Below are positions 1 to 64,000 of a DNA stretch of 64,000 bases, in pieces (the stretch's first letter is position 1; the number at the start of each line of letters is the position of its first letter). The position numbers and the translations under genes were made by a program. The notes beneath the pieces are model-generated. The model was not told the DNA's origin. It ran no database searches and saw only the letters and a program-made list of their open reading frames with translations. The stretch spans positions 338,301 to 402,300 of the forward strand of contig NZ_JAATVV010000002.1 of NCBI RefSeq assembly GCF_013184775.1. Reading direction: 5' to 3'. This DNA is from Martelella sp. HB161492. Its GTDB lineage: Bacteria; Pseudomonadota; Alphaproteobacteria; Rhizobiales; Rhizobiaceae.

Positions 1-1
1 A

Positions 2-1192
2 GCCCGGCTCTATCCCTATCAGTGGAACTGGGATTCAGTCTTTGCCGCGCTCGGCTTTGCCACCTTCGACCGCAATCGCGCATGGGAGGAGATCGAGACG
101 CTGTTCTCCGGCCAGTGGGATGACGGCATGCTGCCGCATATCATCTTCCACAAGACCGATCCGGATTATTTTCCCGGCCCCGAACTGTGGCAGTCCAATA
201 CCGTGCCGCCAACCTCCGGCCATTCTCAGCCACCGGTCGCGGCAAGCGCAATCCTGAGCCTGATGCAGACCGGCGGCGCGATGGACCGGGCCCGGGCCAA
301 GGCGCTTTTGCCAAAGCTGATCGGCTATCACCGCTGGTTCCACCATTTCCGCGATCCGGACGACACCGGTGTCGTCGGCATTATTCACCCCTGGGAATCG
401 GGACGCGACAACTGCCCGGACTGGGATGTCGGCATGAATGCCATCGCGGTGCCTGATGATCTCGGCGATCTGCCGCGCCGCGACATCACCCATGTCGATC
501 CCTCGGAACGACCGACGGCGGAGCAATATAACCGCTACCTCACCATCGTGAAATTCGGGCATGACTGCCACTGGGATCACCTCGAGATCGCCCGCAACGG
601 CCCGTTTTTCATGGTTGACCCCTGTGTCCAGTTCGCGCTGATGCGGGCCGATCACGATCTGGCACAACTCGCCGATGAATTCGGTGCGCCGGGCATTCGC
701 AACGAGGCCGAGACCTGGATCAAGCGCGCCAAAGCGGGGTGTTCATCCTTCTGGAGCGAGGAGGCAGGCGGTTTTGTCGCCAAGGATCTGCGGTCCGGCA
801 CGCTTTCAACGGCGCTGACAAATGCCTCAGCCATGGCTTTCTACGCCGATGCCGGAACGGATGAACAGCGCCGCCGGCTGCTGTCAGAAATCACTGCCAT
901 TCTGGACGAATGCGTCTTCGGCTTCCCGAGCTGGGACCCGCGCGACAGCCGGTTTGAATCGCGGCGCTACTGGCGCGGCCCGATCTGGTCGGTCGTCAAT
1001 TACATGATCGCGATCGGCCTTGCCGAACAGGGACATGCGGCGCTGTCCGACCGGCTGCGCGACGACACAAGCCGCGTGGTCGAGCAATCCGGTTTTTATG
1101 AATATTTCGATCCGCTGACCGGCGAAGGACTGGGAGGCAAGCTGTTCACCTGGACGGCGGCCATTCACCTTGCCTGGGCGGACAAGGCTTGA
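2..1192 (+). CDS. GH63/MGH-like glycoside hydrolase, 3' part
   Basis: The reading frame is open from the first bases of the window, so the start lies upstream; 396 residues are visible. It begins with [17 protein letters not shown] and carries an [11 protein letters not shown] segment (about nt 388-425), both typical of the (alpha/alpha)6-barrel MGH1-like/GH63 hydrolases that cleave alpha-glycosides such as mannosylglycerate or glucosylglycerate. The C-terminus ([16 protein letters not shown]) also matches the usual family end, so the 3' end is intact. The stop lies 13 nt before the start of a sugar-type ABC ATPase, with GAGGAGA between them serving as that gene's ribosome binding site. This indicates one operon for uptake and intracellular hydrolysis of a glycoside. 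No signal peptide can be judged. The exact substrate cannot be read from the sequence; family assignment is fairly secure. Confidence 0.8.
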
Positions 1193-1205
1193 GAGGAGAC
1201 ACGAC

Positions 1206-2258
1206 ATGGGTGCCATCCGGCTTGAAAATGTCGAAAAATGGTTTGGCGAGCTCCAGGTGATCAAGGGCATTGACCTTGAAATCGCCGATGGTGAATTCGT
1301 CATCTTTGTCGGCCCGTCCGGCTGCGGCAAGTCAACACTCCTGCGCATGATCTCCGGTCTTGAGGAGACAAGCCGCGGCCGCATCCTGCTCGATGGCGAC
1401 GATGTCACCGACCGCCTGCCCTCCGAACGCGGCCTGTCGATGGTGTTCCAGTCCTATGCGCTCTATCCGCATATGAATGTACGCGACAATATGGGCTTTG
1501 CGCTGAAAACCGCCGGCAGTCCGAAGGCCGAAATCGACGAAAAGGTCACGCGCGCTGCCGATATCCTGCGGCTGGATGACTATCTCGAGCGCCGCCCCAA
1601 GGCGCTTTCGGGCGGCCAGCGTCAGCGCGTGGCGATCGGCCGTGCCATTGTCCGCGAGCCGAAGGGCTTTCTGTTTGACGAACCGCTGTCCAACCTGGAC
1701 GCCGCACTGCGGGTTGAAATGCGCTTCGAGATCGCCCGCCTGCACGAAACGCTGGGCACGACCATGATCTATGTGACCCATGACCAGGTTGAGGCAATGA
1801 CGCTTGCCGACCGGATCGTGGTGCTGAAGGACGGGCAGATCATGCAGGTCGGCACGCCACGCGATCTCTATGAACGGCCGGACAATCTGTTCGTCGCCCA
1901 GTTCATCGGCTCGCCGAAAATGAACATCCTGCCCTGCACCACATCCGCGGGGCGTTTTGCCATTCCGGATCACGGCGGCGGCCCTCTTCCCGGCCAGAAG
2001 ATGGGTGAAGCCACCATGCTCGGCATAAGGCCCGAACATATTGATGTGGTCACACCCGGCGACGGCATGGTCCAAGGCCGGGTGGAGATTGCCGAATATC
2101 TCGGCTCCGACACCTTTCTCTATGTCGACTGCGGCACGGCAGGGCGGCTGATCGTCCGGGTTGCCGAAATCGAGCCCGGCATTCGCGGCCATGAGATCGG
2201 TCTTTCCTTCCGCACGCAGCATCTGCATTTCTTCGATGCGGCGGAACTGGCCCTTTGA
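1206..2258 (+). CDS. Sugar ABC transporter ATP-binding protein, UgpC/MalK family
   Basis: ATPase subunit of a CUT1-type carbohydrate importer, 350 residues, the usual size for MalK/UgpC/MsmK proteins. Walker [10 protein letters not shown] is at residues 36-44, a Q-loop FQSYALYPH at 81-89, signature LSGGQ at 134-138, Walker B FLFDEP at 155-160 and the switch His at 192 (THDQVEAM). The C-terminal third is the TOBE/OB regulatory domain (GIRPEHI near residue 280). The ATG at 1206 is chosen over an in-frame start at 1170 because GAGGAGA lies just upstream and the protein then starts at the family's usual N-terminus. It directly follows the GH63-like gene, so the imported sugar is probably that enzyme's substrate. 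Permease and binding-protein genes are not in the window and presumably lie upstream. Confidence 0.92.
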
Positions 2259-2300
2259 TGCACGGCGCGAGATGAAGCCTTTTTTCCGGCCCGGCATTTT

Positions 2301-2325
2301 CCTATATTGTGTCCAGCAATATAGG
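2301..2325 (+). promoter_or_regulatory. Perfect 9-bp dyad over the ycjX ribosome binding site
   Basis: CCTATATTG and CAATATAGG form a perfect inverted repeat with a 7-nt spacer. The right arm ends in AGG, which runs into AGGAAAG, the Shine-Dalgarno sequence of the TTG-initiated ycjX gene at 2337. As RNA, the hairpin would mask part of the ribosome binding site; as DNA, it would be a typical operator near a promoter. No T-run follows, so it is not a terminator. No known regulator motif was recognised. Confidence 0.55.
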
Positions 2326-2336
2326 AAAGCCTGCCC

Positions 2337-3815
2337 TTGACGCCCCTCAGCATTTCCCTTGGCGACAGCGCCCGCATCGCGATCGACAACATTACCGACC
2401 GGGCCGGCGACATGATTCAGCCCACCCTGAGGCTCGGCGTGACCGGACTTTCGCGCGCAGGCAAGACCGTGTTCATCTCGGCCCTTGTGCATAATCTTCT
2501 GCATGGTGGACGCATGCCGATGTTCGAGGCGATGCGCGCCGGACGGATTGCGGCAACGCGGCTGGAAGAGCAGCCAGACGAACATATCGCCCGCTTCGAC
2601 TACGAAACCCATATCGAAAGGCTGCTTGACGAGCGCGTCTGGCCAGAATCCACCCGTGCCATTTCCGAATTGCGCCTGACGATTGAATTCGAAAGCACCA
2701 GTCGCTGGAACCGCCTATTGTCCCGTGGCAAGATCGCCATTGATATTGTTGATTATCCTGGAGAATGGCTGCTTGACCTGCCGCTGCTCGGCCAGGATTT
2801 CTTCGAATTTTCCCGCAAGACGCAGGCGCTGGCCAGCGAAGGCATCCGCGCCGATCTGGCGAAGGACTGGTTCGCTTTTGCCAAAGGCCTCGACTACAAC
2901 GCCCCGGCGGACGAGAAGACCGCGCGCCGTCTGTTCGAGATCTTCTCGGCCTATCTGGCGGCATGCCGGGCCGATGAGCGCTCGCTTTCGACATTGCCGC
3001 CGGGGCGCTTCCTGATGCCGGGCGATCTTGAGGGATCGCCGGCACTGACCTTTGCGCCACTCCCCGATCTGCCGGAAGGCCGGACCAGACGCGGCTCGCT
3101 TGCTGCCATGATGGAAAAGCGCTTCGAGGCCTATAAGGCCCATGTGGTCAAACCCTTCTTCCGCGATCATTTCGCAAGGCTGGATCGCCAGATCGTTCTG
3201 ATTGACGCGCTTCAGGCGCTGAGCCGCGGCAATGAGGCGGTCAGCGATCTCGAGCGGGCGCTGTCCGATGTGCTGGCCTGCTTCCGGCCCGGGCGCAACT
3301 CCTGGCTCTCAGCCCTTCTCGCCCGGCGGATCGACCGCGTGCTGATCGCGGCGACCAAGGCCGATCATCTGCATCACGAGAGCCATGACCGCCTGGAACG
3401 GCTGACCCGCAAGCTCGTTGACGATGCGGCAAAGCGGATCGGTGCCACTGGCGCCGGTATCGAGGTCATGGCGCTAGCTTCAGTGCGCGCCACCCGCGAG
3501 GCAACGGTGGAAAATGGCGCGACGATCCTGCCCGTGATCGTCGGCACCCCGATCGCAGGTGAGAAGATAGGCGGAGAATTGTTTGACGGTACCCGCAAGA
3601 CCGCCATTTTTCCGGGTGATCTGCCCGCCAATCCGGATGCCTTCTTCCGCATGCTGAAAAAGGGCGGCGCGCCGCAAAAGCCGCTGGCCGAAATCAACGC
3701 CATCCGGTTCCGCCCGCCGGAACTGGAACCGGCAGACGAAGGCGGCGATGTGACGATCCCGCATATCCGGCTTGACCGGGCACTGCAGTTTCTATTGGGA
3801 GACCGGCTGCGATGA
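2337..3815 (+). CDS. ycjX: YcjX family P-loop GTPase-like protein (DUF463)
   Basis: 492 residues, close to the usual length of the YcjX/DUF463 family, stress-associated P-loop NTPases often encoded with YcjF and, in enterics, with the phage-shock operon. The Walker A motif GLSRAGKT is at residues 37-44; DIVDYPGEWLLDLP near residue 135-150 resembles the family's DxPG (G3) region, and ATKAD near 340 resembles a guanine-specificity motif. The start is a TTG with AGGAAAG 7-8 nt upstream; the next in-frame ATG (2412) would remove the conserved N-terminal segment before the P-loop. It overlaps the next gene by 4 nt (ATGA), implying translational coupling. A perfect dyad covers its ribosome binding site. 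Physiological role in alphaproteobacteria is not established. Confidence 0.88.
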   Translation: MTPLSISLGDSARIAIDNITDRAGDMIQPTLRLGVTGLSRAGKTVFISALVHNLLHGGRMPMFEAMRAGRIAATRLEEQPDEHIARFDYETHIERLLDERVWPESTRAISELRLTIEFESTSRWNRLLSRGKIAIDIVDYPGEWLLDLPLLGQDFFEFSRKTQALASEGIRADLAKDWFAFAKGLDYNAPADEKTARRLFEIFSAYLAACRADERSLSTLPPGRFLMPGDLEGSPALTFAPLPDLPEGRTRRGSLAAMMEKRFEAYKAHVVKPFFRDHFARLDRQIVLIDALQALSRGNEAVSDLERALSDVLACFRPGRNSWLSALLARRIDRVLIAATKADHLHHESHDRLERLTRKLVDDAAKRIGATGAGIEVMALASVRATREATVENGATILPVIVGTPIAGEKIGGELFDGTRKTAIFPGDLPANPDAFFRMLKKGGAPQKPLAEINAIRFRPPELEPADEGGDVTIPHIRLDRALQFLLGDRLR

Positions 3816-4900
3816 GCGACCAGAAAGACAGCCGCCGGCCGGCCGCCTTTGATCTTGAAGGTGCCGAAAAGAAGAGTGAGGCAGCACCTGCAGAACCGCG
3901 CCGGCCGCAGCATTTCGAAACGCCATCGGTGCGGCTGACACCGGATGAGGATGATCCCTTCATCCGCGAGGCGATGGCGGCGGAACAAGACGACGTCGTC
4001 ACCATGCAGAAGCGGCGCTTCACATTCACCAAGCTCGCCGCCCTTGCCTTCTCGATCGTGCTCAGCCTGGCGATCGGCCTGGCGCTCGATGATCTGGTAC
4101 GCAGTCTGTTTGAGCGCGCCCCCTGGCTCGGCTGGCTGGCCCTTGGCGCAGTGGTCGTCGGTGTTGCCGCCGTTCTGGTTGTTCTGGTGCGCGAGGCGAT
4201 CGCCATCTTCCGCCTTGGCGCGATCCAGCACATCAAGCTCAGGGCCGCAGAGGCCCATGGCGGCGCCGAGCCGAAGAAAGCCCGCACCGTCGTTCATGAG
4301 CTCGAAGCGCTGCTGTCTCACAAGCCCGAGACCGCGCGCGGCCGCGAGCGCCTGAAACAGACCGAAGACGAGATTGTCGACGCACCGCAACTGATCGAGC
4401 TTGCCGAACGCGAATTGATGAGCCCGCTCGACCTCAAGGCCCGCAGCCTGATCGTCGGCGCTTCCAAACGCGTCTCCGTCGTCACCGCCGTCAGCCCGCG
4501 TGCGGTCGTTGACCTTGCTTATGTCGCCTATGAATCCATCCGCCTCGTACGGGCCATGGCCGAGCTTTATGGTGGCCGTCCGGGCTCACTCGGCATGTTC
4601 CGGCTGGTGCGTGACGTGCTGGCCCATCTCGCGGTCACCGGATCGATTGCGGTCGGCGACGGCCTTGTGCAGCAGGTACTGGGTCACGGCATCGCCTCGA
4701 AACTCTCCGCCCGCTTTGGCGAAGGCGTCATCAACGGGTTGATGACGGCGCGAATCGGCATTGCCGCCATGGATCTTTGCCGCCCCATGCCATTCCGCGC
4801 ATTGAAGCGCCCCGGTATCGGCGATTTCATCGGCGATCTGGCACCCGGTGCGAAACGCGACCTTGAAGGACGGCCCGATCCGGGCAACACCAAGTCTTAA
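3812..4900 (+). CDS. ycjF: YcjF-like membrane protein (TIGR01620/DUF697)
   Basis: 362 residues. An acidic, proline-containing N-terminal cytoplasmic region (about 1-65) is followed by two closely spaced membrane segments (about 70-95 and 100-130), then a long alpha-helical C-terminal half containing the DUF697 signature region (SPRAVVDLAYVAYESIRLVR, near 230). This is the standard partner of YcjX. The 4-nt overlap with ycjX fixes the ATG start at 3812. Family members are inner-membrane proteins of unknown biochemical activity that co-occur with YcjX and envelope-stress genes. Assignment by family architecture and neighbour is strong; function is only inferred. Confidence 0.88.
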   Translation: MSDQKDSRRPAAFDLEGAEKKSEAAPAEPRRPQHFETPSVRLTPDEDDPFIREAMAAEQDDVVTMQKRRFTFTKLAALAFSIVLSLAIGLALDDLVRSLFERAPWLGWLALGAVVVGVAAVLVVLVREAIAIFRLGAIQHIKLRAAEAHGGAEPKKARTVVHELEALLSHKPETARGRERLKQTEDEIVDAPQLIELAERELMSPLDLKARSLIVGASKRVSVVTAVSPRAVVDLAYVAYESIRLVRAMAELYGGRPGSLGMFRLVRDVLAHLAVTGSIAVGDGLVQQVLGHGIASKLSARFGEGVINGLMTARIGIAAMDLCRPMPFRALKRPGIGDFIGDLAPGAKRDLEGRPDPGNTKS

Positions 4901-4977
4901 CCAATCGCAGGCATGCTCTGAGCTCCGAAACGGCCGAAACCGGTCGCCCACGCCTTGACTGTGAGCGGGAGATGACC

Positions 4978-5517
4978 ATGCCGACATTCAGGTCCGGAAC
5001 GATCCGGCTTGCTGCCGTTGCCCTGCTGATAAGCAGCCTTCCAGCCAGGGCGGAATCCGAAGGCAGCAGCTTTTTCACCGCCGTCGCCGGTGCATGGTCA
5101 GGCAAGGGCGAAATCATCGAAGGCACGATGAAGGGAAAGCGCTTTTCCTGTTTTCTCGATGGCACTCCGCTTGCCGGCCAGCAGACTGGCTTCTCGCTTA
5201 ACGGCAGCTGCAGATCGGGCCTGTTCAGCAAGCATGTCGAGGCGATCTTCGAAAAGGACGATCAGGGCTTTACCGGGCGCTTCCTCGATGGCGCCGATGG
5301 CGAAGGTCTCGACGTCACCGGCGGCAGCGTCACCCCCCGTCAGGCCGTCCTGGATATCAGCCGCGAGAATATCGACGGCGCGCTGATCACCACACTTGAC
5401 GGTGATGACAGACTCAACATCACCATTTCACTGTTTGGCGCTTCCCGGCTCATCCCCGTGATCGAACTGTCGATGGAACGGACGCTCGATTCTCATACCG
5501 TTGGCGCAATCAGGTAA
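4978..5517 (+). CDS. Small exported hypothetical protein
   Basis: 179 residues with a clear Sec signal peptide: positively charged N-terminus (R5, R10), hydrophobic core LAAVALLISS, and an ARA-ESE cleavage site after about residue 25. The mature part is rich in beta-strand-forming residues and contains two cysteines (near FSCFLDG and NGSCRSG) that could form a disulfide in the periplasm. Two in-frame ATGs occur (4972 and 4978); the second has GGGAG at good spacing, so it is preferred. It lies 77 nt after ycjF on the same strand and may be cotranscribed. I do not recognise a named family with confidence; similar small periplasmic proteins are common in rhizobia. Confidence 0.75.
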   Translation: MPTFRSGTIRLAAVALLISSLPARAESEGSSFFTAVAGAWSGKGEIIEGTMKGKRFSCFLDGTPLAGQQTGFSLNGSCRSGLFSKHVEAIFEKDDQGFTGRFLDGADGEGLDVTGGSVTPRQAVLDISRENIDGALITTLDGDDRLNITISLFGASRLIPVIELSMERTLDSHTVGAIR

Positions 5518-5794
5518 GGGCCAGAAAAACAACCAGAGATCAACGTCAACAAAATTTTCACAACCCAAAAAAAGCACCAAAATACCTGAAACAATCAGAC
5601 TAGATTAAAAACAACCATTCGTTGAAATTTCTCGCCAGTTATGCGTATTTTTGACAAAGACAACGCAAGCATAACCGTAAAAATAGCAATCGAGGATTAC
5701 ATTATATTTTGCGTCAACTTTACCGACGCATGCACTGCGAATTTTTTTTCTTAGATAACCTTGCTATCGCCACAAAGAGCCCTATTACTAATAG
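5518..5794. other. AT-rich intergenic stretch upstream of candidate sRNA
   Basis: Strikingly AT-rich compared with the flanking genes and without a convincing gene; a short open frame at 5709-5954 lacks coding character. It contains one copy of ATGCACTGC at 5730-5738, repeated at 5802-5810, and a possible promoter for the downstream RNA (TTGCTA at 5761-5766, 16 nt, TATTAC at 5783-5788). Confidence 0.6.
5761..5788 (+). promoter_or_regulatory. Possible sigma70-type promoter of candidate sRNA
   Basis: TTGCTA (5761-5766) and TATTAC (5783-5788), separated by 16 nt, resemble alphaproteobacterial housekeeping promoter elements and would place transcription start near 5795, just before the structured region. 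Matched by eye only. Confidence 0.4.
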
Positions 5795-5915
5795 TAACCC
5801 GATGCACTGCATCGTTTATTTTGACGCGCCGGAAAATCCTACGGATTTTCAGCCCCTGAAGAACGGCGCGTCTTTGCCTCGCTTTTCGTTCCCCCATCGG
5901 AAAGCGAGGCTTTTT
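5795..5915 (+). ncRNA. Candidate structured small RNA
   Basis: About 120 nt with no open reading frame of coding character. Three nested or successive structures are visible. A palindrome GATGCAcTGCATC lies at 5801-5813. A long-range stem pairs GACGCGCCG (5823-5831) with CGGCGCGTC (5864-5872) and encloses a perfect hairpin GAAAATCC-tac-GGATTTTC (5832-5850). A classic Rho-independent terminator follows at 5876-5915. The nearest upstream plus-strand gene ends at 5517 and the next gene is on the other strand, so the terminator is otherwise an orphan. This arrangement is typical of rhizobial trans-acting sRNAs; I cannot assign a known family from memory. A regulatory leader is unlikely because no plus-strand gene follows for over 800 nt. 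Confidence 0.55.
5876..5915 (+). terminator. Rho-independent terminator of candidate sRNA
   Basis: GCCTCGCTTT (5876-5885) pairs perfectly with AAAGCGAGGC (5901-5910), followed by TTTTT. The T-run is only on the plus strand, so it does not serve the ferredoxin gene that converges from the right. The loop contains CCCCC, an exposed C-rich stretch of the kind used by sRNAs to pair with ribosome binding sites. Confidence 0.85.
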
Positions 5916-5956
5916 CATGCGCCATTTACAGGAACGGACCCCGTCTTGTGCTGAAA

Positions 5957-6277
5957 TCAGCCTTGACGTTCGGGAACGCGCACGACCAGGCCATCGAAAG
6001 CGCCAGTCATCTTGATCTGACAGGAGAGCCGCGAGTTCGGGCGGACGTCGAAGGCGAAATCGAGCATGTCTTCTTCCATCGGCTCAGGCTCGCCGACCTT
6101 CTCGATCCAGGCCTCGTCAACATAGACGTGACAGGTTGCGCAGGCGCAGGCGCCGCCGCATTCGGCCTCGATACCCGGCACGCTGTTGCGAACCGCGTTT
6201 TCCATGACGGTAGACCCTTCCTGCACGTCGAGTTCATAAGGCGTGTCGTCATTGGCGATGATTGTCAGTTTCAGCAT
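5957..6277 (-). CDS. [2Fe-2S] ferredoxin, adrenodoxin type
   Basis: 106 residues, standard for bacterial adrenodoxin/putidaredoxin-type ferredoxins that pass single electrons between a reductase and an acceptor such as Fe-S assembly proteins or oxygenases. Four cluster ligands fit the C-x5-C-x2-C...C pattern: Cys40, Cys46, Cys49 and Cys86 ([12 protein letters not shown] and RLSCQI). An extra Cys44 sits inside the loop. The acidic helix [12 protein letters not shown] (about 63-74) is the usual partner-docking surface. It is a single-gene unit transcribed toward the candidate sRNA. A plausible promoter lies 40-75 nt upstream. It may serve the suf system far away in this window, but that is inference. 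Confidence 0.93.
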
Positions 6278-6323
6278 TTTAAGGACTTCCGCATTATTTT
6301 AGTGGCAGACATGTTTATGCGCC

Positions 6324-6352
6324 TAATTCAGGGAATTCGGGGAAACAGTCAA
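6324..6352 (-). promoter_or_regulatory. Possible promoter of the ferredoxin gene
   Basis: Read on the minus strand: TTGACT (6352-6347), a 17-nt spacer, then GAATTA (6329-6324). Start of transcription would be near 6317, giving a leader of about 40 nt before the ferredoxin ATG. Spacing and -35 match are good; the -10 is only fair. Confidence 0.45.
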
Positions 6353-6744
6353 TATAATATGGGTGGTCCAGCGACCGCTTTCGACCCGTCCACAGCTCAG
6401 AACCGTGAACGAAGCAAAGGCCTCACAAAAGGCGTATTATGGTTAATATTTGTTAAACGTCGGAATTTGATTGGTTTTTGGACACTGGAATTCCGTTTGG
6501 GGCCGTCCAGCCCGCAAGCCCCTGCTCCTGAACACCGGATCCTTGTTGTATGGATTTTGTGAATATGTCATTAGAAAACAGGGTAATCCCTTGAAATAGC
6601 AGACATTTGCCGTTTCAACAGGTTCCAGGCAGGTTCTCCGGGCTCCTGCGAAGACGGCAGAAGGCCATCTTCTCAAAGGTTCCGGCGCGTATCGGAAGGG
6701 GAATCTCCCCGGTCGGGCGTGAAGCAGTAGAGGAAATGATCCGA
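6353..6744. other. Intergenic region between ferredoxin and the giant gene
   Basis: No gene with coding character is seen. The left part is AT-rich and includes TTAATATTTGTTAA (6443-6456), a TTAA pair with a 6-nt spacer. The right part is GC-richer and presumably carries the promoter and leader of the divergent downstream gene. Confidence 0.5.
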
Positions 6745-6789
6745 ACGCGATCCAGCCCTTCAATGGGGCTGGCTGGCTGCGGATCGCGT
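6745..6789 (+). promoter_or_regulatory. Leader hairpin before the giant polar-growth gene
   Basis: ACGCGATCC (6745-6753) pairs perfectly with GGATCGCGT (6781-6789), and inside it AGCCC (6754-6758) pairs with GGGCT (6766-6770). The structure ends 5 nt before the GAGG ribosome binding site (6795-6798). There is no T-run, so a role in mRNA stability or translation control is more likely than termination. Confidence 0.45.
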
Positions 6790-6805
6790 GTCACGAGGCG
6801 TATTC

Positions 6806-9800
6806 ATGGCTAAACAACTCGGCGAAACCTCGCTTGACGAGAAGGCAATCAGTGCACTGGAAGATGCGCTCGAATTTGACCTGACCGAAGGCGACGAACC
6901 GCAGCAAAAGCAAGCCGACGCCGCGGTCGAGCGCGACGCGCCAGCCGCTTCTGACGACAGCCACCACAAGCAGGACGCTCCGGCACGACCGCCAAAGAAC
7001 GAGGCGACGAAGCGCGCCACCTCGTCCCATCCCAAATCGCCAGAATTCAAGCCCGCCAACGATCCGGGCCGCTTTTCGACACACAACATATTGCGCGCCT
7101 TTGACAGCCGCTCGATCTTTCCGGTTCTGAAGAACGTTTCGATTGCTGCCGTGATCTGGCTGATCCTCGGCCTTGGCACAACGTTGCTGATTTTCGGCTC
7201 AGAAATTTCCGCGGCGCCATCGCTGCGCGCGATTTTCGCCATTGACGGCATGGGCATCGCGCTCGTCCTGACCTTCATTCCGATCTTCCTGCTGTTTGCC
7301 TCCACCATCATGATGGCGCGTGCGCGCGACATGCATGAAGCCGCTCGCTCGATGGCAGAAGTGGCGCTGCGCCTGGCAGAGCCGGATGAAACGGGTGTTC
7401 AGCAGGTTCGCAGTGTCGGTCAGGCCGTCCGCCGTGAAGTCTATGCCATGAATGAAGGCATCGAACGCACGATCGCGCGGGCGACAGAACTGGAAAACCT
7501 GGTCCATTCGGAAGTCAACGCACTGGAACGCTCCTATGCGGATAACGAGATCCGCGTTCGCAATCTGGTGCAGGAGCTTTCCGCCGAGCGTGAAGCCGTG
7601 ATCAACCACGCCGCACGGCTGCGCACATCGATTCTTGGCACCAATGATCAGCTGCGCAAGGATGTCTCCGCCGCCATGGACGAACTGACCCGCACGGTCA
7701 GCACCGCGGGCGACGGCGTTGCCGAAATGCTTGAAACGCGCGCTGCGCAGATCGAGGAACGGTCCAGCACAGCGGCTCACAAGATTGAGGAAAGCCTCGA
7801 TCAGCGTTCCGCCTCGCTGCAGGAAAGCTTTGATCGCGCCCACTCCTCGCTGTCTGACCTGTTCGAAAACCGCTTCGAAACCATGACGTCGCAGATGACG
7901 GATACCAGCCGCGCGCTGATCGGCGAATTCGAGACCAGAGCGGCCTCGTTCAGTCAGGACGCAGAGCGGCTGAATGCCAGCCTTGCCGAGCGCAGCCGCG
8001 AACTTGACGACATTCTGACCAATCGTGCCCGCGCACTTCTCGATGCCGCCGAAACAGGCGAGAAGTCGATGAGCGAGGCGCTTGACCGCATCATGGGCGG
8101 CCTTTCCGCCACGATCAGCCAGACCCAGGCAAACTTCAATCAGCAGCTCGGCGAAGCCAGTGCCGAGATCGATCGCCAGATCGAAGAGCGCGGCAACTTC
8201 GTCGACCAGCGCCTCGAAGCCTCGATCACCCGCTTCTCGGCCAATCTCGGCAACCGCCTCACAAGCTTTTCCGATGGCATCGACGAGCAGAGCAATGCTC
8301 TTGAAAGCAGGCTCGACAGCAATCTCGGCCGCCTCAACCAGGCGATCGTCGAGGGCAATTCCTCACTCGATTCGCTGCTGTCGAACGCACGCGACGATTT
8401 CGAGCAGCGCTTTGCCGAACAATCCCTGGCACTCGCCGCAACGCTTGGCACCAGTGAAGATGCCATTGCCCAGACGCTTGATTCGGGCGCCAGCCGTATC
8501 GATGAAACGCTCGGTCAGGGCCACCGGCAGATCGCCTCGTCGCTTGATACAGCATCGAGCCGCATCGAAAGCACGCTTTTCGAACGTTCCGACAGCTTCA
8601 GCAAGAATGTCGAGGCTGTCGAAAGCCGCATCGCCACGACCTTTGAGGAAGGTGGCAGGTCCCTGCGTGAAGCCTATGAGGGTCAGCAGACCCGCCTGGA
8701 GACCAGTTTGCGCGACGGCGCCGAGCGCATGGAACAGAGCCTTGATGGCCGTATTGAGCAGTTCGACAAGAGCCTCGACGGCCGGGTCCGCGAACTCGAT
8801 ACCGCCCTTGGCGACCGCCTGATCGAACTCGACTTCACCCTCGACACCAAGACCGACCGCATCGAGCAGACACTGGACGACCGCCTGACCAGGCTCGACA
8901 GCCATCTCGACGAGCGCATCGACCATATCGGCCAGGGCTTTGACGGCCGTATCGAGAAACTCGACAGCCGCATTGGCGAATTCGACCGCAGCTTCGACAG
9001 CCGCATCGAAAAGCTGGACAGCAATCTCGACGGCCGCATCGACCAGATCGGCCAGAACATTGACGGTCGTATCGGCCAGATCGACAGCCGCATTGGTGAA
9101 TTCAACCAGAGCCTCGACAGCCGCATCGAAAAGCTGGACGGCAATCTCGACAGCCGCATTGACCAGATCGGACAGAGTTTCGATGGCCGCATCGGCCAGC
9201 TCGACAGCCGTATCGGCGAGTTCGACAAGAGCTTCGACAGCCGGATCAACCAGATCGGCGACAGCTTCGACGGCCGCCTGCAGCAGCTCGATGGAACGCT
9301 TGAAAACCGCATCGGTCAGATCGGCGAGAACATGGACGGGCGCATCCGTCAGCTCGACGGCAGTCTGGACGAGCGGATCGGACGTTTCGACCAGACGCTC
9401 AATTCCCGTCTGGAACACCTCGACACGCAGATTACCGACGCCGACACCCGTATCGACGCGACCATGGCGCGCGGCAGCAAGGCGATGGAGACGGCCCTGT
9501 CCCAGCAGGTCGCCCAGCTGGAATCCACGCTGACTGAGGAAACCACCAATATCAGCGCCACGCTGGCGGCAACCACCAGCCTGCTCGAAATGTCGCTCGA
9601 AGGCCGTGAAGAGGCCCTGCGCGAGATGATCGACAAGTCCGGCGAGGCCCTCGACCAGCGCCTGCGCGGTTCGGCCGGTGCCATTGCCGACAAGGTCGGC
9701 ACGGCTGCCAGACTGATTGGCCAGTCGGCGGAAGCCATGACCAGCCGGGTCGAGAACTCCTTCCAGGGCATCAACCAGACGCTGACAGACAATACCGGGC

Positions 9801-12800
9801 GCCTTGATGAACGGATCGAAAGCCTGAACACGCTGGTCAACGAAGGCACCAAGCGCGTCGAGAGCACAATCACCGCCACCGGCGAGAAACTGGATGAGGC
9901 TCTGAACCGTCACGCCGCCTCTGTTGATTCTTCAGCGCGCAACGCTTCGGAAAAACTGACATCGGCGCTTTCCGACTACGCCCAGCAGATCGACGGCGCT
10001 GGCGACGAAGCCCGCAACCAGCTCAACCACACGCTGGAGAGCCATGTCGGTCGCATTGACGCGACGACCGCTTCTGCCCGCCAGCAGATCGATGCGACGC
10101 TCAGCGCCCATACCGCACGCATCAGCGATACCGGTGAGCAGTCGGCTCAGCGCATGGAAAACCTTCTGTCGTCGCATGAAGAGCGGCTCAGCGGCGCCTA
10201 TGCTGCCCATGCCTTCCAGATTGATGAGACGAGCGAGCAATCGGCAAACCGCCTCGATCAGATCCTCAGCGGCCACGCCAATCGCTTTGACGCCGCTACC
10301 GCCAATGCGGAGAACCGTCTCGACCAGACCCTCACCCACCATGCAGGCAAGGTCGAAGAGGCAAGCCGCGGCACGGCAGAGCGGGTTGCAGGCGTGATGA
10401 GCGAGCAGACGCGGATGTTCGAACAGGCCAGCGAAAATGCCAGCCTGCAGATTTCCGACACGCTGTCGAACCATGCCCGTGCTCTGGCCGAATCCGGCGC
10501 GCAGATCGACACCCGGCTTTCCGGAATGCTGGATGAAAAGACCCGCAGGCTGGAGAATGCCGGCCAGGCCGCGAGCGACCGCATCTCAGAAACCCTCGAA
10601 AACCAGCGCGATCAACTGGAACGGACCATCGACAATGGCGCCGGTCATATCGGTGAGCGCTTCTCCACGCTGGAGCGTGCCCTTGATGCCGGACTTACCA
10701 ATGTCAATCAGGTGATGCAGGATCAGGTCGGCCGCCTGACCGGCGATCTGCGCAGCACGCTTGCCGAAACCTCAGCCAGCATGAATGCCGGAGCGGAACA
10801 GGCCCGCATGCTTCTTGAAGAGGCCGGCCGTGATTTCGCCGAACAGCTTTCGGCCACCAGCGCATCCTTCATGCAGAACCTCGAAAGCAGCACAAGCGGC
10901 ATCTTCGCCCGCGCCAGCGATCTGCAGAACCGGCTTGCCGCACAGGCCGAGGCTGCCGGTGAAAGCGCCAGCGAGAACAGCAGCCGCATTGCCGAGATCA
11001 TCGCCGCAACGATGCAGCGCATCGACAGCCAGGTCGGTGCCATCCGCCAGACGATCAACGGCGCCGAACAGCAGCTTGCTGTTCGCACCGAAGATCTGAA
11101 TGCGATGATGAACACCTCTACCGACAAGCTGGCCGAGGAACTGCAGAACACCGAGCGCAAGGTCGCCGAACGCAGCGAATCCATCCGCGTCAATCTCAGC
11201 CAGCAGACCAGGGCGCTTGAGGAAACGCTGGGCGCCGTCGACCGCGCCCTGCAGGCCCGCAGTGCAGCCATCAGCACGACCCTGGACGAGCGTGCCCGTG
11301 ACATGAATTCCATGCTCGCCGGTCATGCAAGCGACCTCAACACTCTGATCGAGCAGAAGGCGCGGCCGCTGATTGCAAGCTATGCCGGCACGGGCCGCCA
11401 GGCAGCCGAGGAAATCAGCCGCGCCGCTGCGGATGCAGGTGACAGCCTGCGCAATGACAGCAATGCGCTGGCGGAAAATGTGAAGGCACTGATCAACTCG
11501 CTCGGCATCAGCCAGTCGCAGCTCAGCGAGATGATCGAGAAAGCCTCGGCCGACCTCTCCGTCGCCGATCGCCGCCTCGCTTCGACCGCACAGCAGCTGA
11601 TGGGAACATCTGCCAATACCGCCGAAAACCTGGCCCGTTCCGGCCAGATGCTCGACGACAAGATCGCACGTCTCGATCAGTCGAGCAGCGGCGCGCTTTC
11701 GGCCATTTCCGATATTGCCAGCCGGATCGACAGCCATTCGTCGATCCTCAGCCAGGCATCGCTGCTTATCGAGAAGGCGCAGTCGGGCCTGTCCTCGACG
11801 CTGGCCGAACGGCAGACGGCGCTCAGCGCGCTGTCCGACGAACTTGCCGCACGCTCCGGCGAGATCGAGCATGCCCTCAAGGCTGCAGCCGAAGCCGTCG
11901 CCGCGTCGATCAGCGACACCCAGCGCAACAGCGAAGCCATGGCAACGCGTCTGCGCTCCGGCATATCCGCCTCCATGGAAGATGTCGGGCGCACCGTCAC
12001 AGAGGCTGGCAAGGCATCGGAACTCTCCGCCAAGACCATCCGCGAAACGCTGAAGGGCTCCGTTGAGGATGCGGCTCGCCGCTTTGCCGGTGCGACGGAA
12101 GAAATCCGCAAGATCTCGACAGAGATCCGTGATGAACTCGACACGACCCGCATGGCAGTCAAGCGCGGCATCCACGACCTGCCGGAAGAGGCTCGCGAAT
12201 CGGCGACTAACATGCGCCGCGCCGTCGAGGATCAGATTCGGGCATTGAAGGACATTTCCGGCCTGATCAGTGCCTCGCGCCAGCAGATCGCTCCGGCCCC
12301 CGAGGCCCAGCCGGCACCTGTAAACGTCGCTCCTGCACGCAGTGAACGGCCGAGCATGAGCCCGCCGGCCGGTTCCCTGCCCCAGCGCCCCTCCATGCCG
12401 CAGGTCAGCGACATGCCGCAGCTGCGTGGCAGTGCGACGACCGCGCCGGCAGCAATGCCATCCCTGTCGTCCACCTCTGGCCAGGCCGCCGCGGCGCCGC
12501 GTCAGGCAACATCGGCATCGGCAGCACCAAGCGGCGACGGCTGGATCAGCGATCTTCTGCGCGCAGCGGCGCGGGAGGAAAGCGCCCCGCGCGGCGTCCA
12601 GTCCGCCCCGCGCCAGTCCGCCGCCGACCGCAAGCCAAATCAGGTGGTCGATTCGCTGAACTCGCTGTCCGTCGACATCGCCCGCGCCATCGATCACGAT
12701 GCATCGGTCGAGTTGTGGCGCCGCTATCAGCAGGGCGAACGCGACATCTTTACCCGGCGCCTCTATACGCTGAAGGGCCAGCACACCTTCGACGAGATCA

Positions 12801-12985
12801 AGTCGAAATATGAAAGCGATCGCGACTTCCGTACCGCCGTCGACCGCTACATCGCCGATTTTGAAAAGCTGCTCGCCGATGTCATGGATAAGCATCGTGA
12901 CCGCGCCGTCGTTCAGACCTATCTGACCTCGGATACCGGCAAGGTCTACACCATGCTCGCCCACGCCTCAGGGCGCCTGCGCTGA
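6806..12985 (+). CDS. gpr: Growth Pole Ring-like giant coiled-coil membrane protein
   Basis: 2059 residues, nearly the size of the GROWTH POLE RING protein of Agrobacterium tumefaciens (about 2100 residues, apolipoprotein-like), which forms a ring at the growing pole and is needed for unipolar growth. An acidic, disordered N-terminus (1-100) precedes two membrane segments (about 108-131 and 148-171). About 1600 residues of alpha-helical repeats follow, many of them 11-residue units such as DSRIEKLDSNL, including near-identical 120-bp DNA repeats. A Pro/Ala-rich linker (about 1830-1905) leads to a conserved globular C-terminus (about 1910-2059, WISDLLRAA...YLTSDTGKVYTML). The ATG at 6806 has GAGG 7 nt upstream; an in-frame GTG at 6788 lies inside the leader hairpin and is less likely. 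It is followed by a terminator and stands alone. Identification rests on size, architecture and repeat type. Confidence 0.88.
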   Translation: MAKQLGETSLDEKAISALEDALEFDLTEGDEPQQKQADAAVERDAPAASDDSHHKQDAPARPPKNEATKRATSSHPKSPEFKPANDPGRFSTHNILRAFDSRSIFPVLKNVSIAAVIWLILGLGTTLLIFGSEISAAPSLRAIFAIDGMGIALVLTFIPIFLLFASTIMMARARDMHEAARSMAEVALRLAEPDETGVQQVRSVGQAVRREVYAMNEGIERTIARATELENLVHSEVNALERSYADNEIRVRNLVQELSAEREAVINHAARLRTSILGTNDQLRKDVSAAMDELTRTVSTAGDGVAEMLETRAAQIEERSSTAAHKIEESLDQRSASLQESFDRAHSSLSDLFENRFETMTSQMTDTSRALIGEFETRAASFSQDAERLNASLAERSRELDDILTNRARALLDAAETGEKSMSEALDRIMGGLSATISQTQANFNQQLGEASAEIDRQIEERGNFVDQRLEASITRFSANLGNRLTSFSDGIDEQSNALESRLDSNLGRLNQAIVEGNSSLDSLLSNARDDFEQRFAEQSLALAATLGTSEDAIAQTLDSGASRIDETLGQGHRQIASSLDTASSRIESTLFERSDSFSKNVEAVESRIATTFEEGGRSLREAYEGQQTRLETSLRDGAERMEQSLDGRIEQFDKSLDGRVRELDTALGDRLIELDFTLDTKTDRIEQTLDDRLTRLDSHLDERIDHIGQGFDGRIEKLDSRIGEFDRSFDSRIEKLDSNLDGRIDQIGQNIDGRIGQIDSRIGEFNQSLDSRIEKLDGNLDSRIDQIGQSFDGRIGQLDSRIGEFDKSFDSRINQIGDSFDGRLQQLDGTLENRIGQIGENMDGRIRQLDGSLDERIGRFDQTLNSRLEHLDTQITDADTRIDATMARGSKAMETALSQQVAQLESTLTEETTNISATLAATTSLLEMSLEGREEALREMIDKSGEALDQRLRGSAGAIADKVGTAARLIGQSAEAMTSRVENSFQGINQTLTDNTGRLDERIESLNTLVNEGTKRVESTITATGEKLDEALNRHAASVDSSARNASEKLTSALSDYAQQIDGAGDEARNQLNHTLESHVGRIDATTASARQQIDATLSAHTARISDTGEQSAQRMENLLSSHEERLSGAYAAHAFQIDETSEQSANRLDQILSGHANRFDAATANAENRLDQTLTHHAGKVEEASRGTAERVAGVMSEQTRMFEQASENASLQISDTLSNHARALAESGAQIDTRLSGMLDEKTRRLENAGQAASDRISETLENQRDQLERTIDNGAGHIGERFSTLERALDAGLTNVNQVMQDQVGRLTGDLRSTLAETSASMNAGAEQARMLLEEAGRDFAEQLSATSASFMQNLESSTSGIFARASDLQNRLAAQAEAAGESASENSSRIAEIIAATMQRIDSQVGAIRQTINGAEQQLAVRTEDLNAMMNTSTDKLAEELQNTERKVAERSESIRVNLSQQTRALEETLGAVDRALQARSAAISTTLDERARDMNSMLAGHASDLNTLIEQKARPLIASYAGTGRQAAEEISRAAADAGDSLRNDSNALAENVKALINSLGISQSQLSEMIEKASADLSVADRRLASTAQQLMGTSANTAENLARSGQMLDDKIARLDQSSSGALSAISDIASRIDSHSSILSQASLLIEKAQSGLSSTLAERQTALSALSDELAARSGEIEHALKAAAEAVAASISDTQRNSEAMATRLRSGISASMEDVGRTVTEAGKASELSAKTIRETLKGSVEDAARRFAGATEEIRKISTEIRDELDTTRMAVKRGIHDLPEEARESATNMRRAVEDQIRALKDISGLISASRQQIAPAPEAQPAPVNVAPARSERPSMSPPAGSLPQRPSMPQVSDMPQLRGSATTAPAAMPSLSSTSGQAAAAPRQATSASAAPSGDGWISDLLRAAAREESAPRGVQSAPRQSAADRKPNQVVDSLNSLSVDIARAIDHDASVELWRRYQQGERDIFTRRLYTLKGQHTFDEIKSKYESDRDFRTAVDRYIADFEKLLADVMDKHRDRAVVQTYLTSDTGKVYTMLAHASGRLR
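8744..9440 (+). repeat. Hendecad array with 120-bp tandem repeats inside gpr
   Basis: The encoded protein is a run of 11-residue units of the form D-x-R-I-x-x-L-D-x-x-L/F. Between 8942-9061 and 9062-9181 two 40-residue units (one 7-residue block plus three hendecads) are repeated in tandem with 18 mismatches in 120 bp by my count; a partial third copy starts at 9182. This suggests recent slippage or unequal crossover and possible length variation between strains. Confidence 0.9.
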
Positions 12986-13011
12986 GGCAGCCAGACCCCG
13001 TCAAAGAATTT

Positions 13012-13035
13012 GAAAGGCGCCTCAGGGCGCCTTTC
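13012..13035 (+). terminator. Rho-independent terminator after gpr
   Basis: GAAAGGCGCC (13012-13021), loop TCAG, GGCGCCTTTC (13026-13035), a perfect 10-bp stem 26 nt after the stop codon. The T-tract (TTTCTATT) is imperfect but adequate. Confidence 0.8.
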
Positions 13036-13078
13036 TATTGCTGACAAGGTCATGCTGATTGCCCGTTTGCGGTGGGCC

Positions 13079-13195
13079 CCTCCGTCGTCATCCCCGTGCT
13101 CGTCACGAGGATCAAGGCTCTTCAGGGCACTGGACGCTCTTTCGCCGTGCAGACCCAGCCTGTGACAAGCACAGGCATGGCGTCAGCGAAAAGAA
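13079..13195 (+). repeat. Dispersed repeat element A, copy 1
   Basis: Non-coding stretch starting CCTCCGTCGTCATCCCCGTG and ending with CACAGGCATGGCGTCA. The same landmarks, in the same order and similar spacing, appear inverted at 61680-61804. It resembles the short palindromic intergenic elements common in rhizobial genomes. It contains internal inverted repeats (ATCCCCGTGCTCGTCACGAGGAT and CTGTGACAAGCACAG). Confidence 0.7.
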
Positions 13196-13230
13196 CGATG
13201 CTTAGATTCAATAAGATAGATCGCCTTTTT
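13187..13230 (+). repeat. Dispersed repeat element B, partial copy
   Basis: GCGAAAAGAACGATGCTTAG followed by ATTCAATAAGATAGATCG closely matches GAAAAGAACGATGCGTCG plus ATTCAATAATATCGAGCG at about 50503-50540. It is fused to the end of element A, indicating nested or composite non-coding repeats. The remainder to 13473 holds nothing I can identify. Confidence 0.65.
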
Positions 13231-13473
13231 GTTGCGATCCCGCAATCCAGGCAGGCCCTGCACATGCGTCAGGCAAGCTGAAAGCGGCGATGGCGGAACG
13301 CATCTGTCAGGCAAATGCCATGTCCTGCATCGGCGGATCCGCGCGTGCCGAACCCCGCAACACGCGACCGGCCATGCGACAGCAGATTTTCCGGGAAGAG
13401 CGGTTTTCCGGCCGGACATGCCGCCCGACACGCAACAGAGCGCTTTCGCGCCTTCAGGAAAAGCCGAAACGCC

Positions 13474-14109
13474 TTAAAGCGTCGACACGGCCCATGCCAC
13501 GATTGCAGACGTAGCCTGAGCCGAGGCCTGATCAAGTGCGCTGACGAGCACGCCGTTGCTGGCCGTCGGGTTGACGCCCACCTTGGTGTCGAAAACATTC
13601 TGCGCCTTGACGACGCCGCTGCGATCATCAACCAGCTTGACGGCAAGCGAGACATTGGCCGTGCCGCCACCTGCAGCATCGATCGAGAAATCACGGATCT
13701 CGACGACAAGCTGATAGTCGATCGCCAGGCCCTGCCCCGGCATGCCGACACCGCCAAAAGCACCCGTCCGCTCAAGACCGGCAACAAGGTTGGCCTGAAC
13801 GAGGTTTGGCAGATTGTCGCCCCACTGGGCCTTCGAGAGATAGCGGATCTCCGAACCCGGAAGCCGCACGACGATATCCTGCCCCGCCAGAGCCTGCATC
13901 GCGCCCGGTGTTGGCACGAGAATCTGGAGCTTCTTTGTGGCTGTGGTCGTGGCACTTGCCGTTGCGATTTCAGGCGTCGCCGAAAGCGCAAAAGTATCAT
14001 TGGTCGGACGAACGGCACAGCCGGATAGGAGCGCTGCACCAAGCGCTGCGGCAAGCACCGGCCGCGCCATATGATGCATCCCTTGCCCTGTCGACTTCAA
14101 GTTTTTCAT
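13474..14109 (-). CDS. ABC-type lipid transport auxiliary lipoprotein (PqiC/YmbA-like)
   Basis: 211 residues as listed. The lipobox LLSGC places the lipidated cysteine at residue 31 from this start; starting instead at the third in-frame ATG (MARPVLAAALG) would give a compact 17-residue lipoprotein signal peptide, which is also plausible. The mature domain fits the ABC-transport auxiliary component family that accompanies MCE-type phospholipid transporters and is thought to link them to the outer membrane. It is last in the mlaE-mlaF-mlaD order, 121 nt after mlaD. Expected location is the periplasmic face of the outer membrane. Family call is supported chiefly by context, size and lipobox. 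Confidence 0.8.
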   Translation of the reverse strand: MKNLKSTGQGMHHMARPVLAAALGAALLSGCAVRPTNDTFALSATPEIATASATTTATKKLQILVPTPGAMQALAGQDIVVRLPGSEIRYLSKAQWGDNLPNLVQANLVAGLERTGAFGGVGMPGQGLAIDYQLVVEIRDFSIDAAGGGTANVSLAVKLVDDRSGVVKAQNVFDTKVGVNPTASNGVLVSALDQASAQATSAIVAWAVSTL

Positions 14110-14230
14110 CAGTCCTACCGTTCCGCTTTCCGGTTACCCTTCCAGCTTTGTACTCAAACGAAAATTATAAAATATTACAAGATCCTGACATGTAATTGCG
14201 ACATTAATCGCAATCACTGCCATTCGTCCA

Positions 14231-15601
14231 TCAGTAACGGGTGCGTCCGTCATAGGGTTTTACGGTCTGGCCGCCGAAGATGAGCTGCTGCGGATCACGC
14301 GCGATCCCGGACACCGTCCGGTCAAGCGAATTGATGGTCGTGCGCAACTGTTCGACGAGAGCATTGACATTGCGAAGACCGGAGCCGGAGAAACTGTCGA
14401 GATTGTCGGCAATCGGTCCGATCCGGGTGTTCAGCGTTTCGGCAACCTGACGGACTGATTCCAGCGTCTCGCGGGCTTCGACGGAAAGCGACTTCGTGTC
14501 GTCCGAACCGAGAAGCGTGTCAACCTTGGTCAGGATGGTATCAACCCGCGTCGATGCGTCGTTCAGCTTCTTCGACAGTTCACTGAGATTGGTGAGCGTA
14601 CTGTCGATCTGGTCGCTATGGGCATTGACGTTGTCCGCCACGGATTTGATCGAATTCACCGCAGCCTTGGCGTCGTTCATGGTTGAAGCCAGATCATCGA
14701 CCGAGCTGCCGACTTTCTGCGGATCAATCGCCGCGACGATATCATTGATCTGCTGGAAGGCCGACTGGGCCTGCGAGGCCATGCCCTTATAGGTTTCCAC
14801 CGTCTTGCTGAACTGGTCGATCACCTCGTTCAGATGCTCCGAGGAAACGGCGACATTCTCGGTGATCGTGTTGGCATTGGAAACGATATTGCCCACCTGA
14901 TCCGGATTGACGGCGGCAATCACCTTATCAAGCCCGGTCAGCGTTTCGTCGAGCTTGCCGGAGAGCTGCTTGACCGTGCCGGACAGTTCCCCCACCGTCG
15001 ACAGGAAGGTATTGATATTGTCGGAATTCTTGCTGAGGACATCGGTGAAATCCTGAATATTGCTGACCGTCTTGGTGAGCGGCGTGTTGACCGTTGTGAT
15101 CATGCTTTGAACCTGGGTAATCGTGTCATCCACCCGTTTCATGATCTGATCGGCCGTTGCCAACAGGTTGGCCAGGCTCGATTTATCGGCCGTCAATGTC
15201 GCATATGTGTCGTTGTCCAGCGCTTCCTGCAGGATATTCGGACCGCTTTCGCCACCGGCCGACAGCTCGATATAGCCCGAGCCTGTCAGACCCGACAGTT
15301 CCAGCTTGGCCACCGTCGATTCGTGAACCGGCGTATCGGCCTTTACCGTCGTCTCGGCAATCGTGAAGCGCGGATCCTGCGGATCAATGCGCAGCTTGTT
15401 GATCGCCCCCACCTGAATGCCATTGAACCGGACGGGCGAACCGACAGTCAGCCCATTGGCAGAGCCGGGAATACGCACGACCAGTTCAGCCATCGGCCCC
15501 TGGCGTCCATATTGCTCGATCCAGTATATAAAGCCGGCGCCGGCCACCAGCACGACCAGAACGAAAATACCGACGATGGAATAGTTAGCTTTGGTTTCCA
15601 T
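14231..15601 (-). CDS. mlaD: MlaD family MCE-domain protein
   Basis: 456 residues with one N-terminal membrane anchor (about 8-28, VGIFVLVVLVAGAGFIYWI) followed by an MCE domain (about 38-115, IPGSANGLTVGSPVRFNGIQVG). The rest is a long alpha-helical periplasmic tail with coiled-coil character, much longer than E. coli MlaD and typical of the rhizobial form. MCE proteins form hexameric rings that carry phospholipids between inner and outer membrane. It lies 9 nt downstream of mlaF and shares its operon. Rings with long C-terminal helices form needles or tubes in other MCE proteins, so a longer periplasmic channel is a reasonable inference. Confidence 0.92.
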   Translation of the reverse strand: METKANYSIVGIFVLVVLVAGAGFIYWIEQYGRQGPMAELVVRIPGSANGLTVGSPVRFNGIQVGAINKLRIDPQDPRFTIAETTVKADTPVHESTVAKLELSGLTGSGYIELSAGGESGPNILQEALDNDTYATLTADKSSLANLLATADQIMKRVDDTITQVQSMITTVNTPLTKTVSNIQDFTDVLSKNSDNINTFLSTVGELSGTVKQLSGKLDETLTGLDKVIAAVNPDQVGNIVSNANTITENVAVSSEHLNEVIDQFSKTVETYKGMASQAQSAFQQINDIVAAIDPQKVGSSVDDLASTMNDAKAAVNSIKSVADNVNAHSDQIDSTLTNLSELSKKLNDASTRVDTILTKVDTLLGSDDTKSLSVEARETLESVRQVAETLNTRIGPIADNLDSFSGSGLRNVNALVEQLRTTINSLDRTVSGIARDPQQLIFGGQTVKPYDGRTRY

Positions 15602-15610
15602 GTTTACCCG

Positions 15611-16441
15611 TCAACTGTTCTGGCCACTGGCCGCGTTCTGGAAAATTGCCCGGGAGCGCTTGCCCCGGAAGTAGCTTTTGACCCATGGATCATCATAGTG
15701 AAGCATGGTGTCCAGCGTTCCCTCAACGAGAACCCGCTTCTTTCCAAGCACGGCGATCCGGTCACAGACAGCACTGATACTGTCGAGATCATGGGTCACC
15801 ATATAGACCGTCAACCCGAGCGTGTCACGTAAGCGGGCGATCAGCTCGTCAAATTCAGCGGCACCGATCGGGTCGAGGCCGGATGTCGGTTCATCGAGAA
15901 ACACAAGATCGGGGTCGAGTGCCAGCGCCCGCGCCAGCGCCGCCCGCTTGATCATGCCGCCGGAAAGCTCCGAGGGGTAACGGCTCGCCGCTTCGGGGCG
16001 CAATCCGACCATTTCGATCTTCAGTCGCGCCAGATCATCCATCAGCGACTTCGGCAGATCGAGATATTCGCGCATCGGCACCTGGATATTTTCAAGCACG
16101 GTGAGGCCGGAGAACAGCGCACCCTGCTGAAACAGAACGCCAATCCGCATCTCGATGGCCAGACGCTCATCAAGGCCGATCTCGTCGAAATCACCGCCGA
16201 AGATCTTGATGCTGCCCGCCTTGCGCCGGTTAAGCCGCAAGATCGTGCGCATCAGCACGGACTTGCCGGTGCCCGAGCCGCCGACAAAACCGAGGATCTC
16301 GCCGCGATAGACGTCCAGATCGAGATTCTCGAGCACATTCGACGCATTTCCGAAGCCCACAGTCAGGCCCCGGACCGTCAGAATGGTCTCCCGCGTCTCT
16401 TCGCTTATGCCGTCCTGCTTCTGATCCAACTGAGCCCTCAA
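15611..16441 (-). CDS. mlaF: MlaF-like phospholipid ABC transporter ATPase
   Basis: 276 residues. Walker A GGSGTGKS is at 54-61, signature LSGGMIKRAALARAL and Walker B LVFLDEPTSGLD follow near 155-185, and the switch His is in YMVTHDLDSI. The SGGMIKR form of the signature is characteristic of the MlaF/Ttg2A group rather than of nutrient importers. It powers the MlaE permease for phospholipid transport across the cell envelope. Its start overlaps the end of mlaE by 4 nt, so translation is coupled. The N-terminal 20 residues before the ABC core are charged and variable, a common rhizobial feature. Confidence 0.94.
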   Translation of the reverse strand: MRAQLDQKQDGISEETRETILTVRGLTVGFGNASNVLENLDLDVYRGEILGFVGGSGTGKSVLMRTILRLNRRKAGSIKIFGGDFDEIGLDERLAIEMRIGVLFQQGALFSGLTVLENIQVPMREYLDLPKSLMDDLARLKIEMVGLRPEAASRYPSELSGGMIKRAALARALALDPDLVFLDEPTSGLDPIGAAEFDELIARLRDTLGLTVYMVTHDLDSISAVCDRIAVLGKKRVLVEGTLDTMLHYDDPWVKSYFRGKRSRAIFQNAASGQNS

Positions 16442-17601
16442 AAATTGATTGCCGCGTAGAACATGGCGAAAATGCCATCAACCACAATCACGATGAAAAT
16501 CGCCTTCACCACCGCTGCCGTCACCTTCTTGCCGAGCGATTCGGCACTGCCGCCCACTTTCATGCCCTCCATCGAGGCGACGATGGCGATGATCAGCGCC
16601 ATGAAGGGGGCTTTGGCCATGCCGGATATCACGGTCGACAGCGTCACCGCCTCATGCAGACGCTGCATGAAGGTCTGAAAGGTGATGCCGCAATAGACAT
16701 CGACAACGATGGCGGCGCCCGCGAGCGCGCTGAAATTGGCGACAATCGTCAGAAGCGGCAGCGCGATCAGCAGCGCCAGCATCCGCGGGAAGACCAGCAC
16801 GGCGATCGCATCAAAGCCCATCACACGCAGGGCATCGATCTCCTCACGCATCTTCATCGCGCCGATCTCGGCCGTGATCGCACTGCCGGACCGCCCGGCA
16901 ATCATGATTGCGGTCAAAAGCACGCCGATTTCGCGCAATTGCAGAATGCCGACCAGATCGACAACGAAAAGTTCCGCGCCGAAATAGCGCAGCTGGAAAG
17001 CGCCCTGCTGCGCAATGATGCCGCCGACAAGAAAGGACATCAGCGCTATGATCGGCACGGCGCGCACGCCCATATGATCAAGCTGCGCCGTGACCGAGGC
17101 AAAATTCACGCCGGAGCGCCGGGTGAAAATATTGTAGAGGCCGACGAAAAGCGCACCGAAATAGCCCAGACCATCATAAAGATCATGACCGGCGGAGACC
17201 GTGGAGCGACCGATCTGCTCGACAATACGGTGCCCAAGCGACCGGCTGTCGACCGGTGGCTTTTCAGGCTCAGGAAGCTCATCCGGGATCGCTTCCATCA
17301 ATTCCGCAATGCGGTCGTTCATCCGGCTGAGTTCAGCCTCAAGCCCCGCATCCCGACAATCATCCTGCAGCAGCCGGATCAGCCAGGCACCTGCCGTATC
17401 AACCTGCTCGATGCCGGAAAGATCGATCACGGCACGCGCAGCGCCTGCCGCCTTGATCGCAGCGACCCGTTTCTTTCTCTGATCGAAAAATGTCCTGGAG
17501 GCATGAACCGTCCATGCGCCCTTGAGGGTGAGTAAAACGTCCCCGCCAGGAGCAGCCGTATCGATCTCGAATATAGCCTGCGCTTCTTCCGCCAATCGCA
17601 A
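16438..17601 (-). CDS. mlaE: MlaE-like permease with N-terminal STAS domain
   Basis: 387 residues. Residues 1 to about 110 form a STAS-like domain (VIDLSGIEQVDTAGAWLIRLL); the rest is the MlaE/YrbE permease with about five membrane segments and the typical EIGAMKMREEIDALRVMGF sequence. In E. coli the STAS protein MlaB is separate; the fusion here is the usual form in alphaproteobacteria. It is the first gene of the mlaE-mlaF-mlaD-lipoprotein operon and forms the membrane channel of the phospholipid transporter. The start is the ATG at 17601; the upstream 266 nt to the next gene are free for a promoter, which I could not fix. Confidence 0.93.
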   Translation of the reverse strand: MRLAEEAQAIFEIDTAAPGGDVLLTLKGAWTVHASRTFFDQRKKRVAAIKAAGAARAVIDLSGIEQVDTAGAWLIRLLQDDCRDAGLEAELSRMNDRIAELMEAIPDELPEPEKPPVDSRSLGHRIVEQIGRSTVSAGHDLYDGLGYFGALFVGLYNIFTRRSGVNFASVTAQLDHMGVRAVPIIALMSFLVGGIIAQQGAFQLRYFGAELFVVDLVGILQLREIGVLLTAIMIAGRSGSAITAEIGAMKMREEIDALRVMGFDAIAVLVFPRMLALLIALPLLTIVANFSALAGAAIVVDVYCGITFQTFMQRLHEAVTLSTVISGMAKAPFMALIIAIVASMEGMKVGGSAESLGKKVTAAVVKAIFIVIVVDGIFAMFYAAINF

Positions 17602-17867
17602 CTTCCATCCCTGCCCGGTACGGCTTGGCCAGCGGCCCGCCGCAATCTCCAGTATTCCTCATACATGGCCGTCGCCCGCCTTTATCTTTGCCGGCGATCA
17701 GGAGCACCTGGCAGAAAAAACGCGGCACAATATTCGCTTCGCGGTCAGCGCGAACACTTATCGGCCTATAAAGAATAGGCTTTTCATGGAGAAGGCAGGA
17801 ATGCAAGCCCCTTTAGGAACCTGTCATTGTTTAATTCTCGGACGTTGCGCCGATGTCGCGACGGCGA

Positions 17868-18701
17868 TCACGCCGCCTTGCCTGCCGCCTTGAGCGCGTG
17901 TTCGATGACCTCGGCACCCTCGAACACCGCCGGCTCATCCTCCGCTTCGCCGACCTCGCCACGAATCTCGTTCCAGGTGATCAGCTCAAATGTTCCGTCA
18001 AAATGCTCGGCAATCGCCGTACAGCTTTCAACCCAGTCGCCGGTATTGATATAGGCAATACCGTCCATATCCTCCATCACGGCATGATGGATATGACCGC
18101 AGATCACGCCATCGACCTCCTGACGGCGCGCCTCTTCGACGACGACGCGCTGGAATTCGCCGATGAAATTGACCGCATGCTTGACCTGCTGCTTGGCCCA
18201 GGCCGAGAACGACCAATAGGAAAAGCCGAGTTTGCGGCGCACAGCGGCAAGCACGACATTGATGGCGATCGCAGCGTCATAGGCCCAGTCGCCGAGATAG
18301 GCCAGCACACGGGCATGGCGCACGACGACGTCAAATTCATCACCATGAATGACGAGATATTTCCGGCCATCCCCCGCCTCGAAGATCATCTTCTGCGCCA
18401 CCTCGACGCCACCGAAATGCATGCCGGGAAAATCGCGCAGAAACTCGTCGTGATTGCCGGGAATATAGATGATGCGTGCCCCCTTGCGCGCCTTGCGCAA
18501 AAGCTTCTGAACCACATCATTGAAAGGCTGCGGCCAGTACCAGCTGCGCTTGAGCCGCCAGCCGTCGACGATATCGCCGACGAGAATGATCGTCTCAGCC
18601 TCATGGTGACGCATGAAGTCCAGCAGATAGTCGGCCTTTGCGGCCTTCGATCCGAGATGGACGTCGGATATGAAAAGCGTTCTGAACTGTCTGGTTTCCA
18701 T
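17868..18701 (-). CDS. LpxH-like metallophosphoesterase
   Basis: 277 residues of the calcineurin-like phosphoesterase fold. All metal-binding motifs are seen: DVH at 13-15, GDIVDGW at 42-48, GNHDE at 82-86, HGDEFD and GHIHHA in the second half. The closest known role is UDP-2,3-diacylglucosamine hydrolysis in lipid A synthesis (LpxH). However, rhizobia usually use LpxI for that step, so this may be a paralogue with another nucleotide or phospholipid substrate. The ATG at 18701 (METRQFRTLFISDVH) is preferred over 18746 because it has GGGGACAGG upstream and fits the family N-terminus. It is on the same strand as, and between, the mla operon and a TolB-like gene. The C-terminal 25 residues are acidic and Ala-rich. 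Confidence 0.82.
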   Translation of the reverse strand: METRQFRTLFISDVHLGSKAAKADYLLDFMRHHEAETIILVGDIVDGWRLKRSWYWPQPFNDVVQKLLRKARKGARIIYIPGNHDEFLRDFPGMHFGGVEVAQKMIFEAGDGRKYLVIHGDEFDVVVRHARVLAYLGDWAYDAAIAINVVLAAVRRKLGFSYWSFSAWAKQQVKHAVNFIGEFQRVVVEEARRQEVDGVICGHIHHAVMEDMDGIAYINTGDWVESCTAIAEHFDGTFELITWNEIRGEVGEAEDEPAVFEGAEVIEHALKAAGKAA

Positions 18702-18862
18702 TGACCTGTCCCCGGCCGCATGATCATGGCGGCATCTATCGCTCAAAGGATAGCCACGTAAAACCAGAGTCGTGTTTCACCTTGATGACACAGGCTCTTC
18801 CGCAGAGGCATTCAGCGTCGCAAGACGCCGAATAGCCCGGTCAAATGCCGATATAGGCAGGC

Positions 18863-19693
18863 TCAGACAGGAAAATAGCGCACATAGGCGAAGGCGTGAC
18901 CATCAGGCGCCCAGTTGGGGGAGTTCATTGTTCCCTGTCCGCCGAAAAGCCCGAACAGGCTTGTCAGATTGCCGCCATCCATATCCATCATCCGGATCTC
19001 GACGTCCTGGTCGCGCGGGTGATCAAAGACATCCGGCGCATAGGAGATCAGGATAACCCGGTCATTGGCGGGAGACGGATGGGCAAACCAGTTGCCGTAA
19101 TTGTCGGATGTGATCTGCTCCAGCCCCGTGCCATCGGGATGAATACGCCAGATCTGCATCAACCCGGTACGCGAAGAGTTGAAATAGATCCATTGGCCGT
19201 CGAAGGAATAATCCGGGCCGTCATTGCGCCCCTCGCCGTGGGTCAGCCGGGTTTCATCACCGCCCGTGGCAGCGATCGTATAGATATCGAAGAGATCATC
19301 GCGGATGCCGCAATAGGCAAAGCGGCTGCCATCCGGAGACCAGCCATGCCAGTAGGAGGGCAGGTTTTTCGTCACCAGTTTCGGCGTACCGCCTTCGACC
19401 GGCAGCGTATAGATTGCCGATTTTCCGAATTCGCATTTGTCCGATATGGCGATCATGCGGCCATCCGGGGAAATGCCATGGTCATTGTTGCACCTGACGG
19501 CAAAGCCCGTATCCATCGGCAGAAGCGTCGGCTTGACCTCGCCCAGCGACAGGCAGAACAGGCGCCCGTCACTGTTGAGCATCAGCCAGCGCCCATCGGG
19601 TGACCAGTTCGGCGCCTCGATCAGTTCCTCCGACTGAAAGACGACACGCGATTGCCCGGCCGCCAGATCATAGATTTCAACGGAACTGCGCAT
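18863..19693 (-). CDS. TolB-like beta-propeller (WD40-like PD40) protein
   Basis: 276 residues made of repeated PD40 units, visible as NWSPDGRWL, GISPDGRMIAI, GWSPDGSRFAY, DYSFDGQWIYFNS and NWAPDGHAFAYVRYF. This matches TolB-type propellers. No signal peptide is evident at the listed start (MRSSVEIYDL), so it is probably cytoplasmic, unlike true TolB, which is periplasmic. Related cytoplasmic proteins in rhizobia are annotated simply as TolB-like translocation or PD40 proteins. It lies 38 nt downstream of nadE on the same strand and may be cotranscribed. Function is unknown; a ligand- or carbohydrate-binding role is only a guess. Confidence 0.82.
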   Translation of the reverse strand: MRSSVEIYDLAAGQSRVVFQSEELIEAPNWSPDGRWLMLNSDGRLFCLSLGEVKPTLLPMDTGFAVRCNNDHGISPDGRMIAISDKCEFGKSAIYTLPVEGGTPKLVTKNLPSYWHGWSPDGSRFAYCGIRDDLFDIYTIAATGGDETRLTHGEGRNDGPDYSFDGQWIYFNSSRTGLMQIWRIHPDGTGLEQITSDNYGNWFAHPSPANDRVILISYAPDVFDHPRDQDVEIRMMDMDGGNLTSLFGLFGGQGTMNSPNWAPDGHAFAYVRYFPV

Positions 19694-19731
19694 CGCTATT
19701 TCCCTCGCGTAAAACGGTCGTTCTTTCGCTC

Positions 19732-21396
19732 TCAGCGATCCCGGAACCGGTTGGTAATCGGGTAACGCCGGTCGCGTCCGAAATTCTTCTTGGTGATCTT
19801 CACGCCCGGCGCCGACTGGCGGCGCTTGTATTCGGCGATATAGAGCAGATGCTCGATCCGGTGCACGGTCGCCGCATCATGGCCACGCGCGACAATGGCA
19901 TCAACCGCCATTTCCTTTTCCACCAGGCATTCAAGCATATCATCCAGCGCCGGATAGGGCGGCAGCGAATCCTGATCCGTCTGGTTCGGCCGCAATTCGG
20001 CAGAGGGTTTCTTGTCGATGATATTCTGCGGGATAAGGTTCAGCGCCGGACCTTTCATGCCTTCCAGCTGGTGCCTGTTGCGCCAGTCGGAAATGGCATA
20101 GACCTGCATCTTGTACAGATCCTTGATCGGGTTGAAGCCGCCATTCATATCGCCGTAGAGCGTGGCATATCCAACCGACATCTCAGATTTGTTGCCGGTG
20201 GTAACGACCATGAATCCGAACTTGTTGGAGATCGCCATCAGGATCGTGCCGCGCGTGCGGCTCTGCAGGTTCTCCTCGGTGATTCCCTCTTCGGTGCCTT
20301 CAAACAAATCCGAAAGCGTCGCCATGAAACCGGTGACCGGTTCCTCGATCGGCACGATATCGTAGCGGCAGCCGATCGCCTTCGCACAGTCAGCCGCATC
20401 TTTCAGCGAATCGTCCGAGGTGTAGCGATAGGGCAGCATGACGCAATGCACCCGCTCAGGCCCCAGAGCATCCACGGCCATGGCCGCGCAAAGCGCTGAG
20501 TCAATGCCGCCCGACAACCCCAGAACCACGCCCTTGAAGCCATTCTTGTTGACATAGTCGCCAAGCCCCAGCACGCAGGCGCGGTAATCCGCTTCCTCGC
20601 CCGTCGGGATCGGCGCGAAGGTGCCGTTGACGATCGTCCAGCCATCCGCGCCGCGCTGCCATTCGGACATGATGATCTCCGAGGCGAACTCGCCGGCCTG
20701 AAACGCAAGCGTGCGGTCAGGATTGAAGCCGAAGCTGGCACCGTCATAGACAAGCTCATCCTGGCCGCCGACCGTATTGAGATAGACCAGCGGCAGTCCG
20801 GTCTCGATCACCTGTTTCAGCACGACCTGATGGCGGATATCCACCTTGCCGCGGTAATAGGGAGAACCATTGGGAGACAGGAGCAGCTCGGCGCCGCTTT
20901 CGGCCAGCGTTTCACAGACGCCGAGATCGCCCCAGATGTCCTCGCAGATCGGAATGCCGATCCGGACACCGCGGAAATTGACAGGGCCCGGCATGTCGCC
21001 CGGAATGAAGACGCGCTTTTCGTCGAACTCGCCGTAATTCGGCAGATCAACCTTGTCACGGATCGCAATGATCTCGCCGCCGTCAAGCACGGCAACCGCA
21101 TTATGCCGCCCTGCTTCGCCCTGCCGCGGGAAGCCGACGATCACGCCGGGGCCGCCATCAGCCGTCAAGGCAGCAAGGGTCTCAACGGCCTTCTGGCAGG
21201 CTGCCAGGAAGGATGGCTTCATCACCAGATCTTCAGGCTGATAGCCTGAAATGAAAAGCTCGGTCGAAACAACAAGATCGGCGCCGGCCGCAGCGGCCTT
21301 TTCGCGTGCAGCCTTCAGCTTTTCGACATTGCCCGTCACATCCCCGACGGTCGGGTTGAGCTGAGCAAGCGCGATTTTCATATGGTCGGTGATCAT
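19732..21396 (-). CDS. nadE: Glutamine-dependent NAD+ synthetase
   Basis: 554 residues with two domains. The N-terminal nitrilase-fold glutaminase (about 1-260) carries the Glu-Lys-Cys triad (E46, K115, C151) and releases ammonia from glutamine. The C-terminal synthetase has the ATP pyrophosphatase P-loop LSGGIDSALCAAM (near 290) and amidates nicotinate adenine dinucleotide to NAD+. The start at MITDHMKIALAQLNP is preferred because it gives the usual short leader before the conserved IALAQLNP strand; ATGs at 21414 and 21381 are alternatives. It catalyses the last step of NAD synthesis and is the glutamine-using form found in alphaproteobacteria. Confidence 0.95.
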   Translation of the reverse strand: MITDHMKIALAQLNPTVGDVTGNVEKLKAAREKAAAAGADLVVSTELFISGYQPEDLVMKPSFLAACQKAVETLAALTADGGPGVIVGFPRQGEAGRHNAVAVLDGGEIIAIRDKVDLPNYGEFDEKRVFIPGDMPGPVNFRGVRIGIPICEDIWGDLGVCETLAESGAELLLSPNGSPYYRGKVDIRHQVVLKQVIETGLPLVYLNTVGGQDELVYDGASFGFNPDRTLAFQAGEFASEIIMSEWQRGADGWTIVNGTFAPIPTGEEADYRACVLGLGDYVNKNGFKGVVLGLSGGIDSALCAAMAVDALGPERVHCVMLPYRYTSDDSLKDAADCAKAIGCRYDIVPIEEPVTGFMATLSDLFEGTEEGITEENLQSRTRGTILMAISNKFGFMVVTTGNKSEMSVGYATLYGDMNGGFNPIKDLYKMQVYAISDWRNRHQLEGMKGPALNLIPQNIIDKKPSAELRPNQTDQDSLPPYPALDDMLECLVEKEMAVDAIVARGHDAATVHRIEHLLYIAEYKRRQSAPGVKITKKNFGRDRRYPITNRFRDR

Positions 21397-21493
21397 GGCA
21401 ATGTCGCCCATCATGCAAATTGTTCAAAAGCGGTTCGGCGAACCGATACCATGCACACCATGTTTTGCAATCAAGCTCAAGCCGCGAAAGCAA

Positions 21494-21517
21494 AACGGGG
21501 CCACAAAGGGCCCCGTT
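21494..21517 (-). terminator. Rho-independent terminator after the DAHP synthase gene
   Basis: On the minus strand, AACGGGGCC (21517-21509) pairs with GGCCCCGTT (21502-21494) around a 6-nt loop and is followed by TTG. It sits 23 nt past the DAHP synthase stop and separates it from nadE. Confidence 0.85.
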
Positions 21518-21539
21518 GAAAAAGCGTGATCGGCGGCGG

Positions 21540-22919
21540 TTATGCGTTGATCGCCAGCTTCTTTTCCTCGAAAGCACTCTTCATGCGCTCGGCCATCAGG
21601 AAGGCCAGTTCCAGCGCCTGATCGGCATTGAGACGCGGATCGCAATGGGTGTGATAGCGGTCGTGAAGATCCTCGCCCGTCAGCGCCCAGGCGCCACCTG
21701 TGCACTCCGTCACATCCTTGCCGGTCATCTCCACATGCACGCCGCCCGGATAGGAGCCTTCGGCGCGGTGGATCTGGAAGAAGGCCTCGACCTCCGCCAA
21801 AATGCGCTCGAAGGGGCGCGTCTTGTAGGAGTTGAGCGTGATCGTGTTGCCATGCATCGGATCACAGGACCAGACCACCTTCTTGCCCTCACGCTCGACA
21901 GCGCGAATGAGGCGCGGCAGATGTTCTGCAACCTTGTCATGGCCAAAGCGGCAGATCAGCGTCAGCCGACCGGCTTCATTGTCGGGGTTGAGAATATCCG
22001 TCAGCCGCAGAAGATCGTCCTCGGCCAGCGAAGGACCGCATTTCAGCCCGATCGGGTTCTTGATGCCGCGGCAATATTCGACATGGGCGTGATCGGCCTG
22101 ACGCGTGCGGTCGCCGATCCAGATCATGTGGCCGGACGTGGCATACCAGTCACCCGAGGTCGAATCGACGCGTGTCAGCGCTTCTTCATAGCCAAGCAGC
22201 AATGCCTCGTGGCTGGTGAAGAAATCGGTTTCGCTCAGCGCATGGTTGGAATCGGCGGTAATGCCGATCGCCCGCATGAAGGACATGGTTTCCGACAGAC
22301 GGTCAGCCAGCTTCTGATAGCGTTCGCCCTGAGGGCTGTCCTTGACGAAGCCGAGCATCCACTGATGCACATTTTCCAGATTGGCATAGCCACCCATGGA
22401 AAAGGCACGCAGCAGGTTGAGCGTCGCCGCCGACTGGCGATAGGCCATCAGCTGGCGCTGCGGATCGGGGATACGCGCCTCTTCGGTGAATTCGATGCCA
22501 TTGATGATGTCACCGCGATAGCTCGGCAGCGTGACACCGTTGATGGTCTCGTTGGGATTTGAACGCGGCTTGGCGAACTGGCCGGCAATGCGGCCAACCT
22601 TGACCACCGGCTGCTGGGCACCAAAGGTCAGGACAACGGCCATCTGCAGAAAGGCGCGGAAAAAGTCACGGATCGTGTCCGCGCCATGCTCCGCAAAGCT
22701 CTCGGCGCAATCACCGCCCTGCAGCAAAAAGCCCTTGCCCTCGCTGACTTTGGCCAGCGCCGATTTCAGACGGCGGGCCTCGCCGGCAAAGACGAGCGGC
22801 GGATATTTCGCAAGCGATGCCTCTGCTTCGGCAAGCTTTGCCTTATCCGGGTAGTCCGGCACCTGAAGGATCGGCTTTTTACGCCAGCTTCCCGGTGTCC
22901 AGTTTGTTGCTCTATCCAT
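21540..22919 (-). CDS. aroG: Class II 3-deoxy-7-phosphoheptulonate (DAHP) synthase
   Basis: 459 residues, typical of the plant-like class II enzymes (TIGR01358). It condenses phosphoenolpyruvate with erythrose 4-phosphate, the entry step of aromatic amino acid synthesis. Diagnostic segments include [13 protein letters not shown] near residue 65, which carries the metal-binding Cys, plus YWIGDR-like [20 protein letters not shown] and CDPMHGNT. The N-terminus [17 protein letters not shown] is the standard family start. It has its own terminator, and 110 nt separate it from the upstream LysR gene, so it is probably monocistronic. Its substrate erythrose 4-phosphate comes from the pentose phosphate pathway, to which rpiA and rpe in this window belong. 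Confidence 0.96.
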
Positions 22920-23029
22920 TGTCTTCTCTACCTGTCCTTACGGTCCGGAACGCCCGAACCGGCCTCTCTCCCTGGATCGAGGGCTTATAGACGCTTCAGG
23001 CCGGTTTGTATACCCAAACGGGCAATCGG

Positions 23030-23899
23030 CTAGGAAGCCCTCTTAGCGCCCGTCAGACGCGGCTCCAGCGCCTTCAGCAGCGTGGCGAGACGCTCGATCA
23101 CAAGCCGGATTTCGGGCCGGTGGCGGTCGTCATCATGGGCAACGATAAAGAGCGGATGCGTCAGCGTTTCGATCACGTCGCTCTCACGCACAAGCTTCTC
23201 GTTGCGGTCTCCCTCATGCACCGGCAGGATCGATCGCCCTGCCCCCTGTTCGATCAGGCGCGGCACGAGATGGCGATCCTCGGTCCAGATCATGATGCCC
23301 GGCTCGTGATTTTCGAAAACGTAGCGATCGGCCGCCGTTTCGGCGATCGAGGTGCCAAGCGAGATCCATGGCAGATCATTATTGCCGCTTTCGGCCCGCG
23401 CGCGATAGACCGCATAAGCCATGCTGACGCTGCGCCTGACCGCCAGATTGCCGCTTTCCGGCGCGGAGAACAGCACTGCCACATCGGCGCCGCGAAAGGT
23501 GAGATCCAGCCCCTGGCGGACGGAATTGCAGCAGATGCGGAACGGGTCCTCGGCACTGCGGATCTGACCGACATGATCCGTCAGCAGCCCCGAAATCCAA
23601 GTCTCGATGGAAACCGCGACAATCGGAAGCGCAAATGCGTCCTTGTGCCAGTCGGCTATGCCGTTGGCCGCCGCGCGCATGATCTTGACCCGTTCAAACA
23701 GGATCTCACCGTCATGGGCCAGCCGGTAACCGCGCTGCGAGCGGAAGAACAGCGAGCGCCCGAGCGTGCGTTCCAGCGCCAGCATCTTGCGCCCGATGGT
23801 CGGCGCGCTCTGTCCCGTGCGCTGCGACGCACCGCTCAGGCCACCGGTCTCAGCCACCTCGAAAAAGAGCTGAAGATCGTCCCAGCTTGCATCCGCCAT
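23030..23899 (-). CDS. LysR family transcriptional regulator
   Basis: 289 residues. The N-terminal winged helix-turn-helix (about 1-60, WDDLQLFFEVAETGGLSGASQRTGQSAPTIGRKM) is canonical, and a substrate-binding effector domain fills the rest. The ATG at 23899 (MADASWDDL) is preferred over 23995 because the extra 32 residues are Cys/Arg-rich and unlike the family; GGGAG lies upstream of the chosen start. LysR regulators often control a divergently transcribed gene. Here the divergent position holds only a short, possibly truncated open frame at 24060. The effector is unknown. Confidence 0.88.
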   Translation of the reverse strand: MADASWDDLQLFFEVAETGGLSGASQRTGQSAPTIGRKMLALERTLGRSLFFRSQRGYRLAHDGEILFERVKIMRAAANGIADWHKDAFALPIVAVSIETWISGLLTDHVGQIRSAEDPFRICCNSVRQGLDLTFRGADVAVLFSAPESGNLAVRRSVSMAYAVYRARAESGNNDLPWISLGTSIAETAADRYVFENHEPGIMIWTEDRHLVPRLIEQGAGRSILPVHEGDRNEKLVRESDVIETLTHPLFIVAHDDDRHRPEIRLVIERLATLLKALEPRLTGAKRAS

Positions 23900-24059
23900 A
23901 GTCACCACTCCCGCAAAACGCTCCGGCACCGTTTTACCGCAGCAACGCGACGGCGGAACGTTCGAAAATGAAAAGCGCCTTTCATCGGCAACCACTACAG
24001 CGCAGCGCCAAGGCCGCCTAGCTTTGGATCACACCCGAAGACAAGGTCAGGAAATCATT

Positions 24060-24416
24060 ATGCTTCACGACTGGCTTGCCGCAACCCCGCTGCGGCCGGA
24101 ACGCGGCTGCGCGCCCCTCGCCGACCCGCTGGAAGCGCCGGAATGGCGCGAACTCACGCACACAGCCGAGCTGATCGCCCGGCTGCTGCGTCTTGACGGC
24201 GCGGCGCTCTTCAGACGCGTGCGCCGTTCTTCACCCGATAGCTCGGGCTGTACATCGTCACCAGTTCTTCCGAAGCCGTCGGATGAACAGCCATGGTGCG
24301 GTCGAAATCATCCTTGGTGGCGCCGCTCTTCAGCGCAATCCCGAGCAGCTGCGCCATCTCGCCGGCATCATGCCCCAGAATATGGGCGCCGACGACCGTG
24401 CGGTCTGCAGCATTGA
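24060..24416 (+). pseudogene. Short open frame, possibly the 5' remnant of a lost gene
   Basis: An ATG with AGGA at good spacing opens a frame whose first 50 or so codons show strong third-position GC bias (MLHDWLAATPLRPERGCAPL...). After about 24210 it runs antisense through the 3' end of glutathione reductase and loses coding character. This pattern suggests the start of a real gene cut off by a deletion or rearrangement. It lies divergent to the LysR gene, the usual position of a LysR target. No family is recognised, and chance cannot be excluded. Confidence 0.35.
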
Positions 24417-25599
24417 CGATCAGCTTCATCACCGTACGTTCGGCGCGCCCCGAAAGCGTCGCCTTCATCGGCCGGAACTTGGCGAGGTAGACCTCCAGCT
24501 CCGCATATTTCTTCGCCGCCTCGTCTTCCGGCAGACCGACAGTGCCGATTTCCGGCTGAGAGAACACCGCCGTTGCGATCAGGTCATGATCGGGCACGGT
24601 CGGATTGTTCTTGTATTCGGTCTCGATGAAGCACATCGCCTCATGGATCGCCACCGGAGTCAGCTGGATCCGGTCGGTGACGTCGCCCAGCGCGAAAATA
24701 CCCGGCACATTGGTGCGCGAATAGTCGTCGACCAGAATGGCGCCCTTGGTGTTGACAGCGACACCGGCGGCTTCAAGGCCAAGACCGGACGTATTGGGAA
24801 CACGGCCCAGCGCCAGCATCACCTGGCCGGCCTCAAGCGTGCCGTTCTTGCCTGTCTGCGCATGCAAAGTGCCGTCCTCAGACCTGGAGATACCGGTGAT
24901 CACATCTCCAAGGATGATGCGGATACCCTTTTCTTCCATTGCCTCGTGCAGCGCAGTGCGCAGATCCATGTCGAAGCCGCGCAGGATTTCCGTCCCGCGA
25001 TAGATCAGCGTGGTCTCGACACCCAGCCCATGAAAGATATTGGCAAATTCAACGGCAATATAGCCACCGCCGGCAATGACGATCTTTTCCGGCAGCTGCG
25101 CGAGATGGAAGGCCTCATTGGAGGAGATGGCGAACTCGGCACCCGGCAATTCGCCGTGATGGTTCGGCGCACCGCCAACGGCAATCAGGATCTTCTCCGC
25201 CGTGACCTCGCGCCCGGTCGACATCAGCTTGACCGTGTGCGGACCTGTCAGGACCGCGCGCGTCTCCAGAATGTCGGCGCCGTTGTTTTCCAGGCCCTTG
25301 CGATAGAGCCCCTCAAGCCGGGCAATTTCCTTGTCCTTGGCCGCCATCAGGCTCGACCAGTCAAAGCGGCTCTCGCCAACATGCCAGCCATAGCCTTTGG
25401 CATCGTCAAAATGCTCCGGATATTGCGAGGCATAGACGAACAGCTTTTTCGGCACGCAGCCGCGGATGACACAGGTGCCGCCGAAGCGATATTCCTCGGC
25501 GATGGCGACCTTTTTGCCCATTGAGGCTGCAAGCCGGCCGGCTCTGACACCGCCGGAACCGCCGCCAATCACAAACAGGTCATAATCATAGGTGTCCAT
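24211..25599 (-). CDS. gor: Glutathione-disulfide reductase
   Basis: 462 residues, the normal size of the enzyme that regenerates reduced glutathione with NADPH. The FAD-binding GGGSGG motif is at 12-17, the redox-active disulfide is C43-C48 in GGTCVIRGCVPKK, the NADPH-binding Rossmann motif GGGYIAVEFA is near 175 with arginines after it (YRGTEILRGFD) that favour NADPH over NADH, and the catalytic HPTASEE is at 439-445. The protein is cytoplasmic. It is transcribed as a single gene; an AT-rich stretch and a terminator of the upstream DUF2059 gene precede it. Confidence 0.95.
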   Translation of the reverse strand: MDTYDYDLFVIGGGSGGVRAGRLAASMGKKVAIAEEYRFGGTCVIRGCVPKKLFVYASQYPEHFDDAKGYGWHVGESRFDWSSLMAAKDKEIARLEGLYRKGLENNGADILETRAVLTGPHTVKLMSTGREVTAEKILIAVGGAPNHHGELPGAEFAISSNEAFHLAQLPEKIVIAGGGYIAVEFANIFHGLGVETTLIYRGTEILRGFDMDLRTALHEAMEEKGIRIILGDVITGISRSEDGTLHAQTGKNGTLEAGQVMLALGRVPNTSGLGLEAAGVAVNTKGAILVDDYSRTNVPGIFALGDVTDRIQLTPVAIHEAMCFIETEYKNNPTVPDHDLIATAVFSQPEIGTVGLPEDEAAKKYAELEVYLAKFRPMKATLSGRAERTVMKLIVNAADRTVVGAHILGHDAGEMAQLLGIALKSGATKDDFDRTMAVHPTASEELVTMYSPSYRVKNGARV

Positions 25600-25661
25600 C
25601 CATCCGCTCCTTGCTGCAATGCATCAATCTGTAGGTCTTCCGCCATATGGCGATTGCACGC

Positions 25662-25690
25662 ATAAAAATAAAGCCCGGCGAGCCGGGCTT
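25662..25690 (-). terminator. Rho-independent terminator after the DUF2059 gene
   Basis: On the minus strand AAGCCCGGC (25690-25682) and GCCGGGCTT (25679-25671) form a 9-bp stem with a 2-nt gap, so the real loop takes in the innermost bases. TATTTTTAT follows. It lies 37 nt after the stop codon at 25728. Confidence 0.85.
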
Positions 25691-25727
25691 CAGATGACAA
25701 ATAACAATCCCCCTGCCCGAGGACAGT

Positions 25728-26267
25728 TTACTGGGCGGGCTGCGGCGCCGGAGCACCACCGGCAGTGCCGATCTTCTTGGTCAGCTCGGCCATGGCCTGC
25801 TGGTTGAGATCGCGGGCAATGCCCTGTGCCCAGGTATCGCCGGCCTGGGAAAGCTCGCGCGAGGCAATCGGGCCATACTGAATGAACTTCTTTCCGACGT
25901 CGGACGCGTAGAAGGCCGTCAACTGCTTCAGCTCGTCAACCGTGAAGACCTTGGCGTAGATCTGAGCGGCTTCCTGCTCCAGATCGTTACGGCGCGAGGC
26001 GAGCGAAATCGCCACGCTGGTCACGACATCGTTAATCTCGTCGGCGTAATTCGGATAGACCTGCAGCAGCTGCGACTGCACAAGCTCGGCCTGATCCGGC
26101 AAAATCGAGTTGAACTGAGCCGTAATGCCGAGCGCATCAAGCGCGCCACGTGCGGCCTGCAGCTGTTCGGGCGAAACCTCCTGGGCGGAGGCGACCGAGC
26201 AAAATCCAATGCCGAGCGCGGCAACAGCAACCGCGATGGAACGACCGACCTTCGCTTTGACAAGCAT
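25728..26267 (-). CDS. DUF2059 domain exported protein
   Basis: 179 residues. The signal peptide has K4, K6 and R9, a hydrophobic core (IAVAVAALGIGF) and a likely cut after ASA at residue 28. The mature helical domain contains FTVDELKQLTAFYASDVGKKFI, the hallmark of DUF2059, and ends in a Gly/Ala/Pro tail. DUF2059 proteins are periplasmic and of unknown function. It starts 13 nt after the rpiA stop on the same strand, so the two form an operon, an arrangement also typical of related rhizobia by my recollection. It is followed by a strong terminator. Confidence 0.88.
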   Translation of the reverse strand: MLVKAKVGRSIAVAVAALGIGFCSVASAQEVSPEQLQAARGALDALGITAQFNSILPDQAELVQSQLLQVYPNYADEINDVVTSVAISLASRRNDLEQEAAQIYAKVFTVDELKQLTAFYASDVGKKFIQYGPIASRELSQAGDTWAQGIARDLNQQAMAELTKKIGTAGGAPAPQPAQ

Positions 26268-26280
26268 TCAAAAACTCCTG

Positions 26281-26979
26281 TTACTGGCTTGCTTCGAGTG
26301 TGCGCACGCCATCCGCTCCCGCGACGATGGCCAGCGTTGCAATATTGATAAATAGACCATGCTCCACGACTCCCGGAATCGCGTGTAAGGCATCAGACAA
26401 TGCCTGTGCATCGGGAATGCGGCCAAATGATGCATCGAGGATATAGTGTCCGCCATCGGTCATGAAGGCTCCATCGCCCGAACGCCGCAGGTCCATATGC
26501 CCGGAAAGTCCGAGTCGCGTGGCAGCCTTTTCGATGGCAAGGCGCGTCGCGCCCGAGCCAAACGGGTTGATTTCGATCGGCAGCGGAAAGGCTCCGAGCG
26601 TTTCAACGACCTTGGTTTCATCGGCAATGACAATCATGCGATGCGAAGAGGAGGCAACGATCTTCTCGCGCAGAAGGGCGCCCCCGCCGCCTTTGATCAG
26701 CGTCAGCGCCGGATCGATTTCGTCAGCGCCGTCAATGGTCAGATCAAGCTCAAGCACTTCGTCGAGTGATTTGAGCGGGATACCGAGTTCCAGGCACTGC
26801 CGCGCCGTACTCTCCGATGTCGGCACGCCGATGATCTCGAAACCTTCGGCAACCTTTTCACCAAGCAGGGCGACGAATTCCCGTGCGGTACTTCCCGTCC
26901 CGATACCAAGCCGCATTCCGTTCTCAACATAGCCAAGAGCCGTTTCGGCAGCTTTCACTTTCAACTGACGCGCGTCCAT
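26281..26979 (-). CDS. rpiA: Ribose-5-phosphate isomerase A
   Basis: 232 residues. It interconverts ribose 5-phosphate and ribulose 5-phosphate in the pentose phosphate pathway. Visible signatures are GIGTGST at 25-31, GADEID near 85, the catalytic [14 protein letters not shown] near 95-107, and DGGHYILD near 170. The ATG at 26979 ([12 protein letters not shown]) is chosen because GAGGAG lies upstream and the 47 extra residues of the longer frame do not fit the family. It is the first gene of a two-gene operon with the DUF2059 gene. The epimerase rpe, the neighbouring enzyme in the pathway, is at 54389 in this window. Confidence 0.95.
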
Positions 26980-27240
26980 GCGTCCAGTGCTCCTCTTTTT
27001 CGTATCTGGCTTAGTACACGCCAAGAACGACAAACAAAAGACCCTTTGCACCAATTCCCATTGATCTCTTATCTTGCGAACAGCTGCGCAGGCCGGGCAC
27101 AGGTGCTGCTGGCCTGCCACACTGGCGGCTTAGCGCCACCTGCGAGCGACCGGATAGGTCGCCTGATCGCAAGAGATTTAGGCCTTCTTTCAAAATGGCA
27201 GGAATCCGATCACAGATTGCAGAAAAAAGACCGTCCGATA

Positions 27241-28161
27241 TCAGGCCATCAGCCTGTAGAATAAACGCAATAACCGCATATATTTCTTGCGCCAGCGCAG
27301 CGTTCGGCGCTGCCTTTCTGTGTGCGGTGGCGCATGCTCGGCCAGGCTGCTGTGATTGACCAAAGCGCTGTCGATAAACAGCCGGCCACCATTTGCGCAG
27401 ATCATTTTGTTGAAGGCCACATGCTCGCAGATCTGGTCATTATCCTCATCCATGCCGATATATAGGCAGCCGCGGATTGCCGAAAAGCGATACAACGCCA
27501 GACCACCGAAAGCACTTTCAACTTCGAGACGCCCATGATCACGGGGCAGAGAAAAGCAGATGCTATCGATATTCGGCATGGCAGCCTGCTTGCTTCCTTT
27601 TCCCGGCACCGCGGAAGCCCGATTCTTCCAGACATCGGTCGGGCAGATGGTGGGATGCCTCAGAGCCCATAAATCGTAATAGGCATCGGGCTGATTGGCA
27701 AACAGGCCAGCCCAGCTGCCGTCATCGGTCTCGATCAGATGCGTAAGGTAGTCAATGTCGATTTCTGAATTCACATCGTCGAGATCAAGCAGCAGGTAAT
27801 AGGCACTCTCCGGGAGCTCGACAGCCTTTTCCGCCAGCGAAACAAGGTGATTGCGCAGAAAGGCAAGCCGGTCACATCGTTTCCAATGCCGCACCTCGAT
27901 GAGACGGAAGCTCTTGAAGATGCAATGCGGCTGCACCTGTGCGAATTGCGAGAGAATTCGCTTGGTGTCATCGACAGAACTGTTTTCCAGAAAAATGAAG
28001 TGTGATCGCTCAAACCGGGCGGCCAACGCAGCGAGCTTTGGCAGGAGTGAAGTCAGCGAATGCGCGCAATCCCGGGCCAGTCCGGCGATCACAAGCTCCG
28101 GCCCCTTGCCAACATGAATCGAATCCTGCCCCCCTCGTTGTTTACAGACTTTCTCGAGCAA
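27241..28161 (-). CDS. Glycosyltransferase-like protein (CAP59/CMT1-like)
   Basis: 306 residues. The pattern of a GT-A-like fold is visible: ELVIAGLARDCAHSLTSLL near the N-terminus, HFIFLENSSVDDT near 54-66, an RNHLV element at 103-107, and a DxD-type metal site LLLDLDDVNS at 123-132. This resembles the CAP59/CMT1 mannosyltransferase-type family used for polysaccharide or glycan assembly, but the match is by motif only. No signal peptide or membrane segment is seen. Basic residues cluster at the C-terminus (RQRRTLRWRKKYMRLLRLFYRL), possibly for membrane association. The upstream sequence is very AT-rich, and a broken copy of the 5' half lies inverted 270 nt away, suggesting acquisition as accessory DNA and later rearrangement. 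Confidence 0.65.
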   Translation of the reverse strand: MLEKVCKQRGGQDSIHVGKGPELVIAGLARDCAHSLTSLLPKLAALAARFERSHFIFLENSSVDDTKRILSQFAQVQPHCIFKSFRLIEVRHWKRCDRLAFLRNHLVSLAEKAVELPESAYYLLLDLDDVNSEIDIDYLTHLIETDDGSWAGLFANQPDAYYDLWALRHPTICPTDVWKNRASAVPGKGSKQAAMPNIDSICFSLPRDHGRLEVESAFGGLALYRFSAIRGCLYIGMDEDNDQICEHVAFNKMICANGGRLFIDSALVNHSSLAEHAPPHTERQRRTLRWRKKYMRLLRLFYRLMA

Positions 28162-28428
28162 TCTGCCCCCCTAGTATACTCTTGAATATAGAAACATAAA
28201 TCCAAAACAAAGTCGGGACACACAGTCCTAACTTATTTTGAAATATATTTCCATACGATTATTTTCAATATATATTACGTTTATATTTCATGTGTAATTT
28301 ACACAAACATAATTCTTACTTATAATTTGTTTGATGAAAATAAAACATACTATACTTTGAAATGCGCCCGCCGGCCCCTTTGTGCCGCGGAACAGAACGT
28401 ATTTTGTCAGCCATGAAGGAGAGCAGGC
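28162..28428. other. Very AT-rich spacer between the two glycosyltransferase-like copies
   Basis: Long runs such as TTGAAATATATTTCC and TCAATATATATTACG contrast sharply with the GC-rich neighbourhood. Contains no gene. It probably carries the promoters of the two divergent copies and marks recently acquired DNA. Confidence 0.7.
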
Positions 28429-28788
28429 TTGTCGAATCAAGCTTTGCAAGAGCCACCGGAAACCTCACCGATCACTCAGGACAGACCGCAGGAATAGGTG
28501 ATCGCCGGACTGGCCCGCGACTATGCGCATTCCCTTGTGACCCTGCTGCCCAAGCTCACCGCCCTGTCGGCGCAGCTTGCGCGATCACATTTCATTTTTC
28601 CGGAAGTCAGTTTCGCCGGTGACACCCGGCGACTTCTCTCGCAATTCGCACAGGTGCGACCGAATTGCATCTTCAAGACTTACCCTCTTGTCGATGGGCG
28701 TTACCTGAAACGCTCGGACCGGGGCGCCCATTTGCGCAATCGCCTGCTAAAGTTATCGGAGATAAGTAGATTTGCCTGCGCCGTTTGA
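28429..28788 (+). pseudogene. Broken partial copy of the glycosyltransferase-like gene
   Basis: A TTG start with AGGAGAG upstream opens MSNQALQEPPETSP and reaches an in-frame TAG at 28495-28497, immediately before VIAGLARDYAHSLVTLLPKL. From there the frame matches the intact gene at 27241-28161 almost position by position for about 85 residues (HFIF, DT+R+LSQFAQV+P+CIFK, KR+DR, LRN+L). The similarity stops near 28770, and the frame closes at 28788, so the DxD half is missing. It is therefore a nonsense-mutated, 3'-truncated, diverged copy in inverted orientation. Confidence 0.8.
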
Positions 28789-28995
28789 TCCAGGCCACAA
28801 CGTCACAACAGAGACCACGCTAGAGAGAATGCTGTCGCGGAGGCACCCGTCGGCGGTACGCCCTGCGGGAGGAATTTTCTTGCCGAAATTCGCTGCCGAA
28901 CGCTCTTCCCTCAGCAGCGTGTCCGGCGATATCCTCGGCCATCAGACGACCTGAACGGCATTCACGCCGAAAAGCCGGAGCAAAAAGGAAATACA

Positions 28996-29664
28996 ATGCC
29001 ATCGACACTGGTCATATTCGACCTCGACGGGACGCTGGTCGACACAGCGCCGGATCTTATCGAAAGTCTCAATCACGCCATTGAAGTCGCTGATCTGCCG
29101 CCCTTTTCCCTTGAACAGGTCAATATCCTTGTCGGACGCGGCGTCCGCGTGATGATTGAACGCGCTTTTGCCTTTCATCAAAAACAGCTCGATCCGGAAA
29201 TGTTCGAGCTCTGCTTCAACCGCTTCACCGAGCATTACATTGCCAATATGCCAGGTCAGAGCCGGCCCTATCCCGGCCTGGAGGCAGCGCTCGACCGGCT
29301 TGATGCCGCCGGGTTTGATCTCGCGGTCTGCACCAACAAGCGCGACGGGTTGACGGACCGCCTGCTGTCGGGCCTCGCGCTGAAAAACCGTTTCAGCACC
29401 ATTATCGGCGGCGATTTTCCCAACCGAAAACCCGATCCCCGCCATGTCCTGGCAACGATCGAAAAGGCCGGTGCGGCAAAGGCCAACAGTGTCATGATCG
29501 GCGACAGCGCCAATGATATCGGTGCGGCAAAGGCTGCAGGCGTAGCCACCATCGCGGTCAGCTTCGGCTATACCGACAAGCCCGTGAGCGAATATGGCCC
29601 CGACCGGATCATCGATCACTATGATGAACTGACCGCCGATCTGATCACCAGCCTTGTCGGCTGA
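28996..29664 (+). CDS. gph: Phosphoglycolate phosphatase, HAD family
   Basis: 222 residues with all HAD motifs: DLDGT with nucleophile D9 and acid D11, the CTNKR motif II region near 110, the Lys of NRKPDPRHV near 140, and GDSANDI near 170. Residues between motif I and II form a helical cap (subclass IA), as in Gph. It hydrolyses 2-phosphoglycolate, formed during DNA repair and by RuBisCO oxygenation where present; related HAD enzymes act on other small phosphates, so the substrate is inferred. The stop is followed by a bidirectional terminator shared with the convergent L,D-transpeptidase gene. Confidence 0.88.
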   Translation: MPSTLVIFDLDGTLVDTAPDLIESLNHAIEVADLPPFSLEQVNILVGRGVRVMIERAFAFHQKQLDPEMFELCFNRFTEHYIANMPGQSRPYPGLEAALDRLDAAGFDLAVCTNKRDGLTDRLLSGLALKNRFSTIIGGDFPNRKPDPRHVLATIEKAGAAKANSVMIGDSANDIGAAKAAGVATIAVSFGYTDKPVSEYGPDRIIDHYDELTADLITSLVG

Positions 29665-29704
29665 CACATTTTCGGCGCTGCGACCGGGCAACCTGATCAG
29701 CAAC

Positions 29705-29739
29705 AAAAAAGGCGCGCTCCGCAGGGAACGCGCCTTTTT
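29705..29739. terminator. Bidirectional terminator between gph and the L,D-transpeptidase gene
   Basis: AAAAAA precedes GGCGCG (29711-29716), and CGCGCC followed by TTTTT closes the hairpin, with TCC/GGA pairing inside. The A-run and T-run make it work on both strands, as fits two convergent genes. Confidence 0.88.
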
Positions 29740-29762
29740 AACAGTAAAGGATGATCAAAGGA

Positions 29763-31709
29763 TCAGCTGGTCTCGCGCACATCCGTCGTCGCCGAGATGG
29801 CGCGGCCGAGATACATGTCGCGGTCATAGACGTCGTTGTAATACTGAACCTCGCCATTGGCATCCGGCCAGGCGGTGAAATAGGTCAGATAGACCGGGAA
29901 CTGGTGCGGAACATCGACCTGATGGTTCTCGCCCCCGGCGATATTCGCCTCGATATCGCTCACCGGAACGCCCAGAACGGCAGCGGCCATCTTGTTCGGA
30001 TCCGACAAGCGCACGCAGCCATGGCTGAGCGCACGCATGTCACGCGAGAAGAATTCCTTCTGCGGCGTATCATGCATGTAGATCGCATGGCTGTTGGGGA
30101 ACAGGATCTTCAGATCACCGAGTGCATTGCGTTCGCCCGGCGGCTGGCGGACATCGACCATCGGCGCGGCAGCCCAGTTGACCGAGGCAGAGGAAATCCG
30201 CTTGCCGCCAATGCTGACTTCATAGCCGATCTGATCGAAGTAGGCCGGATTGGCCCGCAGCTTCGGCAGATATTCGTTGATGATGATCGACCGCGGAATC
30301 CCCCAGTAAGGGTTGAATTCGACCGTCTCGATCTTGTCCATGAAGAAGTTGGTCTGATGAGTCGGGCTGCCGACAACCACGCCCATGTCGAAATTCTGGC
30401 CGTGATCATCATGATAGTAGACCCGGAAGGCCGGCTGGTTGATGAACACATAACGCGCACCCAGATCGTCGGGCAGCCAGCGGCGACGCTCCATGGCATC
30501 GACGACCTTGTCGATCTTTTCAACATTGGTTTCGACATCAAGCGCGCGAATGGTTGCCGGACCAACCACGCCATCGGCCGACAGATGATTGGCCGACTGG
30601 AAATCCTTCACCAACGCAACGAGCTCGGGGGAATAGACCGGCTCATCGGCATATTGCGCGAAAACATCGGCATGGTCGTTGCGGAACTCGGTCGGGCTCT
30701 TGCGCCAGATCGCCTTGACCAGCTTGGATACCTGATCATCGGTCTTGCCCGGATAGATCATCGTCCCCGGTGCGAAAACGATCGGCTCGACACCATCTTC
30801 GGTATGACGCAGCTTTTTCAGTTCGCGCTGAAGCGCTGCAAACTGGGCATCATGCGGATTCTGGTCCAGCAGGAAAGCCGCCTGATCGTCACTCGTCGAA
30901 AGCGCATCGAGCTTGGCAACGAAATCGATCTTCTTGCGGTCCATATCATGATAGTCGGAAATATTGTCCGGGATGATCCGGCCACGATAGGCATCGGAGG
31001 CATAGTCGAGTGCGCGGGCCGACAGGGCCAGCTCGAACTGCATCAGCGCCTGATTGTTGGCATCACCATCCTCGGGCAGATCGGAAAGCTCCGGCAGGGC
31101 AACAGCGTAATCGGCAGGATCCAGACCGACCGCCTGCGCCTTCGTAAAGAGATCGAGAACAGCCTTCGCCTGATCCGTGACCGCGCCGTCCTTGACCCAG
31201 AGCAGCGCGCCACCATTGCCGTAATAGTCTTCCAGGGCGCTGGCCACATCCTTTGTCGCCCGGACCTTTGCGGTGGTCAGAGCCTGACGCGGGTCATCCG
31301 CAGGGATGGCAACGGTCTGTTCCACCGCATTGCCAGCATCGCTCTGAACCGGCGTATCGGTCGAGATCGACGCAACTTCGGCCTGCGGCTGCGGGCCGAT
31401 CATCTGGTCATCAGCAGAGATGGATCCCGTCACCACCGGATCGCGAATATCCTTGATCGCCACCTGGGTGAGCGGTTCCGGCTTATAGGTAAAGTATTTG
31501 GGAGCCTGGACCTTGGGAACATAGACCGGCTTTTTCTCTTCGGTGATTACCGGAACAGTCGGGTTGACCACGGGCCGTTCGGCCTCCTTGCTGCGCCCGC
31601 GTATGATATCCATCAACGTCAATGCGTTGGCGCTGGACGGCACGAAAGCGGCCGATACAGCGAGCGCCAGTGCGAGCGATGATACGCGAGTAGCCAGATG
31701 AATGCGCAA
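29763..31709 (-). CDS. L,D-transpeptidase (YcbB/LdtD-like) with peptidoglycan-binding domain
   Basis: 648 residues. A signal peptide (LATRVSSLALALAVSAAFVPSSANA) precedes a long scaffold region, a peptidoglycan-binding domain (SADGVVGPATIRALD, about 365-390) and a YkuD catalytic domain with the Cys motif SHGCVRLSDP near 558-567. It makes 3-3 cross-links in the periplasm; in polar-growing Rhizobiales such cross-links are abundant and L,D-transpeptidases act at the growth pole. I place the start at a TTG (31709) with GGGGA upstream, which yields a normal signal peptide; the ATG at 31748 would add 13 uncharacteristic residues. The gene ends at a bidirectional terminator. Confidence 0.9.
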   Translation of the reverse strand: MRIHLATRVSSLALALAVSAAFVPSSANALTLMDIIRGRSKEAERPVVNPTVPVITEEKKPVYVPKVQAPKYFTYKPEPLTQVAIKDIRDPVVTGSISADDQMIGPQPQAEVASISTDTPVQSDAGNAVEQTVAIPADDPRQALTTAKVRATKDVASALEDYYGNGGALLWVKDGAVTDQAKAVLDLFTKAQAVGLDPADYAVALPELSDLPEDGDANNQALMQFELALSARALDYASDAYRGRIIPDNISDYHDMDRKKIDFVAKLDALSTSDDQAAFLLDQNPHDAQFAALQRELKKLRHTEDGVEPIVFAPGTMIYPGKTDDQVSKLVKAIWRKSPTEFRNDHADVFAQYADEPVYSPELVALVKDFQSANHLSADGVVGPATIRALDVETNVEKIDKVVDAMERRRWLPDDLGARYVFINQPAFRVYYHDDHGQNFDMGVVVGSPTHQTNFFMDKIETVEFNPYWGIPRSIIINEYLPKLRANPAYFDQIGYEVSIGGKRISSASVNWAAAPMVDVRQPPGERNALGDLKILFPNSHAIYMHDTPQKEFFSRDMRALSHGCVRLSDPNKMAAAVLGVPVSDIEANIAGGENHQVDVPHQFPVYLTYFTAWPDANGEVQYYNDVYDRDMYLGRAISATTDVRETS

Positions 31710-31812
31710 TTTTCTTCCCCGTAGTTGAAGGAAACAATGATAGGTCACCTTACCCCGTCGCCCCTATAGCCTCCAATAACATTTCTGCTACCTGTCAATC
31801 ATATCGTGGGTT

Positions 31813-31832
31813 GTGTTGAACTTTGACAACAC
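31813..31832. promoter_or_regulatory. Dyad upstream of the L,D-transpeptidase gene
   Basis: GTGTTG (31813-31818) and CAACAC (31827-31832) form a perfect 6-bp inverted repeat with an 8-nt spacer, about 105-125 nt before the proposed start. A TTGACA on the minus strand at about 31798-31793 could be a -35 element. Regulator unknown. Confidence 0.35.
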
Positions 31833-31898
31833 CTGAGGGCGAATGGGCGATATGGTATTTCAGCGGATTTTAACCAAGTGCAATTAACAGCCTGTTAA

Positions 31899-32564
31899 TC
31901 ACCTCTTGCGCGCGGCCAGGAATATTGCGCTGCAGTAATGACCGGCAAAGCCACCGACAAACTGAAACAGAATGAAGGGCAGGACATCCTGCAGACGGAT
32001 GCCCGCATAGGTATCTGAAAAGGCTCTGGCAAAGGTAACTGCCGGATTTGCGAAGGAGGTTGACGCCGTGAACCAGCAGGCAGAGGCGATATAGAGAGCC
32101 ACGGCTGCCGCCACCGAATCAGGCTTGCTGACACGCACGCAGAGAATGGTCAGCATCAGCCCGAAGGTCGCCACCCATTCGCCAAGCCACTGCCCGGGTC
32201 CGCTGCGGATGTGATCGGAGACCTGAAGGATAGGCAGGTCGAACATGGCATGGGCAATCCAGACGCCGAAAACGGCGCCGGCGCATTGCATGACGACATA
32301 GATGGTGGCGTCGACAAAGCCGATCTCACCGCGCTTGAGGAAAACGCTGGTCACGACGGGATTGAAATGGGCGCCAGACACCGGCCCCAATGCGAGAATG
32401 AGAACGTAGAGGATCGCCGCCGTCGGGATGACATTGCCGAACAATGCCGTACCCGCAGCACCAACCGACAATGTGTCGGCCATGATGCCGGAACCGATCA
32501 CCGTTGCCAGCAGCGCGGCAGTCCCCACGAATTCGGCCGCAGCGCGACTCACACGTTCATTCAT
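31899..32564 (-). CDS. Aquaporin/aquaglyceroporin (MIP family), AqpS-like
   Basis: 221 residues with six predicted membrane segments and two half-helix pore motifs. The first is NPV (68-70, GAHFNPVVTS) in place of the usual NPA, and the second is NPA (173-175) followed by the selectivity-filter Arg180. Aquaglyceroporins with an altered first NPA, such as AqpS of Sinorhizobium, can move arsenite or other small neutral solutes as well as glycerol or water. There are no ars genes beside it here. The ATG at 32564 (MNERVSRAAAEF) has GGGAGAG upstream and is preferred over 32600. Substrate is not determinable from sequence alone. Confidence 0.88.
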   Translation of the reverse strand: MNERVSRAAAEFVGTAALLATVIGSGIMADTLSVGAAGTALFGNVIPTAAILYVLILALGPVSGAHFNPVVTSVFLKRGEIGFVDATIYVVMQCAGAVFGVWIAHAMFDLPILQVSDHIRSGPGQWLGEWVATFGLMLTILCVRVSKPDSVAAAVALYIASACWFTASTSFANPAVTFARAFSDTYAGIRLQDVLPFILFQFVGGFAGHYCSAIFLAARKR

Positions 32565-33108
32565 TCTACTCTCCCGAAACGCCACGCCCTCCCCGGACAT
32601 GGATCAAAGACCTGACCGGAACGGGGTGTGCCGATCGGATTTTTGATTTACGTACATCATCACTAATTCACTTTGATCTCAATCGAATTCCGCTGCGAAA
32701 TCTCATCAGCCTCAGGAAAAAAGCCGCACAATGCGCCATTACCGATCAGCGGCGGACAAAAGGTCGCAGCCTGTCGTCCGCAATGCCGGCGATGCGATGA
32801 TCGTCCATCGCTGCCCGGCGGGGTCACTGACGATCGTCAGCCTGCCAAAATGCAACAAAAACATCGGCGATCGCGCCATGGCATACGTTGCAAAGCGCCA
32901 GAAACCGTGATCCCGGCCGCCAAAAGCCGACATTTGCGAGACCGGCCGCCGCCGTGACCGGCTTTCTTCCCCCTTAAACCGAATAAGTTCGGCAGGATTA
33001 TTGACAGATCACACATTGGCGCGCGATTGCATGTTGCAACGTCATTTGACCGGATTTCTGAAGAACTGCATGGCGCATTCCGCCATTCCCGAGAGAGGTA
33101 GAGGAAAC
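32565..33108. other. Intergenic region before fumC
   Basis: Divergent promoter region for aqp (minus) and fumC (plus), 544 nt. No gene with coding character is visible. A short perfect dyad CCGAATAAGTTCGG occurs at 32979-32992, and TTGACA at 33001 could be a -35 element for fumC, with no clear -10. Confidence 0.4.
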
Positions 33109-34500
33109 ATGACTTCAACCCGTATCGAAACCGACACCTTTGGCCCGATCGAGGTCGCAAGCGATCGCTACTGGGGTGCACAGGCCCAGCGCTCGCTCGG
33201 CAACTTCAAGATCGGCTGGGAAAAGCAGCCGCTGTCGATCGTGCGTGCGCTTGGCGTGGTCAAGCAATCGGCCGCCCGCGCCAATATGGCACTCGGCCGC
33301 CTCGACCCGAAGATTGGCGAAGCCATCATTGCCGCCGCTCAGGAAGTCATCGACGGCAAGCTCAACGACCATTTCCCGCTCGTTGTGTGGCAGACCGGTT
33401 CCGGCACCCAGTCGAACATGAATGCCAACGAAGTCATTTCCAACCGCGCGATTGAAATGCTTGGCGGCGAGATGGGATCGAAGAAGCCGGTCCATCCCAA
33501 TGACCATGTCAATATGAGCCAGTCGTCCAACGATACCTATCCGACGGCCATGCATATTGCCTGCGCCGAGCAGATCGTTCACCACCTGCTGCCGAACCTG
33601 AAGCACCTGCAGCAGGCCCTGGCTGCCAAGGAAAAGGAATTCGCCGCGATCATCAAGATCGGCCGCACCCATACCCAGGACGCCACGCCGCTGACGCTCG
33701 GCCAGGAATTCTCCGGCTATGCCGCGCAGGTTGCCTCCGCCATCAAGCGCATCGAGCTGTCGATGACCGGGCTTTACGAGCTCGCCCAGGGCGGAACCGC
33801 TGTCGGCACCGGCCTGAACGCACCGATCGGCTTTGCCGAAAAGGTTGCCGAGGAAGCAGCCAAGATCACCGGCCTGCCCTTCGTCACCGCACCGAACAAG
33901 TTTGAGGCACTTGCCGCTCACGACGCCATGGTCTTTGCCCACGGCGCCATCAATGCAGCGGCGGCCGCCTGCTTCAAGATCGCCAACGACATCCGCTACC
34001 TCGCCTCCGGCCCGCGTTCCGGCCTCGGCGAACTGGCGCTGCCGGAAAACGAGCCGGGCTCATCGATCATGCCGGGCAAGGTCAACCCGACCCAGAACGA
34101 AGCCATGACCCAGGTCTGCGCCCATATCTTCGGCAATCAGGCAGCACTCACCTTTGCCGGCAGCCAGGGCCAGTTCGAGCTCAATGTCTACAATCCGATG
34201 ATGGCCTACAACTTCCTGCAGTCGGTGCAGCTCTTGGGCGACGCCGCCCTCTCCTTCACCGACAATTGCGTCGTTGGCATCAAGGCCCGCGAAGACAACA
34301 TCAAGGCAGGTCTGGAACGCTCGCTGATGCTGGTGACCGCGCTCGCGCCGAAAATCGGCTACGACGCTGCCGCCAAGATCGCCAAGACCGCGCACAAGAA
34401 CAACACCACGCTGCGTGAGGAAGCCCTTGCAACGGGACTCGTCACCGAAGCTGACTATGACGAGCTGGTCCGTCCGGAGCTGATGATTGCGCCGCACTGA
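33109..34500 (+). CDS. fumC: Class II fumarate hydratase
   Basis: 463 residues, the normal length of the iron-independent class II fumarase that interconverts fumarate and malate in the TCA cycle. The fumarase/aspartase signature [11 protein letters not shown] is near residue 316-326, and the active-site regions [14 protein letters not shown] (near 97) and [14 protein letters not shown] (near 129) are complete. The ATG at 33109 has AGAGGAAA upstream; the longer frame from 33001 is not family-like. It is followed by a strong terminator and is monocistronic. Being iron-independent, it remains active when Fe-S clusters are scarce. Confidence 0.97.
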
Positions 34501-34530
34501 TCGGCCCACGCTTTCTTTGTGACATGATGA

Positions 34531-34558
34531 TCCCGGCCGGAAACGGCCGGGATTTTTT
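34531..34558 (+). terminator. Rho-independent terminator after fumC
   Basis: TCCCGGCCG and CGGCCGGGA form a perfect 9-bp stem capped by a GAAA tetraloop and followed by TTTTTT, 30 nt after the stop. Confidence 0.93.
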
Positions 34559-34564
34559 ATGCCC

Positions 34565-35185
34565 TCACACCTTCAGCGCCGCTGCCACCGCGACCATGCC
34601 GAAACCGATCAGAATGCCTCCGGAGACGCGCGCGACCCAGTGGGCGAAGCTTTCCGGCAGGCGGTGCCGGACGATGGCGACGAGGCCGGACAGGAACAGC
34701 CACCACATGAGCGAACCGCAGAAAATGCCGAAAACGACGACCAGTGCCGCCTGGCCGCGCCCGACATCGGCAAGACCGAAGCCGGCAAAGATCGCGGCAA
34801 AGGACAGGATCGTCGCCGGATTGGCGATGGTCAGCAGATAGGTGGTGGCGAAGGTCTTGACGAGATCATTGCCCGCCGTCTCCGGTGCAGCCTCGGCGCC
34901 GCTGCGCCGCATGTCGCGCCAGCCTAGAAAGATCAGAAACGCCCCGCCTGCAACCGCGAGCGGCATCGAAATCACCGCCAGCACGGAGGAAAAGGCCGAG
35001 AAGCCGAAGGCCGCCAGCGCACCATAGGTGGCATCCGCAAGAGCGGTCCCGAACCCGCCGGAAAAGCCCGCAAAAAATCCGCGCCTGAGCGTCCGGTTGA
35101 TGCAGAGCGCGCCGATCGGCCCGAGCGGCGCGGCGATGGCAAGGCCGATGACCAGGGATTTGATGAGCAGCGGCATCAGCATCAT
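34565..35185 (-). CDS. LysE family amino-acid exporter
   Basis: 206 residues with about six hydrophobic segments and the LysE/RhtB hallmark GLAIAAPLGPIGALCINRTL near the N-terminus. These inner-membrane proteins export amino acids or related metabolites. Its start overlaps the stop of the preceding Lrp-type regulator by 4 nt, the classic regulator-exporter arrangement in which the Lrp protein senses an amino acid and controls its efflux. The exported amino acid cannot be read from sequence. It converges on fumC. Confidence 0.88.
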   Translation of the reverse strand: MMLMPLLIKSLVIGLAIAAPLGPIGALCINRTLRRGFFAGFSGGFGTALADATYGALAAFGFSAFSSVLAVISMPLAVAGGAFLIFLGWRDMRRSGAEAAPETAGNDLVKTFATTYLLTIANPATILSFAAIFAGFGLADVGRGQAALVVVFGIFCGSLMWWLFLSGLVAIVRHRLPESFAHWVARVSGGILIGFGMVAVAAALKV

Positions 35186-35637
35186 GACGGATCTCCATCA
35201 TCTCGAAATGAACGTTCTCGTACGGTGGAGAGCGTGATGATTGTCTCGCTGGCGGCAATGTAGCCAGCCCTTTTGAGTTCGCCCAGAAAGGCCTCGACAT
35301 CGCCGAGCACGGCGAAGCGCAGTTTCAGAAGATAAGACCAGCGACCCGACACATGATGGCATTCCAGCACATCGCAATGGCGTGCCATCGCCCTGCGGAA
35401 CGCCTCCTCATCGGCATCAGCAGCCAGCAGGAGCTGGATGAAGACCAATACGCTTTCATCAAGCGCGCGATGGCTGACCTCGACGGTAAAGCGCCGAATC
35501 ACGCCGGTCGCCTGCAGCCTGCGAATACGCTCGTTGACCGCCGATTGCGACAGACCGACCGCCGTCCCGATATCGGCAAGCGAACGGCGCGCATCGGCGC
35601 CAAGCAGGTTGATGATCTTGCGGTCTGTGCGGTCCAT
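35182..35637 (-). CDS. Lrp/AsnC family transcriptional regulator
   Basis: 151 residues. The N-terminal helix-turn-helix (MDRTDRKIINLLGADARRSLADIGTAVGLSQSAVNERIRRL) and the C-terminal RAM/AsnC ligand-binding domain are of normal size. The ATG at 35637 is chosen because it starts exactly at the family N-terminus; the longer frame adds 30 Cys-rich residues. It overlaps the LysE-type exporter gene by 4 nt and probably controls it in response to the exported amino acid, by analogy with known Lrp-LysE pairs. Confidence 0.9.
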   Translation of the reverse strand: MDRTDRKIINLLGADARRSLADIGTAVGLSQSAVNERIRRLQATGVIRRFTVEVSHRALDESVLVFIQLLLAADADEEAFRRAMARHCDVLECHHVSGRWSYLLKLRFAVLGDVEAFLGELKRAGYIAASETIITLSTVRERSFRDDGDPS

Positions 35638-35714
35638 GATGATCCGTTCCACCCAATAGCACGAGCACTGACACGCCCCAGCGTCAATGACAAGAAATTC
35701 AGCCGGCAGAATAC

Positions 35715-35741
35715 AAAAAGACCGCAAATTTTGCGGTCTTT
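35715..35741 (-). terminator. Rho-independent terminator of the suf operon
   Basis: AAAGACCGCAAA and TTTGCGGTCTTT form a long near-perfect stem separated by a single T, so the apex forms a small A/T loop. On the minus strand it is followed by TTGTAT after a run of T. It lies 77 nt past the sufA stop. Confidence 0.85.
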
Positions 35742-35817
35742 CACATGTCTGACCGCTGAATTTGCGGCATGATCAAAGAAACTGGCTTCGGAGCAGACGT
35801 CAGGCGCGCCCGAAGGC

Positions 35818-36201
35818 TCAATGCGCCGCTTCGCGCGCCTTGGCCAGTTCCGCCAGATCGGCGGCCTTGAGTTCGACGGATTCGCCGCAGCCGCAGGCAG
35901 ATGTCTGGTTCGGATTGTTGAAGACAAAGCCGGTTTTCAGCTTGGTGACTTCGAAATCCATTTCGGTACCGAGCAGATAGAGCGAGGCAGCCGGATCGAC
36001 CCAGACGCAAGCGCCATCGCGCTCGGTAAGGTCATCGCGCGGGTTCGGCTCGCTCACAAGACCGACTTCATATTCCATCCCGGCACAACCGCCCTTCTTG
36101 ATCGAAACCCGGATGCCCTTTGCATCAGGGCCCGAGGCGGCAATGATTTCGCGCACGCGACCGGCGGCGGCATCGGTAAGGGTAATGACCTGAAAGCCCA
36201 T
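35818..36201 (-). CDS. sufA: A-type Fe-S carrier SufA (HesB/IscA family)
   Basis: 127 residues. The three conserved cysteines are present: Cys39 (KKGGCAGMEY) and Cys103/Cys105 in SACGCGES. A-type carriers receive clusters from the SufBCD scaffold and pass them to target proteins. The ATG at 36201 (MGFQVITLTD) is preferred because AAGGAG sits 8 nt upstream; that ribosome site would lie inside the coding region of the longer frame from 36219. It is the last gene of the suf operon, 71 nt after sufT, and is followed by a terminator. Confidence 0.94.
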   Translation of the reverse strand: MGFQVITLTDAAAGRVREIIAASGPDAKGIRVSIKKGGCAGMEYEVGLVSEPNPRDDLTERDGACVWVDPAASLYLLGTEMDFEVTKLKTGFVFNNPNQTSACGCGESVELKAADLAELAKAREAAH

Positions 36202-36272
36202 TTTCTTCTCCTTCAACATCCGGGTTCAAGGCCCGGCGCCCAGGTTCAATGTGTGTGCTGAAGGCCGGCCGG

Positions 36273-36653
36273 TCAATACCAGCCGACGGCAACCTTGGCT
36301 TCTTCCGACATGCGGTCGGGCGTCCACGGCGGATCAAAGGTCATTTCGACCTCGACGCCGGACACGCCTTCAACAGCGCCGACAGCATTTTCCACCCAGG
36401 CCGGCATTTCACCTGCAACCGGGCAGCCGGGCGCCGTCAGCGTCATGGCGATCTTCACCATCCGGTCATCTTCGATATCGATCTTGTAGATCAGACCGAG
36501 CTCGAAAATATCGGCCGGAATTTCCGGATCATAAACCGTCTTCAGCGCCGAGACGATATCATCGCCAAGCCGGGCCAGTTCCTCGGCCGGGATTGCCGAT
36601 CCATTGTCTTCAAGCTTTAGCTCTTCCCGATGATCGGGGTCTTCAAGTGCCAT
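36273..36653 (-). CDS. sufT: SufT / MIP18-family Fe-S assembly protein (DUF59)
   Basis: 126 residues with the DUF59 core: TVYDPEIPADIFELGLIYKIDI, then TLTAPGCPVAGEMP carrying the conserved Cys, then VEMTFDPPWTPDRMSEEAK. SufT-like proteins aid Fe-S cluster maturation, particularly under high demand. The ATG at 36653 follows GAGGAGC and lies 10 nt after the sufS stop. Position between sufS and sufA is the standard one in alphaproteobacterial suf operons. Confidence 0.93.
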   Translation of the reverse strand: MALEDPDHREELKLEDNGSAIPAEELARLGDDIVSALKTVYDPEIPADIFELGLIYKIDIEDDRMVKIAMTLTAPGCPVAGEMPAWVENAVGAVEGVSGVEVEMTFDPPWTPDRMSEEAKVAVGWY

Positions 36654-36663
36654 GAAATGCTCC

Positions 36664-37914
36664 TCAGGCGAAGAAGGATCGCGCATAGTCGAGAGCCTCG
36701 ACCAATGCATCGACTTCAGCCTTTGTATTATACATGCCGAAAGATGCGCGGCATGTCGAGGTCACACCGAAACGGGTGAGCAACGGCTGGGCGCAATGGG
36801 TACCGGCCCTGACAGCAACGCCGCGCCGGTCAATAATCGTCGAAATGTCGTGCGCATGCACGCCTTCAATGGCAAAAGAGAAGATGCTGCCCTTGTCCGG
36901 CGCATTGCCGAAAACCTTCAGCGCGTTCACATGCGACAGCTGCTCGCGCGCATAGGCGGTCAGCGAAGCCTCATGTTCAGCGATCGCCGCCCGGCCAACG
37001 CCTTCCATATAATCAAGCGCAACGCCAAGCCCGATCGCCTGCACGATCGGCGGTGTACCGGCCTCGAAACGATGCGGCGGCTCGGCATAGGTGATCCGCT
37101 CAAGCGAGACCTCACCGATCATCTCGCCGCCGCCCTGAAACGGACGCATCGATGCCAGCCGCTCGGCCTTGCCGTAAAGCACGCCAATGCCGGAGGGACC
37201 ATAAAGCTTGTGGCCGGTGACCGCATACCAGTCACAGTCGATATCCTGAACATCGACCGGCATGTGAACCGCGCCCTGCGACCCGTCGATCAGCACCGGA
37301 ATGCCGCGTTCATGGGCAATACGGCAGACTTCCTTGACATCGACGACCGTACCGAGCGCGTTCGACATATGCGTCAGCGCGACGAGCTTGGTCCGCTCCG
37401 TCAGGCACTTCTCGAAGTCCTCGATATGGAACACGCCGTCATCATCGACCGGCGCCCATACGAGCTTGGCACCCTTGCGCTCGCGCACGAAATGCCACGG
37501 CACGATATTGGCGTGATGCTCCATGATCGAGATGACGATCTCGTCGCCCTCTCCGATATTGTCCATCGCCCAGCCATAGGCGACCGTGTTGATCGCTTCG
37601 GTGGAGGATTTGGTGAAGACGATCTCGTCAACGGATGGCGCATTGAGGAAACGGCGCACCTTCTCGCGCGCCGCCTCATAGGCATCGGTTGCCGCATTGG
37701 AAAGAAAATGCAGGCCGCGATGCACATTGGCATATTCGTGGGCATAGGCATTGGACACCGCGTCAATGACAGTCTGCGGCTTCTGTGCGGATGCACCATT
37801 GTCGAGATAGACCAGCGGCTTGCCATAGACCTCGCGGGCAAGGATCGGAAAATCCGCCCGGATCGCCTCAACATCATAGGCGGGTGACCCCGTCTTTAAA
37901 ACAGCCTCATTCAT
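36664..37914 (-). CDS. sufS: SufS cysteine desulfurase (group II)
   Basis: 416 residues. A PLP-dependent enzyme that removes sulfur from cysteine for cluster assembly. The PLP-binding Lys lies in AVTGHKLYGPSGIGVLYG and the catalytic Cys in RAGTHCAQPLLTRFG, in the short-loop form typical of group II (SufS). The start MNEAVLKTG at 37914 overlaps the end of sufD by 8 nt. No sufE gene is seen nearby, so the sulfur acceptor may be encoded elsewhere. Confidence 0.95.
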   Translation of the reverse strand: MNEAVLKTGSPAYDVEAIRADFPILAREVYGKPLVYLDNGASAQKPQTVIDAVSNAYAHEYANVHRGLHFLSNAATDAYEAAREKVRRFLNAPSVDEIVFTKSSTEAINTVAYGWAMDNIGEGDEIVISIMEHHANIVPWHFVRERKGAKLVWAPVDDDGVFHIEDFEKCLTERTKLVALTHMSNALGTVVDVKEVCRIAHERGIPVLIDGSQGAVHMPVDVQDIDCDWYAVTGHKLYGPSGIGVLYGKAERLASMRPFQGGGEMIGEVSLERITYAEPPHRFEAGTPPIVQAIGLGVALDYMEGVGRAAIAEHEASLTAYAREQLSHVNALKVFGNAPDKGSIFSFAIEGVHAHDISTIIDRRGVAVRAGTHCAQPLLTRFGVTSTCRASFGMYNTKAEVDALVEALDYARSFFA

Positions 37915-39181
37915 GACGCTCCAGCCAATCCGCGATGATCGCCTCGACAGCGCCGGAGATCTCTTCGCTTTCCAGTTCCTCGACGATCTCAGCCACGAAG
38001 GCATTGATCAGCAGGCCACGGGCCACCTTTTCCGGGATACCGCGCGCCATCATGTAATAGAGGTGAACGGGATCCAGATCGGTGACGGTCGCCCCATGGC
38101 CGCACTGCACGTCATCGGCAAAGATTTCCAGCTCCGGCTTGGCAGAGAAGGAACCGTCATCGGTCATCAGCAGCGTGTTGCAGGCCATCTTGGCATCAAC
38201 TTTCTGCGCATCGGGCGCCACCCGGATCATGCCCTGGAACACACCGCGGGCGCGGTCGAACACCACATTGCGGATCGTCTCTGTCGAGGTCGTGTTGGGC
38301 ACGTTGTGGCCGAGCGTGAAGGTGATGTCGGTGTGGGTATCGCCACCGAGCAGATTGACGCCGCGCAGCATCAGATCGGCACCCTCGCCCACCACATCGC
38401 AATCAATCTCCTGGCGCACCAGCTTGCCGCCGGCATTGACCACCAGAAGCTTCAGCTTCGCGTTCTCGCCAAGCGAAATCGTCAGCTTGCCAAGATGCGT
38501 ATCGGCAGCGCCCTGACGCTGCAGGATGATATAGGTCACCTCGGTGTCCTTGCCGAGGGTGAGCGCGGTTACGGCGCTCACAAGCGCCGGCGCATCACCT
38601 GGTGCAACATGCTGTTCCACCAGCGTTGCAGAAGCGCCGTCACCAATGGTCACCGCATTGCGGGTATGGGCCTGGCCGCCGCTGTGCACCGCCTGAATTT
38701 CCACCGGCATGGAAAGCGCCGCGCCTGCCGGCACGTCGACGACATAGCCGTCGCTGACCAGCGCGCCGTTGATCACCGCAATCGCATCATCGCGACGCGA
38801 CACCGCAAGCGCCTCGGCATAGCCGCCCTCGCCGATAACATGGGCAAGCGTCCTCACCGAGACACCGCCCTCAAGGGCTGTGTCGCGGGCGGCGCCGTTA
38901 TTGAGCTTCAGCACGGAAGCCCCTTCCAGCAGCGGCGCAACACCGCCGACGCTCTCGCCATCGGCTTCGGGGATGGCGCGCAGCAGGCTCTTGAGATCCG
39001 TGTAATGCCAGGCCTCGACACGGCGTGTCGGCAGACCGGTGGTGGAAAGCGCACTGACAAGACGGTCACGCGCAGTTGTCACGTCCGCATCGCCCGGCAA
39101 TTCACCAAGCTTTGCGCCGAAGGAGGCGATCAGCGCCTGTTCGGCCGCTGTCAGTACGATATTTTTTTGCACGTTCATCAC
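37907..39181 (-). CDS. sufD: SufD, Fe-S scaffold subunit
   Basis: 424 residues of the SufBD beta-helix family. Typical sequence in the C-terminal half includes TISLGENAKLKLLVVNAGGKLVRQEID and KPELEIFADDVQCGHGATVTDLD, with the conserved Cys and His that take part in cluster formation with SufB. It forms the SufBC2D scaffold complex in the cytoplasm. Two adjacent start codons (39181 and 39178) cannot be told apart. It begins 11 nt after sufC and overlaps sufS. Confidence 0.94.
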   Translation of the reverse strand: MMNVQKNIVLTAAEQALIASFGAKLGELPGDADVTTARDRLVSALSTTGLPTRRVEAWHYTDLKSLLRAIPEADGESVGGVAPLLEGASVLKLNNGAARDTALEGGVSVRTLAHVIGEGGYAEALAVSRRDDAIAVINGALVSDGYVVDVPAGAALSMPVEIQAVHSGGQAHTRNAVTIGDGASATLVEQHVAPGDAPALVSAVTALTLGKDTEVTYIILQRQGAADTHLGKLTISLGENAKLKLLVVNAGGKLVRQEIDCDVVGEGADLMLRGVNLLGGDTHTDITFTLGHNVPNTTSTETIRNVVFDRARGVFQGMIRVAPDAQKVDAKMACNTLLMTDDGSFSAKPELEIFADDVQCGHGATVTDLDPVHLYYMMARGIPEKVARGLLINAFVAEIVEELESEEISGAVEAIIADWLERHE

Positions 39182-39192
39182 GCTCTCCCGGC

Positions 39193-39948
39193 TCAGGCCG
39201 CAGCGCCGATGATATCGGCATAGCCATTGGCTTCAAGTTCCAGCGCCAGGTTCTTGTCGCCGGTCTTGATGATCTGGCCCTTGTAGAGAACATGGACCGT
39301 GTCCGGCACGATGTAATCGAGCAGGCGCTGATAGTGGGTGATCACCATGGTCGAGCGGGTCGGCGAGCGCAGGGCATTCACGCCGTCAGCGACGATCTTC
39401 AGCGCGTCGATATCAAGGCCCGAATCGGTTTCGTCAAGCACGCAGAGCTTCGGCTCCAGAAGCGCCATCTGCAGGATTTCGGCGCGCTTCTTCTCGCCGC
39501 CGGAAAAGCCGACGTTGAGCGGACGCTTCAGCATGTCGAAATCGATCTTCAGTTCGGCGGCACCGGCCTTGACCTTGCGGATGAAGTCCGGCGTCGAAAG
39601 CTCGGCCTCGCCGCGCGCCTTGCGCTGTTCGTTGATCGCCACCTTCAGGAACTGCATGGTGGCAACACCCGGGATCTCGACCGGATACTGGAAGGCCAGG
39701 AAAATGCCCTTGGCAGCGCGCTCGGCAGCGTCCAGCTCAAGGATGTTCTCACCGTTGAACAGGATCTCGCCCTCGGTCACTTCATAGTCTTCGCGACCGG
39801 AGAGGATATAGGACAGCGTCGACTTGCCGGAGCCGTTCGGCCCCATGATGGCAGCCACTTCGCCGTCCTGAATGGTGAGGCTCAGGCCACGGATGATTTC
39901 GGTGCCTTCATCGGCAATACGGGCATGCAGGTTCTTGATCTCAAGCAT
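39193..39948 (-). CDS. sufC: SufC, ATPase of the Suf scaffold
   Basis: 251 residues, an ABC-type ATPase that is not a transporter. Walker A GPNGSGKST is near 36-44, the signature is the family-typical FSGGEKKRAEILQ, followed by LCVLDETDSGLD in place of the usual DEP. It binds SufB and SufD and drives conformational change during cluster assembly. It lies 13 nt after the cupin gene and 11 nt before sufD. Confidence 0.96.
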   Translation of the reverse strand: MLEIKNLHARIADEGTEIIRGLSLTIQDGEVAAIMGPNGSGKSTLSYILSGREDYEVTEGEILFNGENILELDAAERAAKGIFLAFQYPVEIPGVATMQFLKVAINEQRKARGEAELSTPDFIRKVKAGAAELKIDFDMLKRPLNVGFSGGEKKRAEILQMALLEPKLCVLDETDSGLDIDALKIVADGVNALRSPTRSTMVITHYQRLLDYIVPDTVHVLYKGQIIKTGDKNLALELEANGYADIIGAAA

Positions 39949-39961
39949 GATTAAATTCCTG

Positions 39962-40444
39962 TCAAATCTCGCCGTCGAAATAATCGAGGCTGGCGGCCTT
40001 GCGGCCGATGAATCTAAAGGGTTCGTCTGAACCGTCCTGACGCGTGCTCACCAGAAACTTGTCAGAGTCCGGGTACTCGCAGAGGTCGGGTTCTTGCATC
40101 GTCGAAACACAAAGATATTTCAGGTCCTGTGTTCCGGTATTGATCAGATGGTGCGCCGTTTCGCGGCCACCGGCCGGGGCAGCAAGAATATCACCGGCGC
40201 GAACCGGGAAATGTTCACCGCCATAGCGATAGGACCCCTCACCGGAGAGGATGAAAAACATCTCTTCCCGGGTGTGGTGGTTATGAAACGGGCAGCAGCG
40301 CTTTCCCGGGGGAACGATCGTCAGGTTATAGCCCAGCTTCCTTGCGCCGATGACACTGCCGAGAGGCGCGTATCGCTCGGCAAACAACGTACCGGCTGAA
40401 GCCTCGATGAGCGGAACCTCATCGATATTGACGACCGGCCTCAT
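39962..40444 (-). CDS. Cupin-domain protein inside the suf operon
   Basis: 160 residues forming a single cupin. Motif 1 is present as HNHHTREEMFFILSGEG (metal-binding His and Glu) and motif 2 as GDILAAPAGGRETAHHLINTG with its His. A vicinal Cys pair (KRCCPFHNH) sits just before the metal site, which is unusual and could bind metal or be redox-active. It starts 1 nt into the sufB stop region and is followed 13 nt later by sufC, so it is translated as part of the operon. Cupins of this type bind metal ions and sugars or act as small dioxygenases. A role in iron handling or sulfur oxidation for Fe-S assembly is inferred from position only. Confidence 0.85.
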   Translation of the reverse strand: MRPVVNIDEVPLIEASAGTLFAERYAPLGSVIGARKLGYNLTIVPPGKRCCPFHNHHTREEMFFILSGEGSYRYGGEHFPVRAGDILAAPAGGRETAHHLINTGTQDLKYLCVSTMQEPDLCEYPDSDKFLVSTRQDGSDEPFRFIGRKAASLDYFDGEI

Positions 40445-41934
40445 CAGCCGACACTCCCTTCCAGCGAGATGCCAATCAGCTTCTGCGCTTCGACGGCGAA
40501 TTCCATCGGCAGCTCCTGAATGACCTCGCGGACGAAGCCGTTGACGATCAGCGCGATCGCCTCTTCTTCGGGAATGCCGCGCTGCATGCAGTAAAACAGC
40601 TGATCCTCGGAAATCTTCGACGTCGTCGCCTCATGCTCGAAGCGCGCGGATGCATTGCCGGCCTCGATATAGGGAACCGTATGCGCGCCGCATTTGTCAC
40701 CGATCAGCAGGCTGTCGCACTGGGTGAAATTGCGGGCATTTTCCGCCCGGCGGTGGGCCGAAACCTGACCGCGATAGGTATTGTTGGAAAAACCCGCCGA
40801 AATCCCCTTGGAGATGATGCGGCTCGACGTGTTCTTGCCGAGATGGATCATCTTGGTGCCGCTGTCGATCTGCTGATGGCCGTTTGAAACGGCAATCGAG
40901 TAGAATTCGCCGCGCGAATTGTCGCCGCGCAGGATGCAGGACGGGTATTTCCAGGTAATCGCCGAACCGGTTTCGACCTGGGTCCAGGAAATCTTGGAGT
41001 TCTTGCCGCGGCAATCACCACGCTTGGTGACGAAATTATAGATGCCGCCCTTGCCGTCCTTGTCGCCCGGATACCAGTTCTGCACGGTGGAATACTTGAT
41101 CTCGGCGTCATCAAGCGCGATCAGCTCGACCACGGCGGCATGAAGCTGGTTCTCGTCGCGCTGCGGCGCCGTGCAGCCCTCGAGATAGGAGACATAGGCC
41201 CCCTCCTCGGCAATGATCAGCGTGCGCTCGAACTGGCCGGTGTTCTTCTCATTGATGCGGAAATAGGTCGACAGCTCCATCGGGCAGCGCACGCCCTTGG
41301 GCACGAAGACGAAGGACCCATCGGTAAAGACGGCCGAATTCAGCGTCGCATAGAAATTGTCGCTCTGCGGAACGACGGAGCCGAGATATTTCTTCACCAG
41401 ATCGGGATATTCCCGGATCGCTTCGGAAATCGACATGAAGATCACGCCGGCCTTGGCGAGTTCCTTCTTGAAGGTGGTGACGACGGAGACCGAATCGAAC
41501 ACCGCATCGACTGCAACCCTGCCCGATGTGGACTGATGCTGCGGCTGCTGCACGCCGGCCAGGATCTCCTGCTCCTTCAGCGGGATACCGAGTTTCTCGT
41601 AGGTCGCGAGAAGCTCCGGATCGACTTCATCCAGCGTCTTCGGCCCGGTCACGGATTTCGGCGCGGCATAGTAGTAATAGTCGTTGAAATCGATCTTCGG
41701 ATAATCGACGCGCGCCCAGCTGGGCTCTTCCATCGACAGCCAGCGCTGATAGGCTTCCAGCCGCCATTCCAGCATCCAGTCCGGCTCGCCCTTCTTGTGC
41801 GAGATGAAGCGGATAATGTCTTCGGACAGGCCCTTCGGGGCCTTGTCCACCTCGATCATGGTCTCAAAACCATACTTATACTGATCAACGTCGATCTGTT
41901 TGACCTGATCGACGGTCTCCTTCACGGCAGCCAT
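40444..41934 (-). CDS. sufB: SufB, Fe-S scaffold subunit
   Basis: 496 residues, normal for alphaproteobacterial SufB. Strong family segments are [48 protein letters not shown], with the conserved cysteine ligands, and [31 protein letters not shown] at the C-terminus. It is the core cluster scaffold and partner of SufC and SufD. It lies 243 nt downstream of the nifS-like gene, leaving room for its own promoter. Stop and start codons of sufB and the cupin gene touch, indicating coupling. Confidence 0.96.
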
Positions 41935-42177
41935 GTCATCACTCCACTTTATACCGGATTCAAGGTCCGGCGGCTTCTCGTGTCTCTTGCATCATCTTCC
42001 GGCCGGACACGATCGTCCGCCCACCCCGGAAACATGCGCAAAGTCTAAACTCTCTGAGCGTCTGTCCGCATTATCGGCAAAGCCATGCGGTGCTCAAAGC
42101 GGTGCCTACCGCTTCATTTAATGAGACAAGTGATAATTGTTAACCCCTTGTCGCATACCGATCAGACGTTTTGGCAC

Positions 42178-43344
42178 TCAGGCTGCCTTCCCGGACGGTT
42201 TCAGCCGCCCGGCAATGCGCATGAAAGCCGCAATCGCCGCATCAACATCGTCATCGCCAGTCTCCCAGCCGAGCGAGATCCGAAGCGCGCCCTGGCGCGC
42301 ATCCTCGCCCATGGCCTTCAGAACATGGCTCTCGCCAACCTTGCCGGATGAGCAGGCCGAGCCTGCCGAAAGCGCAATGCCTTCGAGATCAAAGGCAATC
42401 TGCCCCGTCTCGGCCTTCAGTCCCGGCAGGGTGAAATAGCTGGTATTGGCCACGCGCGGACTTGCCGAGCCATGGATCACCAGATCCGGCACCAGGTCAC
42501 GCATGGCCGCTTCAAGCCGGTTTCGCAGGCCTTCGATGCGCTGATTGCGCGCATCAAGCCCCGCTGCCGAAAACGCCGCAGCGGCACCGAAACCGCATAT
42601 CGCCGGCACATTTTCCGTGCCGGAATGATGGCCCTTTTCCTGTCCGCCGCCACGCACCAGCGGTGCGGGCATCAGCGTCTCGCCACGACTGACCAGAGCG
42701 CCGATCCCCTTGGGACCACCGATCTTGTGGCTCGACAGGATCAGGAAATCGGCACCGATGGCTTCTATTGAGACCGGAATACGCCCGACCGCCTGAACCG
42801 CATCGACGACCAGAATGCCGCCATGGGCATGAACGATCCGGGCTGCGTCTTCCACCGGCTGGATCACGCCGGTTTCGTTGGAGACCAGCATGATCGCCAC
42901 CAAAGCCGGGCCCTTCGCCTTGTCATGGGCTGCAAGCAGGGCCTTCAGGGCTTCAAGGTCGACACGGCCATCGGGCAGAACTGCAATCTCGTGCCGGTCG
43001 CCGGCGGCAAAACGCCCGCCCTCAAAGATCGCCGGATGCTCGATTGCGGAAACATAAAGTCCGCCAAGGCGGACCGGCGAGCGCCCCATGCGAAAATCAG
43101 GTGTCAAAACAAGGTTCGAAGCTTCCGTGGCACCAGCGGTGAAAATAACATGTGCCGCTTCAGCTCCGACAAGGTCAGCGACCGCATGGCGAGCTTTCTC
43201 GACCCGCGCGCGAACAGCACGCCCCTCGCGATGAACCGAGGACGCATTGCCGGCAAGATCAAGACCTTCAATGGCAGCCGCGCGCGCTTCCGGTAAAAGC
43301 ATCGCCGTTGCATTCCAGTCGAGATAGGTTCGGAACTTGCTCAT
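42178..43344 (-). CDS. Cysteine desulfurase, NifS/IscS-like (group I)
   Basis: 388 residues. The PLP Lys is in LILSSHKIGGPKGIGALV and the catalytic Cys is on the longer loop SAGSACSSGKVGES, characteristic of group I enzymes, in contrast to the group II SufS in the same cluster. It is the most upstream gene of the suf cluster. It may supply sulfur for cluster assembly or for tRNA thiolation. Having both desulfurase types beside sufB is a known rhizobial arrangement. The start MSKFRTYLDWNATA matches the family. Confidence 0.9.
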   Translation of the reverse strand: MSKFRTYLDWNATAMLLPEARAAAIEGLDLAGNASSVHREGRAVRARVEKARHAVADLVGAEAAHVIFTAGATEASNLVLTPDFRMGRSPVRLGGLYVSAIEHPAIFEGGRFAAGDRHEIAVLPDGRVDLEALKALLAAHDKAKGPALVAIMLVSNETGVIQPVEDAARIVHAHGGILVVDAVQAVGRIPVSIEAIGADFLILSSHKIGGPKGIGALVSRGETLMPAPLVRGGGQEKGHHSGTENVPAICGFGAAAAFSAAGLDARNQRIEGLRNRLEAAMRDLVPDLVIHGSASPRVANTSYFTLPGLKAETGQIAFDLEGIALSAGSACSSGKVGESHVLKAMGEDARQGALRISLGWETGDDDVDAAIAAFMRIAGRLKPSGKAA

Positions 43345-43546
43345 TTTGTCCGATTTCCAGTCTTCAAAAAGAGGATATGGCGCATTTTTCTTGATATTAC
43401 CATGCCGCCTGTCCTATGTGAGCCATGGCGCGTGCGCCAGACTTTTTGAATTGTTCTAAACTGATTTGTAGAAAAGATGACCATAACAGTCAAGTCAACT
43501 TTACTGCTGATCGGCTCGAAACAAGAGAACCTTTTCCGGAGAGCCA

Positions 43547-44224
43547 ATGCCTGAAGTGATTTTCAACGGTCCGGCCGGTCGCCTCGAGGGCCGCTACCAG
43601 CCGTCCAAAGAGAAGAACGCGCCGATTGCCATCGTCCTGCACCCGCATCCGCGGTTTGGCGGTACGATGAACAATCCGATCGTCTACGAGCTCTTCTACA
43701 TGTTCCAGAAGCGCGGTTTCACCACGCTGCGCTTCAATTTCCGTGGCATCGGCCGCAGCCAGGGCGAATTCGACCACGGCCTCGGCGAATTGTCGGATGC
43801 CGCCGCCGCGCTCGACTGGGTGCAGAGCCTGCATCCTGATTCGAAGACCTGCTGGGTTGCCGGCTATTCCTTTGGTTCCTGGATCGGCATGCAGCTTCTG
43901 ATGCGCCGTCCGGAAATCGAAGGCTTCATGTCGATTGCGCCGCAGCCCAATATCTATGACTTCTCCTTCCTGGCGCCCTGCCCGTCTTCGGGCCTGATCA
44001 TCCATGGCGATGCCGACAAGGTGGCGCCGCAGCGTGATGTCAACGGGCTTGTGGAAAAGCTGAAGGCGCAGAAGGGCATTCTCATCACCCAGAAGGTGAT
44101 CTCCGGCGCCAACCACTTTTTCGCCGGCAAGAGCGATGAGCTGCTTTCGGAATGCGAAGACTATCTCGACCGCCGGCTTGAGGGCGAACTGACCCCCGAG
44201 CCCGCGCCAAAGCGGATTCGCTGA
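43547..44224 (+). CDS. Alpha/beta hydrolase, dienelactone-hydrolase-like
   Basis: 225 residues. Nucleophile Ser108 is in GYSFGSW, acid Asp in HGDADKVAP and His in GANHFFAG near 185, a complete triad. The N-terminal HPHPRFGGTMNNPIVYEL segment marks a subfamily conserved across alphaproteobacteria and annotated as alpha/beta hydrolase, substrate unknown. No signal peptide is present, so it is cytoplasmic. The start at 43547 follows CCGGAGAG. It is divergent to the nifS-like gene, with about 200 nt between them. Confidence 0.88.
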   Translation: MPEVIFNGPAGRLEGRYQPSKEKNAPIAIVLHPHPRFGGTMNNPIVYELFYMFQKRGFTTLRFNFRGIGRSQGEFDHGLGELSDAAAALDWVQSLHPDSKTCWVAGYSFGSWIGMQLLMRRPEIEGFMSIAPQPNIYDFSFLAPCPSSGLIIHGDADKVAPQRDVNGLVEKLKAQKGILITQKVISGANHFFAGKSDELLSECEDYLDRRLEGELTPEPAPKRIR

Positions 44225-44241
44225 GACGCAGACAGCAGGAT

Positions 44242-44262
44242 CGACCGGGCCACTCCCGGTCG
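44242..44262 (+). terminator. Possible terminator after the hydrolase gene
   Basis: CGACCGGG and CCCGGTCG form a perfect 8-bp stem around CCACT, but only TATTCCTGT follows, so termination efficiency is uncertain. Confidence 0.45.
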
Positions 44263-44362
44263 TATTCCTGTCATTGTCGCAATTTCTACGAAAGACCCAT
44301 TGCGGATCGGCCAAAGCTCGGCAATCTGGCGTTCATCGAGTGTTTTCGACCGGAGAACCGCC

Positions 44363-44824
44363 TTGCTCAGCCCTTCGCATCTTTCGCTTTTCCTGGCCAT
44401 AGCCCTGATGCTGCACGTGACCGAGGAATTCTATTTTCCCGGCGGCTTCATTGAATGGTATCGCGAACTGGTGCCGCCGAAGACCACGGGCATCCGCTTC
44501 GGCTATCTCGTCTTCATCAATACCGCCGTGATGTTCCTTGCGGCGCTGGCGCTCTTCTATGGTGACGGCGCCACTGGTGCCTCGATCTTTCTCGCGCTCT
44601 CGACGGCCATGGCCTTCAATGCGCTGTTCCACATCTCTGGTGTAGTGAAGCTGAAGAAATATTCGCCGGGTGTTGTCACCGCCGTCGTCCTGTTCCTGCC
44701 GCTTTATGGGGTCGGTCTTTTCACCGTGATGAAAAGCGGGCTTGCCGCCAATTGGGAGCCATTCCTGTTTGCAGCCCTGGCTGCTGCCTATCACGCCAAT
44801 TCGCTGCGGCGACAGGCGAAGTGA
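44363..44824 (+). CDS. HXXEE-domain membrane protein
   Basis: 153 residues from a TTG start that has GGAG 7 nt upstream. Four to five hydrophobic segments span most of the protein, and HVTEE near residue 17-21 is the HxxEE motif of the HXXEE family (pfam13787-like). A further His is in ALFHISGVV and another in AAYHANSLRRQ, positions often conserved in this family. Members are integral membrane proteins of unknown function, and the motif suggests metal binding or proteolysis. The longer frame from 44300 lacks a ribosome site. Confidence 0.75.
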   Translation: MLSPSHLSLFLAIALMLHVTEEFYFPGGFIEWYRELVPPKTTGIRFGYLVFINTAVMFLAALALFYGDGATGASIFLALSTAMAFNALFHISGVVKLKKYSPGVVTAVVLFLPLYGVGLFTVMKSGLAANWEPFLFAALAAAYHANSLRRQAK

Positions 44825-44929
44825 CGACGGGCAGGCACCCCGCGCAAAAGAGGTGGGAAGCGCCGGCAAACCATGCTAAAGCGCGGCGGTTCCGCTTCAA
44901 ACAGGACACATCAACGAAAAGATTAGGCC

Positions 44930-46183
44930 ATGTCGACGTTTAAATCCGAATTCCTGCACACGCTATCAGAGCGCGGCTTCGTTCATCAGATCTCCGATGA
45001 AAGCGGCCTTGATGACCTTCTGGCGAAGGAGCAGGTCACGGCCTATATCGGCTTCGACCCGACGGCGCCAAGCCTGCATGCCGGGTCGCTGATCCAGATC
45101 ATGCTGCTGCACTGGTTCCAGAAGAGCGGCCACCGGCCGATCTCGCTGATGGGCGGCGGCACCGGCATGGTCGGCGATCCCTCGTTCAAGGACGAGGCGC
45201 GCAAGCTGATGACGGTCGACATGATCGAGGACAACATCGCCTCGATCAAACGGGTCTTCGCCAATTACCTTGACTATGACCGCACCGACAGCCCGGCGCT
45301 GATGATCAACAATGCCGACTGGCTGCGCGAGATCAACTACCTCGAATTCCTGCGCGATGTCGGCCGGCATTTCTCGGTCAACCGGATGCTGTCCTTCGAC
45401 AGCGTCAAGACGCGTCTTGACCGCGAACAGTCGCTGTCCTTCCTGGAATTCAATTACATGATCCTCCAGGCCTATGACTTCGTCGAGCTTTACAAGCGCA
45501 CCGGCTGCCGCCTGCAGATGGGCGGCTCCGACCAGTGGGGCAATATCGTCAACGGTATCGATCTCGGTCACCGCATGGAAACGCCGCAGCTTTACGCGCT
45601 GACGGCGCCGCTTCTGACAACGTCATCGGGCGCCAAGATGGGCAAGTCGGCCACCGGTGCTGTCTGGCTCAACCCGGATATGCTCGGGCCTTACGATTTC
45701 TGGCAGTTCTGGCGCAACACCGAAGACGCCGATGTGTCGCGCTTCCTGAAGCTCTACACGACGCTGCCGATGGATGAGATCGCCCGTCTTTCAGCGCTTG
45801 GCGGCGCGGAGATCAACGAGGTCAAGAAGATCCTGGCCACGGAAGTCACTGCGATGCTGCATGGCCGCGAGGCCGCCGAACAGGCTGCCGAAACCGCACG
45901 CAAGACCTTCGAGGAAGGCGCGCATGACGACAACCTGCCGACAATCGAGGTTGCGGCAGGCGAGCTTGAAAGCGGTCTCGGCATTCTGACCCTTCTGGTT
46001 CAGGCCGAACTTGCCGCCTCCAACGGCGAGGCCCGCCGCCATATCAAGGGCGGCGCGGTCAAGCTCAACGACAAGGCTGTCTCCGACGACCGCCTGATGG
46101 TCGGCACGGGCGAAGTAACCGGCGAAGGCGTGATCAAGATCTCGCTTGGCAAAAAGAAGCATGTGCTGGTCAAGCCCGTCTAG
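44930..46183 (+). CDS. tyrS: Tyrosyl-tRNA synthetase
   Basis: 417 residues, class I aminoacyl-tRNA synthetase. The HIGH motif appears as HAGS (50-53) in [14 protein letters not shown], and KMSKS appears as KMGKS near 238, in [16 protein letters not shown]. The tyrosine-binding region YMILQAYDF and GGSDQWGNI are intact, and an S4-like RNA-binding domain ends the protein. It charges tRNA-Tyr. Its stop codon is directly followed by dispersed repeat element B and then a terminator. Confidence 0.97.
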
Positions 46184-46243
46184 AGCGCCGTGCGTCCTTT
46201 TGGACGCACCAGGACGCTCGATCTTATTGGATCTGCGCATCGG
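46184..46243 (+). repeat. Dispersed repeat element B, copy abutting tyrS stop
   Basis: Begins immediately after the tyrS stop codon with AGCGCC and includes a perfect hairpin GTGCGTCC-TTTT-GGACGCAC (46190-46209), then GGACGCTCGATCTTATTGGA and GCGCATCG. The reverse complement of 50473-50574 matches it closely through the first 60 nt. Confidence 0.8.
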
Positions 46244-46257
46244 ACAGATCAACACGC

Positions 46258-46283
46258 AAGGGGCGCCGCAAGCGCCCCTTTTT
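46258..46283 (+). terminator. Terminator after tyrS
   Basis: AAGGGGCGC (46258-46266), loop CGCAA, GCGCCCCTT (46272-46280), then TTT. The stem ends about 25 nt before the convergent YhdP-like gene's stop and may serve both weakly. Confidence 0.82.
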
Positions 46284-46306
46284 CGCGACCGCACACGGGC
46301 CAGCCC

Positions 46307-49300
46307 CTATTGAAACTCGAATATCTTGCGGAACACACCGGGTGCGATTGCCGAGAGCGGGTTGATCACCAGCTGCGGCTTCTCGCTCTTGCCTGTCAGC
46401 TTGAAGGTGATACCGAACAGGCCCTTGTCATTGCCATTTCCGAGGAGCGGTCCGATGATCGGAATTTCGGCAAAGATCCGGTTCAGCCCATAGGCCGGCA
46501 TGAAGGTTCCGGTCATGTCGATATTGCCGGCAGCATCGCGCGCCACGCCCTTGAAGGTCGCACCGACCTGCTCACCGCGCAGGACACCATTGCTGATCTG
46601 CAGCACGCCCTGCGCATAGAGCAGATCAATCGATGCACGTTGGAAATGCTGGTTGCTGCTGTTGATCTGATTGTTGAAGCGCGCATTCAGGCTCTGACCA
46701 TTGCGGCCTGACGGGGCGGACAGGAAGGTTTTCAACTGGTCATCATCGATGATTCGAAAATCCTCGACTTCCACATTGCCGCTCCAGTCGCCGCCGAACT
46801 CAAGCAGATTCAGCGAGAGCTTCCCACCACTCATCTTGGGATAGACCCCGAGAAAACGCAGCAGGGAACCGGCACCGTCGGTGTTGACCCTGACCGCATG
46901 CCCGCCGTCGCCCGTCGGCGAAACCTGCAAGGCCACAGACTTGCCGGTCGCGGTCAGAGCGCCCAGCGTCGCGGTGTCGACATCACCATTGACAACGGCA
47001 AGCGTCCCCTTTGACTGATCGATATAGCGTCCGCCAAGCCCCATGATCCGGTTGAGCGCGATCGAAACCGTCACATTGTCGGAGCCAGCAGAGCCTGCAG
47101 CACCGGGCTTGCCACTGGCAGCACCGCTGCTGCCAACCGGGAGCCGCCCATCCTTCTTGATTGCCGACAGCAACGGCTCCGCGGAAAACCGTTTGCCGGA
47201 CACATTCACCACCAGATTGGTCTTCACGCGCTTGATGCTGACATCGAAATCATCATTGTCCGAAAGGCTGACATGCGACAGATTGAGTGACCTGAGGCCA
47301 GCCTTGTCCAGAGTGATCGAACCGGAGGCGGCAAGACCACTGCCCGACAGCACAAGGTCGCTCAATTCGTTGACACCGTCTTCGCCGGTCTTGAGCGTGA
47401 AGCGCAGTCTGGCGCTCCGCCCGGCCGGCTTCTGCCAGCCGATCCAGGGCAGAACCAGTTTCGACTGGGTCAGATCAAGCGAAATGGTCTGGCCGTTGCT
47501 GCCATTGCTCTTCGCTTCAATCGACACAGGACCTTTCAGGATCGTCGACAGGCCGGGATACATCGCTTCGCGCTGGGCTTCGCTCAGCGTTCCGCCGATA
47601 TTCAGCGACGCCCCGCCGGCCTCGCTGTTCAGCGGCAGGCTCCAGTCGATATCAATCGGAACGCCGTCCACCGTCGCCCGGCCCTTCAGGGCCAGCTTGC
47701 CCGGGACGATCGAGAGCTTGCCGTCAATATTGCTCACCGTATGGCCATCAATCGGCTTTGCGACACCGACGCCTGAAAGGTCGGCATCGACGCTCCACGA
47801 TTGCGGAAGCGAGTCATTGTCCTCGTCCTCGGTGTCGCCATCAATGCTGATCGGCAATTCGGCGCTGAGCCGCGCGCTGCCCTTTCCGGTAAAATCGGAT
47901 GGCACGAAGTCTGTCCTGTCCAGCGCATTGATCGGCGGATCGGCTGCCAGTTGCACGATTGCCTGCGCCTGACCGCTCAACAGCGCATCAATCCTGCCGA
48001 TCGGCGGATGCTGTGACGTATCCGCGATCTCGAACGTGCCGTCACTGATCGCCACCGATCCCTGATTGGCCAGGTCGAAATGACCGGAGCGGATGGCAAC
48101 ATTCAGCCTTTCGCCGTTGATCAGCACATGCGCCGACGCACCGCTGACATCGGGAAAGGTCGGCTTGATCGTCAGACGTGACTTGTCGATATCGAAATCG
48201 ATCTTCAGCTCGTCGCTGTCGAGGTTGAGCGGAATCCCCTCGCCCTCGATCCGGCCGGCCGGAATGTTGACCATGATCGTGCCGTTGGAAACCCGCCCGC
48301 CACTGATATTGGCCGTCACCCATTCACGCGGCTTGCGGGCAATCCAGAACGGCCACATCTGCTTTACCGCCTCGGCATCCATGGCGTCGATGGAGGCATT
48401 GAAGGTCAGGGCCGGACTGGCATCGCCAAACACCGCAGTGAAGGCACCGTCCATATTGCCCTGCGGGCTGGTGACCATGATGCGGTCGAGGTCCAGCGCC
48501 TTATCGCCGGCATGATAGGCGCCGCTGACCTGCGCATCGAAAAGCAAAGGCGGAAGGCCCGGCTCACGCGACTTGAACTGACCGCCACTGACCAGGAAAT
48601 CCACACCGAAAGCGCCGGTGGCGCCGGGTTTGATCCGGTCAAGATCGATGATGCCGCCGGAAAATGGGAAAAAGCTTCCGTCAAAATTGATCGAAGAATC
48701 AGTGAGTTCAAACGATTTCTTGTTGCTGTCGAAACTCAGATTGAGCTGCGCGTCGGTGAAAGGACGGGCAATCCGATCGGCGACGAAACGCCCGCTATTG
48801 ACATGCAGATCGACCAGAGCAGCGGAATCCTTGTCGTCGGCGGCGCGCTTGAGCTGCACCGCCACATCCGTGGTCGCCTCCACGCCGATATCCGGCTCGC
48901 CCTCGTTGTTCTTCCGCAGCAGGAAGGGTGTGATCAGAAGATTGGTCACTTCGGCCTGCAGCGTTTCGGTGCGGCCAGCCCTGGCAACGGCCTCGGCAGT
49001 GATGGCGGACACCGTGCCGTCGAGCGCGATCTGCCCGTCAACACGCAGCACGTCGCCAGCCATCAGTTGCACCTGAACCTGGCGAAGATTGATATCAACA
49101 CTCTGATCAGGCGTTGCGCTTGGCAGCGGAAAACGCAGATCACTGACGGTGATTTCCTGGGTTTCGGCGGTTTCAAGGACACCGCGGATCAGATCCGTCT
49201 GATCGAATATCTGCTCGACCAGCACCGGAAAACCATCGACCCGGTGGTCGGTCAGGCGGAAGGGTCCGGCGGCAGGCAGGGCGGACGGATCGAAGCGCAC

Positions 49301-49786
49301 GCCTTTGACAGAAACGGAATTGATTGAAAGTTGACCGATCAGGAGGCGCAGCGGATTGATTGCCAGCGCGATTTCCTGAACATCGGCAACGCGTTGATGC
49401 GCTTCGGAGCGGATTGAGACACCATTGACCGTGAGCTCCAGCCTCAGGCCATCACCAAGCCGTAGCGTCGAGGCCTCGATCTGCGCCTGATAGGCCGGCG
49501 TGATTGCGCGGCCGATCTGCTGACGTGCCTTCTCGGTGAGATAGCGGTCGACGCTGCCGCTCTCGATCACATAAACAACCGCGGCAATCAGAATAACCAG
49601 TACGAGCGCGATATGCGCGGTATAACGGGCGCAGGAATGCGCAAGACCGCGACGCGGGCGTGAGCGGACAATCAGCGGCTTTTCCGCTCGGGCGGAGGGA
49701 AAATGATGCAAGGCACGCCGTTCACGACGCGAAAAATGCGTTTTCTCCCCGCGAATAAATGTCTTGTCGCCCCGTTTACTGCCCAA
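46307..49786 (-). CDS. YhdP-like AsmA-family giant envelope protein
   Basis: 1159 residues. A basic cytoplasmic N-terminus (about 1-52) is followed by one membrane anchor (about 55-78, YTAHIALVLVILIAAVVYVI), a long beta-rich periplasmic region with DUF3971-like repeats, and a C-terminal AsmA-like domain (NMTGTFMPAYGLNRIFAEIPIIGPLLGNG...). This layout matches YhdP and the wider AsmA group, bridge-like proteins proposed to carry phospholipids to the outer membrane. The N-terminal extension is longer than in E. coli YhdP. A Gly/Ser/Ala-rich segment near residue 890-905 is probably a flexible loop. Annotated in rhizobia as a DUF3971 protein. It stands alone between tyrS and bcp. Confidence 0.85.
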   Translation of the reverse strand: MGSKRGDKTFIRGEKTHFSRRERRALHHFPSARAEKPLIVRSRPRRGLAHSCARYTAHIALVLVILIAAVVYVIESGSVDRYLTEKARQQIGRAITPAYQAQIEASTLRLGDGLRLELTVNGVSIRSEAHQRVADVQEIALAINPLRLLIGQLSINSVSVKGVRFDPSALPAAGPFRLTDHRVDGFPVLVEQIFDQTDLIRGVLETAETQEITVSDLRFPLPSATPDQSVDINLRQVQVQLMAGDVLRVDGQIALDGTVSAITAEAVARAGRTETLQAEVTNLLITPFLLRKNNEGEPDIGVEATTDVAVQLKRAADDKDSAALVDLHVNSGRFVADRIARPFTDAQLNLSFDSNKKSFELTDSSINFDGSFFPFSGGIIDLDRIKPGATGAFGVDFLVSGGQFKSREPGLPPLLFDAQVSGAYHAGDKALDLDRIMVTSPQGNMDGAFTAVFGDASPALTFNASIDAMDAEAVKQMWPFWIARKPREWVTANISGGRVSNGTIMVNIPAGRIEGEGIPLNLDSDELKIDFDIDKSRLTIKPTFPDVSGASAHVLINGERLNVAIRSGHFDLANQGSVAISDGTFEIADTSQHPPIGRIDALLSGQAQAIVQLAADPPINALDRTDFVPSDFTGKGSARLSAELPISIDGDTEDEDNDSLPQSWSVDADLSGVGVAKPIDGHTVSNIDGKLSIVPGKLALKGRATVDGVPIDIDWSLPLNSEAGGASLNIGGTLSEAQREAMYPGLSTILKGPVSIEAKSNGSNGQTISLDLTQSKLVLPWIGWQKPAGRSARLRFTLKTGEDGVNELSDLVLSGSGLAASGSITLDKAGLRSLNLSHVSLSDNDDFDVSIKRVKTNLVVNVSGKRFSAEPLLSAIKKDGRLPVGSSGAASGKPGAAGSAGSDNVTVSIALNRIMGLGGRYIDQSKGTLAVVNGDVDTATLGALTATGKSVALQVSPTGDGGHAVRVNTDGAGSLLRFLGVYPKMSGGKLSLNLLEFGGDWSGNVEVEDFRIIDDDQLKTFLSAPSGRNGQSLNARFNNQINSSNQHFQRASIDLLYAQGVLQISNGVLRGEQVGATFKGVARDAAGNIDMTGTFMPAYGLNRIFAEIPIIGPLLGNGNDKGLFGITFKLTGKSEKPQLVINPLSAIAPGVFRKIFEFQ

Positions 49787-50007
49787 AACTCATATTCCAG
49801 AATCTGTTCTCATCAGTCGCCGCCGAAAACCGTTTCCACGCCCCGCCCGAGTCACCCCTAGAGCACGCCCCTGAAGATGCAAAATATAAATGACCGGATT
49901 TGCGTCCGATACGTGATTCAGGTCACAAAGGATAAACCGAAACGCGCCTCTCAGCGTAACGCTTTTCGTACATTCGAGTTGAATGCAGCCTGAACAGGAG
50001 AGATTTT

Positions 50008-50472
50008 ATGACAGAATTGAAGCCGAACGATGTTGCCCCCGACTTTTCCCTGCCTCTTGCCGAAGGACGCTTCAGCCTCAAGGATGCTACAGGCAAATAT
50101 CTGGTGCTCTATTTCTATCCGAAGGACAACACAAAAGGCTGCACGGTCGAGGCCATCGATTTCACGGCCCGCGCCGATGCGTTTGCCAAGGCCAACGCGG
50201 TGGTTCTCGGCATTTCGCCGGACAGCGCGAAGAGTCACGCCCGCTTCGCTGACAAGCACGCACTCACCGTTCTGCTTGGCGCCGATGAGGACCATGCCGT
50301 TGCCGAAGCCTATGGCGTCTGGAAGCAGAAAAGCATGTATGGCAAGACCTATATGGGCATAGAGCGCTCAACCTTCATCATTTCGCCGGACGGGCGGATC
50401 CTCAAGGTATTCCCCAAGGTAAAGGTCGCTGGCCACGCCGATGCGGTTCTTGCCGCCATTGCTCAGGCCTAG
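50008..50472 (+). CDS. bcp: Thioredoxin-dependent thiol peroxidase, Bcp/PrxQ family
   Basis: 154 residues. The peroxidatic Cys45 lies in KGCTVEAIDF. Position 50, where E. coli Bcp has its resolving Cys, is Ile, and no other cysteine occurs in the protein, so this is a 1-Cys form that must use an outside thiol (thioredoxin, glutaredoxin or glutathione) for turnover. It reduces hydrogen and organic peroxides in the cytoplasm. AGGAGAG lies just upstream of the ATG. Its stop codon is directly followed by a copy of repeat element B. Confidence 0.93.
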   Translation: MTELKPNDVAPDFSLPLAEGRFSLKDATGKYLVLYFYPKDNTKGCTVEAIDFTARADAFAKANAVVLGISPDSAKSHARFADKHALTVLLGADEDHAVAEAYGVWKQKSMYGKTYMGIERSTFIISPDGRILKVFPKVKVAGHADAVLAAIAQA

Positions 50473-50574
50473 CGCATCGGCTCGAAAATCGGAATCGACT
50501 TTCGAAAAGAACGATGCGTCGATTCAATAATATCGAGCGTCCCGGTGCGTCCAAAAGGACGCACGGCGCTCCAG
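50473..50574 (-). repeat. Dispersed repeat element B, copy abutting bcp stop
   Basis: Starts at the base after the bcp stop codon and runs to GGCGCTCC. It includes GTGCGTCC-AAAA-GGACGCAC (50545-50564), the reverse complement of the hairpin after tyrS. Outer arms CGCATCG (50473-50479) and CGATGCG (50512-50518) form another stem. The remaining 300 nt up to the helicase gene hold no gene I can support, only a probable promoter and leader for it. Confidence 0.8.
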
Positions 50575-50881
50575 TGCATTCATCAAGACCGGCAGTGAAG
50601 ACGGTCGCGCATTGAACTGCGCATCGTGCCTTGCAAAAATCAGAACCTGGTGTCTGCAGGGCATGACACAACAGCAGCGTCAATGCGTGCCGTCGGCAGC
50701 GACAGAAGCACACTGTCACCTGCCTGCCGCACCCAGGCGCGCATGCAACGCTCAGATACAGCGATGGCGCTGACTTTCCTTGACTCTTCGGAGATTTGAT
50801 AATAAGCCGCGCTGGTGAATTCGCATGGCGGTAGTCCTTATCCGTCAGGTTTGTGACAAACAGCACGGAACACGTTTCCCT

Positions 50882-52321
50882 TTGACCTCATTTTCGGAAC
50901 TTGGGCTCAGCCCCAAAGTATTGTCTGCCGTGGCCGATGCCGGCTACACCGATCCGACGCCGATCCAGGCGGGCGCAATTCCTGTTGCGCTTGAACGCCG
51001 TGATGTCTGCGGCATTGCGCAGACCGGAACGGGCAAAACCGCATCTTTCGTTTTGCCGATGCTGACGCTGCTCGAGCGCGGTCGCGCCCGAGCGCGCATG
51101 CCGCGCACGCTCATCCTTGAGCCGACGCGCGAACTGGCGGCTCAGGTCGCCGAGAATTTCGACAAATACGGCAAGAACCACAAGCTGAATGTCGCCCTGC
51201 TGATTGGCGGCGTCTCCTTTGACGAACAGGATCGCAAGCTTGAGCGCGGCGCCGACGTGCTGATCTGCACACCAGGCCGCCTGCTTGACCACGCCGAGCG
51301 CGGCAAGCTGCTGATGACGGGCGTCGAGATTCTCGTCATCGACGAAGCTGACCGCATGCTCGACATGGGTTTCATTCCCGACATTGAACGCATCGCCAAG
51401 ATGATCCCGTTCACGCGCCAGACACTGTTCTTCTCGGCAACCATGCCGCCTGAGATTCAGGGACTGGCGGACCGCTTCCTGCAGAATCCGACCCGTATCG
51501 AAGTCGCCCCGCCCTCCTCCACAGCTGCAACTGTCGAGCAGAAGGTCGTGGCCTCCGGCGTCAAGGATTTCGAGAAGCGCTCGACGCTGCGTTCGCTGAT
51601 CGACACCCAGGAAGAGCTCAAGAACGCCATCATCTTCTGCAATCGCAAGAAGTCGGTTGCCGATCTCTTGCGTTCGCTGCAGCGCCATGGCTATTCGGCT
51701 GGCGCACTCCATGGCGACATGGATCAGCATTCGCGCACAGCCATTCTGCAGAATTTCCGCGATGGAAAGCTGCCCCTGCTGGTGGCCTCAGACGTTGCGG
51801 CCCGCGGCCTCGACATCCCGGATGTCAGCCACGTGTTCAATTTCGATGTCCCCATTCATGCCGAAGACTATGTGCACCGGATTGGCCGGACCGGACGCGC
51901 CGGCCGCAAGGGCTCGGCGTTCACCATCGTCACCCGCAAGGATGTGAAGCCGCTGGACGCAATCGAAAAGCTGATCGACCGCAAGATCGACTGGCTGGAC
52001 GGCGACCTTTCGACACTTGGTGCCGAAGAGGACGAAGCCCCCAAGCCCCGGACCCGCCGCGGCAAGAACGCTGACAAGCCTGCCAAGGCACCGGTGAACG
52101 ACGAGGCCAAGGCAAGCAAGGCCGAGCCCGCCGCCAAGAAGGCTGACGCTGAGGAGAAAGTCGTGACACGGCAGAAATCGTCTGAAACGCGCAACAGCAA
52201 GGCGCGCGCCGCCAATGATGACCGCAACCGTTCGCGCCGCCGCGATCGCGACGATGAACCGACACCGGTCGGCTTCGGCGACGATATCCCTGCATTCATG
52301 CTGATCGGTTCCAAGGCCTGA
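50882..52321 (+). CDS. rhlE: DEAD-box RNA helicase, RhlE type
   Basis: 479 residues. All helicase motifs are present: Q motif PTPIQ, Walker A AQTGTGKT (46-53), PTREL, TPGRLLD, DEAD (154-157), SAT, ARGLDIPDV and HRIGRTGRAGRKG. A basic, Lys/Ala-rich and then Arg-rich disordered tail (about 380-479) binds RNA. It unwinds RNA in ribosome assembly or decay. The TTG at 50882 (MTSFSELGLSPKV) is chosen because it matches the family N-terminus; the ATG at 50825 would add 19 Cys-containing residues. A long upstream leader is typical of cold-responsive helicase genes, but I see no specific element. Confidence 0.92.
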   Translation: MTSFSELGLSPKVLSAVADAGYTDPTPIQAGAIPVALERRDVCGIAQTGTGKTASFVLPMLTLLERGRARARMPRTLILEPTRELAAQVAENFDKYGKNHKLNVALLIGGVSFDEQDRKLERGADVLICTPGRLLDHAERGKLLMTGVEILVIDEADRMLDMGFIPDIERIAKMIPFTRQTLFFSATMPPEIQGLADRFLQNPTRIEVAPPSSTAATVEQKVVASGVKDFEKRSTLRSLIDTQEELKNAIIFCNRKKSVADLLRSLQRHGYSAGALHGDMDQHSRTAILQNFRDGKLPLLVASDVAARGLDIPDVSHVFNFDVPIHAEDYVHRIGRTGRAGRKGSAFTIVTRKDVKPLDAIEKLIDRKIDWLDGDLSTLGAEEDEAPKPRTRRGKNADKPAKAPVNDEAKASKAEPAAKKADAEEKVVTRQKSSETRNSKARAANDDRNRSRRRDRDDEPTPVGFGDDIPAFMLIGSKA

Positions 52322-52359
52322 TTCAGGTCCTGGCCTTATCTGCGATAGCGACAACGGAA

Positions 52360-52392
52360 AGAGCCGCCATTCTGGGAGTGAATAGCGGCTCT
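52360..52392 (+). terminator. Possible terminator after rhlE
   Basis: AGAGCCGC (52360-52367) and GCGGCTCT (52385-52392) pair perfectly around a 17-nt loop, followed by AATTTC. The loop is long and the T-run poor, so this is tentative. The rest of the 250-nt gap is AT-rich and without a gene. Confidence 0.4.
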
Positions 52393-52569
52393 AATTTCAC
52401 TGTCTAAATCGTGCAGGTAATGCAGTAATCCTAAAATAAGCTGAGCTTCATAAAAGAACTTCAGGGATACACATTCATTACTGTTCCAATATGGTCTGAT
52501 ACTAAGGCACCGCCTCAATTTTGGTCAAGCCCATTTTTTGACCAATTTCAGTCGAATTTCTGACAATCG

Positions 52570-53070
52570 TCAAACCACCAGCCGGCGATAAGCGCGTCCG
52601 AAATAGAGCAGCGGATCGCGGTCCGAACCGATGCGAACATCAAGCACGGTGCCAAAAAGCACGAAATGGGTCGCCATTTCCTGGATCTGGATCAGTTTGC
52701 AGTCGAATGAGGCCATCGTATCGGCCAGGATCGGCGCACCGGAAATGCCATATTCCCAGACCGCGTGATCAAAACGTTTGTCATTTTCAACGCCGGTACG
52801 GCCGGAGAACAGATCGGCCACGGGCTGCTGTTCGCTCGATAGCGTGTTCACGGCAAAATTGCCGCTCTCCTGAAACAGGATATTGCGGTCATTGTGACGG
52901 TTTACACAGGCAAGCACGGTTGGCGGATCATCCGATACCGAGCAGCAGGCCGTTGCCGTGACCCCGCGCAGCACACCGCCGGACGCTGTGGTGACAACCT
53001 GCACATGTCCGGCATAATGGGCCATCGCATCGCGATAAAGACTGGAAAGCGACAATGTGTCGTTGGTCAA
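52570..53070 (-). CDS. Flavin reductase family protein
   Basis: 166 residues, one FMN-binding split-barrel domain of the flavin reductase (HpaC/RutF-like) type. Typical segments are YRDAMAHYAGHVQVVTTASGGVLRGVTATACCSVSDDPPTVLACVN and SGNFAVNTLSSEQQPVADLFSG. These enzymes use NAD(P)H to make reduced flavin for two-component oxygenases. No oxygenase partner is nearby, so its role is open. An unusual CC pair is seen in TACCSVS. It is divergent to the substrate-binding-protein gene at 53242. Confidence 0.9.
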   Translation of the reverse strand: MTNDTLSLSSLYRDAMAHYAGHVQVVTTASGGVLRGVTATACCSVSDDPPTVLACVNRHNDRNILFQESGNFAVNTLSSEQQPVADLFSGRTGVENDKRFDHAVWEYGISGAPILADTMASFDCKLIQIQEMATHFVLFGTVLDVRIGSDRDPLLYFGRAYRRLVV

Positions 53071-53241
53071 ATTTTCACTCCGCTGGAAGCTCGAAAACTG
53101 CGCCTTGCCGTCGATCTTTGCTTTTTCGGCAGGCGCTTTGACATTGCCGGCCTACTTACGGCGTTGCTCCCGGCCATGGCAAGGGGTATGACAGGACGAA
53201 CCGCAAGATGAACAGCATGCTTGAGCAAGACGGTCCGCCTC

Positions 53242-54336
53242 ATGAAAGCCAATCGCGCCCTGTTTTACACCTGCTCGCTGCTCGCCGCGACGGTCCTGAC
53301 TGTCCATTCGGCCGCAGCCCGGGACAAGACGGTGATCGGCGTTGTTGCGCCGCAATCCGGTCCTTACGCCATTCTCGGACAGCAGATTGAAGATGGCGCA
53401 CGTCTGGCTGCCGCGGAAACCGGCGTCAAACTCGCCTTCGTAGATGAACCCTGCGATAACAGCGGCACCGATGTGAGCCCCGCCCTCAAGAAGGCGGGTG
53501 CAGATATCGCTATCGGCTTCCTCTGTTCTGAAACGCTTGATGCGGCCCTGCCCGGTCTGAGCAAGGATAAAACCCCTGCGATCACGGTCTCGGTGCGTTC
53601 GATGCCGCTGATGGAGGATGCGGCCAAGAATGGCTGGCCGCTTTTTCGTCTGGCCCCGGGCGAGCAGGAGCAGCCGGCTGTGACAGCCCAGCTCATTCTC
53701 GATCGCTGGGCGGGAAAGCCGGTCGCGCTTCTTGATGACGGCACGATTTCCTACCGCGAAAGCGTCAACACCATTCGCAACACGCTGGAAAGCGCCGGGC
53801 TGAAACCCGTGCTGGTTGACACGTTCCGTCCGGCGCAGGAGCAGCAGCGCTCGCTCGTCAGACGCCTGGCGCAGGCCGGCGCCACCAATATCTACATCGG
53901 CGGCGACCGCAACGACATTGCGATCATTGCCCGCGATGCCAGCGAAGCCGGCGTCGGCCTGACCATCATGGGCGGTGATTCCATGCGCGCCCAGAACGAA
54001 CCTGTCGCACTTGAAAACGGTGTTCAGGCACTGGCGCTGCCGGTCTATGCCCAACTTGCGCCGGCAAAGGCGATCGTTGCTGCTGCCGACAAGGCAAAGG
54101 TCATTCCCGAAGGCTATGTCATACCCGCAGCGGCAGCCGTTGAGGTTGCGGCCGAAGCCGCAGACACGGCGGAAGACAAGGCCCTCATTGCAGCCCTTGA
54201 AAAGGGCACGTTCAAGACGGCCATGGGCAATGTTGTGTTTGGCCAGGATGGCGATCTCAACCGAAATTCCTTCATGCTGCAGCAATGGCAGGACGACCAT
54301 TTCGTGCCCGTTGCCAATGGCAGCAATCAGCAGTAA
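53242..54336 (+). CDS. Periplasmic binding protein, branched-chain amino-acid (LivK) type
   Basis: 364 residues. A signal peptide (ALFYTCSLLAATVLTVHSAAA) is followed by a type I periplasmic-binding fold beginning KTVIGVVAPQSGPYAILGQQIEDGARLA, which matches the HAAT/LivK family for branched-chain amino acids, amides or related ligands. The ATG at 53242 is preferred over a TTG at 53221 because it begins directly with a normal signal peptide. No permease or ATPase gene is beside it, so it is an orphan receptor that must share a transporter or act in sensing. The gap of 52 nt to rpe suggests cotranscription. Confidence 0.85.
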   Translation: MKANRALFYTCSLLAATVLTVHSAAARDKTVIGVVAPQSGPYAILGQQIEDGARLAAAETGVKLAFVDEPCDNSGTDVSPALKKAGADIAIGFLCSETLDAALPGLSKDKTPAITVSVRSMPLMEDAAKNGWPLFRLAPGEQEQPAVTAQLILDRWAGKPVALLDDGTISYRESVNTIRNTLESAGLKPVLVDTFRPAQEQQRSLVRRLAQAGATNIYIGGDRNDIAIIARDASEAGVGLTIMGGDSMRAQNEPVALENGVQALALPVYAQLAPAKAIVAAADKAKVIPEGYVIPAAAAVEVAAEAADTAEDKALIAALEKGTFKTAMGNVVFGQDGDLNRNSFMLQQWQDDHFVPVANGSNQQ

Positions 54337-54388
54337 GGCTCAGCCGGTCCGTGACCGGAAAAGCCATGTCTACCTCTGGAGTGCCTAG

Positions 54389-55054
54389 ATGAAACGCCCG
54401 ACCTATATTGCTCCGTCGATCCTTTCGGCAGATTTCGCACGCCTTGGTGATGAGGTGAAGACTGTCATCGATCAGGGCGCCGACTGGGTCCATCTCGATA
54501 TCATGGACGGCCATTTCGTTCCCAACATCACCTTCGGACCCTCGGTGATCAAGGCGCTGCGACCTTATACAGATGCGGTATTCGACTGCCATTTGATGAT
54601 CGCGCCCGCCGACCCCTATATCGAGGCCTTCGCCAAGGCCGGCTGCGATTACATCACGGTTCACGCCGAAGCCGGTCCGCATCTGCACCGTTCGCTGCAG
54701 ACCGTTCGCCAGCTTGGCAAGAAGGCAGGCGTTGCGCTCAATCCGGCAACCCCGGTTTCGGCAATCGAAAATGTCATTGACGATGTCGACCTGATCCTGA
54801 TCATGACCGTCAATCCCGGCTTTGGCGGGCAGAAATTCATTCCGGCAACGCTGGAAAAGATCCGCCAGGCCAATGCGCTGATCGGCGACCGGCCGATCGA
54901 TCTCGAAGTCGATGGCGGCATTGCTCCCGATACGGCCGGCGCCGTCACCGAAGCAGGCGCCAATGCACTGGTCGCCGGCTCGGCCATTTTCGGCCGGCCG
55001 GAGAATGGCAGCTACGCCCCCGCCATTGAGGCAATCCGCGCGGCCTGCCGCTGA
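54389..55054 (+). CDS. rpe: Ribulose-phosphate 3-epimerase
   Basis: 221 residues, a TIM barrel that interconverts ribulose 5-phosphate and xylulose 5-phosphate. The signatures [44 protein letters not shown] and DGGI carry the metal-binding His/Asp residues and the phosphate site. With rpiA at 26281 it completes the two non-oxidative isomerisations of the pentose phosphate pathway in this window. It is followed by a terminator. Confidence 0.97.
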
Positions 55055-55110
55055 TTTTACCGCCTGTCGCCTTCACATGGGCGCAAAGAGGCACCGAAAC
55101 CGCATCTGCG

Positions 55111-55140
55111 GGCCGGAATCGCATGTGATTCCGGCCTTCT
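55111..55140 (+). terminator. Terminator after rpe
   Basis: GGCCGGAATC and GATTCCGGCC form a perfect 10-bp stem around GCATGT, followed by TTCT. Confidence 0.7.
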
Positions 55141-55227
55141 GAACCGCAGGCGCTGCTTCTCGCGTTGAAAGCATGGTCCGACTTTGCTAAGCGCAACGCA
55201 AAGAAGCTGCTGACAAGGACAAGGCCC

Positions 55228-56535
55228 ATGATCCCGCGCTATTCCCGCCCCCAAATGACCGCGATCTGGTCTCCGGAAACCAAGTTCCGGATCTGGTTCG
55301 AGATCGAGGCACATGCCTGCACCGCGCTCGCCGAAATCGGTGTCATTCCCGAAAGCGCAGCCAGGACGATCTGGGAGAAGGGAAATGCGGCAACCTTTGA
55401 TGTTGCCCGCATCGATGAGATCGAGGCCGTGACCAAGCATGACGTCATCGCCTTCCTCACCCACCTGGCAGAAATTGTCGGCCCCGATGCCCGCTTCGTT
55501 CATCAGGGCATGACCTCTTCCGATGTTCTTGATACCTGTTTCAATGTCCAGCTGGTGCGCGCCAGCGATCTGCTGCTGGAAGATCTCGACGGGCTGCTTG
55601 CAGCGCTCAAGCGCCGCGCGTTTGAACACAAGGATACCGTCACGATCGGCCGTTCGCATGGCATCCATGCCGAGCCCACCACCTTCGGCGTCAAACTCGC
55701 CCAGGCCTATGCGGAATTCTCACGCTGCCGTGACCGGCTTGTCGCCGCCCGCGAGGAAATCGCCACTTGCGCGATCTCTGGCGCTGTCGGCACATTTGCC
55801 AATATCGACCCGCGCGTTGAAGAACATGTGGCCGAAGCCATGGGGCTGAAGGCTGAGCCCGTTTCCACCCAGGTCATTCCGCGCGACCGTCATGCGATGT
55901 TCTTCGCAACGCTCGGCGTCATTGCATCGTCGGTTGAGCGGCTTTCCATCGAGATCCGCCACCTGCAGCGCACCGAAGTGCTCGAAGCGGAAGAATATTT
56001 CTCGCCGGGCCAGAAGGGCTCATCGGCCATGCCGCACAAGCGCAATCCGGTGCTGACCGAAAACCTGACCGGGCTTGCCCGCATGGTGCGTGGCTATGCG
56101 CTGCCCGCGATGGAGAATGTTGCGCTCTGGCACGAACGCGATATTTCCCATTCTTCCGTCGAACGCATGATTGGCCCGGACGCGACGGTCACGCTTGATT
56201 TCGCACTCGCTCGCCTGACCGGCGTCATCGACAAGCTGCTGGTATATCCCGAGCACATGATGCAGAACCTCAACAAGTTCCGTGGCCTGGTGCATTCCCA
56301 GCGCGTTCTCCTCGCCCTCACCCAGGCTGGCGTCTCGCGCGAGGATGCCTATCGTCTGGTTCAGCGCAACGCCATGAAGGTCTGGGAACAGGGCAAGGAT
56401 TTTCTCGAAGAGCTGCTTGCAGATGAAGACGTGCGCAAGGCACTCGGCGAAGAGGTTATCCGCGAGAAATTCGATCTCGGCTATCACACCAAGCATGTCG
56501 ACACGATTTTCCGTCGTGTTTTCGGCGAAGCGTGA
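55228..56535 (+). CDS. purB: Adenylosuccinate lyase
   Basis: 435 residues. It catalyses two steps of purine synthesis, releasing fumarate from SAICAR and from adenylosuccinate. The superfamily signature SSAMPHKRNPVLTENL is near residue 270 and the catalytic His regions GRSHGIHAEPTTFG and HQGMTSSDVLDT are intact. The ATG at 55228 (MIPRYSRPQMTAIW) follows AAGGACAAGG and is the family start. The fumarate released feeds fumC. A strong hairpin without a T-run follows the gene. Confidence 0.97.
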   Translation: MIPRYSRPQMTAIWSPETKFRIWFEIEAHACTALAEIGVIPESAARTIWEKGNAATFDVARIDEIEAVTKHDVIAFLTHLAEIVGPDARFVHQGMTSSDVLDTCFNVQLVRASDLLLEDLDGLLAALKRRAFEHKDTVTIGRSHGIHAEPTTFGVKLAQAYAEFSRCRDRLVAAREEIATCAISGAVGTFANIDPRVEEHVAEAMGLKAEPVSTQVIPRDRHAMFFATLGVIASSVERLSIEIRHLQRTEVLEAEEYFSPGQKGSSAMPHKRNPVLTENLTGLARMVRGYALPAMENVALWHERDISHSSVERMIGPDATVTLDFALARLTGVIDKLLVYPEHMMQNLNKFRGLVHSQRVLLALTQAGVSREDAYRLVQRNAMKVWEQGKDFLEELLADEDVRKALGEEVIREKFDLGYHTKHVDTIFRRVFGEA

Positions 56536-56560
56536 CAGGCTGAGCCGACGGATCAAAAGT

Positions 56561-56590
56561 CAGTGCGGGACGGCACGCCGCCCCGCACTG
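56561..56590 (+). other. Strong hairpin between purB and the RBBP9-like gene
   Basis: CAGTGCGGG and CCCGCACTG pair perfectly, and inside them CGGC pairs with GCCG after one A/C mismatch, giving about 13 base pairs around a 2-nt apex. There is no T-run, so it may protect the purB transcript's 3' end or reduce read-through rather than terminate cleanly. Confidence 0.55.
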
Positions 56591-56622
56591 GAAAGCAACA
56601 GAAGACCGAAGCATTTGACATC

Positions 56623-57177
56623 ATGAAAGTCTCAGAAGCGGAAATTCTCATCGTCCCGGGTTACACCAATTCCGGCCCCGGACACTGGCAGACCCGGTGG
56701 CAGAACAAGCTTTCAACGGCGCGCCGCGTCGAGCAGGAAGCCTGGTCGAAGCCCGTCTTCGAGGACTGGACGGCCAAATTGACAGAAGAGGTCAATCGCG
56801 CCGAACGTCCTGTCGTGCTGATTGCCCACTCCCTGGGAATCCCGACTGTGGTTCATTCCATTCCCGCCTTCGAAAAAAAAGTAGCCGGTGCATTTCTCGT
56901 GGCGCCGCCGGAAACGGACAATCCGAAAATCCGCCCGAAGCATCTGATGACGTTCGGCCCCTATCCGCGCGATCCCCTGCCGTTCCCGAGCATTCTCATC
57001 GCCAGCCGCAACGATCCCTTCGGCTCCTTCGATCATGCAGGCGATCTCGCCAACGCCTGGGGCGCGAAATTCCACGATGTCGGCGAGGCCGGACATGTCA
57101 ACGAACAGGCCGGTTTCGGTCCCTGGCCCGAGGGCACTTTGATGTTTGCCCGCTTTCTTTCCAGCCTGCAGGCCTGA
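56623..57177 (+). CDS. RBBP9/YdeN family serine hydrolase
   Basis: 184 residues. The N-terminus ILIVPGYTNSGPGHWQTRW is diagnostic of the RBBP9/YdeN family. The triad is Ser70 in IAHSLG, Asp in ASRNDPFG and His in GEAGHVNEQAGFGPWPEG. Bacterial members are small serine hydrolases of uncertain substrate. The ATG at 56623 starts the conserved sequence; the longer frame from 56563 runs through the hairpin. It is on the same strand as purB, 87 nt downstream. Confidence 0.9.
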   Translation: MKVSEAEILIVPGYTNSGPGHWQTRWQNKLSTARRVEQEAWSKPVFEDWTAKLTEEVNRAERPVVLIAHSLGIPTVVHSIPAFEKKVAGAFLVAPPETDNPKIRPKHLMTFGPYPRDPLPFPSILIASRNDPFGSFDHAGDLANAWGAKFHDVGEAGHVNEQAGFGPWPEGTLMFARFLSSLQA

Positions 57178-57335
57178 CCCGCAAGCCTGCTGCCCAGATC
57201 AGCCGATCCGCCACCCGCAATTGACTTCCGCTGCCAATTCGGTTCCATTACTTTGACATATTGCGCACAGTTGGCGGAGGCGGCGGTTTAACCTGCCAAT
57301 TTGTACAAGTAATATCATCCTTTCGTGGAGGATGA

Positions 57336-60002
57336 ATGACTTCGGCTCGTCCTCGCCGGAACGATAGTCGAGGGCATTCGTTACCTCCAACGGGGAGAAA
57401 AAAGGGCGCCCGGACCGGAGAAACAGTGATCACGCCATCGATGACCGATCCATTGAAGAGACTTTTGCGCGACAATCTCGGTTTCGCAGCACCTATCGTT
57501 GAGCGCTCTCCGATCGGTTTTGCCCTTGTCGACAGCGAGTCGCTTGATGTGCTCGGCGCGAACAAAAGCTTTCACAAGCTGTTTCTGGAATTGGCCGATG
57601 ACACAAGCGGGCTGCTGGCCGCAATCCACCCGGAAGACCGCATTGCCTTCACGCGTTTCCTGCGCAAGGCCAGCAATCGCGACGACAGGGCTTGCTCGAT
57701 TGTAACGCGTCTCGACAGGCGCGAGCGGGACAGCCGCTCGGTGCTGGCGATCGCCGCACGCGCCAGCTTTCCCGAAAGTGCGCCCTCGCCACGCTCTATC
57801 CTGCTCTATATCTGCGAGCTTGATGCGGAGGATATTCTGGAGCGGGATGCGATCAAGCGCGCCAAACGCTGGAACTTTGCGCTGATGTCTTCAGGGCTCG
57901 GGGTCTGGGATCACAATTACCGCACCGGCGAGAAGTTCTATTCCCCCACCTGGCATCAGATGCGCGGCCTTTCGGCCTCATCGAGTGCTATGCCCTATGC
58001 CTCAACCGAGGACTGGCTCAACCAGCTTCACCCGGATGACAGGCTCCGCGTTCGCTATGCGATCGAGCAGCAGCAGGTCGGCAATCCGGCCTTCATGAAT
58101 TTCGAGTACCGTGAAAAACATGCCAACGGCCATTACATCTGGATCGAGTGCCGCGGCGATGCGGTGGAATTCTATGATAATGGCCGTCCCTCGCGGATCA
58201 TCGGCACGGATCGCGACATCACCGAGAGCAAGGAAGCCGAAGCGCTGCTGAAGAGCACGACACGCAAGCTTGAACTGGCACTGGAGACCTCACAGATCGG
58301 TGTTTTCGACATTGATGCGACGACCCGCGACGGCGTCTGGGACGAGCGCATGCTGAAGATCTACGGCATTGCCGATCACCCTGACACGGTCAGTCATGAC
58401 CGCTGGCGCAACCTGACTTTTCCCGAGGACGTCGCCCGCATCAACCGTCACGGCCATGAGGGCGAACCGATTGATGTGACCGTCACCGACGACTACAGGA
58501 TCTATCGCGAGGATGACAAGGCCCAGCGGCACATTCACTCACGCATGCGGCGCTACCGCACCGAAGATGGCGAAGAACGCGTGATCGGCGTCAATTGGGA
58601 CGTGACCGAGGAAGCACGCCTGCGGCAGGAGCTGCTGACAGCGAAGCAGCTGGCCGAAGCACGCAATTTCGAGCTCGATCGCGCCCGTTCAGACGTCGAA
58701 CATGCCGTCTTGCATGACTATCTCACCGGCCTTCCCAACCGCAACTATCTCGAGGCGGAGTTGCAGCGCAGGCTGGAAATCGCCAGTGCCAACACCACCG
58801 GCATCGCCCTGCTTCACATCGACATTTTCGGTTTCAAGTCGATCAATGACACCCACGGTCATGTCACTGGCGACAATATTCTGCGCAGTGCCGCATCCAT
58901 GCTGCGGTTTCTCTGTCGTCACAATGATTTCGTTGCCCGCGTCAGCGGCGATGAATTCATCATGATTGCCAATTACAAGGACGACAGCGCCGCGCTTGTC
59001 GCTCTGGCGCGGCGTATCATTGCTGAACTGTCCAAGCCCGTGCGCACGAGCGACGGTGACGAGCGACCGGGCGGCAGCATCGGCATTGCCCTCAGCGAGG
59101 TGCCGGTCGCACTCAGCGCGACGGAGCTGATGCAGAATGCCGACATCGCTCTTTTGCGGGCAAAATCAATGGGGCGCAATTGCGTTGCGCTTTTCGACAG
59201 CATCGAGCGACAGCGGGCCACGCAGGAAAAGGCACGGGCCGATGCCCTGCTTCGCGCCATTGACCGCGACGAGTTCATTCCCTTCTATCAGCCGCAGTTC
59301 GACGCCAGCACCGGCCGTATCAGCGGCATCGAAGTGCTGGCCCGCTGGCGCAAGCCCGATGGAACAGTTGCCAGCGCCGACAGCTTCATCCCGCTGGCCG
59401 ATGCGCTCAATGCGATGGGAATGATCGATGCCCGGATCCTCGAAACGGCGGTCAAGGACCACAAGCGATTTGTTGCTGAAGGACTGAAGCCACCGCATAT
59501 CTCGGTCAATCTGACCCCGCGGCGCCTGAGTGATCCGGCACTGATCGATTCGCTGATCGCACTTGGCGTCACCCCCGGAATGCTCACATTCGAGCTGCTG
59601 GAATCGACATTCCTCGATCGTTATGATGATACCTGCGCCTTCAACCTGAAAGAATTCGGCAACCTTGGCATCGCCATTGAAGTTGACGATTTCGGCACGG
59701 GCTACACGTCGATCGTCAGCCTTCTCAAGGTCGCACCTTCCGCGCTGAAGATCGCCCGCGAGCTGATTTTCCCGCTGGTGGAAAAACCCGATCAGCGGCA
59801 GATCGTCAAGGCGATCGTTGATATTGCCCAGGCCCTCGGCATCCGTGTCATCGCCGAAGGCGTCGAAACCGAGAAACATGCCGAAATCCTCCGCTCGCTC
59901 GGCTGTGATGCGCTGCAGGGCTTTGCGCTGGCCAGACCGGTTCCAGCAGACACACTCGAAACCCTGCTCAGAAACGAGGTTTCTGTTTTGCCAGCGCCGT
60001 GA
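57336..60002 (+). CDS. PAS-GGDEF-EAL cyclic-di-GMP signalling protein
   Basis: 888 residues. A divergent PAS-like region is near 50-165, PAS domains with PAC motifs are near 175-300 and 310-440, GGDEF near 455-620 and EAL near 635-880. The GGDEF site reads SGDEF (about 537-541), a variant that can still be active. The EAL motif reads EVL in GIEVLARWRKPDG, the common functional variant, and DDFGTGYTS and EGVET near the C-terminus are intact. No membrane segment is evident, so it is cytoplasmic and senses through its PAS domains. The start follows GGAGG; a GTG at 57426 and an ATG at 57441 are alternatives. Its last 35 nt overlap the convergent MFS gene. Confidence 0.92.
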   Translation: MTSARPRRNDSRGHSLPPTGRKKGARTGETVITPSMTDPLKRLLRDNLGFAAPIVERSPIGFALVDSESLDVLGANKSFHKLFLELADDTSGLLAAIHPEDRIAFTRFLRKASNRDDRACSIVTRLDRRERDSRSVLAIAARASFPESAPSPRSILLYICELDAEDILERDAIKRAKRWNFALMSSGLGVWDHNYRTGEKFYSPTWHQMRGLSASSSAMPYASTEDWLNQLHPDDRLRVRYAIEQQQVGNPAFMNFEYREKHANGHYIWIECRGDAVEFYDNGRPSRIIGTDRDITESKEAEALLKSTTRKLELALETSQIGVFDIDATTRDGVWDERMLKIYGIADHPDTVSHDRWRNLTFPEDVARINRHGHEGEPIDVTVTDDYRIYREDDKAQRHIHSRMRRYRTEDGEERVIGVNWDVTEEARLRQELLTAKQLAEARNFELDRARSDVEHAVLHDYLTGLPNRNYLEAELQRRLEIASANTTGIALLHIDIFGFKSINDTHGHVTGDNILRSAASMLRFLCRHNDFVARVSGDEFIMIANYKDDSAALVALARRIIAELSKPVRTSDGDERPGGSIGIALSEVPVALSATELMQNADIALLRAKSMGRNCVALFDSIERQRATQEKARADALLRAIDRDEFIPFYQPQFDASTGRISGIEVLARWRKPDGTVASADSFIPLADALNAMGMIDARILETAVKDHKRFVAEGLKPPHISVNLTPRRLSDPALIDSLIALGVTPGMLTFELLESTFLDRYDDTCAFNLKEFGNLGIAIEVDDFGTGYTSIVSLLKVAPSALKIARELIFPLVEKPDQRQIVKAIVDIAQALGIRVIAEGVETEKHAEILRSLGCDALQGFALARPVPADTLETLLRNEVSVLPAP

Positions 60003-61428
60003 CCAGCGCATCCTCCTCCGGCGGGGACGTCCGCGCATTGAGAAGCGCAATCACCCGCAAGGCGGCGATAACACCCGGTACAGCCAGGAATGCCGCGAAA
60101 CCATAAAGCCCGAGAGCTGCGTGCCGAAGTGTCGCATGATCGGCATCGGCGGCAAAACCCAGCGCATTGACGACGATGCCGGCAAAGGCCGCTCCGAATG
60201 CGAAACCGACCGATTGCAATGTCGGCAGGAAGACCGATGTCCGGTCACGCGATGCTTCGGGCGAAATATCCATCATCGCCTGGCTGAGATAGCCCCAGCT
60301 CAGACCGAAAGCCCCGCCAAGCAGGATCTGCCCGAGCCCGATCAGCAGAAGACTTGCCTGCCACCAGGCGGCCACCATGAGCAGGCTGCCGACCAGCAGA
60401 ACCAGCGGCCCGATGGCAATCAGACGGCGCTGCCAGTTCCGGTCGGCAATGCCGGACACCAGAATGGCGGTAAGGCTCCATGAGAGCGACATCAGCGCAT
60501 TCACCCCGCCTGCGCCGAGCGGGCTCATGCCCTTCAGCTCCTGCAGCAGGAACACGACATAGACGGTGTTGCCGGACAGGGCGAGCGGCATCAGCACCAC
60601 GGTCCAAAGCCCGAGACCGAGCGGCGTCGTCAGAAAGAATGCCTGATCCGGCAGCACCGGAAAACGCGCGCGCCGGTCCAGCGCGAAGACGAGCGCAATG
60701 ACCACAAGCGCCGCGACCAGCAGGCCGATCTTGACAACCGGCTTGCCGTCGAGCCCGATCAGGCTGACAAGCAGCATGCCGACACCGAGCAGTCCGAGCC
60801 GCAAGAAGGGCGGCGGCACCGGATCGCCAGCCTCTTCATCCGGCTGGCGTGGCGCCATCAGAACGAGGGCAATCAGAAAAAGCGCCGCCGGTACATTGAT
60901 CAGAAAGGCGAAGCGCCACGATACCCATTCGGTCAGCGCGCCGGCAACGAAAGGACCGGAAAAGCCGCAAAAGGCCCAGACCAGGGCTTCCGTGGCAAAA
61001 ACCCGCGGGATCAGCCGGGAGGGAAAATAGGCTGGGATCAGCGCATAGGAAATCCCGGCAATGATCCCCTCACCCGCGCCCTGCAGCACGCGGCCGAGAA
61101 GGATCACCTCCATCGATGGCGCGAAACCGGCAAGCAGAGTGCCGACGATGAAAAGGCAGGCAGCCGCAACCAGCGAACGCCGCGCGCCGAAACGACGCTT
61201 GACCAGGGCAGAACCGGCGCCGGCGACAATCGAAAACACGAGGTAGAGCGTGATTGACCACGACATCAGTGCCGCGCCGCCGACCTGCTCCACCGCGCTC
61301 GGTAACGCCGTCGATACAAGGAAGCTATTGAAGGCCAGCAGGCCGATACCAAGCGAAATCATCGTCATGACCGCCAGGTAAGGTGGGCGGGCAAGATCCA
61401 GCCAGCGAGCGCTTTCGCTCTCAACCAT
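59968..61428 (-). CDS. MFS transporter, drug-efflux type
   Basis: 486 residues with about 12-14 membrane segments. MFS motif A appears as VKRRFGARRSL after the second segment, and GRVLQGAGEGIIAGISYALIPAYFP is the motif of the DHA-type drug:H+ antiporters. The gene converges on the GGDEF-EAL gene and overlaps it by 35 nt at the 3' ends, so each encodes its tail on opposite strands. The substrate cannot be predicted; multidrug export or metabolite efflux is likely. No regulator lies beside it. Confidence 0.88.
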   Translation of the reverse strand: MVESESARWLDLARPPYLAVMTMISLGIGLLAFNSFLVSTALPSAVEQVGGAALMSWSITLYLVFSIVAGAGSALVKRRFGARRSLVAAACLFIVGTLLAGFAPSMEVILLGRVLQGAGEGIIAGISYALIPAYFPSRLIPRVFATEALVWAFCGFSGPFVAGALTEWVSWRFAFLINVPAALFLIALVLMAPRQPDEEAGDPVPPPFLRLGLLGVGMLLVSLIGLDGKPVVKIGLLVAALVVIALVFALDRRARFPVLPDQAFFLTTPLGLGLWTVVLMPLALSGNTVYVVFLLQELKGMSPLGAGGVNALMSLSWSLTAILVSGIADRNWQRRLIAIGPLVLLVGSLLMVAAWWQASLLLIGLGQILLGGAFGLSWGYLSQAMMDISPEASRDRTSVFLPTLQSVGFAFGAAFAGIVVNALGFAADADHATLRHAALGLYGFAAFLAVPGVIAALRVIALLNARTSPPEEDALVTALAKQKPRF

Positions 61429-61679
61429 GTGTCAGTCTTCCATCATGTCTCAAACGCTCGTGAGAGGAGCGTTTCCCGCGCGTGGCGCACCGGCAAGGGG
61501 AGTGGCAATGGCCGGAGATAAGGGGTCAGGCAGGAAGGCACTGATAGCCTCGTCCCTCTATTCACCATCGCAGAAGCGAAAAAACAAGGGGCCAGATCAA
61601 ATCACTGCGCGCAGAAGATGAAAAAGCCAGGCGTATGGGCCGAGCTCAGAGTGCTGGCAAACCGCGTCGCCCTTTCCTG

Positions 61680-61804
61680 ACGTCATGCCTGTGCTTGGTC
61701 CACAGGCATCCAGCCACCGCGCGTCTGCGCGGCGAACGCCCCTTATGATCCAATGCTAGGAAGCGCCTGGATCCCCGTGACGCGCACGGGGATGACGGAG
61801 GGCG
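61680..61804 (-). repeat. Dispersed repeat element A, copy 2
   Basis: Reverse complement begins CTCCGTCATCCCCGTG and continues through GTCACGGGGATCC, then a spacer with TTCGCCGCGCAGAC and CTGTGGACCAAGCACAG, ending GGCATGACGTCAGG. It shares order and spacing with 13079-13195. The flanking non-coding sequence from 61429 to 61679 has no gene that I can support. Confidence 0.7.
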
Positions 61805-61854
61805 CGGCCATTGCGCCTCAAGCAGGCAATCTGAACGATTTTGTCAACAGTATG

Positions 61855-61876
61855 AGCCCGGCATATCTGCCGGGCT
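61855..61876. terminator. Possible terminator after pyrG
   Basis: AGCCCGGC and GCCGGGCT form an 8-bp stem about 30 nt beyond the pyrG stop. On the plus strand it is followed by TTCA, on the minus strand by CATACTG, so neither T-run is strong. Confidence 0.5.
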
Positions 61877-61905
61877 TTCATGCGCTTCGAGCGGTGCACA
61901 AGGGC

Positions 61906-63558
<1,653 letters not shown>

Positions 63559-63682
63559 TTATCCCGATTCCGCTAGGGCCAAAAAACATTTCAGCCCGGC
63601 TTACACACATCAAATGACAAACAGGCGTCATGCCGGCGCACCATCCCCAAGGAAGATGCACCCCGTGGCGCCCCAGTTTGCC

Positions 63683-63716
63683 CAAAGAAAATCCGGCGGG
63701 CTTTGGACCCGCCGGA
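63683..63716 (-). terminator. Rho-independent terminator after secG
   Basis: On the minus strand TCCGGCGGG (63716-63708) and CCCGCCGGA (63700-63692) form a perfect 9-bp stem with a 7-nt loop and are followed by TTTTCTTT. It lies 24 nt after the secG stop. Confidence 0.9.
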
Positions 63717-63740
63717 GGAAATCCGTTTATCGCGTTGCGA

Positions 63741-64000
63741 TCAGTCGCCTGTCGGAACGCCGGTCGCGTTCGAATTCTGCGCCGGAACGCTGACGGCAGG
63801 CTGTCCGCTGTCGGCAGGTGCAGCCGTTGCGCCATCTGCCGGAGCAGCCGTGCCATCGGTAGCCGGCGCTGCCGTACCATCCGCTGCCGGAGCAGCGTCC
63901 GTACCGGTCGCCGAACCGCCAAGCTGGTTGAGGATACCCTGACCGTTGTCGCTCTGCGTGCTCTGCTCGATCCGATCAAGAATATCGGAAGGCGTGCCCT
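63741..64000 (-). CDS. secG: Protein translocase subunit SecG, C-terminal part
   Basis: The frame is open to the end of the window; only the last 85 or so residues are seen. The sequence GTPSDILDRIEQSTQS...GILNQLGG followed by a long Ala/Pro/Thr/Asp-rich tail, ending NSNATGVPTGD, is the C-terminus of alphaproteobacterial SecG; the two membrane segments lie outside the window. SecG assists SecYE in protein export. Its place just upstream of pyrG supports the call. The tail includes repeated TAAPA units with matching DNA repeats (CCATCGGTAGCCGGCGCTGC-like), prone to length variation. Confidence 0.85.
   Translation of the reverse strand, partial: GTPSDILDRIEQSTQSDNGQGILNQLGGSATGTDAAPAADGTAAPATDGTAAPADGATAAPADSGQPAVSVPAQNSNATGVPTGD

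Follow-up and report, generated by a model that had tools for sequence, protein, structure and literature searches.

The 2,059-residue protein encoded in the analysed window, a stretch of 64,000 nucleotides from Martelella sp. HB161492, is in all likelihood the GPR/RgsE of this organism and a candidate scaffold that would be anchored in the inner membrane at the new, growing pole. At the level of sequence its gene is the single-copy orthologue of Sinorhizobium meliloti RgsE, the published homologue of the Growth Pole Ring protein (GPR) of Agrobacterium tumefaciens. As judged from profile comparisons, a membrane hairpin and a C-terminal domain define a family that includes members from Sphingomonas, Caulobacteraceae and Rhodobacterales. 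The gene itself was to be expected; what is new is the shared hairpin and folded domain, supported by controls, the members from these three groups, the conserved motifs and the Hpt neighbour, for none of which an earlier account was found in the literature searched, a body that included few subscription papers.

The longest open frame at the locus (6788-12985, + strand) is GTG-initiated and encodes 2,065 residues, and reading from the ATG at 6806 gives 2,059 residues without a stop, confirming the size given in a preliminary description of this DNA. The ATG at 6806 is the likely start codon, because in the alignment MAKQLGETSLDEKAISALEDALEFDL is paired with MATKKTNESIDEKAFQALEAALKIDF, the first residues of the S. 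meliloti protein. One copy of the gene is present in the 5.28 Mb Martelella genome. From N- to C-terminus the protein comprises an N-terminal tail, two membrane segments, a hendecad helix of about 1,640 residues, a Pro-rich linker and the conserved C-terminal domain (Table 1). The tail, previously described as acidic, is only mildly so (19 Asp or Glu against 13 Lys or Arg in residues 1-98), and it contains a peptide whose pattern fits 16 of 17 same-order loci, with 0.0 expected from shuffling; this pattern and the GW..DLL pattern of the linker were both composed after the sequences had been inspected.

Table 1. Features of the gpr/rgsE-type gene and its surroundings, in positions of the window
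Feature	Residues	Position	Strand	Basis
YcjF-type gene, with a counterpart upstream in S. meliloti		3812..4900	+	homology
Intergenic stretch; holds a divergent Hpt gene in 12 of 17 same-order loci, none in Martelella		6278..6805	.	Hpt search of loci
gpr/rgsE-type gene, 2,059 aa		6806..12985	+	uninterrupted reading from ATG, RgsE comparison
N-terminal tail, mildly acidic, presumably disordered	1-98	6806..7099	+	composition
N-terminal peptide SLDEKAISALEDALEFDL, helix-like motif conserved in the order	9-26	6830..6883	+	pattern match
Membrane segment 1, carries invariant Trp	104-122 (extending to ~137)	7115..7171	+	hydropathy, alignment
Membrane segment 2, carries invariant Pro	151-169	7256..7312	+	hydropathy, alignment
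Hendecad helical region, PF01442-like	190-1829	7373..12292	+	periodicity, Pfam
Pro-rich linker	1830-1941	12293..12628	+	17 Pro in 111 residues (1831-1941)
GWISDLL, short motif within linker	1912-1918	12539..12559	+	pattern match
Conserved C-terminal domain, all-helical	1943-2058	12632..12979	+	genome searches, AlphaFold2

The homology to GPR proposed earlier is supported by size and architecture, and the nearest named relative found was an S. meliloti protein of 2,089 residues, the length and species of RgsE. This orthologue is annotated as a kinesin and lies in a 3.7 Mb record labelled pSymB, one of six plasmid-collection records matching the C-terminal domain (four Sinorhizobium, one Shinella and one Sphingomonas); identity in this domain was 79.5% in each listed Sinorhizobium or Shinella match and 38.1% in Sphingomonas. 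RgsE resembles the Martelella protein in length, start peptide, hairpin, coil, linker motif and C-terminal domain, and in the YcjF gene upstream. A search of 22 loci recovered an upstream YcjF gene in three; many of the 22 stop too near the gpr/rgsE-type gene to contain it. The two differ in the coil, whose sequence diverges, and in a divergent Hpt gene beside the S. meliloti gene that has no counterpart in Martelella. BLASTP aligned the two proteins over their whole length at 29% identity in 1,875 columns, with the start, the membrane region and the first part of the coil aligning well. This whole-length identity is low, and the coil is conserved only loosely. The comparison with GPR itself (Atu1348, 2,115 residues) runs via RgsE, which is published as a GPR homologue of 2,089 residues, with a value of 42% for the pair (PMC7327166). 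In its published architecture GPR has two N-terminal membrane segments, a long helical region with PF01442 matches and a Pro-rich region near the C-terminal end, as does the Martelella protein; this likeness is judged from architecture, and the GPR ring and phenotype are Agrobacterium data.

The twin membrane segments reported earlier were recovered as two hydrophobic stretches near the N-terminus, and the Trp and Pro that they carry were invariant in all 34 hairpins of one alignment (A5) and all 17 of another (A6). When one fixed hydropathy threshold was applied to 44 family frames, 37 had at least two N-terminal segments, six had one and a single frame truncated by a contig end (L145) had none.

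The apolipoprotein-like hendecads of the preliminary description were likewise borne out. Hydrophobic periodicity in residues 191-1830 peaked at 3.65 residues (11/3 being 3.67 and a heptad 3.50), with a power of 68.6 against at most 10.4 among 500 shuffles, and proline is absent from residues 194-1520. PF01442 (Apolipoprotein) matched the coil in 12 stretches with 210 bits, passing the Pfam gathering score of 90. Such a match could mean that the coil is a true apolipoprotein relative that binds lipid and organises lipids at the pole, as already proposed for GPR (PMC8262873), but this reading is unlikely, since the match spans the whole coil and follows from the 11-residue period common to any long amphipathic hendecad helix, unrelated coil models match too, and Rhodobacterales frames of 330-377 residues with a short coil or none retain the hairpin and the C-terminal domain. 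The PF01442 match is most simply a mark of the shared 11-residue period, and the coil is not the conserved core of the family, because members with little or no coil keep both other parts.

The possibility of best matches to an unrelated coiled-coil family, raised with the original identification, was only grazed. Baculo_PEP_C (71.8 against a cut-off of 38 bits), ApoLp-III (43.2 against 36.3) and the NCBIfam model LA_3659_fam (53.3 against 36) passed their cut-offs on the coil alone, and the two ZorA NCBIfam models fell below theirs (97 against 190 bits and 22.9 against 250). Identity with the spirochaete coil families was rejected. It is extremely improbable that the protein belongs with unrelated coiled-coil proteins, for instance the ZorA-type motor subunits of anti-phage systems: ZorA_1 does score its 97 bits across the coil, but it leaves the conserved ends outside the match, and the gene, unlike a defence gene, is single copy and was matched in 142 of the 150 same-order genomes sampled.

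The conserved C-terminus claimed for the protein was upheld by genome searches, in which the single C-terminal domain sequence matched these 142 same-order genomes and none of the other eight sampled. The same sequence matched 105 of 289 genomes of the class, and a 32-row domain profile matched 155 of 387. When 299 genomes drawn from the whole phylum were searched with a 52-row profile, 92 matched, every one of them from Alphaproteobacteria, the other 207 being left uncounted as to the share lying outside this class. Family frames ranged from 330 to 2,940 residues, and in all 44 examined the domain lay at the extreme C-terminal end, 0-16 residues before the stop. RgsE has already been reported to have remote homologues in Emcibacterales and Rhodospirillales (PMC7327166).

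The strict GW..DLL pattern of the linker occurred in 13 of 17 same-order loci, the remaining four carrying GWVSSLL (twice), SWISGLL and GWLSAVL. Overall, 16 of 40 tested loci had it, against 0.4 expected, as did 12 of 18 selected Caulobacteraceae proteins, against 0.8 expected.

AlphaFold2 predicted a folded C-terminal domain both in Martelella (pLDDT 81.6, pTM 0.78, with an extra leading helix) and in Caulobacteraceae (pLDDT 92.1, pTM 0.84, six helices), and the six helices of the two predictions were in register within a few residues when helix lists compared by eye were placed on the hhalign alignment, coordinates not being superposed. The disorder of the whole C-terminus stated in PMC13170164 was therefore rejected, the domain being conserved and predicted to fold. 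A PDB sequence search with the domain profile gave no match (best E 0.088), and Pfam and NCBIfam searches of 32 domain sequences gave no family matching more than two members (best E 0.0011 and 0.0044). Foldseek against solved structures gave no convincing relative of the Martelella domain (best E 0.27) or the Caulobacteraceae domain (best E 2.5), and the top rows of a VIA structure comparison were helical noise (best Z 6.4 and 3.8, respectively). The lack of a solved-structure match does not make the fold new.

After weak profile hits in two genomes, relatives in Caulobacteraceae were traced in 55 of 60 genomes of the family, with no match in five; Rfam CC2171, considered as a marker for this family, was dropped because 35 genomes in a mixed set of 70 matched it too. 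Their frames, commonly of 830-1,000 residues, contain a hairpin, coil, linker and C-terminal domain. Comparison of the main family with the Caulobacteraceae set by hhalign gave 96.7% for the C-terminal domain (E 4.4e-10, 98 columns) and, for the hairpin, 98.5% (E 3.9e-15, 138 columns), against 0.3-2.9% in four controls with Hpt and YcjF, the YcjF control comprising four sequences only. Some Caulobacteraceae genomes also matched the 52-row profile directly (E 1e-9 to 6e-11). TipN is published as having 882 residues, a pair of membrane segments near the N-terminus and an extensive coiled-coil region (PMC13170164, PMC9178275), and the Caulobacteraceae protein is very probably TipN, as suggested by family, length and architecture; the best 80 of 112 relatives were mostly from Brevundimonas, with one from Asticcacaulis and none titled Caulobacter. 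A search of the plasmid records with the Brevundimonas protein gave no match.

Compared through these probable orthologues, Caulobacter TipN shares with the Martelella protein the Trp/Pro hairpin, the coil, a W-[DE]-L linker motif and the C-terminal domain. It differs in being less than half as long, in a diverged C-terminal domain (22% identical by hhalign) and in that no Hpt was found beside the gene in 82 Caulobacteraceae loci. The Martelella protein has both features by which the TipN/GPR superfamily is defined here, the Trp/Pro hairpin and the helical domain at the extreme C-terminal end. It is thus related to TipN, the new-pole landmark of about 880 residues in Caulobacteraceae, and is not TipN proper. 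A similarity between GPR and TipN is already in print (PMC8546619), and the two have been called analogous, with disordered ends (PMC13170164); the shared parts sharpen this loose remark into a hypothesis of common descent that can be tested.

The Rhodobacterales proteins (for example TM1040_RS04205 of Ruegeria sp. TM1040) share the hairpin and C-terminal domain with the Martelella protein but are almost without coil and are annotated merely as hypothetical. The 330-377-residue frames had matches of 54-56% in Tritonibacter and Ruegeria, and hhalign related them to the main family at 96.6% for the C-terminal domain and 95.3% for the hairpin. Their direct comparison with the Caulobacteraceae set was weaker (91.4% over 56 columns and 73.8%, respectively).

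The anatomy computed here and published work on relatives suggest how such a scaffold would work. The two-segment hairpin would anchor the protein in the inner membrane, leaving its bulk in the cytoplasm, a topology taken from the published GPR work. The very long hendecad helix would then oligomerise or lie on the membrane and set the size of the assembly, its length being free to vary. Conservation marks three parts as putative docking sites for clients: the C-terminal domain, the N-terminal peptide and the GWxxDLL motif of the linker. The best candidate client is the Tol-Pal complex, because both relatives are reported to contact it: RgsE, located at the growing pole, interacts in two-hybrid assays with TolQ (strongly), RgsA and RgsS and is enriched in a TolQ pulldown (PMC7327166), and TipN interacts with Tol-Pal (PMC7403779). 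As this partner would be common to two proteins conserved only at their ends, the ends are where docking may be expected. Binding of peptidoglycan synthases or polarity factors by the C-terminal domain, as suggested in the preliminary description, is kept as a proposal.

In Agrobacterium, GPR forms a ring; when it is depleted, cells become round and peptidoglycan synthesis is dispersed. Versions of GPR deleted at the C-terminus fail to complement; the one shortened by 332 residues still gives paired foci and performs better than the one shortened by 221 (PMC8262873). The foci kept by the larger deletion indicate that the C-terminal domain is dispensable for ring formation and has no simple role. 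In S. meliloti, RgsE is not strictly essential (PMC7327166), whereas loss of GPR is severe in Agrobacterium, so the roles of the two may differ in weight.

The family may instead have begun as a general polar or divisome adaptor serving new-pole identity and envelope integrity in the manner of TipN, with polar growth a later use in this order. This account has a nearly even chance of being correct: the family occurs in Sphingomonas, Caulobacteraceae and Rhodobacterales, where published TipN work concerns polarity and the envelope, and the Tol-Pal contacts are common to TipN and RgsE, but in the two tested relatives of the order loss harms growth and shape. It is compatible with a scaffold at the growing pole, not opposed to it. 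A broader proposal, put forward tentatively and rather more likely to be wrong than right in full, is that GPR, TipN and the small Rhodobacterales proteins all represent a single ancient new-pole landmark of the Alphaproteobacteria. Its core would be the Trp/Pro hairpin and a folded C-terminal domain docking Tol-Pal or another envelope client, and its coil a lineage-tuned spacer ranging from almost nothing to more than 2,000 residues. In polar growers it would have been enlarged to a growth-zone scaffold, and the neighbouring Hpt, sometimes without its phospho-histidine, would link it to phosphorelay signalling.

Evolution thus appears to keep the two ends of GPR, not the apolipoprotein-like coil that was mostly cut in experiments. 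The folded domain common to GPR- and TipN-type proteins offers a compact target, about 115 residues long, in the search for whichever client would direct wall growth or polarity to the new pole; a family model would also improve annotation, as of the S. meliloti copy labelled kinesin.

The recurrent Hpt neighbour provides a lead on possible regulation of pole assembly. An annotated Hpt gene lies upstream and divergent in S. meliloti and Sphingomonas. Among 42 loci outside Caulobacteraceae, picked for diversity and not at random, 22 had an Hpt match in the stretch retrieved, which was divergent and upstream in 20; a divergent Hpt gene was absent beside 22, including L115 (a same-strand gene 1.8 kb away) and L124 (a hybrid kinase), which held the other two matches. 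None was found in 82 Caulobacteraceae loci, and in the Martelella genome Hpt matches were confined to frames of 860-913 residues, none of them beside the gpr/rgsE-type gene. Literature searches combining Hpt with polar growth, with most subscription papers outside their scope, returned no account of a link between an Hpt gene and either GPR or RgsE. Gene order suggests that the Hpt protein from the divergent neighbour may modulate the scaffold in many relatives and was lost in the Martelella lineage. Six Hpt proteins were compared with the Pfam cut-off: four scored well above it, one barely (27.0 against 24.6) and the Sphingomonas one below (16.7). Inspected by eye, 17 of the 20 divergent Hpt proteins keep the phospho-histidine, which is replaced by Leu, Trp or Met in three of sphingomonad type.

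The coil of the GPR-type gene, a hendecad region, holds near-perfect protein repeats that suggest a recent internal duplication, and the two long antisense frames that overlie it are taken as by-products of its repetitive, high-GC sequence. Downstream of the gene, a putative Mla-type lipid transport set was read by eye; in S. meliloti, an auxiliary lipoprotein and an MCE gene lie approximately 15 kb downstream of its own GPR-type (RgsE) copy.

Features within and downstream of the GPR-type gene
Feature	Window position	Strand	Details
Repeats DSRIEKLD and DGRIDQIGQ	about 8870-9400		residues about 690-865
Antisense frame	8363-9913	-	516 codons
Antisense frame	10772-12964	-	730 codons
Mla-type set	13474-17601	-	lipoprotein, MCE protein, ATPase, permease

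Profile searches of sampled genomes for the conserved C-terminal domain returned two or three matches each in genomes G231, G486 and G522, and these matches are possible paralogues. With the single domain sequence as query, eight of 150 sampled genomes of the same order (Rhizobiales) had no match, including three in family f194 and two in family f181, the latter family additionally showing weak matches; the unmatched genomes of these two families possibly reflect losses or strong divergence.

Among the Hpt neighbours, encoded divergently upstream of the GPR-type gene in relatives, those of sphingomonad type at loci L064, L121 and L122 have lost the phospho-histidine, and by this loss may act as pseudo-phosphotransfer proteins. 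The RNA Rfam CC2171 (RF01867) was matched at E 0.001 or better in 35 of 70 mixed Alphaproteobacteria genomes, with the Rfam cut-off passed in 10 of the 70, and these matches indicate that the RNA occurs beyond Caulobacteraceae rather than being restricted to them.

In S. meliloti, rgsE and other core genes are found on a 3.7 Mb record labelled plasmid pSymB (CP090106.1, locus L062), and the replicon labels may therefore have been swapped. The same record annotates rgsE as a kinesin.
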